Source of the DNA: an uncultured Acidobacteriota bacterium
GTDB taxonomy: Bacteria; Acidobacteriota; Thermoanaerobaculia; Gp7-AA8
Assembly: GCA_937870635.1 (NCBI GenBank)
Contig: CALMZP010000123.1
Location: 1 to 34,157 of the forward strand
Direction: 5' to 3'
DNA: 34,157 nucleotides
Made by a program: the position numbers and the translations under genes. The notes under the pieces were generated by a model that was not told the DNA's origin, ran no database searches, and worked only from the letters and a program-made list of their open reading frames with translations. Position 1 is the stretch's first letter. Every line of letters begins with the position of its first letter. Below, piece by piece: positions 1-34,157 of the stretch.

Positions 1-10
1 GGAGATAAAC

Positions 11-84
11 GGCGCGGGCGAGGTCGCCCGCGCTCCACCATGCCTCGCGAGAACCAGTGGAGCGCGGGCGACCTCGCCCGCGCC
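11..84. repeat. REP-like palindromic element, full copy A
   Basis: Two perfect 28-bp inverted arms (11-38 and 57-84) enclose an 18-bp spacer (39-56). Each arm is itself a hairpin built on GCGGGCGAGGTCGCCCGC and ends in CTCCAC or GTGGAG at the spacer. It lies just past the stop of the minus-strand gene at 106-633, so it may act as a 3' hairpin or terminator. Related copies are at 674-791, 6289-6340, 14440-14464 and 20003-20116. Confidence 0.85.
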
Positions 85-105
85 CTCGGTCAATGCCAGG
101 CGAAG

Positions 106-633
106 CTACGGCAGCTTCAGCACGTCGCTCGTTCCGTCCGGAAACGAGACCGTCGCCACGACCGTTTTCTCGTCGTAGGAGAGGTTCACCCGCGTGCCGT
201 CGGCCTGGCGGAGGATCTCCTGGCGGCGGCCGTCGACGGTCGTGCCGCTGCTCATGACCTTGGTGTCGGCGCTCGGTGCGTTCAGACGGCCGGAGCCGTC
301 GGGACAGCGCTCGTCCGTCGCCGTGATCCGCTCGGCATAACGGCGGACGGGCGTCGCCTCCTTCGCCGGGCACGATTGCGTGAGCACGACGCTGGTCTTG
401 AAATAGAAGCGCACACAACGTTGCGCATTCTCGCGGCGGCCGATCCTCGTTTCCGCGAGGAACGTCCATTTACAGTCGTTCGGCAACGTCCCCTCGGCGC
501 CAGCCTGGCTCGTGCTGTCGGCCGAAGCGAAGATCAGATCCTTCGGAACGAACTCTGAGCCACCGACCTTCACACCGGCGGGCGCTGGAAGAGTGACCGC
601 CGCCACGATCGCGGCTGCGATGAGCTTCTTCAT
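106..633 (-). CDS. Small secreted protein, unknown function
   Basis: 175-aa protein. The start at 633 is chosen because it opens a classical signal peptide (MKKLIAAAIVAAV, probable cleavage near APA-GVK at about residue 18-19), while the longer open frame upstream only translates the REP-like repeat. A TACACT box (643-648 on the minus strand) lies 9 bases before the ATG, so the message may have almost no leader. The mature part has four cysteines (in NDC, QRC, QSC and ERC contexts), consistent with two periplasmic disulfides, and ends in a region rich in Val, Asp and Gly. I do not recognise a family. It stands alone between two palindromic elements, with tyrS further downstream of them on the same strand. 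The gene looks real because of the signal peptide and promoter box; its role is unknown. Confidence 0.7.
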   Translation of the reverse strand: MKKLIAAAIVAAVTLPAPAGVKVGGSEFVPKDLIFASADSTSQAGAEGTLPNDCKWTFLAETRIGRRENAQRCVRFYFKTSVVLTQSCPAKEATPVRRYAERITATDERCPDGSGRLNAPSADTKVMSSGTTVDGRRQEILRQADGTRVNLSYDEKTVVATVSFPDGTSDVLKLP

Positions 634-642
634 CAGCGGCGC

Positions 643-648
643 AGTGTA
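643..648 (-). promoter_or_regulatory. -10-like box TACACT for the secreted protein gene
   Basis: On the minus strand TACACT lies 9 bases before the ATG at 633. The same TANNNT-plus-short-gap arrangement precedes the epimerase gene, the his leader, cdd and the gene at 13764-14003. No convincing -35 box is visible. Confidence 0.5.
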
Positions 649-673
649 CACGAGGGATGAGGGGCGCAAAGGG

Positions 674-791
674 CACCGCGGGCGAGGTCGCCCGCGCTCC
701 ACCATGCGTCGCGAGAGCGAGTGGAGCCGCGGGCGATCCCGCCCGCGGAAAAATCAGAATGCACCGCGGGCGAGATCGCCCGCGGCTCCAC
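674..791. repeat. REP-like palindromic element, copy B plus an extra arm
   Basis: Arm (674-702), 18-bp spacer (703-720), opposite arm (721-748), a short AT-richer gap, then a third arm (762-791). The spacer matches that of copy A at most positions (CATGCNTCGCGAGANCNA pattern), so arms plus spacer form one defined element of about 75 bp. It fills the gap between the secreted protein gene and the end of tyrS and could terminate tyrS transcription. Confidence 0.8.
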
Positions 792-794
792 TTG

Positions 795-1985
795 TCATCG
801 GAACGTGATCTTCGCGAAGCGCCGTTTGCCTACCTTGATCAGGTAGGTCCGGCCGGCAGAGGCGTCCAGCGCATGTTTGAGGTTGTCGATCTTCACCTCA
901 TCCACGAGCACGCCGCCCTGGGCGATCAGGCGCTGCGCTTCCTTGTTCGTCGGAGCCAAGCCGGCGGCGGTGATCACCTTGGTCAGCAGCTGCGGTTCCG
1001 CTGAGGACGGGAGCGACTTCTCCTCGATCTCCGTCGGCGCCTGGCGCTCGCTGAACACCTTGCGGAATTCCGCTTCGGCCGACTCCGCTGCGTCCAAGCT
1101 GTGAAAGTCCGCGATGATGTGCTTCGCGAGGCCTTTCTTCGCGTCCATCGGGTGGCCGCCCTTCAGCTTCTCGATGTCCGCCGGCAGGAGATCCGTGCAG
1201 AGGACGTAGTACTTCCACATCAGCTCATCGGAGATTGACATGATCTTCCCGAAGATCTCGCCCGGAGATTCGTTGATGCCGATGTAGTTGCCCAGCGACT
1301 TGGACATCTTCTCGACGCCATCGGTTCCTTCGAGCAGCGGCATGGTGATCACGACCTGCGGCTCGAGCTTGTACTCGCGCATCAGATCGCGGCCGACGAG
1401 AAGGTTGAACAGCTGATCGGTTCCGCCCATCTCCACGTCGCACTGCAGCGCCACGGAGTCGTACCCCTGCGCGAGCGGATAGAGAAGCTCGTGGATGGCG
1501 ATCGGCTGCCGCGCCTCGAAGCGCTTCCGGAAATCATCGCGCTCGAGCACCCGCGCCAGCGTGTACTTCGCCGCCAGCCTCACCATCCCCTCGGCACCGA
1601 GGGCGCCGAGCCATTCGGAGTTGAAGCGGATCTCGGTCTTCGCCGGATCGAGAATCTTGAAGACCTGCTTCTGATAAGTCAGCGCGTTCTCGTGCACTTC
1701 CTCTTTCGTGAGCGCCGGGCGCGTGGCTTTCTTGCCGGTCGGATCGCCGATCATCCCGGTGAAATCGCCGATCAGAAAGATCACGCGATGGCCGAGCTGC
1801 TGGAAGTGCTTCATCTTCCGGATGACCACGGTGTGGCCGAGGTGGATGTCGGGGGCGGTGGGGTCGAAGCCGACTTTGATGGTGAGCGGCTTCCCCTCTC
1901 TCTTCGAACGATCGAGCTTGGCCTTCAGATCGTTCTTCTCGATGAGGTCGACCACACCCTTGGAAAGGAGCTCGAAGTCGTTCAT
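795..1985 (-). CDS. tyrS: Tyrosyl-tRNA synthetase
   Basis: 396-aa class I aminoacyl-tRNA synthetase that charges tRNA-Tyr with tyrosine in the cytoplasm. The HIGH-type signature is HLGH (residues 48-51), after the [15 protein letters not shown] block. The GTDQLFN segment and the KMSKS loop follow at about residues 195-230. The C-terminus carries an S4-type RNA-binding domain ([19 protein letters not shown] onward). Length fits the roughly 400-residue bacterial TyrRS subgroup. The start at 1985 is chosen because MNDFELLSK opens the conserved N-terminus and its ATG overlaps the stop of the upstream epimerase gene as ATGA, implying translational coupling. The frame continues upstream, but only as antisense of the epimerase gene. 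No T-box or leader lies directly in front; expression probably depends on the epimerase promoter. Confidence 0.95.
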
Positions 1986-2995
1986 TTCACTCCGTAGAAC
2001 TCGGTGTACCACTTCACGAATCGCTCGATGCCGGTCTCGATCGGCGTGCCGGGAGCGAAGCCGACATCGCGCGAGAGGTCTTCGACGTCCGCGTACGTGG
2101 CCGGAACGTCGCCCGCCTGCATGTCGGCGTATTCGATGACGGCCTTGCGTCCCAGCTTCTCCTGAATCAGGTCGACGAAGCGCATCAGCTCCACCGGCTC
2201 GTGGTTGCCGATGTTGTAGATGCGGTACGGCGCGTTGCTCGTCGCGGGATCGGGCTTCGCACCCGTCCACGCCGCGTTTGGCGTAGCGGTGTTATTCATG
2301 ACGCGAACGACGCCTTCGACGATGTCGTCGATGTATGTGAAGTCGCGGCGCATCTTCCCGTGATTGAAGACCGTGATCGGGTTACCTTCCACGATCGCCT
2401 TCGTGAAGAGGAACAGCGCCATGTCCGGCCGCCCCCACGGTCCGTACACCGTGAAGAATCTCAGCCCGGTGCACGGCAGCCGGTAGAGATGGCTGTACGT
2501 GTGCGCCATCAGCTCGTTGGCCTTCTTCGTCGCGGCGTAGAGGCTGAGCGGATGGTCGACGTTCTGATGAACGGAGAACGGCATGGTGGTGTTCGCCCCG
2601 TAGACCGAGCTCGAGGACGCGAAGACCAGGTGCTTTACCCCGCTGTGGCGGCAGCCTTCGAGGATATTGATGAAGCCGACGAGATTCGCATCGACGTACG
2701 CGTGCGGGTTCTGCAGCGAATAGCGGACCCCTGCCTGCGCGGCGAGATTGACCACGATGTCGAACCGCTCCTTTTCGAAAAGCTTCGCCATCCGCTCGCG
2801 CTCGGCGAGGTCGAGCTTCTCGAACCGGAAGCCGGTCTTCGGCTGGAGCCGGGCGAGACGGGCCTCTTTCAGGCGGACGTCGTAGTAGGCGTTGAGGTTG
2901 TCGAGCCCCACCACCTCGTGGCCATCTTTCAGGAGGCGCTCGGAAAGGTGAAACCCGATGAACCCGGCCGCGCCGGTGACGAGAACTTTGGACAT
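1982..2995 (-). CDS. NAD-dependent epimerase, UDP-glucuronate 4-epimerase type
   Basis: 337-aa extended short-chain dehydrogenase/reductase. The Rossmann NAD-binding motif is TGAAGFIG near residues 7-14. The catalytic Ser and YxxxK are seen as SSSSVYG and YAATKK. The stretch from [20 protein letters not shown] to [14 protein letters not shown] closely resembles UDP-glucuronate 4-epimerases (GAE/LpsL/Cap1J type), which make UDP-galacturonate for surface polysaccharides. UDP-glucose 4-epimerase is a less likely alternative. The start at 2995 is the first Met of the [13 protein letters not shown]-terminus. A TACAAT box lies 9 bases before it. The gene is first in a two-gene unit with tyrS (4-base overlap), an odd partner for a sugar epimerase. 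Its upstream side faces the his operon across a long palindrome. Confidence 0.9.
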
Positions 2996-3004
2996 CGCGA
3001 GCGG

Positions 3005-3010
3005 ATTGTA
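3005..3010 (-). promoter_or_regulatory. -10-like box TACAAT for the epimerase-tyrS unit
   Basis: TACAAT on the minus strand matches the TATAAT consensus at 5 of 6 positions and lies 9 bases before the ATG at 2995, so the transcript would start within a few bases of the start codon. The palindrome at 3017-3088 occupies the -35 region. Confidence 0.55.
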
Positions 3011-3016
3011 TTTGAC

Positions 3017-3088
3017 CCATTTTGGATTTTGGATTTTGGATTTTGGATTGAAGCAAATCCAAAATCCAAAATCCAAAATCCAAAATGG
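3017..3088. repeat. Heptamer-array hairpin H1 (TTTTGGA type)
   Basis: Perfect 33-bp inverted repeat (3017-3049 and 3056-3088) with a 6-bp loop. Each arm is about four and a half copies of a 7-bp unit, TTTTGGA on one arm and TCCAAAA on the other. It lies between divergent transcription units, and one end directly abuts the extended -10 box of the his leader. Sister copies are at 16330-16406 and 17654-17721. Confidence 0.95.
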
Positions 3089-3097
3089 TGCTACACT
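3089..3097 (+). promoter_or_regulatory. Extended -10 box of the his operon
   Basis: TGCTACACT: a TGN extension followed by TACACT. It begins one base after the H1 palindrome and ends 7 bases before the GTG of the leader peptide, putting the predicted transcription start at about 3104. The -35 position falls inside the palindrome arm and shows no consensus box. TGCTANNNT forms also precede cdd and rel. Confidence 0.55.
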
Positions 3098-3104
3098 CCG
3101 GTCC

Positions 3105-3161
3105 GTGTTGAGCACGAGCACGTTTTCCCGGCACCACCACCACCTCCACCATCCGGTGTAG
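3105..3161 (+). CDS. hisL: Histidine-rich leader peptide of the his operon
   Basis: Short frame from GTG 3105 (or TTG 3108) to TAG 3161, giving an 18-residue peptide ending [11 protein letters not shown]. Six of seven consecutive codons are His (CAC four times, CTC, CAC, CAT). A His-codon run in a short leader in front of his genes is the hallmark of ribosome-mediated attenuation known from enterobacterial his operons. The peptide would sense charged tRNA-His. It may be translated from a leaderless or near-leaderless RNA because the -10 box ends 7 bases before the GTG. No Shine-Dalgarno sequence is visible. The same frame can be read back to about 2958 through the palindrome, but that upstream part just translates repeat. 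Confidence 0.8.
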
Positions 3162-3274
3162 GGGTGCTCATCTTGTGTGCCCCGCCGAAAGGAAGGGGCG
3201 CGCCCAGCCAGCACAATCCGTAATCGCCTGAGCCAAACCTCTTCCACCTTCGCCGGGGAAGAGGTTTTCTGTTC
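3110..3274 (+). promoter_or_regulatory. his operon attenuator (alternative RNA hairpins)
   Basis: Pairing by eye gives the classic competing structures. (1) GAGCAC (3110-3115 or 3116-3121) pairs with GTGCTC (3164-3169), closing over the His codons as a possible pause hairpin. (2) GCCCC (3179-3183) pairs with GGGGC (3195-3199), with TTGTGT (3173-3178) and GCACAA (3211-3216) as an outer stem. (3) GGAAGGGG (3191-3198) can instead pair with CCTCTTCC (3238-3245), with one G-U wobble, as antiterminator. (4) The terminator stem at 3235-3267 uses that same CCTCTTCC. A ribosome stalled at the His codons would block structure 1 and favour 3. This is inference from base pairing only. Confidence 0.7.
3235..3274 (+). 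terminator. Intrinsic terminator of the his attenuator
   Basis: Perfect 11-bp stem (3235-3245 and 3257-3267) with an 11-base loop, followed by a U-rich run TTTTCTGTT. The 3' arm contains the only Shine-Dalgarno-like sequence for hisZ (GAAGAGG), and the hisZ ATG begins at 3275. Formation of the hairpin would therefore both end transcription and hide the hisZ ribosome site. Confidence 0.8.
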
Positions 3275-3916
3275 ATGGCGAGACTCAGATATCCGACGGG
3301 CGTCCGGCCCCTCCTCATCGAAGAAACGGCGCGGCGCCGCCGCGTCGAGACGCGCATCGTCTCCATCCTCGAACGCGAAGGGTTCGCCGAGGTGGTGGTG
3401 CCGATCATTGATTACGAGGAGCCGTATGTGTCGGCCGCGCACATCGATCGCAGGCAGACCTACCGGTTCGTCGACCGCGACGGCGACCTCGTCGCGATCC
3501 GCTCCGACTTCACGCCGATGGTGGCGCGTTCCATTGCGCCGGAGATCGGCCGCGTAGCGCTCCCGCTGCGCGTCTTCTACCGCGGCGACGTCGTCCGCCT
3601 CGACCCTCCCCGCCTCGGACGCCAGCGCGAGATGTTCCAGATCGGAGCCGAGATCGTCGGCGATGGCTCGCCGGCCGCGGATGAGGCTCTCCTGGCCGTC
3701 GCGACGGAAACCGTGCGCGCACTCGGCATCGAGCCGATGGTCGTCCGCGGCGAGTCGCGCGACGGCTACTACACCGGCTTCTGCTTTCACCTGTACGACT
3801 CGGCGTCGCGCGGCGTGCCGGTCGCCCGGGGCGGACGCTACGACTCTCTCTACGAACGCTTCGGCGGCGCCGCTCCGGCCGTCGGATTCACGCTCACGAT
3901 CGACGATCCGAGGTGA
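3275..3916 (+). CDS. hisZ: ATP phosphoribosyltransferase regulatory subunit, short HisZ
   Basis: 213-aa HisS-like paralogue that forms the ATP phosphoribosyltransferase complex with short-form HisG. The class II synthetase-like motifs are present: [20 protein letters not shown] and [13 protein letters not shown], then the [11 protein letters not shown] and GGRYDSL segments and the terminal AVGFTLTID. HisZ is usually about 320-400 residues. Here the segment between the ALGIEP helix and the YYTG motif is only about a dozen residues instead of roughly a hundred, so the middle of the domain is missing without a frame break. Nothing suggests a pseudogene: the frame is intact, and the next gene is a short HisG that needs a partner. 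The ATG follows GAAGAGG inside the attenuator stem. Its stop overlaps a GTG in the hisG frame. Confidence 0.85.
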
Positions 3917-3921
3917 CCTTC

Positions 3922-4536
3922 ATGCGCATCGCCATTCCCAAAGGACGACTGCAGGAGCCCGCGCTGGCGATGTTCGCCGCCGCCGGGCTGCCGGTGCCGT
4001 CGCCGGCCGAGCTAGCCACGCGGCGCCTCGTGTTCAACGGACGAGGAGTCGAGTGGATCTTCGTCAAGGACTGCGACGTGCCGGTTTACGTCGAGCACGG
4101 CGCGGCCGACGCCGGCATCGCCGGCCTCGACCAGCTGCTCGAGCATGAATCGACGGCGTCGCAGCCGGTGACGATGCCGTTCGGCGTGTGCCGGATGATG
4201 CTGATCGCCGCGCCCGACGAGCGTCCGCTGCGCAGCATCGCAACGAAGTATCCGCGGATCGCCCATCGCTATCTCGAGGAGCGGGGGCTGCGCGCGGACG
4301 TGGTAGCGCTGGGGGGATCGGTGGAGCTGGCGGCGGTGCTCGCGCTGACGACCCACGTCATCGACCTCGTCGAGACGGGAGAGACGGTGCGCATTCACAA
4401 CCTCGTGTTGCAGGACACCGTGGCGGAGATCGCGCCGCGGCTCATCGTCGGCAGGGACATCTGCAGGACCGCACCCGATCGCGTGCAGGAGCTCGTCGCG
4501 CGCGTGTCGGAAGCGGTGGAAGGGGTGATCGCATGA
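3922..4536 (+). CDS. hisG: ATP phosphoribosyltransferase, short form (HisG-S)
   Basis: 204-aa catalytic subunit for the first committed step: ATP plus PRPP gives phosphoribosyl-ATP. The N-terminus MRIAIPKGRLQEP and the later VELAAVL and ADAGIAGLDQLLE segments are typical. The protein stops at about 205 residues, lacking the C-terminal His-binding domain of long HisG, so feedback control must come from HisZ next door. ATG 3922 is chosen because GAGGTGA (3910-3916) lies 5 bases before it. GTG 3913, which overlaps the hisZ stop as GTGA, is an alternative that adds three residues. The gene ends with an ATGA overlap into hisD. Confidence 0.93.
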   Translation: MRIAIPKGRLQEPALAMFAAAGLPVPSPAELATRRLVFNGRGVEWIFVKDCDVPVYVEHGAADAGIAGLDQLLEHESTASQPVTMPFGVCRMMLIAAPDERPLRSIATKYPRIAHRYLEERGLRADVVALGGSVELAAVLALTTHVIDLVETGETVRIHNLVLQDTVAEIAPRLIVGRDICRTAPDRVQELVARVSEAVEGVIA

Positions 4537-5738
4537 ACAATTTTCTGGAGAAGCTGGAGCAGAGGCGCGCGGCGGCATCGGCGAATGCGTTTCGCGTGGC
4601 CGATGAGGTGATTGCGGGGGTGCGGGCGCATGGCGATGCGTTTGTTGCCGGGCAGATTGCGAAGTTTGATGGGGTGGAGCTTGCGGCGGAGGAGATTCTC
4701 CATACAGCCCACTCATCCGGCCTTCGGCCACCTTCTCCCCCTGTCTTCGCAGGGGGAGAAGGGCTCGTGGCGGCGATCCACCTTGCCATGGAACGCGTCG
4801 AGGCGTTTCACCTTCAGCAGATGCCTCGGGGTTACGTCTGGACCACGGCTGATACCACCATCGAGCATCGCGTGCGGCCCTTGCGGCGCGTCGGGATCTA
4901 CGTTCCGGGCGGGCGTGCGGTGTATCTCTCGACGCTGATCATGTGCGCGGTGCCGGCGCGGATCGCCGGCGTGCGGGAGATCGTCGTGGCGACGACGCCG
5001 AAAGCGGCCGCAAGACCCGAGTTCCAGTACGCCTGCTCCCTCCTCGGCGTGAACGAGATCTATCGCGCCGGCGGCGCGGCCGGCGTCGCGGCCCTGGCGC
5101 TGGGAACGGCGACGCTGCGCCGCGTCGACAAGATCGTCGGCCCCGGCAACTCGTACGTGACCGCGGCCAAGGCGCGGCTCATCGGCGAGGTCGGCATCGA
5201 CATGACCGCAGGACCGACGGAGCTGGTAGTGATCGCGGACGAGACGGGCGACGCCGATCTCATCGCCGCGGATCTCCTCGCGCAGGCCGAGCACGGGCCG
5301 GACAGCGCCGTCATCCTCCTCACTCCCAGTAAGAGTCTGGCGCGCCGCGTCGAGCAGCTGGCACCGGGCGCGTTCGTGTTCGTGGCCAGCATCGACGATG
5401 CGATCGCCTTCACGAATCGCATCGCGCCGGAACATCTCTCCATTCAGACGCGCGATCCTGACGCCGTCGCCGCGCGCACGGAGAATTGCGGGGCGATCTA
5501 CATCGGCCCCAGCTCGGCCCCCGCTGCCGGCGATTACGTCCTCGGATCCAATCACGTGCTGCCCACCGCGGGGACCGCGCGCTTCTTCTCCCCCCTCGGC
5601 GTCTACGACTTCGTGAAGCGGACGAACATCGTCACCACCGGCGCGCAGGATGCGGAAGCGATTGCGCCACTGGTCCGTGCGCTCGCGGAATTCGAAGGGC
5701 TGCCCGCGCACGGGCGGTCAGCGATGGTGCGGTCATGA
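4533..5738 (+). CDS. hisD: Histidinol dehydrogenase with an in-frame repeat insertion
   Basis: 401-aa zinc enzyme that oxidises L-histidinol to L-histidine in two NAD-dependent steps, the last of the pathway. Seen motifs: VGIYVPGG, KIVGPGNSYV, IDMTAGPTE, the zinc-binding QAEHGPDS, the catalytic APEHLSI pair, AGDYVLGSNHVLPT, and a late LPAHGRS His. Residues about 57-77 have no counterpart in the family as I know it. They are encoded by a perfect hairpin element (4731-4762 plus flank) that sits between the AAEEI helix and the VAAIHLAMERVEAFH helix. Despite this the length is below the usual 430 or so, because the region after RRVEQL is short. ATGA overlaps join it to hisG and hisC. Confidence 0.95.
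   Translation: MNNFLEKLEQRRAAASANAFRVADEVIAGVRAHGDAFVAGQIAKFDGVELAAEEILHTAHSSGLRPPSPPVFAGGEGLVAAIHLAMERVEAFHLQQMPRGYVWTTADTTIEHRVRPLRRVGIYVPGGRAVYLSTLIMCAVPARIAGVREIVVATTPKAAARPEFQYACSLLGVNEIYRAGGAAGVAALALGTATLRRVDKIVGPGNSYVTAAKARLIGEVGIDMTAGPTELVVIADETGDADLIAADLLAQAEHGPDSAVILLTPSKSLARRVEQLAPGAFVFVASIDDAIAFTNRIAPEHLSIQTRDPDAVAARTENCGAIYIGPSSAPAAGDYVLGSNHVLPTAGTARFFSPLGVYDFVKRTNIVTTGAQDAEAIAPLVRALAEFEGLPAHGRSAMVRS
4708..4763. repeat. Palindromic element inside hisD
   Basis: Perfect 13-bp stem (4731-4743 and 4750-4762) with a 6-base loop TCTTCG, preceded by CATCCGGCCTTCGGCC, itself a small hairpin. The sequence differs in style from the surrounding codons and translates as a Pro/Gly-rich loop. 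It resembles dispersed intergenic repeats of the CCTTCTCCCC type that I recall from other bacterial genomes; that resemblance is from memory. Confidence 0.75.
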
Positions 5739-6748
5739 GCCGCGCCGCAATTGCCGCGATGACGGCGTACACGCTCGAGCTCCGCGACGCTGCGATCAAG
5801 CTCAATCAGAACGAGGGGCCCGACGATCTGCCGCGCGCGTTCAAGGAGGAGCTGTTCCGGCGCGTCGTCAATCGCTCCTGGAACCGCTATCCCGATTTCG
5901 AACTGACGGAGCTGCGGTCGGCGCTTGCACGCGCGAACGGGCTGGAGCCCGATCAGATCCTCGCCGGCAACGGATCGAACGAGCTCCTCGCGGCGACCGT
6001 GGCGACATTCGTCGGGCCGGGAACGCCGGTCGTCATTCCGCGACCTACCTTCGCTCTTTACGAGAAGCTCGTGGCCATTGCGGGAGGAACGGTCGTACCG
6101 GTCGACATCGATCCGGCCACCGGCGTTCTGCCCCTCGATGCGATCGTCCGCGCGGCAGGGCCTGCGTCCGTCGTCATCGTCTGCTCGCCGAACAATCCGA
6201 CGGGCGGCGTGCTGCCGCCGGACGGAGTCGACGAACTGCTGGCCACGGGGGCGACGGTGCTGCTGGATCGGGCCTATGGCGAGTTCGATGGAGGGCGGGC
6301 GACCTCGCCCGCCGGCGCGGGCGGGATCGCCCGCGCTCCACTGATCACGTTCTCAACTTTCTCCAAGGCGTGGGGGCTGGCCGGGCTTCGCGTCGGATGG
6401 CTCGCTTCTGCCGCCGAGACCTGCCGCGAGATCCGCAAGGTCAAGCTTCCCTACAGCCTGAACATCGTCAGCGAGGCGGCGGCGATTCTCGCGCTCGAGA
6501 ATCCATGGCTGCGCGATCGGAACGTGGAACGGGTCAGGAAGGAACGCGCACGCGTGATGGATGCATTGGGCGATGCCGCCTTCCCGAGTCAGGCCAACTT
6601 CATCCTCTTCCGCGCGCGCGCGGGCCTTTTCGACGACCTGCTGGCCCGAGGGATCCTCGTCCGTGCGTACGCGGGATTCCTGCGCGTGTCGATCGGCCTG
6701 CCCGAGGAGAACGACGCATTCCTCGCCGCCATGAAGGAGCTCGCATGA
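5735..6748 (+). CDS. hisC: Histidinol-phosphate aminotransferase with a REP-like insertion
   Basis: 337-aa fold-type I PLP enzyme converting imidazole acetol phosphate and glutamate to histidinol phosphate. Motifs: KLNQNEGP N-terminus, GNGSNELL, CSPNNPTGG, LDRAYGEF, and the PLP lysine K211 in TFSKAWGLAGLRVG, followed by a C-terminal SQANFILF segment. Residues 186-203 (Gly, Arg, Ala, Pro-rich, between YGEFD and the TFSK strand) are encoded by a 52-bp REP-like palindrome (6289-6340). Homologues carry a short loop there. The catalytic core is intact, so the enzyme should work. The start at 5735 overlaps the hisD stop as ATGA, and the end overlaps hisB the same way. Confidence 0.93.
   Translation: MSRAAIAAMTAYTLELRDAAIKLNQNEGPDDLPRAFKEELFRRVVNRSWNRYPDFELTELRSALARANGLEPDQILAGNGSNELLAATVATFVGPGTPVVIPRPTFALYEKLVAIAGGTVVPVDIDPATGVLPLDAIVRAAGPASVVIVCSPNNPTGGVLPPDGVDELLATGATVLLDRAYGEFDGGRATSPAGAGGIARAPLITFSTFSKAWGLAGLRVGWLASAAETCREIRKVKLPYSLNIVSEAAAILALENPWLRDRNVERVRKERARVMDALGDAAFPSQANFILFRARAGLFDDLLARGILVRAYAGFLRVSIGLPEENDAFLAAMKELA
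6289..6340. repeat. REP-like palindromic element inside hisC
   Basis: Two REP-like arms joined head to head without the 18-bp spacer: TGGAG at 6289-6293 pairs with CTCCA at 6336-6340 and each arm holds its own GC-rich hairpin. The arm order is inverted relative to copies A and B. It is read through in frame with no stop codon. Confidence 0.8.
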
Positions 6749-7335
6749 ACCGCACTGCCACCATCACACGCACGACCAAGGAGACATCCGTCGCCGTGAC
6801 GGTCGATCTCGACGGCACCGGCACCTCACGCATCCAGACGCCGATCGGCTTTCTCTCGCACATGCTCGATGCCATCGCGCGGCACAGCCGCGTCGATCTC
6901 GCCATCGTGGCCGCGGGCGACACCGACATCGACTACCACCACACCGTCGAAGACACCGGCCTCGTCCTCGGCGAAGCCTTCGCCGCTGCCCTGGGCGACA
7001 AGCGCGGCATCCGCCGGTTCGGATCGGCGTACGTTCCGCTCGACGAATCGCTGGCGCGTGTAGTCGTCGACTTTTCCGGCCGTCCCTTCCTCGTGTTCGA
7101 GGCGCCAATCGACCGGGAGATGCTCCTCATCCACAAGGATTTTCCGTTCGCACTCGTGGAGGAGTTCTTCAAGTCGTTCGCGAACAAGTGTGCCTGCAAC
7201 ATCCACGTCGACCTGATCCGCGGCCGCAACGGCCACCATGCGGCCGAGGCGATTTTCAAGGCGTTCGCGATCGCGGTGCGTGAGGCGAAGAGCGTGGTAA
7301 CGAGCGACATCCCCAGCACGAAGGGGGTGTTGTGA
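6745..7335 (+). CDS. hisB: Imidazoleglycerol-phosphate dehydratase
   Basis: 196-aa monofunctional dehydratase that converts imidazole glycerol phosphate to imidazole acetol phosphate. Metal-binding repeats are visible as HMLDAIARH and DYHHTVED in the first half, and FFKSFANKCACNIH and GRNGHHAAEAIFKAFA in the second. The N-terminus (ITRTTKETSV) and the end ([10 protein letters not shown]) match the family and its usual length. There is no histidinol-phosphatase domain as in enterobacterial HisB, and no separate phosphatase gene is in this window. It overlaps hisC (ATGA) and hisH (GTGA). Confidence 0.96.
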   Translation: MNRTATITRTTKETSVAVTVDLDGTGTSRIQTPIGFLSHMLDAIARHSRVDLAIVAAGDTDIDYHHTVEDTGLVLGEAFAAALGDKRGIRRFGSAYVPLDESLARVVVDFSGRPFLVFEAPIDREMLLIHKDFPFALVEEFFKSFANKCACNIHVDLIRGRNGHHAAEAIFKAFAIAVREAKSVVTSDIPSTKGVL

Positions 7336-7946
7336 AAGGCCATGACGTGGTTCGTCCAGTCACCCTCATCGATTCGCCCGTTGCGAACGTGGCGAACATC
7401 GCGCGGGTCCTGCGCGCCGCCGGAGCGTCGCTGGAAGTCACCAGCGACCCGCTCGCCGTTCTGCGCTCGAAGAAGGTCGTCCTTCCCGGCGTCGGCAGCT
7501 TTGTCGCCGCGATGGAGTGGCTGCGCGCGACGCGCATCGATGACGCTCTTCGGGAGATCGCTCTGCGCCGCACTCCCCTTCTCGGCATCTGCGTCGGTCA
7601 TCAGCTGCTCTTCGATTCTTCCGACGAGATGACGACCACCGCCGGCCTCGGGTTGATCCGCGGCCGCGTCTCCAGGCTGGCAACTTCGCTCCCCGTGCCG
7701 CAGATCGGCTGGAACCGCGTGCGCTTCAACGGCGCCGCGCTTTTCGACGGAATCGAGCCGGACACGCCGTTCTACTTCGTGAATTCGTTCGTCGCCGCCG
7801 ATGTCCCCGACGAGATCGCGCGCGCCGACTACGGCAGAGCCTTTACCGCGGCGGTCCAGAAGAACAACGTCTACGGCGTCCAGTTCCATCCCGAGAAGTC
7901 GTCGGGGCCGGGACTGCGCGTCCTGAGGAACTTCGTGTGGATGTGA
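7332..7946 (+). CDS. hisH: Imidazole glycerol phosphate synthase glutaminase subunit
   Basis: 204-aa class I glutamine amidotransferase. It releases ammonia from glutamine for the cyclase HisF. The triad is visible: nucleophile C87 in GICVGHQ, and H186 and E188 in QFHPEKS. The oxyanion-strand motif is PGVGSF. The start is GTG 7332, which overlaps the hisB stop as GTGA; no ATG fits the conserved N-terminus [14 protein letters not shown]. Its cyclase partner is the C-terminal half of the next gene, which it overlaps by 10 bases, so the two IGP synthase subunits are made together. Confidence 0.94.
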
Positions 7947-9385
7947 TCCCGTCGCTCGACCTGCTCGATGGCGCCGTGGTGCGGCTGCGCCGCGGCGACT
8001 TTGCCGATCGCACCGTTTACGGCGAGCCCGCGGCGGTGCTCGACATGCTCGACGTTCCCCGCGGCTCGCGCATTCACATCGTCGATCTCGCCGGGTCGCG
8101 CGACGGAAAGCCGGTCGCACTCGATGTCGTTCGCCGCCTCTCATCACGCGGCCTGCGCGTGCAGGCCGGCGGCGGCGTGCGCACCGAGGCGGACGTCGCG
8201 CTCTGGCTCGACGCGGGAGCCGAGAGAGTCGTCGTGGGAACGGTTGCCGCGGAGAACCCCGAGCTCCTGCGGCGCTTCCCGTCCGACCGCATCATCCCTG
8301 CGCTCGACATCCTGGACGGCGGGATTCGGGTCGCGGGCTGGACTCAATCGGCCTCGCGGTCTCTCACCGAGGTGCTTCGGCTCGTCGAATCGACGGGTGC
8401 CACGGAGATTCTCGTCACCGACATCTCCCGCGACGGAGTCCTGGGCGGACCGTCCTTCGCGCTCTATCGCCAGCTCGCCGCCCTGACGCCCCTGCGCATC
8501 ATCGCCTCGGGCGGCGTCACCACCCGCGGCGACATCGTCTCCCTCGCCCGCCTGGGCAACGTCAGCGGGTGCGTGGTCGGACGCGCGTTGCTCGATCGCC
8601 GGATCTCGCTGGACGAGGCGCGAGCGCGCGCGGCGTCGCCGCGAGCGATTCCGCCGCGGATCATCCCGTGCCTCGACGTGCGGGACGGTCGCGTCGTCAA
8701 AGGCGTGAACTTCGAAGGGATCCGCGACGCGGGCGATCCCGTCGAATGCGCGATCCGTTACGAAGAAGAAGGGGCGGATGAGATCGCGGTGCTGGACATC
8801 TCCGCGACGGACCGCGGGCACGCCACAGCGCTCGAGACAGTGCGCGGCATCGCTGAATCGATCTACATCCCGCTGACCGTCGGCGGCGGCGTCCGCACGA
8901 TCGACGACTTCCGCGCGCTGCTCCGTGCCGGCGCCGATCGCGTGGCCATCAACACCGCGGCGGTCCGGCGCCCGGAGCTCATCGCCGAATGCGCGAACGA
9001 ATTCGGCGTGCAGGCGGTGGTCGTTTCATGTGACGCCCGTGGCCGGACGGTCATGATCCGCGGCGGTAAGGACCCGGCCGGCCTCGATGCGGTCGAGTGG
9101 TGCCGCCGGGCCGAAGAGCTGGGAGCGGGAGAGATCCTGCTGACGTCCGTCGATCGGGACGGCACGCACTTCGGTTTCGACATCGAGCTTCTTCGCGCAG
9201 TCACCGGCGCGGTACGGATCAACGTCATCGCGTCGGGTGGAGCCGGAGAGCCGGCGCATTTTGCCGAGGCGATCGAGAGCGGCGGAGCGACCGCGGCGCT
9301 GGCGGCGTCACTCTTTCACGATCGCAAGCTGACGATCGGCGCGGTCAAACAATATCTGGCGAACGAGAGGATTCCTGTCCGATGA
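7937..9385 (+). CDS. hisAF: HisA-HisF fusion: ProFAR isomerase plus IGP synthase cyclase
   Basis: 482 residues in one uninterrupted frame. Residues 1 to about 230 are HisA ([54 protein letters not shown]), which isomerises ProFAR to PRFAR. Residues about 240-482 are HisF ([63 protein letters not shown]), which makes IGP and AICAR with HisH. Both catalytic Asp pairs are present (D in SLDLLDG and VTDIS; D in CLDVRDG and TSVDRD). The linker, about ten residues ([11 protein letters not shown]), has no Met near it. Start GTG 7937 has AGGA 7 bases upstream and overlaps hisH by 10 bases; GTG 7943 is an alternative with a GTGA overlap. Both halves are complete (beta-alpha)8 barrels, so the chain is a double barrel. 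Confidence 0.93.
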
Positions 9386-9969
9386 ACGACCTCATTCCTG
9401 CAATCGTCCGCGACGCGAAGAGCGGCGCGATTCTCACCCTCGCATGGATGAACGAGGAGTCGCTGCGCCGCACGCGCGAGTTGGGCGAGACGTGGTTCTG
9501 GAGCCGCGGCCGCAACGAGCTTTGGCACAAAGGTGCGACGTCGGGCAATACGCAGAAGGTCGTGCACATCGCCACCGACTGCGATGCCGACGCGCTGGTG
9601 ATCAGCGTGAATCCCGACGGCCCGGCGTGTCACACGGGCGCCGAGTCATGCTTCGAGGGAGTTCCTCCTCCGGCATTCGATCTCGCGCCTCTCATGGCGA
9701 CTCTGCGATCCCGCTGCGCGGAACGTCCCGAAGGCTCTTATTCAACGAGCCTCTTCAATGCCGGCCGCGACAGGATCCTCAAGAAGATCGGCGAGGAGGC
9801 CACCGAGGTGGTGATCGCGGCCAAGGGAGAGACGCGCGAGCGCCTCGTCTCCGAGGTGGCGGACCTGGTCTTTCATCTGTCGGTCCTGCTGGTGGAGGCG
9901 GGCGTGGAGTGGGGGGAGGTGGGGGCGGAGCTTGCGGGTCGGGGAGGGGGGCGGAAGGATGAAGGATGA
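9382..9969 (+). CDS. hisIE: Bifunctional phosphoribosyl-AMP cyclohydrolase / phosphoribosyl-ATP pyrophosphatase
   Basis: 195-aa fusion for pathway steps two and three. The HisI part (1 to about 105) shows [11 protein letters not shown], the [10 protein letters not shown] motif, [11 protein letters not shown] and the zinc-binding [11 protein letters not shown]. The HisE part (about 110-195) shows [32 protein letters not shown] and the helix [20 protein letters not shown] 9382 overlaps the hisAF stop as ATGA. The last residues ([10 protein letters not shown]) run into the GAAGGAT heptamer array, which provides the stop codon, so the natural C-terminus has been replaced or extended by repeat. 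It is the last gene of the operon. Confidence 0.95.
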
Positions 9970-10238
9970 AGGATGAAGGATGAAGGATGAAGGATGAAGG
10001 ATGAAGGATAAAGGATGAAGGATGAAGGATGAAGGATGAAGGGGGCTAGCGGCAATTGGGCAGTTTGTCATCCCGAGCGTAGCGAGGGACCGGGGGCGGC
10101 AGGATCGATCTTCGCGCCCCCTTCACACCCAGGTCCCTCGCTACGCTCGGGATGACAGCCGCTTCATCCTTCATCCTTCATCCTTCATCCTTCCCCCTTC
10201 ATCCTTCATCCTTCCCCCTTCATCCTTCATCCTTCATC
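9954..10238. repeat. Nested heptamer-array palindrome H4 (GAAGGAT type)
   Basis: Fills the hisIE-cdd gap. Outer left arm: about 12 GAAGGAT units (9954-10037, one variant AAAGGAT). Outer right arm: the reverse complement type, CATCCTT with CCCCCTT variants (about 10162-10238). Inside lies a perfect 26-bp inverted repeat (10066-10091 and 10132-10157, containing GAGCGTAGCGAGGGACC), and inside that a further GGGGGCG/CGCCCCC stem (10092-10098 and 10115-10121). The whole could fold as one hairpin with three nested stems and may terminate his transcription. Confidence 0.9.
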
Positions 10239-10246
10239 GTCCAGCA

Positions 10247-10255
10247 TGCTAAGTT
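10247..10255 (+). promoter_or_regulatory. Extended -10 box for cdd
   Basis: TGCTAAGTT: a TGC extension plus TAAGTT. The hexamer ends 9 bases before the cdd ATG, the same gap as for the secreted protein and the epimerase genes. No Shine-Dalgarno sequence is visible between it and the ATG, consistent with a leaderless message. Confidence 0.5.
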
Positions 10256-10264
10256 ACGCCCCTC

Positions 10265-10651
10265 ATGTCCGATCTCGTTCAGGAAGCGACTCTGGCGCGC
10301 GAGAACGCTGTCGCGCCCTTCTCCAAATACAAAGTCGGCGCGGCGCTGCGCACCGCGGACGGCAAGGTCTACCGCGGCTGTAACGTCGAGAACTGCACCT
10401 ACGGTCTGACCGTGTGTGCCGAGCGCGTGGCCCTCCTCTCCGCTCTCGCGGCCGGCGAGCGGAAGTTCACCGCCATCGCCGTCGTCACGCAGAGCGACGA
10501 GCCGGGCACGCCGTGCGGTCCGTGCCGCCAGCTGATGTGGGAGTACTGCGGCGACATCGACATCACCCTCGCCAACCTCGGCGACCGGCGCATCGAGTAC
10601 AAGCTCTCCACGCTCTTCCCCCACCCATTCAATTTCCGTCCTGAGGAGTAG
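10265..10651 (+). CDS. cdd: Cytidine deaminase
   Basis: 128-aa enzyme of the small tetrameric type, deaminating cytidine and deoxycytidine to uridine and deoxyuridine in pyrimidine salvage. The zinc and catalytic residues are C51 and E53 in VCAER and C84 and C87 in PCGPCRQ. The substrate motif NVEN is at 40-43, and FSKYKVGAAL is the usual N-terminal block. Length is normal. The ATG at 10265 follows a TGCTAAGTT box by 9 bases. The stop is 4 bases before the ATG of the amidohydrolase gene, so both are probably one nucleoside-salvage-like unit; GAGGAG at the end of cdd serves the next gene. Confidence 0.95.
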   Translation: MSDLVQEATLARENAVAPFSKYKVGAALRTADGKVYRGCNVENCTYGLTVCAERVALLSALAAGERKFTAIAVVTQSDEPGTPCGPCRQLMWEYCGDIDITLANLGDRRIEYKLSTLFPHPFNFRPEE

Positions 10652-10655
10652 TGGA

Positions 10656-12053
10656 ATGCGCTCGCGCTTCATCCTTCATCCTTCATCCTTCATCCTTTTC
10701 TTTCTCCTCGCCGTTCCTGTTTTTGCGCACGACATCGACACGCTGATCACCGGCGGGACCATCGTCAGCATGGCGGGGCCGAACATCGAGAACGGATCGA
10801 TCGCGATCGACAAGGGCGCGATCCTCGCGGTCGGCCCGTCGTCCGAGATCGACGCGAAGTACAAGCCGAAGACGCGAATCAGCGCCGCCGGCATGGCTGT
10901 CGTCCCCGGATTCGTCAACGCGCACACGCACGTCCCGATGACGCTGTTCCGCGGGATCGCTGACGATCGCGATCTCATGGACTGGCTGACGAACTTCATC
11001 TTCCCGGCCGAGGCGAAGAATGTGGACCGGGAGTTCGTGAAGTGGGGAACGAGGCTCGCCGCGGCGGAGATGATCCGCTCCGGCACGACGACGTTCGGCG
11101 ACATGTATTACTTCGAGTCGGACATCGCCCGCGAGGCCAAGGCTGCCGGACTCCGCGCCGTCCTCGGCGAGACGCTGCTCGACTTCCCGGCGCCGGACAA
11201 CAAGACGTGGGACGAAGGCATCGCGTACATGCGGAAGTTCGTCGCGGAGTGGAAGAACGATCCGCTCATCACGCCGGCGTTCGCGCCGCATGCGCCGTTC
11301 ACGGTATCGCGCGAGCATCTCGAGCAGGTACGCAAGCTGGCGACGGAGATGGGCGTCCCCATCCTGATTCACGTCTCGGAGACGAAGGACGAGCTGCGGC
11401 AGGTCGCCGAGCGGGCCAAAGGCATGACCCCCGGCGTCTATCTCGACTCCATCGGCTTCCTCGGCGACGACGTCGTGGCGGCGCACGGGGTCTGGCTCAC
11501 GGAGAACGAGCTGCACACGTTCGCGAAGAGAAAGACCGGCGTCGTGCACTGCCCGGAGAGCAACACGATGCTCGCGTCGGGGATCGCTCCGATCGTGCAG
11601 ATGCAGCGCATCGGCGTCGACGTGGGACTCGGGACCGACGGTCCCGCCGGCTCGAACAACAACCTCGATATGGTCGAAGAGATGGCCAGCGCGGCGCGGC
11701 TGCAGAAAATTTCGCGCAGCGATCCGAAGGCGCTGACGGCGCGCGAGGTGCTCGAATTTGCGACGATCGGCGGCGCGCGCGTCCTCGGACTGGCGTCGAA
11801 GATCGGGACGCTGGAACCGGGCAAGCGCGCGGACATCGTGATCATCGACCTGCAGCAGCCGAAGACTCAGCCGGTGTACTCGGTGGAGTCGGCGATCGTT
11901 TACGCGGCGAGCGGCAACTCGGTCGTCCTGACGATGGTCGACGGCCGGATCCTGCTGCGGCGCGGCGAGCTGCTCACGGTGGACGAGAAAGCCGCGATCG
12001 CGAAGGCAAAGCAGTACCGCCGCTCGATTCTGGAGAGTTTGAAGAAGAAGTGA
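10656..12053 (+). CDS. Amidohydrolase, MTA/SAH deaminase-like, with signal peptide
   Basis: 465-aa metal-dependent hydrolase of the cytosine deaminase/MtaD group. Metal ligands: H90 and H92 in NAHTH, the later HVSET and AHGVWL histidines, and the Asp of GTDGPAGSNN. MtaD enzymes deaminate 5'-methylthioadenosine or S-adenosylhomocysteine; the substrate here is an inference. Unusually for the family it begins with a signal peptide (residues 1-24, cleavage after VFA), so it is probably exported. The [10 protein letters not shown] part of that peptide is translated from three ATCCTTC-type heptamers (about 10670-10694), the same repeat as in the intergenic array upstream. The ATG has GAGGAG a few bases upstream. 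No alternative start lies between the repeat and the conserved DIDTLITGGTIV strand. Confidence 0.85.
   Translation: MRSRFILHPSSFILFFLLAVPVFAHDIDTLITGGTIVSMAGPNIENGSIAIDKGAILAVGPSSEIDAKYKPKTRISAAGMAVVPGFVNAHTHVPMTLFRGIADDRDLMDWLTNFIFPAEAKNVDREFVKWGTRLAAAEMIRSGTTTFGDMYYFESDIAREAKAAGLRAVLGETLLDFPAPDNKTWDEGIAYMRKFVAEWKNDPLITPAFAPHAPFTVSREHLEQVRKLATEMGVPILIHVSETKDELRQVAERAKGMTPGVYLDSIGFLGDDVVAAHGVWLTENELHTFAKRKTGVVHCPESNTMLASGIAPIVQMQRIGVDVGLGTDGPAGSNNNLDMVEEMASAARLQKISRSDPKALTAREVLEFATIGGARVLGLASKIGTLEPGKRADIVIIDLQQPKTQPVYSVESAIVYAASGNSVVLTMVDGRILLRRGELLTVDEKAAIAKAKQYRRSILESLKKK
10668..10695. repeat. Heptamer array inside the amidohydrolase signal peptide
   Basis: Three tandem TTCATCC units plus a partial one, identical in type to the right arm of H4 430 bases upstream. 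Twenty-one bases equal seven codons, so the present copy number keeps the frame; gain or loss of one unit would shift it. Confidence 0.85.
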
Positions 12054-12057
12054 TGAT

Positions 12058-12164
12058 GTCATGGTGTCAGGTCTGGACATTGGACATTTCTTCCAGAACT
12101 AGTGTGTGCTGAGCACACACTAGTTCTGGAAGAAATGTCCAATGTCCAGACCTGACACCATGAC
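12058..12164. repeat. 53-bp-arm perfect palindrome H5, copy 1
   Basis: Perfect inverted repeat, arms 12058-12110 and 12112-12164 around a single central base. It starts 5 bases after the amidohydrolase stop and ends 12 bases before the stop of the convergent minus-strand gene. Each arm contains two GGACATT heptamers. A second copy begins at 34088, again just after a stop codon. It probably works as a bidirectional terminator; no ordinary terminator is visible for either gene. Confidence 0.97.
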
Positions 12165-12175
12165 CCATGACGGTC

Positions 12176-12409
12176 CTAAAACTCGTCGAGGACCTGCGGG
12201 TACTTCCACCTGGCTTCGCGGATCTCTTCTTCGACGGCCTCGCGCTCCGGGACGTCGGCGAGCTGGGGGGCGTCCCAGTTGGCCATCCACATCGGGTTGA
12301 CGTACGGCAGGACGGCGATGTGCTCGAGGCGATACGGGAGGTTCCTCGCGGCGAACCGCTCGTTCAGGAACTTCACGACGTCCTTCGAGGTCGGGATGGG
12401 GTCGCTCAT
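12176..12409 (-). CDS. Hypothetical 77-aa protein
   Basis: Small soluble protein starting MSDPIPTSKDVVKFLNERF, with a central aromatic stretch (NPMWMANWDAPQL) and an acidic, helix-prone C-terminal third (EREAVEEEIREARW). It has no signal peptide, membrane segment or motif I recognise. It is accepted as a gene because its ATG overlaps the stop of the NtrC-type regulator as ATGA, the coupling seen throughout this window, and its frame stays open to a stop 12 bases before the H5 palindrome. It is last in the three-gene unit. It might modulate the regulator, but nothing in the sequence proves that. Confidence 0.65.
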   Translation of the reverse strand: MSDPIPTSKDVVKFLNERFAARNLPYRLEHIAVLPYVNPMWMANWDAPQLADVPEREAVEEEIREARWKYPQVLDEF

Positions 12410-13767
12410 TCGTTTTCCTTCAGCTTGGTCTGCAGCGTCCGCAGGGAGATGCCGAGGGCGTCGGCGGCGGCGGCGCGGGAAGGGTGAGCGGAGAGCGCGG
12501 CCTCGATCTTCAACCGCTCCACCGCCTTCGTGGCCCGCTCCACCGCCTCGCTGAGTGTCCCCGAAAGATCCAGAGCGTCACCGATCCGCTCACCGGTCCG
12601 TTCGGGCGAAACGTGCAGGTCGCGGGCTTCGATCGTGTTGCGGTCGCAGAGGATGGCCGCGCGCTCGATGCAGTTCTCCAGCTCACGGATGTTCCCCGGC
12701 CAGTCGTAACCGCGCAGAACGCCGCGCGCTTCGTCCGTGATGCGCAGTCCCGGCTTCTTCAGCTCGTGCGAGAAGCGCTGAACGAAAAAGTTCGTCAGCG
12801 GCTCAATGTCGTCGCGCCGCGCGCGCAGCGGCGGGATCGTGATCGGAAATACGTTGATGCGGAAGAAGAGATCCTCGCGGAAACGGCCGCTCTTCACGTC
12901 ATCGGCGAGATTCCGGTTCGTCGCACAAATGATGCGGACGTCGACGTCGATCGCCGTCGCTCCACCGATCCGCTCGAAGCGCCGCTCCTGGATCACGCGG
13001 AGGAGCTTCGACTGGACACTGTGACCCAGCTCCCCGATCTCGTCGAGGAACACGGTGCCCGTATCAGCGAGCTCGAACTTTCCGACCTGACGCCCGGTGG
13101 CGCCGGTGAACGATCCCTTCTCGTGTCCGAACAGCTCGTTCTCGATCAGCGTATCGGGAATCGCCGCGCAGTTGATCGCTACGAACGGGCGATTCGCCCT
13201 CGGTGACAGTTGATGAATGGCCCGCGCGAAGAGTTCCTTGCCGGTCCCCGACTCGCCTTCGAGCAGAACCGTCGAGTCGGTCATGGCAACCTTCTGCACT
13301 GCCTGCGACACGTCCTTCAGCCCCGCCGATTCGCCGACGATCGCCGGCAGACGGTATCGCTTCTGAAACTCCTCCTTCAGCAGGAGATTCTCAGACCGCA
13401 GCTCGCGATGCTCGCGGCAGCGACGCAGAAGGAGCGTCAGGTAATCGACGTCCACCGGCTTCTGCACGAAGTCGTAGGCGCCGAGCTTCATTGCCTCCAC
13501 CGCGTTCTCGATCGTCCCGAACGCGGTCATGACGATGACCGGGCAATCGGGATCCGATTCGCGCGCCTGTCGCAGGACCTGGATGCCGTCGGCGCCGGGC
13601 AACCGCAGGTCCGTCAGCACCGCCACATAGCGCCGTCCCTCGGCCAGCCGGCGCGTCGCGTCACTCCCCGTCGCCGCGATCTCGGCCTCGAACCCCTCCG
13701 CCTCCACCGTTTCCTTCAGCATTTGCGCGAGCGACTCTTTGTCCTCGACGATGAGAAGGCGCTTCAC
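12406..13767 (-). CDS. Sigma-54-dependent response regulator, NtrC family
   Basis: 453-aa three-domain regulator. The receiver domain (1 to about 120) has the acidic pocket D9, the phosphoacceptor D53 in LTDLRLPG, T81 and K103. The AAA+ domain has Walker A GESGTGKE (171-178), the sigma-54-contacting loop as GSFTGA (218-223, Ser replacing the usual Ala), GTVFLDEIGEL for Walker B, and an arginine-rich RFREDLFFRINVF segment. The C-terminus carries a Fis-type helix-turn-helix (AAADALGISLRTLQTKLKE). It would activate sigma-54 promoters once phosphorylated, but no histidine kinase gene is adjacent. It starts at GTG, overlapping the upstream membrane-protein stop as GTGA. Its target cannot be told from the sequence. 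Confidence 0.93.
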   Translation of the reverse strand: MKRLLIVEDKESLAQMLKETVEAEGFEAEIAATGSDATRRLAEGRRYVAVLTDLRLPGADGIQVLRQARESDPDCPVIVMTAFGTIENAVEAMKLGAYDFVQKPVDVDYLTLLLRRCREHRELRSENLLLKEEFQKRYRLPAIVGESAGLKDVSQAVQKVAMTDSTVLLEGESGTGKELFARAIHQLSPRANRPFVAINCAAIPDTLIENELFGHEKGSFTGATGRQVGKFELADTGTVFLDEIGELGHSVQSKLLRVIQERRFERIGGATAIDVDVRIICATNRNLADDVKSGRFREDLFFRINVFPITIPPLRARRDDIEPLTNFFVQRFSHELKKPGLRITDEARGVLRGYDWPGNIRELENCIERAAILCDRNTIEARDLHVSPERTGERIGDALDLSGTLSEAVERATKAVERLKIEAALSAHPSRAAAADALGISLRTLQTKLKENE

Positions 13768-14003
13768 GGAGACTCCCGCCGCCGCGCGCGGCTGAGCCGG
13801 ACGATGTCCTTCACGCCCAGGAGGATGTGGATGACTCCAAACCCCGAGACGAAGCCGCGGACGAACGGGTTATCGATCCAGAGCCCGATCGTGAGGTTCT
13901 GGTGCAGCCAGGGATTCATCGTCCAGAGGCGCGTCCACGGAACCACGGTGAAGAAAAGACCGGCCTCGAGACAGTAGAGGGCGAAGAAGAGGGAGAGCGA
14001 CAC
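13764..14003 (-). CDS. Small two-helix membrane protein
   Basis: 79-aa protein with two hydrophobic segments (about 2-22, LFFALYCLEAGLFFTVV, and about 47-65, FVRGFVSGFGVIHILLGV) separated by a Trp-rich loop (PWTRLWTMNPWLHQNL) and ending in a basic tail. I do not recognise a family. It is first in the unit with the NtrC-type regulator (GTGA overlap). It starts with GTG at 14003, with a TAGAAT box only 6 bases upstream, so its mRNA is predicted to be leaderless. The close coupling suggests a link with the regulator, for example a sensor or anchor, but that is speculation. Confidence 0.7.
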   Translation of the reverse strand: MSLSLFFALYCLEAGLFFTVVPWTRLWTMNPWLHQNLTIGLWIDNPFVRGFVSGFGVIHILLGVKDIVRLSRARRRESP

Positions 14004-14009
14004 CCTGTG

Positions 14010-14015
14010 ATTCTA
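14010..14015 (-). promoter_or_regulatory. -10 box TAGAAT for the regulator unit
   Basis: TAGAAT (5 of 6 to consensus) on the minus strand, preceded by GC as in CGCTAGAAT at rpmB. It ends 6 bases before the GTG at 14003, which places the expected transcription start on the start codon. No clear -35 is seen; the region upstream holds TTCGACC heptamers (14024-14043). Confidence 0.6.
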
Positions 14016-14044
14016 GCGAATGATTCGACCTTCGACCCTCGACG

Positions 14045-14068
14045 AAAAGGGCCCCGAAGGGCCCTTTT
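14045..14068. terminator. Bidirectional intrinsic terminator
   Basis: 10-bp perfect stem (AAAAGGGCCC at 14045-14054, GGGCCCTTTT at 14059-14068) with a CGAA loop. It lies 4 bases past the stop of the FecR-domain gene on the minus strand, with T runs on either side for both orientations. Confidence 0.85.
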
Positions 14069-14072
14069 GTTG

Positions 14073-16181
14073 CTACTGATCTCGCTTGATGCGGCCGCTG
14101 TCGCTGCCGCTGGAGCGTGAACCGCCCCCACTCGAGCGGGATTCTCCTCCACTGGAGCGGGAGCTGCCGCCGCCGTCACTGGCTCGCGGAGGCGGGGGCG
14201 ATGACGACCGGCCCGACGAGCCGGAGCGGTCGATGGACCGCCCGCGGGACGAGGTCGACCCGCTGCCGCGCGATCCGCTGTCGCGGGTGGCGCGGCCGCG
14301 GTCACCCGATTGCACACGAGCGCCGCCGATACGGTCGATCACGCGCCGTGGTACTTCGCGCGAAGATCCGCGAGTCGATGTGCCGCGGTCCGAGGAGGCC
14401 GGCGGGGTCGATCGGACGCGGCCACCGCGGTCGGATGTCGCGGGCGGGGTCGCCCGCGCTCCACCGCGCCAGTTCTCGCCACGGGGGGGAGCTTCGGGAT
14501 TCTTCACCGCCGGCTGCTCTTCGCGCGGTCGGTTGACGCGATCCCGCCACGCGGGTGCCTCAGGCTTGTCCTCGCCGCGGAAGTCGCGCGTCCCGCCACC
14601 TTCTCTGCCGCGGCTCACACGGCCCGCGGCGTCGCCGCGGTCCGTCGGGCCGATCGGAGCGACGCTGCCGCCGCCAATGGGCGCAACGTTTCCGCCGCCG
14701 ATCGGGGCCACGCCCGCCCCACCGATGGGCGCGAGGTTGCCGCCGCCCAGAACCGGCCGGCCGCTGGCCGTAGTCGTGTTGCCATCGCCGGGACGATTGC
14801 GGGTGATGCGGTCGCGGATCGCGCCCGGAATCTCGTTGTCGCGGCGAATGTACGGCGTCACGTCGGGGACGTTGGCCGGGCCGGCACCGGCTCGGCCGGT
14901 ATCCGCATTCACCCAGCGCCTGTTGATCGCGGCCGCGGGATCGCGGAACTCTTCCCTTGTGAAGCGCGCGGGGTCGCTGGAGACGGTCGCGAAGCCGCCG
15001 CGGTCACGCGACATGCGCTCGCGGATGGCATCGGTGGTCAGCGCAGCGCGGTCGACGCGATTCGAGTGAATCGTGTTTGCATCGATGAAAGTCCACGGAC
15101 GGAGGTCGACGTCGCTGACGCGAACGCGTCCGTAGAAGCCGAATCCGATCGACAGTCCGGCGCGGTGATAGGGGTCGTAATTCCAGTGGCGGTAGGGACG
15201 ATAGGCATCCCAGTATCCTGACGGCGCCCAGCCCATGTAACCGTTGCCGTACCACCAGTAGACCCACGCCGGAGCGTAGCCGAGGCCCGGCAGCCAGAAC
15301 CAGCCGTAGAAGGGGTCATACGACCAGCGGCCGTAGTGATACGGCACCCAGCCCCACGGCTCGTAGGAAACCCAGGTCAGGCAGCCCGAGCGGCCGCGCA
15401 TCCAGTAACCGTTGTAGTACGGACGCCAGCCGGCGCTGACCGTGGGGCGCCACGCCCATCCGTAGCTCCCGATGTGAACCCACGATCCGTTGCGGCTCAA
15501 CTCGTCGTCGTAATACGCGAGCGAGCGATCGAGATAGCGGCTGTCTGACGAGCCGTAACGTTCGGCGCGGCGAAGGAACCAGCGCTCGAAGTCATCGGCC
15601 GAGTGCCGCGAGTAGCTCGCGGTGTCGTACATGCCGTCCCGGTCGACTTCGGCCTGTTCGCCGGAACGAAGACGAGTCGTGCGCTCGGGTGTGCGGACTT
15701 CAACCGCCCCGTCGAAAACCGCCACGCGGTCACGGCCGCGTGAGTCGGTCTCGACGGAGAAGATTGCCTCGTCGGAGGCGAAGTAGCTGGCACTGGGGGT
15801 ATCGAGACGAAGGTAGTCGCGCGTTTCGTCGATGCGGTAGACGGCGACCTTGCCGTAACGCAGCTCGGCGATCGTCTCGGATGCATCGCCCTCGTAACTG
15901 TCGAGGATGGAGATGAAGCGGACCGCCGTCGCGCGATCGATGCCGAGGACGTTGCCGTCGGCGAGTCGCACTTCCGTGCGGCCGCGGCGATTGGTGATCA
16001 CCTCGTCACCCGGGAAGATCGGGAGGTTGAGGCGCGCTTCGATCTCCCGGTCGTCGTCGGCCGGCCGCAGGAGCGTGCCGCCATCGTCGAAGGAGATGTA
16101 CGACTGATGTTTCGAGTCATCCGCGCCGAGGGGCGCGGCGAGAATCACGGTGAGCAGAGCGAACAACGTGAGTTTTTTCAT
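14073..16181 (-). CDS. Secreted FecR-domain / DUF6600-like protein with low-complexity tail
   Basis: 702-aa exported protein. The start at 16181 gives a signal peptide (MKKLTLFALLTVILAAPLGA) and has GGAGAGG just upstream. Residues about 40-180 look like a FecR domain (RLADGNVLGID, FSVETDSRGRDRVAVFDGAVEV). Residues about 220-340 are the Trp/Tyr/Gly-rich repeat block of DUF6600-type proteins (WRPYYNGYW, EPWGWVPYHYGRWSYD, GYAPAWVYWW). Then comes a tandem API-GG repeat and a Ser/Arg/Gly-rich tail. A single REP-like arm (14440-14464) is translated within the tail. FecR modules usually sense or scaffold at the envelope; here no sigma factor or TonB receptor is adjacent, so an envelope structural role is as likely. 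Function unknown. Confidence 0.8.
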   Translation of the reverse strand: MKKLTLFALLTVILAAPLGADDSKHQSYISFDDGGTLLRPADDDREIEARLNLPIFPGDEVITNRRGRTEVRLADGNVLGIDRATAVRFISILDSYEGDASETIAELRYGKVAVYRIDETRDYLRLDTPSASYFASDEAIFSVETDSRGRDRVAVFDGAVEVRTPERTTRLRSGEQAEVDRDGMYDTASYSRHSADDFERWFLRRAERYGSSDSRYLDRSLAYYDDELSRNGSWVHIGSYGWAWRPTVSAGWRPYYNGYWMRGRSGCLTWVSYEPWGWVPYHYGRWSYDPFYGWFWLPGLGYAPAWVYWWYGNGYMGWAPSGYWDAYRPYRHWNYDPYHRAGLSIGFGFYGRVRVSDVDLRPWTFIDANTIHSNRVDRAALTTDAIRERMSRDRGGFATVSSDPARFTREEFRDPAAAINRRWVNADTGRAGAGPANVPDVTPYIRRDNEIPGAIRDRITRNRPGDGNTTTASGRPVLGGGNLAPIGGAGVAPIGGGNVAPIGGGSVAPIGPTDRGDAAGRVSRGREGGGTRDFRGEDKPEAPAWRDRVNRPREEQPAVKNPEAPPRGENWRGGARATPPATSDRGGRVRSTPPASSDRGTSTRGSSREVPRRVIDRIGGARVQSGDRGRATRDSGSRGSGSTSSRGRSIDRSGSSGRSSSPPPPRASDGGGSSRSSGGESRSSGGGSRSSGSDSGRIKRDQ
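14440..14464. repeat. Single REP-like arm inside the FecR-domain gene
   Basis: One arm with the GCGGGCGGGGTCGCCCGC core and CTCCAC end, without spacer or partner arm. It is translated in frame within the disordered tail. Confidence 0.65.
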
Positions 16182-16211
16182 GGAGCCTCTCCCAAATCCG
16201 GCAAAGCACGG

Positions 16212-16233
16212 GTGCGTGCCGTATGCCACGCAC
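16212..16233. promoter_or_regulatory. Inverted repeat upstream of the FecR-domain gene
   Basis: GTGCGTG (16212-16218) and CACGCAC (16227-16233) flank 8 bases, about 30-50 bases before the ATG at 16181. It could be an operator or a leader hairpin. No convincing -35/-10 pair is visible in the 150 bases upstream of the gene. Confidence 0.3.
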
Positions 16234-16329
16234 GGATGAGATTTCCTCGTTTCGTTTCAGTTACTTACGGCTCGACGCCTGCCGGAGGTGTCCTCTGCGT
16301 GGGAATGGTGTCCGGCGCAGGGGGCACTC

Positions 16330-16406
16330 GATTTTGGATTTTGGATTTTGGATTTTAGATTGAACCAAATCTAAAATCTAAAATCCAAAATCCAAAATCC
16401 AAAATC
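16330..16406. repeat. Heptamer-array hairpin H2 (TTTTGGA type with matched variants)
   Basis: Left arm 16330-16361, right arm 16368-16406, 6-bp loop. Outer units are TTTTGGA as in H1 and H3, while the units next to the loop are TTTTAGA on the left and TCTAAAA (twice) on the right. The same substitution thus appears on both arms. It sits just past the stop of the phosphoesterase gene, upstream of the FecR-domain gene. Confidence 0.93.
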
Positions 16407-16409
16407 TCC

Positions 16410-17150
16410 TCAAGTCCCCAGGGCCAGGCGGTCCGCCAGAATGCGCGGGAGGCCGGCCCGGAGAATCGTCTCCTGCGTCTTCTTCACGTCATAGGGAACA
16501 CGCAGAAACTGCACGGTCATCCGCTGCGTGTCGACGATGGCGCACGACGCGTCCGGATTCCGATCGCGCGGCTGTCCGACCGACCCTGGGTTGATGAGGT
16601 AGCGGCGATCAGGGTCGAGATGAAACTTTCCCTCGCCGCGCACCAGCGTTCCTGAAACGACCCCGTTCGTGGCGACCGAGAAAATCACGGGCAGGTGCGT
16701 GTGCCCGTAGAGGATCAGCCGCGAATCGAACGACTCGAGGATCTGGGCAGCGTGCGATTCGGTAAAGACGTATTCATCTTCGTCGTAGGGCGAGCCATGG
16801 CAGAGGAGCACCCCGCCGTGGTCGACCGGCCCGACCGTGAGCCTCTCGACGAACTTGCGATTCGGACCGCTGAGATGATCGCGCGTCCAGAATGCGGCTT
16901 CGCGCGCCGGGGCGTTGAACGTCCGGCCATCGTCCAATCCGGCCGCGACGCGATCGTGATTGCCTCGAATGTAGAACTTCTTCGGCCGCACGGTGCGCAT
17001 CGCGTCGAGCACCTGATTCGGCTCGGCGCCGTAACCGACGAAATCGCCGAGGCAGATGATCTCCTGGAAGCTCTTGCGGCGGACGCGCTTGAACACCGCG
17101 CGGAGGGCGGCAGCGTTCGAATGAAGATCGCTCACCACCAGCGCCCTCAT
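16410..17150 (-). CDS. Calcineurin-like metallophosphoesterase (YfcE/MJ0936-like)
   Basis: 246-aa cytoplasmic phosphoesterase with the complete dimetal motif set: D8 and H10 in SDLHSN, D36 in LGDFVGYG, N64 and H65 in RGNHD, the CHGSP histidine, and YGHTH. It ends with the family's INPGSVGQPRD segment. Relatives hydrolyse phosphodiesters, and some act on cyclic nucleotides; the substrate here is unknown. The start overlaps the aroK stop as ATGA, making it the last gene of the unit. Length is slightly over the YfcE norm because of a C-terminal extension (VKKTQETILRAGLP onward). There is no signal peptide. Confidence 0.9.
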   Translation of the reverse strand: MRALVVSDLHSNAAALRAVFKRVRRKSFQEIICLGDFVGYGAEPNQVLDAMRTVRPKKFYIRGNHDRVAAGLDDGRTFNAPAREAAFWTRDHLSGPNRKFVERLTVGPVDHGGVLLCHGSPYDEDEYVFTESHAAQILESFDSRLILYGHTHLPVIFSVATNGVVSGTLVRGEGKFHLDPDRRYLINPGSVGQPRDRNPDASCAIVDTQRMTVQFLRVPYDVKKTQETILRAGLPRILADRLALGT

Positions 17151-17653
17151 CGACGTCCCCTCGGCAACTCCAGCAGAAGCCGCTCGACCACCTCGGCCGG
17201 TGTCTCCTCTTCCCGGACTTCCAGCGTCAGGTCGGCCATCCGGTAGAAGCGTACGCGATTCGCGTAAAGCTCGTGCGCGGCGACGTCGTCGCGAAAGAGC
17301 GGACGGTCGTCGGCTTTGTCACCGAGCCGGGCACGCAGCAGCGAATATGGGGCGGAGAGGTAAACGGAGAATCCTTCTGACTGGATGAATTGAATGTTCT
17401 CGTCGAATGTGAAGGTACCACCCCCCGTCGAAATCACCGCATGCTCGAGGTGGCGGGTGGAGCGGAGGATGTCCCGTTCCCGCTTCCGGAAGTACGGTTC
17501 GCCATGCTGCGCGAAGATATCCTTGATCGAGGAGCTTTCCGCCGATTCGATGAGCTCGTCGAGGTCGAAGAACGGCATCGCCAGCCGCGCCGACAACTCG
17601 CGCCCGACCGTGGTCTTGCCGGCGCCCATGAACCCGATCAGGTAAACCTTCAT
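17147..17653 (-). CDS. aroK: Shikimate kinase
   Basis: 168-aa P-loop kinase phosphorylating shikimate in chorismate synthesis. Walker A is GFMGAGKTT (7-15). Substrate-binding FFDLDELIE, the YFRKRERDIL arginines, STGGGT and the LID arginine in DDRPLF follow. The start at 17653 gives the normal N-terminus MKVYLIGF. The open frame extends further upstream but only through the H3 palindrome (translated as a PKSKIQN-type repeat), so that part is excluded. The ATG directly touches the palindrome arm and has no Shine-Dalgarno sequence. It is coupled to the phosphoesterase by ATGA. Confidence 0.94.
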   Translation of the reverse strand: MKVYLIGFMGAGKTTVGRELSARLAMPFFDLDELIESAESSSIKDIFAQHGEPYFRKRERDILRSTRHLEHAVISTGGGTFTFDENIQFIQSEGFSVYLSAPYSLLRARLGDKADDRPLFRDDVAAHELYANRVRFYRMADLTLEVREEETPAEVVERLLLELPRGRR

Positions 17654-17721
17654 ATTTTGGATTTTGGATTTTGGATTTTGGATTGATCTGAATCCAAAAT
17701 CCAAAATCCAAAATCCAAAAT
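17654..17721. repeat. Heptamer-array hairpin H3 (TTTTGGA type)
   Basis: Perfect 31-bp inverted repeat (17654-17684 and 17691-17721) with a 6-base loop GATCTG. It occupies nearly the whole accC-aroK gap, starting one base before the aroK ATG and ending 6 bases before the accC stop. The loop sequence differs from those of H1 and H2, while the arms are the same type. Confidence 0.95.
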
Positions 17722-17727
17722 GGTCAT

Positions 17728-19062
17728 CTACCGCTCAAACGTTTCCATGAACCGGGTGGAGAGGTCGCCCTTGAGGAAACGGGGGTCCTCGATGATGGCC
17801 CGGTGGAGCGGGATCGAGGTCTTGACCCCTTCGATGACGAACTGCTCGAGCGCGCGCTTGCCTCGCGCGATGGTGTCCGGACGGGTCTTGCCCGTCACGA
17901 TGAGCTTGGCGATCAGTGAGTCGTAATGAGGCGGTACGACGTAATCCCGATAAACGTGTGAGTCGACCCGCACGCCCGGCCCGCCGGGCGGATGGAACTC
18001 GCGAATCTTTCCCGGATTCGGCGCGAACGTCACCGGATCCTCGGCGTTGATGCGGAACTCCATGGCGTGTCCGCGAAGCCGAAGATCGCCCGGGGGAACC
18101 GAGAGCGGGTCGCCGGCGGCCACCAGGATCTGCTCCTTCACGAGGTCGATGCCCGTCACTTCTTCCGTGACAGGGTGCTCGACCTGGATGCGCGTGTTCA
18201 TTTCCATGAAGTAGAACTCGCCGTCCTGATAGAGAAACTCGATCGTGCCGGCGTTCACGTAGTTGACGGACTGGCAGAGCCTGACGGCCGCCTCACCCAT
18301 CTTCTTGCGCATCGCCTCGTCGATGGCGGGCGACGGTGATTCTTCGATCAGCTTCTGATGGCGCCGCTGAATGGAGCATTCGCGCTCCCCGAGAGAGACC
18401 ACGCGGCCGCGCGAATCGCCGAAAACCTGAATCTCGATGTGACGCGGACGCTCGAGATACTTTTCGAGGTACACGTCCGCTACGCCGAAAGCGCGCTCGG
18501 CTTCACTGCGCGCCGTCTCGAACGCCTTGCCGAGGTCTTCCTCGTCCCAGCAGATGCGCATGCCGCGGCCGCCGCCACCGGCGGAGGCCTTCAGGATGAC
18601 CGGATAGCCGATGTCGCGCGCCACGCCCCCGGCGTCGTCGAGGGTTCTGACCGGGCCATCGCTTCCGGGGATGATCGGGACGCCGGCCTTCTTCGCCGTG
18701 TCGCGCGCGACCGCTTTATCACCCATCAGCCGGATGGCCTGCGGACTCGGACCGATGAAGGTCAGACGGCATTCGCCGACGATCTCGGCGAAGTGCGCGT
18801 TCTCTGAGAGAAAACCGTAGCCGGGATGGATCGCGTCGGCGCCGCTGATCTCCGCCGCGGCGATGATGCTGGAGATGTTCAGGTAGCTCTGGCGGGAGAG
18901 CGCGGGACCGATGCAGACGTCATCGTCCGCATAACGAACGTGAAGCGAATCGCGGTCCGCCTCGGAATGAACGGCGACCGTCTTGATGCCCAGCTCTTTG
19001 CAGGCGACGATGACGCGTAGCGCGATCTCGCCGCGGTTGGCGATCAGGACCTTATTGAACAT
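17728..19062 (-). CDS. accC: Biotin carboxylase subunit of acetyl-CoA carboxylase
   Basis: 444-aa ATP-grasp enzyme that carboxylates biotin on AccB, the first half-reaction of malonyl-CoA formation. The N-terminus [25 protein letters not shown], the glycine-rich ATP loop [12 protein letters not shown], and the catalytic block [14 protein letters not shown] are intact, as is the C-terminal domain ([13 protein letters not shown]). Length is normal for bacterial AccC. The gene follows accB with a 10-base gap, the usual accBC order. The carboxyltransferase genes accA and accD are not in this window. Confidence 0.96.
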
Positions 19063-19072
19063 TTGAAATGAT

Positions 19073-19563
<491 letters not shown>

Positions 19564-19567
<4 letters not shown>

Positions 19568-19917
19568 GTGAGCTCATCCTGCAAGGCATGCTTCGCGCGC
19601 GCCAGCTCGAATCGCGCGCGCCCGTAGTTGCCGTCCGGGCGCATGACCAGCAGGATGAAGTACTCCGGCGTTACCGCGGAGAGAAACGTAACGTATTTTT
19701 CCGTTACTAGCGAGAACTGAAGCACCTCGCCGGTATCCAGGTCCGTATTCGAGAGGCGGATCGAACGGATGAACCCGCCGAACTCGGCCCCCAGGACGTC
19801 GAGTGGCACATCAGGGTTCTTGATCGCCTCGATCGCGATGCCGTCGAGGCCGATGAGACTCACCGCCAGCGCGCCGTCCACCCGGTCGCGCACGCCGGCA
19901 AGGACTTCTCTAAACAC
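19564..19917 (-). CDS. Roadblock/LC7 domain protein
   Basis: 117-aa single-domain protein. The pattern [20 protein letters not shown], a buried helix ([15 protein letters not shown]) and a beta strand block ([30 protein letters not shown]) matches the Roadblock/LC7 fold, as in MglB-type GTPase-activating partners of Ras-like MglA. No MglA-like GTPase gene is in the window. It starts at GTG 19917, overlapping the TPR gene stop by 8 bases, and couples to accB. The pairing with the TPR protein suggests a scaffold or polarity role rather than a role in fatty acid synthesis. Confidence 0.8.
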
Positions 19918-21322
19918 TCCCCACCCCGGGCCGCTTCACCTTCGACAGCCAGCTCTCCAGCTTCTTCACCCTGCCCGAGCTTTCCGGGTTTTCAGCAGTG
20001 CTGACCTCGCCCGCGTCGCGATTCTCGGCAGTGCTCAGTGGAGCGCGGGCGACCTCGCCCGCGTCGCGATCCTCGGCAGCGCTCAGTGGAGCGCGGGCGA
20101 CCTCGCCCGCGTCTTTCCCGATCTGGGGATGCCGCAGCTCGAGCGTTGGCTCCTCGTCCTCGGGCGGTTTCATCCCAAATGGCGATTCTTCGCGCGCAGG
20201 CTCGCCCCCGCTCCACGCTTCGCGCGCTGGCTCTTCCGAGGCCGGCTCTTCCTCTTTCCATGGTTCCTGCTGTGAGGCCGGGCCCATGTCCTCGAGTGCC
20301 TGAAGCTTCGCGAGAACCACGGCGTTGTCCGGATCACGCGCGAGGACATCCTCGTAGATGTCGCGCGCTTCGTCGATCAGACCCTGGCTGGCGTACAGAT
20401 CCGCCATGGTGATCGTCCTGGCGAAATCGTCAGCGGCGGCCGGCGGAGGGGGAACATTCGCATCGAACCTCCCCTGAATGAATCCGGGCGCGACCTCGGT
20501 CGCAGGCTCGTTGAACTCCACCTCGTCGCTCTCTGCAGACGCGACCGGGGACGTCTCCGGCGGCAGCTCCTGCAGAGGAAAAGGTTCCGCCATCTCAGCG
20601 CCCAGCGGCGGAGCGGCCAGGTGCATACCGGAAGGATCCTCCAGCGCGAAGGCATCCGCGCTATAGCCCGAATCCGCGGCCGGCTCTTCGAACGGACTCT
20701 GCTCATGGTCGGCGCGCATCGGTTCGAGATCGCCGGTCTCGCGCTCGCGCTCGTGATCCTTTTTCAGCCTCGAATATGTGATGTCGAATGGCTCCGTCTC
20801 GGGTTCGGTCTGGATCGGTGGCGGCGCCGGGGCGGCAGCGACGGGCGCTGGAGGCGCCGCGGCTGAAGCGGCTGGCGGAGGTGGAGCCGGGGCCCGCGGA
20901 CCGCTACTGATCTCGTTCTGTAGTTGGGCGATCGCCGCTTCGGTCTCCGCATCGCCGGGCATCAGCGCGGCGATGAGCTTGTACTTCTTGATTGCCTCGA
21001 CCTTTTCGCCGAGGGAGATGTAGGACTCGGCGAGCAGACGGGCCGCGACGACGTTGCCGCGGTCGAGATTCAGCGCCTGGGTCAGGGCGGTCACGGCGTC
21101 GGCGTGCTTGCCCTGCTCTCGCAACACTCTGCCGAGGACCACCCATGCGGAGAGGTAAGTCGCGTGGGTGCTGAGGCCGGCGCGGAGCACCTGCTCAGCT
21201 TCAGCAAACTGACCGGCCTTCCGGAGCTCTTCCGCCAGAGGGTAGAAGAGCCGGCTTTTGGGGTCGGTCTTGAGCTTGAAGCGGAGCTCCTCGATTTTCG
21301 GATTCGTGCCCGCTGCCGCCAT
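19910..21322 (-). CDS. TPR-repeat protein with a repeat-derived C-terminal segment
   Basis: 470-aa soluble protein. N-terminal TPR units (about 10-135: LFYPLAEELRKAGQFAEAEQ, LSAWVVLGRVLREQGKHADA, YISLGEKVEAIKKYK), then a long Ala/Pro- and Asp/Glu-rich linker, another TPR-like helix pair (DLYASQGLIDEARDIYEDVL, near 320-360), and a basic tail (VKKLESWLSKVKRPG). Close to the end, a 16-residue unit (DAGEVARAPLS plus TAENR) is present twice plus a partial copy; it is the translation of REP-like DNA at 20003-20116. The ATG at 21322 begins MAAAGTNPKIEEL; a promoter-like pair lies just upstream. It is first in a unit with the Roadblock protein and accBC. It is probably a scaffold; partners are unknown. 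Confidence 0.8.
   Translation of the reverse strand: MAAAGTNPKIEELRFKLKTDPKSRLFYPLAEELRKAGQFAEAEQVLRAGLSTHATYLSAWVVLGRVLREQGKHADAVTALTQALNLDRGNVVAARLLAESYISLGEKVEAIKKYKLIAALMPGDAETEAAIAQLQNEISSGPRAPAPPPPAASAAAPPAPVAAAPAPPPIQTEPETEPFDITYSRLKKDHERERETGDLEPMRADHEQSPFEEPAADSGYSADAFALEDPSGMHLAAPPLGAEMAEPFPLQELPPETSPVASAESDEVEFNEPATEVAPGFIQGRFDANVPPPPAAADDFARTITMADLYASQGLIDEARDIYEDVLARDPDNAVVLAKLQALEDMGPASQQEPWKEEEPASEEPAREAWSGGEPAREESPFGMKPPEDEEPTLELRHPQIGKDAGEVARAPLSAAEDRDAGEVARAPLSTAENRDAGEVSTAENPESSGRVKKLESWLSKVKRPGVGSV
20003..20116. repeat. REP-like arms as a 48-bp tandem repeat inside the TPR gene
   Basis: A 48-bp unit containing the GAGCGCGGGCGACCTCGCCC arm core plus about 20 bases of host-like sequence is repeated twice with a partial third copy. 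Forty-eight bases equal 16 codons, so copy number can change without a frame shift. The units differ at a few bases (for example ATTCTC versus ATCCTC). Confidence 0.85.
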
Positions 21323-21337
21323 GTCGTTTCGTCGCGA

Positions 21338-21366
21338 ATTCTTCCCTGATTCGACGGGCTTCGCAA
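21338..21366 (-). promoter_or_regulatory. Promoter of the TPR-Roadblock-accBC unit
   Basis: Minus strand: TTGCGA (21361-21366), a 17-base spacer, AAGAAT (21338-21343). The predicted start is about 9 bases before the ATG at 21322. The -35 resembles that of rpmB (TTGCGC). Confidence 0.5.
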
Positions 21367-21380
21367 CTGTCGCCCTCAAA

Positions 21381-21410
21381 ACGAACCGCCCCGGCGTCGG
21401 GGCGGTTCGT
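21381..21410 (-). terminator. Intrinsic terminator of the pil/lipoprotein unit
   Basis: Perfect 12-bp stem (21381-21392 and 21399-21410) with a 6-base loop, followed on the minus strand by TTTTG. It lies 23 bases past the stop of the lipoprotein gene at 21434 and just upstream of the next promoter. Confidence 0.85.
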
Positions 21411-21433
21411 CATTGCTGAAGTTCGTTCAATCG

Positions 21434-23443
21434 TTATTGCGATGTACCGGTCAGTGTGAGCGTCCGTGTTCCGCCATCTGTGGTGACCGTCACGGTGCAG
21501 GTATTCGTTCCAGGCGTGGTGCTCCCGTTGTATCGGGCAAAGATCGGACTGATTTCGCACTGCTCCAATGTGAAGGGGAAGTCGGTCCGATAAGACACGG
21601 TGAAATTCTGCGCCACGCAGCCACCGGCAGGAGCCTCGGTAATCGAGGTCACGGTCAGTGGCGCTCCGCCTGCGCTGACGATGTTCACGGTCTGCGAAGG
21701 CGATGGCGTGACGGTCGCCGGGGTCGGCGGTACCGCGGCCGGGTTGGCGGGCGTGATCGTCGCCGTGAACGGCGTGAACGTCGTGGGGTTGAGAACCAGC
21801 CGTGGTGTCGGCTGCGGTTCGACCACCGTACCGTTCGTCAGCGTATCCGTGCAGCCGGTGGTGGCGCTTTCGTACGTGACGTCGAACGGTGTGGGCTGCG
21901 GAGCGGTCACGCCCGTGGTGCCGGCACACGCCTCGGTGTTGAGCTCGAGGTTCGTCGGGACGACGGCGGTGAAGGTCGTCGTGCCGTCCGCGTTCTGCAC
22001 CTCGCTCGTGATGTTGAGCGTGTTCGTACCAAGGCGCAGGCGAGCCATTCCGAACGCATTGAACACGCGAACGGTCAGGACGCCACCGCGCACGACGGGG
22101 TTGGTCGCGCTGACGATGATCGGGTCGGGCACCTGATAGGTGAACTGCACATCACCCGCTTCGGCGCCCAGGCCGGTGCTGATGTTCGTAACCGCGATGC
22201 CGCCTTTGACGTCAGCGCAGCCCGTGACCGGGATGGCCACCGTCTGCGCGATGATCTGCGTTCCGGTGACGCGAATGACCTGAGCGGCGAATCCGCCGAT
22301 GGACACCGCGACCGGGTCGTCGAAGCCGACGCCATCGATCGTCACGCGCGTACCGCCCGTGAACGGTCCCTGGGTCGGACCGACAGCGATGATCTGCATC
22401 GCCGAGTGATATCTGAAGCCGGTCGCGAAGGTCGCCTCGGTGCCTGAGTTGACGTTGACGATGCGGACCGGAACCTGGCCGGCGACCGGTGAGGCGTCGG
22501 CGGTGGTGTCACGAGCCGGAGGCGATACGACGACGATCTTGTCGAACGTCACGTTCACGACCTGCGCTTCAGCGAGGCCGAAGAACACCTGGACGAACGA
22601 CTCGAAGCCGCTGCCGATGATGGTGGTCTGCGTGCCCCCCTCGAGCGGGCCGGACGGCGGGCTCAGAGTCGTGACGACCGGCGTCAGCTGCGAGCGCCGG
22701 AATGTGAACGGCGAGGACGAGGTGACGCGCTGCTCGTTCGGGGTTCCCTGTTCGATGAATAGAACGATCGGCGCATCGAGGGTCTGGCCGCTGGCCAGTT
22801 CGACGCGGGGAGTCAGGATCTGAATCTGAGTCGGAGTCACCGAAGTGACCTGCGCTTCTCTGAGAGTGCCGTTGATGTCGAAGAAGACGCGGACCGGCTG
22901 ACGGAAGTTCGTGCCGGTGATCGTCACGAGATCGCCGCCCTCGACACGTCCGATGTTCGGGTTCACGGAGGTGATCGTCGCCGCCGTGGTGGGCGGTGTC
23001 GGGGTCGTCGGCCGCGCGGAGAACGTCACGGTCGTCCGCTCGATGGCGTTGTTGACGACGACAGTCACCGTCGCGGTACCGGCCGTGGCCGAAGTGAGCG
23101 ATACGGTGGCCTGCCCCTGCGCGTTCGTCGTACGGAGCGAAGTGTTGGAGCCGGAATCCTCGAAGCGGCCCAGCGTCGTTCCGAATTCGACAGCGGTTCC
23201 CGCGGGTACCGGCGTACCGTTTACGGTCACGGTCGCCGTGACGGTGGTCGAAGAGTCGGTCAAGGGAGTGGGGTTCGCCACCGTGATGACGATCTTCGCG
23301 CCGGCTGGCGGCGTGCCGCCGCCCCCGCCACCGCCAGGACCCTGGATCGGCGGCGCCGTCGGAGACTCACCCTTGCATCCGGCAAAAACGACCAGCAGCG
23401 CCAGAAGCGCAAACAGGTATTTCTGCTGTCTCAATTTATTCAT
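21434..23443 (-). CDS. Lipoprotein with Ig-like and IPT/TIG repeats
   Basis: 669-aa envelope lipoprotein. The signal peptide ends in a lipobox (VVFAGC, Cys 23), followed by a polyglycine spacer. Domains in order: a bacterial Ig-like (Big_1-type) domain with NGTPVPAGTAVEF and TNAQGQATVSL; three or more IPT/TIG-type domains recognised by repeated openings such as ITSVNPNIGRVEGGDLVTITG, TLSPPSGPLEGGTQTTIIG and VGPTQGPFTGGTRVTIDG; and a C-terminal beta domain resembling choice-of-anchor/ASH types (GGAPLTVTSI, EQCEISPIFARY). Such proteins are usually surface-exposed adhesins or scaffolds. ATG 23443 has GGGGG upstream. It follows the smaller lipoprotein and pilQ by about 45 bases, so it may be cotranscribed and linked to the pilus. 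Confidence 0.85.
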   Translation of the reverse strand: MNKLRQQKYLFALLALLVVFAGCKGESPTAPPIQGPGGGGGGGTPPAGAKIVITVANPTPLTDSSTTVTATVTVNGTPVPAGTAVEFGTTLGRFEDSGSNTSLRTTNAQGQATVSLTSATAGTATVTVVVNNAIERTTVTFSARPTTPTPPTTAATITSVNPNIGRVEGGDLVTITGTNFRQPVRVFFDINGTLREAQVTSVTPTQIQILTPRVELASGQTLDAPIVLFIEQGTPNEQRVTSSSPFTFRRSQLTPVVTTLSPPSGPLEGGTQTTIIGSGFESFVQVFFGLAEAQVVNVTFDKIVVVSPPARDTTADASPVAGQVPVRIVNVNSGTEATFATGFRYHSAMQIIAVGPTQGPFTGGTRVTIDGVGFDDPVAVSIGGFAAQVIRVTGTQIIAQTVAIPVTGCADVKGGIAVTNISTGLGAEAGDVQFTYQVPDPIIVSATNPVVRGGVLTVRVFNAFGMARLRLGTNTLNITSEVQNADGTTTFTAVVPTNLELNTEACAGTTGVTAPQPTPFDVTYESATTGCTDTLTNGTVVEPQPTPRLVLNPTTFTPFTATITPANPAAVPPTPATVTPSPSQTVNIVSAGGAPLTVTSITEAPAGGCVAQNFTVSYRTDFPFTLEQCEISPIFARYNGSTTPGTNTCTVTVTTDGGTRTLTLTGTSQ

Positions 23444-23488
23444 ATGAACCCCCGTTACCCTTTTCCTCACACGCCCTCTCCGAGGTCA

Positions 23489-24091
23489 TCATTGCTTCGG
23501 TGAGCAGCCGCCGCAGTCATAGCAGAAGTCGAGAGTGAACCGCGTGCGCCCGGCCACATTCGAGCCCGACAGCGTCTCGCCGAAAAAGTCCATGATGACG
23601 TCCATGCGAACGATCTGGCGGCCCGTCTCCGGATCCCGGCCCCCATTCTGCGGCAGCAGGGACACAAAGGGCTGTTGACGCACTGCGTCCGCCTGGAAAA
23701 CGACGAAATTCTGAAGGTTCGTCGCACCGCCGCCCGCGGGGACGAGAAGGTCGACCGACCGGACGAATGGCGCCGGAACGAGCGAACCGCCGTCGTTCCG
23801 GACGTAAGACACGCGATAGCGGGAGATCTTGACGTCATTGAAGCGCTGGTCAGCGCCGTCGATGGCGTTCTTGACGATTGCCCGCAGAGCGACCTGACCG
23901 ATATCGCGCTGGCAGTTCTCCTCGCCGACGGGATCGCCCGCCAGGTCGATGAGCTGGAGATCCTGGATATTCGAAGCCACCAGTTCGACCGGTGCCGCGT
24001 TCTGCGTGAATTCGCTGCTGCACGAGAAAGATACCGCCGCGACTGCCATGAGCAACGCCACGCGGATCCCGTTCTTGGTTTTGATGTTCAT
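23489..24091 (-). CDS. Hypothetical lipoprotein downstream of pilQ
   Basis: 200-aa protein with a lipoprotein signal (AAVSFSC, Cys 24) and a strong GGAGGTCGC Shine-Dalgarno before ATG 24091. The mature part is beta-rich, with no motif I recognise, and ends with a Cys cluster (FCYDCGGCSPKQ). It contains one further Cys (ENCQRD). Spacing of 43 bases after pilQ and 45 before the Ig/TIG lipoprotein suggests all are one unit. It could be a pilus-associated or outer-membrane accessory factor, by context only. Confidence 0.75.
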   Translation of the reverse strand: MNIKTKNGIRVALLMAVAAVSFSCSSEFTQNAAPVELVASNIQDLQLIDLAGDPVGEENCQRDIGQVALRAIVKNAIDGADQRFNDVKISRYRVSYVRNDGGSLVPAPFVRSVDLLVPAGGGATNLQNFVVFQADAVRQQPFVSLLPQNGGRDPETGRQIVRMDVIMDFFGETLSGSNVAGRTRFTLDFCYDCGGCSPKQ

Positions 24092-24134
24092 GCGACCTCC
24101 GTCCCTCGCTTCACTCCCCGGCCTCACCGACGGC

Positions 24135-26606
24135 TTATGTACCCCTCACGATGCGAGGCGTAATGAAGATGAGCAATTCGTCATGTTGCGTTCTCATTGA
24201 ATTCGATCGGAACAGCGCTCCCAGAATGGGAATCTGCGACAGCACGGGAACTCGCGACTGACCCGATGAATCGCTGGCCTGATAGATGCCGCCGATGACC
24301 GCCGTGCCACCGTCGCGGACCATGACGCGCGTACGCGCCTGGCGGGTGTTGAGAGGCGTTCCCGCCGCCCCTTCGAGCGGTTCACCCGGCGTCGTCTTCT
24401 GGACCGCGATGTCCATGATGATCGTGCCCGCTTCCGTGATCTGTGGCGTCACCTGCAGGTTCAGGGTGGCGTCGATGTAGCTGATGGTCGTCGTGAAGTT
24501 CACGCGCGTCTGATAGGGAATCTGGACACCGCTCGTGATCATCGCGGACGTGTTGTCCTGCGTGGTCACCTTCGGGGCCGAGATCACGCGGACCAGATTC
24601 TCAGACTCCGCGGCGTGCAGCGCGAGATCGAGAGTGAACGTTCCCAGCACGTCGGTCAGTGTCAGGCCGAGGACCGGGTTGGCGCCGCCGGTGAAGCTGA
24701 ACGGGCCGCCGTTGAATCCGATGCGGTTGGGGAAGATCAGGCCGGTGCCCGTTCCCAATGCCGGGTCGAGCGCGCCGCCGAAGCTCCATTCGAAGCCGTA
24801 GTTGCGGGTGAAGGTCTTCGTCGTCTCAACGACGCGCGCTTCGATGACGACCTGACGGTTCGGGATGTCCACCGTGTCGATCAGGTTGCGCATCGTCTGC
24901 AGGTACTGCGGGATCTCGCTGATGATCAGCTGGTTGGTGCGCGCGTCAACGATGATCCTGGCGCGCGGCGATGCGAGATCGCGGAGCAGCTGGGAAACGT
25001 CCTGCGCCCTTGCGTACGACAGCTTGAAACCGAGTGTCGTCAGCGGGACATTGAGCCTCTCTTCTTCGGCCAGGCGGCGCGAAGATGCCGTTTCCTGCGC
25101 CAGGCGGTCGATCGTGCCGACGCGCATGACGTTCCCTTCCAGAATGTACGTCAGACCATTCTGGCGGAGGATCAGGTCGAGAGCCTGGTCCCACGGAACA
25201 TCGACGAAGTCGACCGTGACGGTTCCCTGAACCTGTGGATCGACGGCGATGTTGAGACCGGTGAGCTGCGCGAACGTGCGGAGCACGTCCTTGATGTCCG
25301 CATCCTTGAGGTTGAGCGAGATCGGGTCGCCCGTGAAGACCCGCTGCGTGCCGCTGAGGGTGCGCGCACCCTGCAGCGTGGGCTGGGCCTGAGTCATGGC
25401 CTCGTCGAACACGTTCTCGCCCATCGTCACGTTGCTGGTGTTGGTCGAGGCCCGCGGCGCCGTGGAGCGCGGCGGGGTGACCGGCGCAACCTGATCGACC
25501 GCGTTGTTGATGACCAGACGCGCGCCCTCGGTCGAGGACGAAGGCATCTTCCAGTTCGCGTTCTGCGCGACCGCGTGAATCTCTTCGATCGAGGCGGCCG
25601 GCTTGATGACCGGCTCCGGCTTCGGCGCCGGCGGAGCAGGCGTCGAGACCGCGATGACCTGGTCGGGCGCGGCCTGCCTTGCAGCGATGGCCGCGCCGCC
25701 GAACGTCACGTTCAGGTGATCGCCGTCGGGGGTAATCGCGTATTCGGGTTTCCCATCGAGATCGATGACCACGCGGGCCACCGGGTCCGCGCCAGCCTTG
25801 AACTGGGCGACGCGAACGCGCTGGATCGCGCCGCTGCCGACGTCGAGAGTCGGCTTGCGCACGCTGTTCTTGACGCCCTGGAGGTCGATGACGAGGCGCG
25901 AGGGGTTATCGAGGCGGAAGGCTTTGTAAGCGAGCTCTCCATCGCCGGCGATGCTGATCTGCACCGCGTCACCGGTTCCGGTGGTGGTGACGTTCTTCAC
26001 GTTCCTGGCGCGCGGGAGCGGAGTGCGGACGACCGCCTGCTGCTGGACAGGGGCGGCCTCGGCGACGGGCTCGGCAATCGATTCGACGCGCGGGGCGTCT
26101 TCGACCACGGCGACGGCCGGTGCGGGCTCGGGCCGCGGCTCGACGACGGCCACCTCCCGCGGCACTTCAGGCAGGAGGATGAGGACTGCCTTGTCGGCCG
26201 CCGAGACTTCCGGCGCGAACGGCGCGGTGAACCGGAAGGTCACGCGCGTGAGCTTGTTGCCCATCTCCACCGCCTCTTCGGCGGTGATCGACGAGACCCC
26301 GTTCGGCAGCTCGGCCGGGATGGCGAGATCAGCGGGACGCGAGGTCGCGGTGAGGTCGACCACGAATACGGCCGGCGCAGGACTGTACGAGGTGTACGCC
26401 GGAGTTCCGCTGGTACGCAGCGTCACGCGGGACGAGCTGAGCTCGACCGCGGTCAATGCCATCGGTGCTGCCGCAGTTTGGGCGTCAGCCGCCGTCTGCG
26501 TCTTTCGCGACTTGAAAATCCCTGCGTGGACGCCGTTGGCGGCCAGCAGCATCAGCGCAGTCACCAGCAGGATTCGCTTGCCTTTTGTCATACTTCCCAC
26601 CTTCAT
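24135..26606 (-). CDS. pilQ: Type IV pilus secretin
   Basis: 823-aa outer membrane secretin through which type IV pili pass. Signal peptide (to about VHA, residue 26); two AMIN domains (about 50-150 and 200-310: LTAVELSSSRVTLRT; AFRLDNPSRLVIDLQGV) that bind peptidoglycan; an STN domain (PISLNLKDADIKDVLRTFAQ); a secretin N domain (LGFKLSYARAQDVSQLLRDL); and the C-terminal secretin core (VVIEARVVE, QIPYQTRVNF, TRVMVRDGGTAVIGGIY, LSQIPILGALFRS, ELLIFITPRIV). ATG 26606 is chosen for GGAGG 5 bases upstream; ATG 26591 is an alternative. A Pro/Ala/Val-rich linker follows the first AMIN. It is fifth in pilMNOPQ. Confidence 0.96.
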   Translation of the reverse strand: MKVGSMTKGKRILLVTALMLLAANGVHAGIFKSRKTQTAADAQTAAAPMALTAVELSSSRVTLRTSGTPAYTSYSPAPAVFVVDLTATSRPADLAIPAELPNGVSSITAEEAVEMGNKLTRVTFRFTAPFAPEVSAADKAVLILLPEVPREVAVVEPRPEPAPAVAVVEDAPRVESIAEPVAEAAPVQQQAVVRTPLPRARNVKNVTTTGTGDAVQISIAGDGELAYKAFRLDNPSRLVIDLQGVKNSVRKPTLDVGSGAIQRVRVAQFKAGADPVARVVIDLDGKPEYAITPDGDHLNVTFGGAAIAARQAAPDQVIAVSTPAPPAPKPEPVIKPAASIEEIHAVAQNANWKMPSSSTEGARLVINNAVDQVAPVTPPRSTAPRASTNTSNVTMGENVFDEAMTQAQPTLQGARTLSGTQRVFTGDPISLNLKDADIKDVLRTFAQLTGLNIAVDPQVQGTVTVDFVDVPWDQALDLILRQNGLTYILEGNVMRVGTIDRLAQETASSRRLAEEERLNVPLTTLGFKLSYARAQDVSQLLRDLASPRARIIVDARTNQLIISEIPQYLQTMRNLIDTVDIPNRQVVIEARVVETTKTFTRNYGFEWSFGGALDPALGTGTGLIFPNRIGFNGGPFSFTGGANPVLGLTLTDVLGTFTLDLALHAAESENLVRVISAPKVTTQDNTSAMITSGVQIPYQTRVNFTTTISYIDATLNLQVTPQITEAGTIIMDIAVQKTTPGEPLEGAAGTPLNTRQARTRVMVRDGGTAVIGGIYQASDSSGQSRVPVLSQIPILGALFRSNSMRTQHDELLIFITPRIVRGT

Positions 26607-26645
26607 CTCACCCTCCACGCAGCCCCTGAACCTCACCCCGGCGCG

Positions 26646-27182
26646 CTAACCCTTTCGTTCGGATGGCGGGGTCAGATCCTTGACCACCTCACGGTACCGC
26701 TCGATTCGAGTCGGATCGTTGACCTCCTGTCGGAAGACCACGGAGGTTTGGGTAATGCGAATCACCTCGCCATCGAGGACTTTGTCTCCAACACGGATCA
26801 GATAACCCTTGTTATCCGGCCCGTTGATCATGGCCACGAGGCCCTGTTTCGTGCGGACGACACCCTGGAGCTTCATCTCGTCGATGAGGAATCCCGGGAC
26901 GCCCGGAGCGCGGTCGCGCGGCACGCGCGGCGCCGGACCGACGAGCGACTGGAACGGATCGCGGCGGCCCTGCGGGTCGTAGCGATACGCATCGGCGCCG
27001 GTGGGCTCTTCGAGAATCTCCTCGAGGGCCTGCTGAACGCTCGTTCCGCTCGTGTCTGCCGGCGCCGCCGTGTCCGTCGTGGCCGTCTGCGTCTGCGCAA
27101 CGACGCTCACGGCCAGCAGCACGGCAATCCCCGTCAGCGACAGGAGAAATCTCGACATCTGACTCACGACTCTCTCACTCAT
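26646..27182 (-). CDS. pilP: Type IV pilus assembly protein PilP
   Basis: 178-aa periplasmic protein. An N-terminal hydrophobic segment (RFLLSLTGIAVLLAVSVVA) is followed by a disordered Thr/Ala stretch and the family signature RRDPFQSLVGP, then a small beta domain (FLIDEMKLQGVVRTKQGLVA, GYLIRVGDKVLDGEV). PilP links the inner-membrane PilNO complex to PilQ. There is no obvious lipobox cysteine, unlike many PilP lipoproteins. The start overlaps the pilO stop as ATGA; an internal ATG eight codons later is possible. Order and size match the operon. Confidence 0.88.
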   Translation of the reverse strand: MSERVVSQMSRFLLSLTGIAVLLAVSVVAQTQTATTDTAAPADTSGTSVQQALEEILEEPTGADAYRYDPQGRRDPFQSLVGPAPRVPRDRAPGVPGFLIDEMKLQGVVRTKQGLVAMINGPDNKGYLIRVGDKVLDGEVIRITQTSVVFRQEVNDPTRIERYREVVKDLTPPSERKG

Positions 27183-27811
27183 GCGCCACCCGGTTTGCCA
27201 GAAGTCCCCGCCGCCTTGCCCGTGCCGGTGGCGGCCGTGTCGGCCTCTTCCACGTAGACGAAGGTCTTGGCGACGAAATCGGAAGAGATGGTGCGCGCCT
27301 GCTGGTCACCCAGCGCGGCGATGTTGATCTGCTCCACGTTCATGATTCGCGAGAAGTTGCTCAGGCGATTGAACAGGATGGCGAGGTCGTGGTAGCGGCC
27401 GTCCACCGACACGGAGATCGGCCATTCGGCATACGGATCGCCTTCTTTCGGCGTGCCGAGCTTCGGGAACGTCAGACGGCGCAGGGCGAAGTCACCCTGG
27501 TCGACGAGCGATTTGATCTTCTTGATGATCTCTTCCGTGTTGCGCGTGGACGGGAGGATGCGGCGCAGCTTCTCGAGCTCCAGCTCGAGGCGGCGGACTT
27601 CTTCGCGGAACTGAGGAAGCTTGCGCTCCGCGGCGCGTCCCTGCTCGATCTTCTTGTCGAGCTCGGCGATCTCCGCCTCAGCGGAAGCGATTTCCTGCTT
27701 GATCGGCGCGACGACGTACGCGTGCACCGCCCAGACGATGACGATCGCCAGCACCAGACCGATCGCGGCGGCTACGTACCATGGCCTGCCTTCGAGATTC
27801 ATCCCAGCCAT
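27179..27811 (-). CDS. pilO: Type IV pilus assembly protein PilO
   Basis: 210-aa inner-membrane protein. One transmembrane helix (about 11-34, WYVAAAIGLVLAIVIVWAVHAYVV), then a long coiled coil rich in Glu, Lys and Arg (about 38-90), then the ferredoxin-like periplasmic domain (WPISVSVDGRYHDLAILFNRL, FSRIMNVEQINI). The N-terminal topology and the block around VDGRYHDLAIL are typical. ATG 27811 has GGAGG at ideal spacing. It forms the alignment subcomplex with PilN and PilP. Confidence 0.88.
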   Translation of the reverse strand: MAGMNLEGRPWYVAAAIGLVLAIVIVWAVHAYVVAPIKQEIASAEAEIAELDKKIEQGRAAERKLPQFREEVRRLELELEKLRRILPSTRNTEEIIKKIKSLVDQGDFALRRLTFPKLGTPKEGDPYAEWPISVSVDGRYHDLAILFNRLSNFSRIMNVEQINIAALGDQQARTISSDFVAKTFVYVEEADTAATGTGKAAGTSGKPGGA

Positions 27812-27820
27812 CGTCGCCTC

Positions 27821-28492
27821 CTACCTCGCCGCCCCGGCGCCCGCGGCAGGCGCGCCAGCCGTGCCGGTGGCCGTGGCCCCCGCCGCTCCAGGCTCTGCGC
27901 CCGGAGTCTTCGGCTGATACGTAAACGCGAACGACATGTCGAAGGTGTACACGAGGGGCTGCACGCTGGCCTGATTGACGTTGTTGAGCTCAGGCTCCTC
28001 GAAGTACGGGTCGTTCTTGACGTTCTCGACGAAATTCGCGATCGCGTTCGGATTCAGACCGCGCCCATTCAATGTGATCGTTCCGCCCGCGACGTTCATG
28101 CGGTCGAGCCACACGAGGTCGGGGAGGTCCTGGCTGATCCGATCCATGATCCGGACGGGACCCTTCTGATTCTGTTTGAGCTGGTTGATGAGGTCGATGC
28201 GGGCCTGCAGACTGTCCTTGCGGCGCTGGAACGCTTCCACCTCGGCGATGATCGCCTCGAGCTTCTGCGCTTCCGCCTTGCGGACCGCGACCATCTCCTG
28301 ACGATTGGAGAGCGTGCGCTTGTTGATGAACCAGTACGCGGCCGAAAGGAGAAGAGCCAGGCCGATGAGGCCGAGCAGGAGAATGTTGTTGAAGTTCGGA
28401 CCGGCGCCCGGAATGACACTGCTGACAGCCGCGGGAGCCGCCCCGGCTCCGCGTACCGCCCGCCCCTCCCGCACTAAATTGATCTTGATCAA
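27821..28492 (-). CDS. pilN: Type IV pilus assembly protein PilN
   Basis: 223-aa inner-membrane protein. The short cytoplasmic N-terminus MIKINLVRE, which docks into PilM, is followed by an Ala/Gly stretch, one transmembrane helix (about 36-55), a coiled coil and a periplasmic domain (VWLDRMNVAGGTITLNGRG, FVENVKNDPYFEEPEL), then an Ala/Gly/Thr-rich tail. The start is TTG at 28492, overlapping the pilM stop as TTGA; the conserved INLVRE motif begins at this codon, so a later start is excluded. Confidence 0.9.
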   Translation of the reverse strand: MIKINLVREGRAVRGAGAAPAAVSSVIPGAGPNFNNILLLGLIGLALLLSAAYWFINKRTLSNRQEMVAVRKAEAQKLEAIIAEVEAFQRRKDSLQARIDLINQLKQNQKGPVRIMDRISQDLPDLVWLDRMNVAGGTITLNGRGLNPNAIANFVENVKNDPYFEEPELNNVNQASVQPLVYTFDMSFAFTYQPKTPGAEPGAAGATATGTAGAPAAGAGAAR

Positions 28493-29547
28493 GCGTCCCC
28501 CAGCTTCCTGATGGCGAGACCGACTGCGATCGCCATGCTCGGCGCAATCTCGGCGAGCTCCTCGGGGTTGAATTCGCTCTCGTCCACCGTGACTCGGCGG
28601 AAGGGATCGAGGATCGTCACCGGGATGCCGAATTTGTCGCGAAGGATGGCGTCGAGGTTGAGCACGCCCGAACCGCCGCCTGCCAGCACGATCTCGTCGA
28701 CCCGCTCCGCGCCCGATGTGGCGGTGAAGAAGTCGAGAGTCTTGCGAAGCTCGCCGGCGAAATCCTCGGAGACCGAGTTGAGAATCGGGATGACCTGCTG
28801 GATCGTGTAGTCGCCCTGGGGGCGCCCGCGCTTGAGCTCTTCGGCCTGTTCAAAGGAAAGGCTGAGCTCGCGCTGGATGGCGTCCGTGTACTGGTTGCCG
28901 CCGAAGGTGATGTCGCGCCAGAAGACCGAATCCGGACCGCTCAGCACGTTCACGTTCGTGACGGAGGCGCCGATGTTGACGAGCGCCAGACGCTTCCCCT
29001 CTTCGACGTCGTTGTTCATCTCGTAGCAGTTCTGGAGGGCGAAGGCATCGACATCCACGAGCATCGCCACCTTGCCGGTCTGGCTGATGACGGACGTGTA
29101 GTCGTTGATCTTCTCCTTCTTGACCGCGACGAGGATGACCTCGATGTTGTCGCCCGCGCCCGGCGTGCCGAGCGGGACGTAATCGAGGTTCACGTCGTTG
29201 ATGTCGAAGGGGATGTACTGCTCGGCCTCCCACTGGATGGACTCCGCCAGCTCCTCAGGAGACATCGCCGGCAGCGAGATCTTCTTGATGATGACGGAAT
29301 GGCCGGACAGGGAGGTGGCGTAATTGGAATTCTTGACCGCCTTTTCCCTGTTCAATTTCGAGATCGTCTCGACCACCATGGACGAGTCCATGATCGATCC
29401 ATCGACGATCGCTTCCGGAGAAAGGCGCTCGATACCGAGCTTCACGAGTGAATACGTGCCGCCCTTCTTCTCCTTCAGCTCGACTAATTTGACCGCTGAG
29501 GAGCCGATATCAAGGCCGACGACATTTTTGCTCTTTGAGAAGAACAC
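28489..29547 (-). CDS. pilM: Type IV pilus assembly ATPase-like protein PilM
   Basis: 352-aa cytoplasmic actin-like protein. It shows phosphate-binding VVGLDIGSSAVKLVEL, the PilM-specific QWEAEQYIPFDINDVNLDY block, LVNIGASVTNVNVL and LAGGGSGVLNLDAIL. It binds the PilN N-terminus and organises the pilus machine. The start is GTG 29547, with GGGGTGAGCG upstream. It is first in the operon, about 65 bases from the predicted transcription start. Confidence 0.94.
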   Translation of the reverse strand: MFFSKSKNVVGLDIGSSAVKLVELKEKKGGTYSLVKLGIERLSPEAIVDGSIMDSSMVVETISKLNREKAVKNSNYATSLSGHSVIIKKISLPAMSPEELAESIQWEAEQYIPFDINDVNLDYVPLGTPGAGDNIEVILVAVKKEKINDYTSVISQTGKVAMLVDVDAFALQNCYEMNNDVEEGKRLALVNIGASVTNVNVLSGPDSVFWRDITFGGNQYTDAIQRELSLSFEQAEELKRGRPQGDYTIQQVIPILNSVSEDFAGELRKTLDFFTATSGAERVDEIVLAGGGSGVLNLDAILRDKFGIPVTILDPFRRVTVDESEFNPEELAEIAPSMAIAVGLAIRKLGDA

Positions 29548-29620
29548 CGCTCACCCCATCCATCTCACACTCACTTCTCGCTGGTTCTCGCTGGCTCCGG
29601 ATGTAGAAAGGTGATGCGAA

Positions 29621-29647
29621 ATTACAACGTTTAAGTGGCGGTGTCAA
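29621..29647 (-). promoter_or_regulatory. Promoter of the pilMNOPQ operon
   Basis: Minus strand: perfect -35 TTGACA (29642-29647), 15-base spacer, TGTAAT (29621-29626; 5 of 6). TAATTT at a 17-base spacing is an alternative -10. It is divergent from the rpmB promoter less than 100 bases away. Confidence 0.55.
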
Positions 29648-29710
29648 CTCTACTGAAAATAGATAAGTGAAACGATTACGCGTGTTTGGGTCCGGACGGG
29701 CCCGTATGGG

Positions 29711-29739
29711 TTGCGCGAAATCGACCTGACCGCTAGAAT
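29711..29739 (+). promoter_or_regulatory. Promoter of rpmB
   Basis: TTGCGC (29711-29716), a 17-base spacer and TAGAAT (29734-29739). It is followed by a leader of roughly 25 bases with GAGGAG (29760-29765) before the ATG. Confidence 0.7.
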
Positions 29740-29771
29740 CCACCCCTTTCGATTTATTTGAGGAGTTTTCG

Positions 29772-29966
29772 ATGGCCAAGATGTGTGAAGTGTGCGGTAA
29801 GACGCCTGTAACGGGCCGCCGGATCAGCCATGCCCACAACGTGTCGAGCCGCCGCTGGTTGCCAAACCTGCAGCGCGTTCGCGTCATGGTTGGCAAGGCT
29901 GTGAAGCGTCTGAACGTTTGCACCCGCTGCATCCGCACGGGCAAGATCCAGAAAGCAGCGCGGTGA
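29772..29966 (+). CDS. rpmB: Large ribosomal subunit protein bL28
   Basis: 64-aa basic ribosomal protein. [31 protein letters not shown] and a second cysteine pair (CTRC) identify bL28. The four Cys make this the zinc-binding (C+) form. Length and start are normal; the gene has a clear promoter and Shine-Dalgarno. It is monocistronic: the next feature is a palindromic repeat facing the convergent rel gene. Confidence 0.97.
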
Positions 29967-29969
29967 ATT

Positions 29970-30188
29970 TGGACCTTGGACCCTGGACCTTGGACCTTCG
30001 AGTTCCTCTCTCCTGACGGGGCGAGTCAGGCTTCGGCTTGATTCGACCTTCGACCTTCGACCTTGAACCCCGAAGCGCCCCGGCGTCCAAGCCCAAGGTC
30101 CAGGGTCCAAGGTCCACCCAAGGTCCCCCCGAAGCCGAGTGAGTCGAAAACCGGCAACCCCGACCCGAAGCCCCAAGGTCCAGGGTCC
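29970..30188. repeat. Three-arm heptamer element H6 (GGACCTT and TTCGACC types)
   Basis: A perfect 24-bp inverted repeat of GGACCTT/GGACCCT heptamers (29970-29993 and 30093-30116). A third, shorter arm of the same complementary type lies at 30173-30188. A TTCGACC array lies between (about 30043-30064). It fills the gap between the convergent rpmB and rel genes up to the rel stop. No standard terminator is visible, so this may serve both genes. Confidence 0.9.
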
Positions 30189-30190
30189 CT

Positions 30191-32365
30191 TCAGGCCGTG
30201 TTCTGCCGGATGTTGTACTTCCGGTCGACGCGGAGGACGCCCTCGAGTGCGGCCAGCGAGCGCACGACCTTTTCCAGGTGCTTGAGGTCGGCGATCTCCA
30301 GGACCAGATCGGTCGTGGCTTTGCCGTCGCCGGCGCGCGTCTCCATCTGGCGGATGTTCGTCTTGAGGTTGGCGATGGTCGAGACCACGCGCGCCAGGAT
30401 GCCCTGACGGTCTTCCATCAGCAGCTCGAGCTCGACGAAGTACTGCGACTGGCGCTGGTCTGCCCACTCGACTGCGATCTCCCGGTCGGGGTTGAACATC
30501 AGGTTCTTCACGTTGGGGCAGTTCGCGCTGTGAACCGCGACGCCCTTGCCGCGTGTCACGTATCCGACGATCCGTTCACCCGGCAGCGGATTGCAGCATT
30601 TCGCCAGGTAGGTCATGAGGTCGTCGTAACCCTTGACCTTGATGGCGGTCGCGGCCGAGGTGAAGGGGAAGATCTTGCGGACGGCGGCCTGGATGACACC
30701 CTCGTCCGTCGGGCCTTTTTCCTTCTGCTCGTCGGTGACGAACCGCTCGACGATCGAGCGCGCCGAGACTTTCCCGTAGCCGATGTCGGCGTAGAGGTCC
30801 TCGAGGCGCCCGAACCCGTGCTCGGTCAGGACGCCGTCGAGTGCGTTCTCGGCGATCAGCTTCCGCCACTGGACGCGGTATTTCTTCGCTTCCTTCTCGA
30901 TCAGTTTCCGGCCAAGCTCGATCGAGCGGTTCTTCTGCTCGGCGTTGAGCCAGTGCCGGATCTTGTGCCGGGCCCGCGAGGTGACGACCATGTTGGCCCA
31001 CTCGCGGCTCGGGGTCTGCGTCGTGCCGGTCAGGATCTCGACGATGTCGCCGTTCTTGAGTGGCGTGCGGAGAGGCACGAGCTTTCCGTTCACGCGCGCG
31101 CCGACGCACCGGTGGCCGACATCCGTGTGAATGCGATAGGCAAAGTCGAGTGGCGTCGCGCCGCGAGGGAACGCGAAGACGTCGCCCTTCGGCGTGAAGG
31201 TATAGACCTCGTCCGGATAGAGGTCGATCTTCAGCGAGTTCATGAAGACTCGCGGATCCTTGATGTCGTTCTGCCACTCGACGAGCTGGCGGAGCCAGAG
31301 GAAGTTCGCGTCTTCACTCGATGCGCCGACGCGGCCTTCCTTGTACTTCCAGTGCGCGGCGATGCCCTGTTCGGCGATCAGGTCCATGTCGCGCGTGCGG
31401 ATCTGGACCTCGAAGGGTTGCCCGCGCTCGGCCACGACCGTCGTATGCAGCGACTGATAGAAATTCGGCTTCGGCATGGCGATGTAGTCCTTGATCCGGC
31501 CGGGAACCGGGCGCCACATCTGATGGATGATGCCGAGGCACGCGTAGCAGTCTTTGACGTTGTTGGCGATGATGCGGAAGGCCAGGTAGTCGTAGAGCTG
31601 GCCGATGTCGATCTCCTGGCGGCGCATCTTGCTCCAGATCGAATACATGGACTTGACGCGCCCGGTGACTTCGCCCTCGATCTCGTTCTCCCGCAACTTT
31701 CCGTTCAGCGTGGCGCGGATACGATCGACGACATCGCCGGACACGGAGAGCTTTTCTTCCACCGCGCCCTTCAGATCCTCGTACTCGCGGGGATGGAGGT
31801 GCCGGAACGACAGGTCTTCGAGCTCGCCCTTGATGCGCCCCATGCCGAGGCGGTTGGCGATGGGGGCGTAGATCTCCATGGTCTCGTTGGCCACGGCGAT
31901 GCGCTTCTCTTCGGGGAGAAACTGCAGGGTGCGCATGTTGTGCAGCCGGTCGGCGAGTTTGACCAGCACGACGCGAAGGTCGGAGACCATCGCCAGGAGC
32001 ATTTTCCGGAACGTCTCGGCCTGCTGCTCTTCCTTTGAGACGTAGGCGTAGCGGGAGATCTTGGTGACGCCGTCGACGAGATCGGCAACGTCCTCGCCAA
32101 AGAGCTCCTCGAGCTTTTCCTTGGTGGTGAGGGTGTCCTCGAGCACATCGTGGAGGAGCCCGACCGCGATCGACGTCTCGTCGAGGCGCATGTCGGCCAG
32201 GATGTAGGCGACGTTGAGGGGGTGGATGAGGTACGGCTCGCCCGAGCTGCGGACCTGGCCCTTATGCTCCCGCGCCGAGAAGATGTAGGCCTTCTGCAGG
32301 AGCTCTTCGTCGAAGTCGGGCTTGTAAGTCTCGACCTTGTCGAGAATGTCTTCAAAACGAATCAT
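30191..32365 (-). CDS. rel: Bifunctional (p)ppGpp synthetase/hydrolase
   Basis: 724-aa RelA/SpoT homologue of the long type. The hydrolase HD domain is intact (YLIHPLNVAYILADM, GLLHDVLEDT, KLADRLHNMRTL). The synthetase domain has RVKSMYSIWSKM and DYIAMPKPNFYQSLHTTV. Then come TGS (VFAFPRGATPLDFAYRIHTD), the helical and zinc-finger-like region (AKCCNPLPGERIVGYVTRG), and a C-terminal ACT domain (LLMEDRQGILARVVSTIANL). Both active sites look functional, so it should make and destroy the alarmone. The ATG lacks a Shine-Dalgarno. The predicted leader, about 57 bases, consists mostly of GTGGGTA heptamers, seven GGG tracts in all. It is convergent with rpmB. Confidence 0.96.
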   Translation of the reverse strand: MIRFEDILDKVETYKPDFDEELLQKAYIFSAREHKGQVRSSGEPYLIHPLNVAYILADMRLDETSIAVGLLHDVLEDTLTTKEKLEELFGEDVADLVDGVTKISRYAYVSKEEQQAETFRKMLLAMVSDLRVVLVKLADRLHNMRTLQFLPEEKRIAVANETMEIYAPIANRLGMGRIKGELEDLSFRHLHPREYEDLKGAVEEKLSVSGDVVDRIRATLNGKLRENEIEGEVTGRVKSMYSIWSKMRRQEIDIGQLYDYLAFRIIANNVKDCYACLGIIHQMWRPVPGRIKDYIAMPKPNFYQSLHTTVVAERGQPFEVQIRTRDMDLIAEQGIAAHWKYKEGRVGASSEDANFLWLRQLVEWQNDIKDPRVFMNSLKIDLYPDEVYTFTPKGDVFAFPRGATPLDFAYRIHTDVGHRCVGARVNGKLVPLRTPLKNGDIVEILTGTTQTPSREWANMVVTSRARHKIRHWLNAEQKNRSIELGRKLIEKEAKKYRVQWRKLIAENALDGVLTEHGFGRLEDLYADIGYGKVSARSIVERFVTDEQKEKGPTDEGVIQAAVRKIFPFTSAATAIKVKGYDDLMTYLAKCCNPLPGERIVGYVTRGKGVAVHSANCPNVKNLMFNPDREIAVEWADQRQSQYFVELELLMEDRQGILARVVSTIANLKTNIRQMETRAGDGKATTDLVLEIADLKHLEKVVRSLAALEGVLRVDRKYNIRQNTA

Positions 32366-32377
32366 GGCCGGGGGCTA

Positions 32378-32422
32378 CCCACTACCCACTACCCACTACC
32401 CACTACCCACTACCCACTACCC
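32378..32422 (-). repeat. G-rich heptamer array in the rel leader, G-quadruplex candidate
   Basis: On the minus (coding) strand: seven GGG tracts separated by the 4-base loop TAGT, ending 12 bases before the rel ATG. This fits the G3N4 quadruplex pattern with spare tracts. Unlike the other heptamer arrays it has no complementary arm nearby. Confidence 0.85.
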
Positions 32423-32428
32423 ACTGGA

Positions 32429-32437
32429 ATGCTAGCA
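32429..32437 (-). promoter_or_regulatory. Extended -10 box of rel
   Basis: Minus strand TGC plus TAGCAT, the TGCTANNNT form also seen at the his leader and cdd. The predicted start is near 32422, at the first GGG tract. No -35 consensus is visible. Confidence 0.5.
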
Positions 32438-32543
32438 GGCTTCCCCACTGGTGCGCGTCTTGCTGCCCGTGGCATGCTGAAGCCGTCTGCCAGTGTCGCG
32501 CCGCGGCCCTGACCGCCGGGATAGAAAGATTAAGGAGGTAGTC

Positions 32544-32909
32544 GTGTCCAAACGTTCCTACATGCTCTTCGTCCTCGCCCTGGTATTCGCTTTTGCCGCA
32601 ATCCCCGCGTTCGCCGGTCCTGCCCCGTCCAAGACCGCGGCAAACCAGAGCATCGATTCCCGTGATGCCGACCTGTCCGTCGTGCGCGATGTCGCCGCGA
32701 ACGAGCAGGTGGCCCGCGTGCTCGCTGCCAACGGCTTCTCTCAGGAAGAAGTCGAACAGAGACTCGCTCAGCTCTCCTCGAACGACCTCCATCAGCTCGC
32801 GCAGAATCTCGATCAGCTTCAGCCGGCCGGCCTCACTCGTCAGGAGTGGATCTGGATCGGTATCGGCGCGCTCGCCGCGCTCATTCTCGTCATCGCGTTG
32901 ACGGACTAG
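32544..32909 (+). CDS. PA2779-family-like small membrane protein
   Basis: 121-aa protein. GTG 32544 is chosen because AAGGAGGT lies 4 bases upstream and the result is a clean signal peptide (SYMLFVLALVFAFAAIPAFA). The mature part has the family-like pattern VARVLAANGFSQEEVEQRLAQLSSNDLHQLAQNLDQL followed by one C-terminal transmembrane helix (WIWIGIGALAALILVIAL). PA2779-type proteins are usually encoded next to PA2778-type cysteine peptidases, as here; function is not established. The downstream gene starts 55 bases later, after a strong hairpin. I recognise this from the pattern and neighbour, not from a search. Confidence 0.75.
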   Translation: MSKRSYMLFVLALVFAFAAIPAFAGPAPSKTAANQSIDSRDADLSVVRDVAANEQVARVLAANGFSQEEVEQRLAQLSSNDLHQLAQNLDQLQPAGLTRQEWIWIGIGALAALILVIALTD

Positions 32910-32940
32910 CACGCAATCCCGGCGTGGTAGGCTTCTCGAC

Positions 32941-32962
32941 GGGCGGGCCGAAAGGCCCGCCC
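32941..32962 (+). terminator. GNRA-tetraloop hairpin between the PA2779-like and PA2778-like genes
   Basis: Perfect 9-bp G+C stem (32941-32949 and 32954-32962) with a GAAA loop, ending 2 bases before ATG 32965. It lacks a T run, so it is either a weak terminator or an mRNA hairpin that limits access to the next start codon. Confidence 0.55.
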
Positions 32963-32964
32963 GA

Positions 32965-34080
32965 ATGTTCAATGGTGAATGTTCAATGGTGAATGGTGAA
33001 ACAAGAACCCGGCTCGGCGCAGCAACTCTTCAACATTCAACATTCAACATTCAACATTCACCATTCCTCGTCCTCCTGCTTCTCGTTCCCCTCCTGACGT
33101 CTTGCGTCTACTGGACCCCGATCTCCCGCCGCACCAGCAACGCGGCGAAGGTCATCCCGGACGTCCCCCTGCAGGTGTGGGACATCAAGTCGTGCGGCGC
33201 AGGCTCGCTCTCGTCCGTGCTGCAGCACCACGGCGATCCGACGACGATGCAGGAGTGGGATGCGAAGCTGCAGAAGACCCGCGGCGGCGTGATGTCGATC
33301 GACATGGTTCTCGCCGCACGGCAGAAAGGCTTCGACGCACGCCTCGTCACCGGCGACCGTCTCTTCGTCGAGCGTGAACTGCTCGACGGACGGCCGCTGA
33401 TCCTCATGCTGCAGGTCATCCAGACTCCCGGCCGTTCCTACGACTTCTTCCACTACGTCGTTCTGGACGGGATCGATCCCGCGCGCCGTCTCATGCGCAC
33501 ACAGTTCGGCGACGGCAAGGCGCGCTGGGTGAAATACAAGCGAATCGAGAACGCATGGCGAGGCGGAGGCTTCGCCGCGATCGTCATTCGCCCGCGCGAT
33601 CCGGTCACGGATCTCGTTCGAGACGCCGTGGCAATGGAAGAGAAGGGTCTCTTCGACGAGGCGGCGCGCGAGTATCGCCGCATCCTCCAGGACCACCCCG
33701 ACTCCGTCCTGGCCTGGACCAACCTCGGCAACGTCGAAGCGCGCCGTTCCAACACGAACGCCGCGGAAGAGGCATTCCGCAAAGCGATCGCCCTCGACAC
33801 GATCGCGGCCGACGCGCTGAACAACCTGGCGTGGCTTCTCTATGAACAGAAGCGGCTCGACGAGGCGGAAACGTTCGCCCGTCGCGCCGTGGACGCACCT
33901 GCGCCCGATGTCTGGATGCGCCTCGACACGCTCGCGCGAATCCAGCTCGAGCGCGACAAGTGCGTCGACGCCGCCCGCAACTGGGAGCGCGCCATCGAGA
34001 GCATCCCGGAGTCGCGGACGAAAGAGCGAACGGCGATGTCGCTATCCATGGTTCGCGCGAAGCAGGACTGCCGGAGCTGA
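32965..34080 (+). CDS. PA2778-family-like C39-type cysteine peptidase lipoprotein with TPRs
   Basis: 371-aa lipoprotein. A hydrophobic run ends in a lipobox (LLTSC, Cys 47). The peptidase-like domain has the nucleophile C77 in DIKSCGAGSL, H163 in FFHYVVLDG and D171, the C39-type triad order. C-terminal TPR units (about 205-330: KGLFDEAAREYRRILQDHP, SVLAWTNLGNVEARRSN, ADALNNLAWLLYEQKRLDEA) follow. The first 33 residues before the hydrophobic run are abnormal for a signal peptide; most of them are translated from TTCAATG, GTGAATG and TTCAACA heptamers. The real start could be ATG 32965 or ATG 32986, both inside the array and without a good Shine-Dalgarno. It pairs with the PA2779-like gene. Substrate unknown. 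Confidence 0.8.
   Translation: MFNGECSMVNGETRTRLGAATLQHSTFNIQHSPFLVLLLLVPLLTSCVYWTPISRRTSNAAKVIPDVPLQVWDIKSCGAGSLSSVLQHHGDPTTMQEWDAKLQKTRGGVMSIDMVLAARQKGFDARLVTGDRLFVERELLDGRPLILMLQVIQTPGRSYDFFHYVVLDGIDPARRLMRTQFGDGKARWVKYKRIENAWRGGGFAAIVIRPRDPVTDLVRDAVAMEEKGLFDEAAREYRRILQDHPDSVLAWTNLGNVEARRSNTNAAEEAFRKAIALDTIAADALNNLAWLLYEQKRLDEAETFARRAVDAPAPDVWMRLDTLARIQLERDKCVDAARNWERAIESIPESRTKERTAMSLSMVRAKQDCRS
32966..33065. repeat. Heptamer-array palindrome H8 covering the start of the PA2778-like gene
   Basis: Left array of TTCAATG/GTGAATG units (about 32967-33000), right array of TTCAACA units (about 33028-33058) ending TTCACCATT. The outermost 13 bp are a perfect inverted repeat (32971-32983 and 33053-33065); the inside pairs imperfectly. 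Both arrays are translated. Confidence 0.85.
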
Positions 34081-34087
34081 TGGGCGT

Positions 34088-34157
34088 GTCATGGTGTCAG
34101 GTCTGGACATTGGACATTTCTTCCAGAACTAGTGTGTGCCAGGCACACACTAGTTCT
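34088..34157. repeat. 53-bp-arm palindrome H5, copy 2 (cut by the window end)
   Basis: The left arm (34088-34140) matches the copy at 12058 except at its last base; the right arm starts at 34142 and is cut after 16 bases. The centre reads GCC-A-GGC, whereas copy 1 reads GCT-G-AGC: the innermost pair changed on both sides together. It begins 8 bases after the stop of the PA2778-like gene. Confidence 0.93.

Follow-up and report, generated by a model that had tools for sequence, protein, structure and literature searches.

What does a run of histidine codons do directly upstream of hisZ in an acidobacterium? The window (the whole stretch of DNA analysed here, 34,157 nucleotides of contig CALMZP010000123.1) carries a short His-rich reading frame at this place, followed by RNA segments that can pair in two alternative ways, and the operon downstream of it, from hisZ to hisIE, belongs to the matching biosynthetic pathway. 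Judged from sequence, this soil acidobacterium probably senses a ribosome stuck on the His codons of a leader to turn on its his genes. A preliminary description had proposed a histidine attenuator upstream of hisZ; that is the best-supported reading, and all its coordinates agree with the sequence. From comparison with relatives and from folding predictions, we consider it very probable that the hisZGDCBH(AF)(IE) operon is under a ribosome-mediated transcription attenuator at 3089-3275, and that aroDE-trp and CM-DAHPS operons in the family are controlled by the same chassis fitted with Trp or Tyr codons. The leader region is made up as follows.

3089-3097, plus strand: probable promoter, extended -10 (TGC TACACT) without a TTGACA -35
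3105-3161, plus strand: His leader peptide ORF, alternative start at 3108, without a Shine-Dalgarno
3132-3152, plus strand: regulatory codons CAC CAC CAC CAC CTC CAC CAT, a His run kept in 10 family genomes
3143-3162, plus strand: segment A (3143-3150), predicted by folding to pair with 3155-3162 as a protector hairpin if the leader is untranslated
3161-3167, plus strand: segment B, GGGGUGC, its first base being the last of the stop codon; partner C; would be hidden by a ribosome standing on that codon
3177-3183, plus strand: segment C, GUGCCCC; partner B (antitermination) or D (termination)
3191-3201, plus strand: segment D, GGAAGGGGCGC; partner C or E
3235-3248, plus strand: segment E, AAACCTCTTCCACC; partner D (antiterminator) or F (terminator)
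3255-3268, plus strand: segment F (itself 3255-3267) with the U tract, the 3' arm of the terminator

The leader begins at GTG 3105 or TTG 3108 and ends at TAG 3159-3161, so that the 18 codons first proposed hold for the GTG and become 17 with the TTG, which occupies the position homologous to the ATG of leaders in relatives. The HHHHLHH run was read correctly: its six His codons lie at 3132-3143 (four CAC) and, after a CTC, at 3147-3152 (CAC, CAT). The rival hairpins were also confirmed, with D:E at 3191-3198:3238-3245 (8 bp, one G-U), C:D at 3177-3183:3195-3201, and a terminator spanning 3235-3267 with arms 3235-3248 and 3255-3267 and U's at 3265-3268. The original structural model stands for these three pairings; it had missed segment B (3161-3167), without which ribosome position has no link to the choice between C:D and D:E. 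Folding of 3085-3290 gives -88.9 kcal/mol (z = -4.3), a stability equalled by none of 200 shuffles.

Segment pairings B:C with D:E and C:D with E:F are mutually exclusive, and the switch would operate as follows. RNA polymerase would start at the extended -10, and the leader ORF would be read leaderless or nearly so. With ample His-tRNA the ribosome would reach the UAG and cover B, C:D and E:F would form, and transcription would end at about 3268. With scarce His-tRNA it would stall on the CAC/CAU run, the free B would take C, D would be left free for E, and the his operon would be transcribed with no terminator in its way. If the leader were untranslated, its 3' part would pair with B, making termination the default. 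Formation of E:F would also block translation of hisZ in read-through RNA, since the likely ribosome site of hisZ lies in F. The stalling, the termination, the leaderless start and the response to histidine, like the origin by duplication taken up below, are parts of the explanation that we infer; the sequence itself, its conservation and covariation, the gene context and the specificity of the terminator pattern are observed.

With the ribosome edge set 13 nt beyond the first A-site base, stalls on His codons 1-5 keep B free, and a ribosome that has reached the stop codon covers it. Folding with ribosome positions had been offered in the preliminary description as a check. For the His-stalled state, folded before F is made, B:C plus D:E is predicted in 8 of 10 His members, and an A:B of about 6-7 pairs appears in the no-ribosome state of 9 of 10 family members. 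The window and L005 show weaker predicted antitermination in stalled states; in the window RNA C:D wins over B:C plus D:E for most stall positions, and only a stall at the fifth His codon clearly favours antitermination. By these predictions the window copy is one of the weakest switches of the set. Separation of states is imperfect, in that D:E rather than C:D is predicted for the stop-codon state before F in several relatives. At equilibrium with F included the terminator nearly always wins, so the decision would have to be kinetic, made during transcription.

The genes downstream, neighbours among which overlap by a few bases, are the following.

3275-3916, plus strand: hisZ, short form, 213 aa, start ATG 3275, matching the Pfam profile at 1-148 and 261-306 only
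3913-4536, plus strand: hisG (short form)
4533-5738, plus strand: hisD
5735-6748, plus strand: hisC, named from sequence and position, not from a Pfam match of its own
6745-7335, plus strand: hisB (IGPD)
7332-7946, plus strand: hisH
7937-9385, plus strand: hisA-hisF fusion, a single frame of 482 residues
9382-9969, plus strand: hisI-hisE fusion (PRA-CH and PRA-PH), the final his gene of the run

Named relatives of the window HisZ are from Acidobacteriota MAGs of Thermoanaerobaculia/group 7. At 213 residues the protein compares with 255-318 in nine aligned relatives, and the middle of the profile (149-260) is absent from it. The hisA-hisF fusion is kept in family relatives and several other members of the class and is missing in others; the fusions of his genes listed in the part of PMC9413887 consulted do not include it.

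Loss of both the His run and the terminator from relatives that keep hisZ would speak against an attenuator; the comparison turned out in favour of one. Eleven genomes of this GTDB family yielded a hisZ, the window's own (G000) among them, and in 10 of these the leader and switch are present; the exception, G005 (L013), has hisZ with no leader immediately upstream of it. The ten leader peptides are 14-19 residues long with 5-7 His (examples in relatives are MNTDFAHTWHHHHHHVM, MKFTLAHRSHHHHHHVM and MSTNFVQQHHHHHI) and invariably stop at TAG, whose final base is the first base of B; all ten share GGGG[T/A]G at the stop, a GCGCCCC/GGGGCGC stem and the terminator. GC-rich sequence produces many spurious frames, and one might suppose a plain intrinsic terminator that happens to follow an unrelated His-rich frame, but the probability of this is negligible, since conservation in the family genomes excludes a chance origin of the window element. 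The family alignment refutes it: leader codons are kept, or change to Trp or Tyr along with the pathway downstream, and B:C and D:E are conserved. When 873 kb of related loci were scanned for leaders, 27 matches were sense (22 convincing on inspection) and 3 antisense, the latter unconvincing. The large plus-strand frames upstream of the element are antisense to a divergent gene, which also argues against chance, and the terminator would therefore act on transcripts begun at the leader.

The likely ribosome site of hisZ is AGAGG at 3260-3264, which lies within F and, in the window, 10 nt upstream of the hisZ start codon; a site of this type lies inside F in most relatives as well. Such an arrangement could serve translational attenuation alone, with leader translation setting whether E:F masks the ribosome site and no real termination taking place. 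This is quite improbable, as a U run follows F throughout and as L099 (from the same genome as L023), in which the hisZ start lies further downstream and has its own ribosome site beyond the terminator, still keeps leader and switch. The combined control of termination and translation proposed at the outset thus fits the window and most relatives and fails for L099, which leaves termination of transcription as the feature that all share, with translational control as an option.

Translation of the leader itself is probably leaderless or near-leaderless, to judge from the arrangement of its promoter: start codons lie 6-12 nt past the -10 in related leaders (7 nt for GTG and 10 nt for TTG in the window), and no Shine-Dalgarno-like site is found at the leader start in any of the 30 elements of the scaffold described below. 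A scan located a TTGAC-type -35, 17-18 nt upstream of a TAnnnT -10, in 24 of the 30, and inspection added two (L104, L110). The four without a -35 match (L094, L100, L108, L113), the window's among them, are the only elements in which TGC precedes the -10. Arrays made up of 7-base units, often arranged as inverted pairs that face each other (ATTTTGG... / ...AATCCAA), occur at 3019-3086, 16330-16406, 17654-17721 and other sites of the window, the first of them in the expected position of the -35. The same repeat takes up the -35 position of L113, the Tyr attenuator of the same genome, and both elements have an extended -10; other genomes have different 7-mers near their leaders. Strong low-threshold Rfam matches to microRNAs were traced to the heptamer repeat at 3017-3089 and dismissed.

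The His elements turn out to have close counterparts reading other codons. A covariance model (R1), built from the His elements alone and searched over 149 genomes of the class, matches 30 times at E <= 0.01, only within the family and in one genome of the same order: the 10 His elements and 20 leaders with Tyr or Trp codons. Tyr-codon leaders (e.g. MNHSALRYAYYYGYYS) precede chorismate mutase-DAHP synthase, and Trp-codon leaders (e.g. MNASLRLWWWPSSE) precede aroDE-trp (aroDE-trpE), so that leader codons match the pathway downstream in each type (His with his, Trp with aroDE-trp, Tyr with CM-DAHPS); Pfam names of the genes behind Tyr and Trp leaders were checked on examples. The window's own genome carries a Tyr leader, MSRALSFSRYYRYGT (element L113), and no Trp leader, its aroDE-trpE directly adjoining the preceding gene. 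No Tyr leader was seen among the chorismate mutase genes inspected outside the family.

The structure is held in common across the three types. In an alignment of all 30 elements (A6, fitted to the structure) 98.3% of cells pair, and changes on both sides of a pair affect 9 pairs and 26 cells versus 3.0 and 4.3 in shuffles, none of 500 of which scored as high. Covariation in this set is strong; alignment of related genomes to look for it had been suggested at the outset as a check. Composition shuffles of single duplexes are weak for GC-rich arms, and a swap test was used instead: across 47 elements, own B:C and own D:E pairing each exceed pairing with swapped partners (0 of 2000 permutations for each), although the swap and shuffle tests leave relatedness among elements in place. 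The exact terminator pattern of the scaffold, ACCTCTTC-N3-18-GAAGAGGTTTT, has 18 occurrences in 18 family genomes, a count that includes one attenuator counted on both strands, and all are at leader attenuators.

With one switch carrying His, Trp or Tyr codons for the matching pathways, it would appear that a single regulatory part has been copied and re-coded. Likeness might instead have been driven by the demands of an architecture in which D must pair with both C and E, the three types not being homologous; B, D and E do constrain one another, and the scaffold is only about 100 nt long, with a poorly resolved tree. We regard such convergence as unlikely, given that identity between types (0.60-0.64) is nearly that within types (0.63-0.67), that the His-only model recovers the Trp and Tyr members at genome-wide E values of 1e-7 to 1e-2 with no further matches in those genomes, and that the GCGCCCC/GGGGCGC part is replaced elsewhere in the class (by GTCCCGG) and is thus not forced by the mechanism.

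Elsewhere in Thermoanaerobaculia, leaders that combine Trp with His codons, such as GWWHGVHHHGR, GWWGFVHHHVE and AWWRGVHHHGNR, are seen among weak matches to a model R2 and in the leader scan. These sit upstream of aroDE, which is followed by hisZ and more his genes and then by trpE and trpG, as in L047. The same segment order can be drawn for them with other C:D sequences (GTCCCGG instead of the GCGCCCC/GGGGCGC part), and in the swap test, with relatedness left in, their own B:C and D:E pairings again come out ahead (0 of 2000 for each). Variants include L073, with His codons only, upstream of hisZ, and L138, with Trp codons, upstream of aroD; leader codon content follows operon content. R2 found no match outside the class at E <= 0.01 in a phylum sample of 396 genomes. 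The weak class matches L130, L135, L136 and L139 have no visible leader and were dismissed as chance.

One account of their descent is, in our judgement, about as likely as not. One chassis may have been duplicated within an acidobacterial lineage and re-coded from a dual Trp+His ancestor in front of a merged aroDE-his-trp operon; with the splitting of the operon, copies would have kept His or Trp codons only, and one would have gained Tyr codons in front of CM-DAHPS. The scaffold is too short for its tree to give the order of duplications. If this account is true, the RNA switch stayed fixed while swaps of leader codons changed the amino acid specificity.

It is usual to regard the attenuators of different amino acids as separate inventions. 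Here several stand on one scaffold, differing mainly in the codons read, with a codon mix that tracks the genes of the operon; this suggests an interchangeable sensor part, and the elements form a natural series in which to ask how attenuators originate and how their specificity shifts. What is unusual is that exchangeable codons sit on a shared chassis and that dual Trp+His leaders stand on merged operons. Leaders of the E. coli thr and ilv operons contain codons for several amino acids, one leader sensing more than one. The dual leaders resemble them in multi-amino-acid sensing and differ in that the pair is Trp and His, before a merged aroDE-his-trp operon. T-box riboswitches are used for his genes in Firmicutes; neither the T-box model nor any leader family of Rfam, the His leader family of enterobacterial type included, has a match at gathering score in the window, or in 3000-3320 with E values allowed to reach 10.

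Gammaproteobacteria are known to have attenuators with His leaders (PMC4046918). Like the his attenuator of Salmonella and E. coli (7 His codons, segments A-F), the present one combines a His codon run, A:B/C:D/E:F against B:C/D:E, and an intrinsic terminator upstream of the first his gene (PMC4046918). Unlike it, the element precedes hisZ as first gene, has B overlapping the stop codon and a ribosome site in terminator arm F, lacks a Shine-Dalgarno at a start codon placed 6-12 nt past the -10, and shares its scaffold with Trp and Tyr leaders. The early remark that few worked examples exist outside enterobacteria needs updating, in that the consulted parts of PMC2965389 and PMC9413887 describe predicted His leader attenuators for Bacillus cereus, Peptostreptococcaceae and Erysipelotrichales. 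Those likewise have a His-codon leader, terminator and antiterminator upstream of hisZ or his operons; they belong to another phylum, the comparison being by description and not by sequence, and the same parts of these accounts make no mention of Trp or Tyr paralogues on one scaffold. Actinobacterial attenuators, as far as the portions of PMC1262725 and PMC4833913 consulted describe them, are similar in regulating amino acid operons through leader peptides in bacteria other than enterobacteria and differ in not being known, from this comparison, to share one scaffold across amino acids. We found no earlier report of this attenuator in the open-access literature searched (the survey of Lopatovskaya et al. 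2010 may include acidobacterial cases, and we claim no priority). The element also adds a function in a phylum for which, in 2010, hardly any of the predicted attenuators had been given a role (PMC2965389).

Some Trp-leader aroDE-trp operons also hold histidine-related genes. A hisS-like gene (tRNA-synt_His match) lies inside those of G018 and G005 (L126:3916-8160, L142:563-4844), the one in L126 having an anticodon-binding domain in addition, and the operon of G018 contains a hisA-hisF fusion too.
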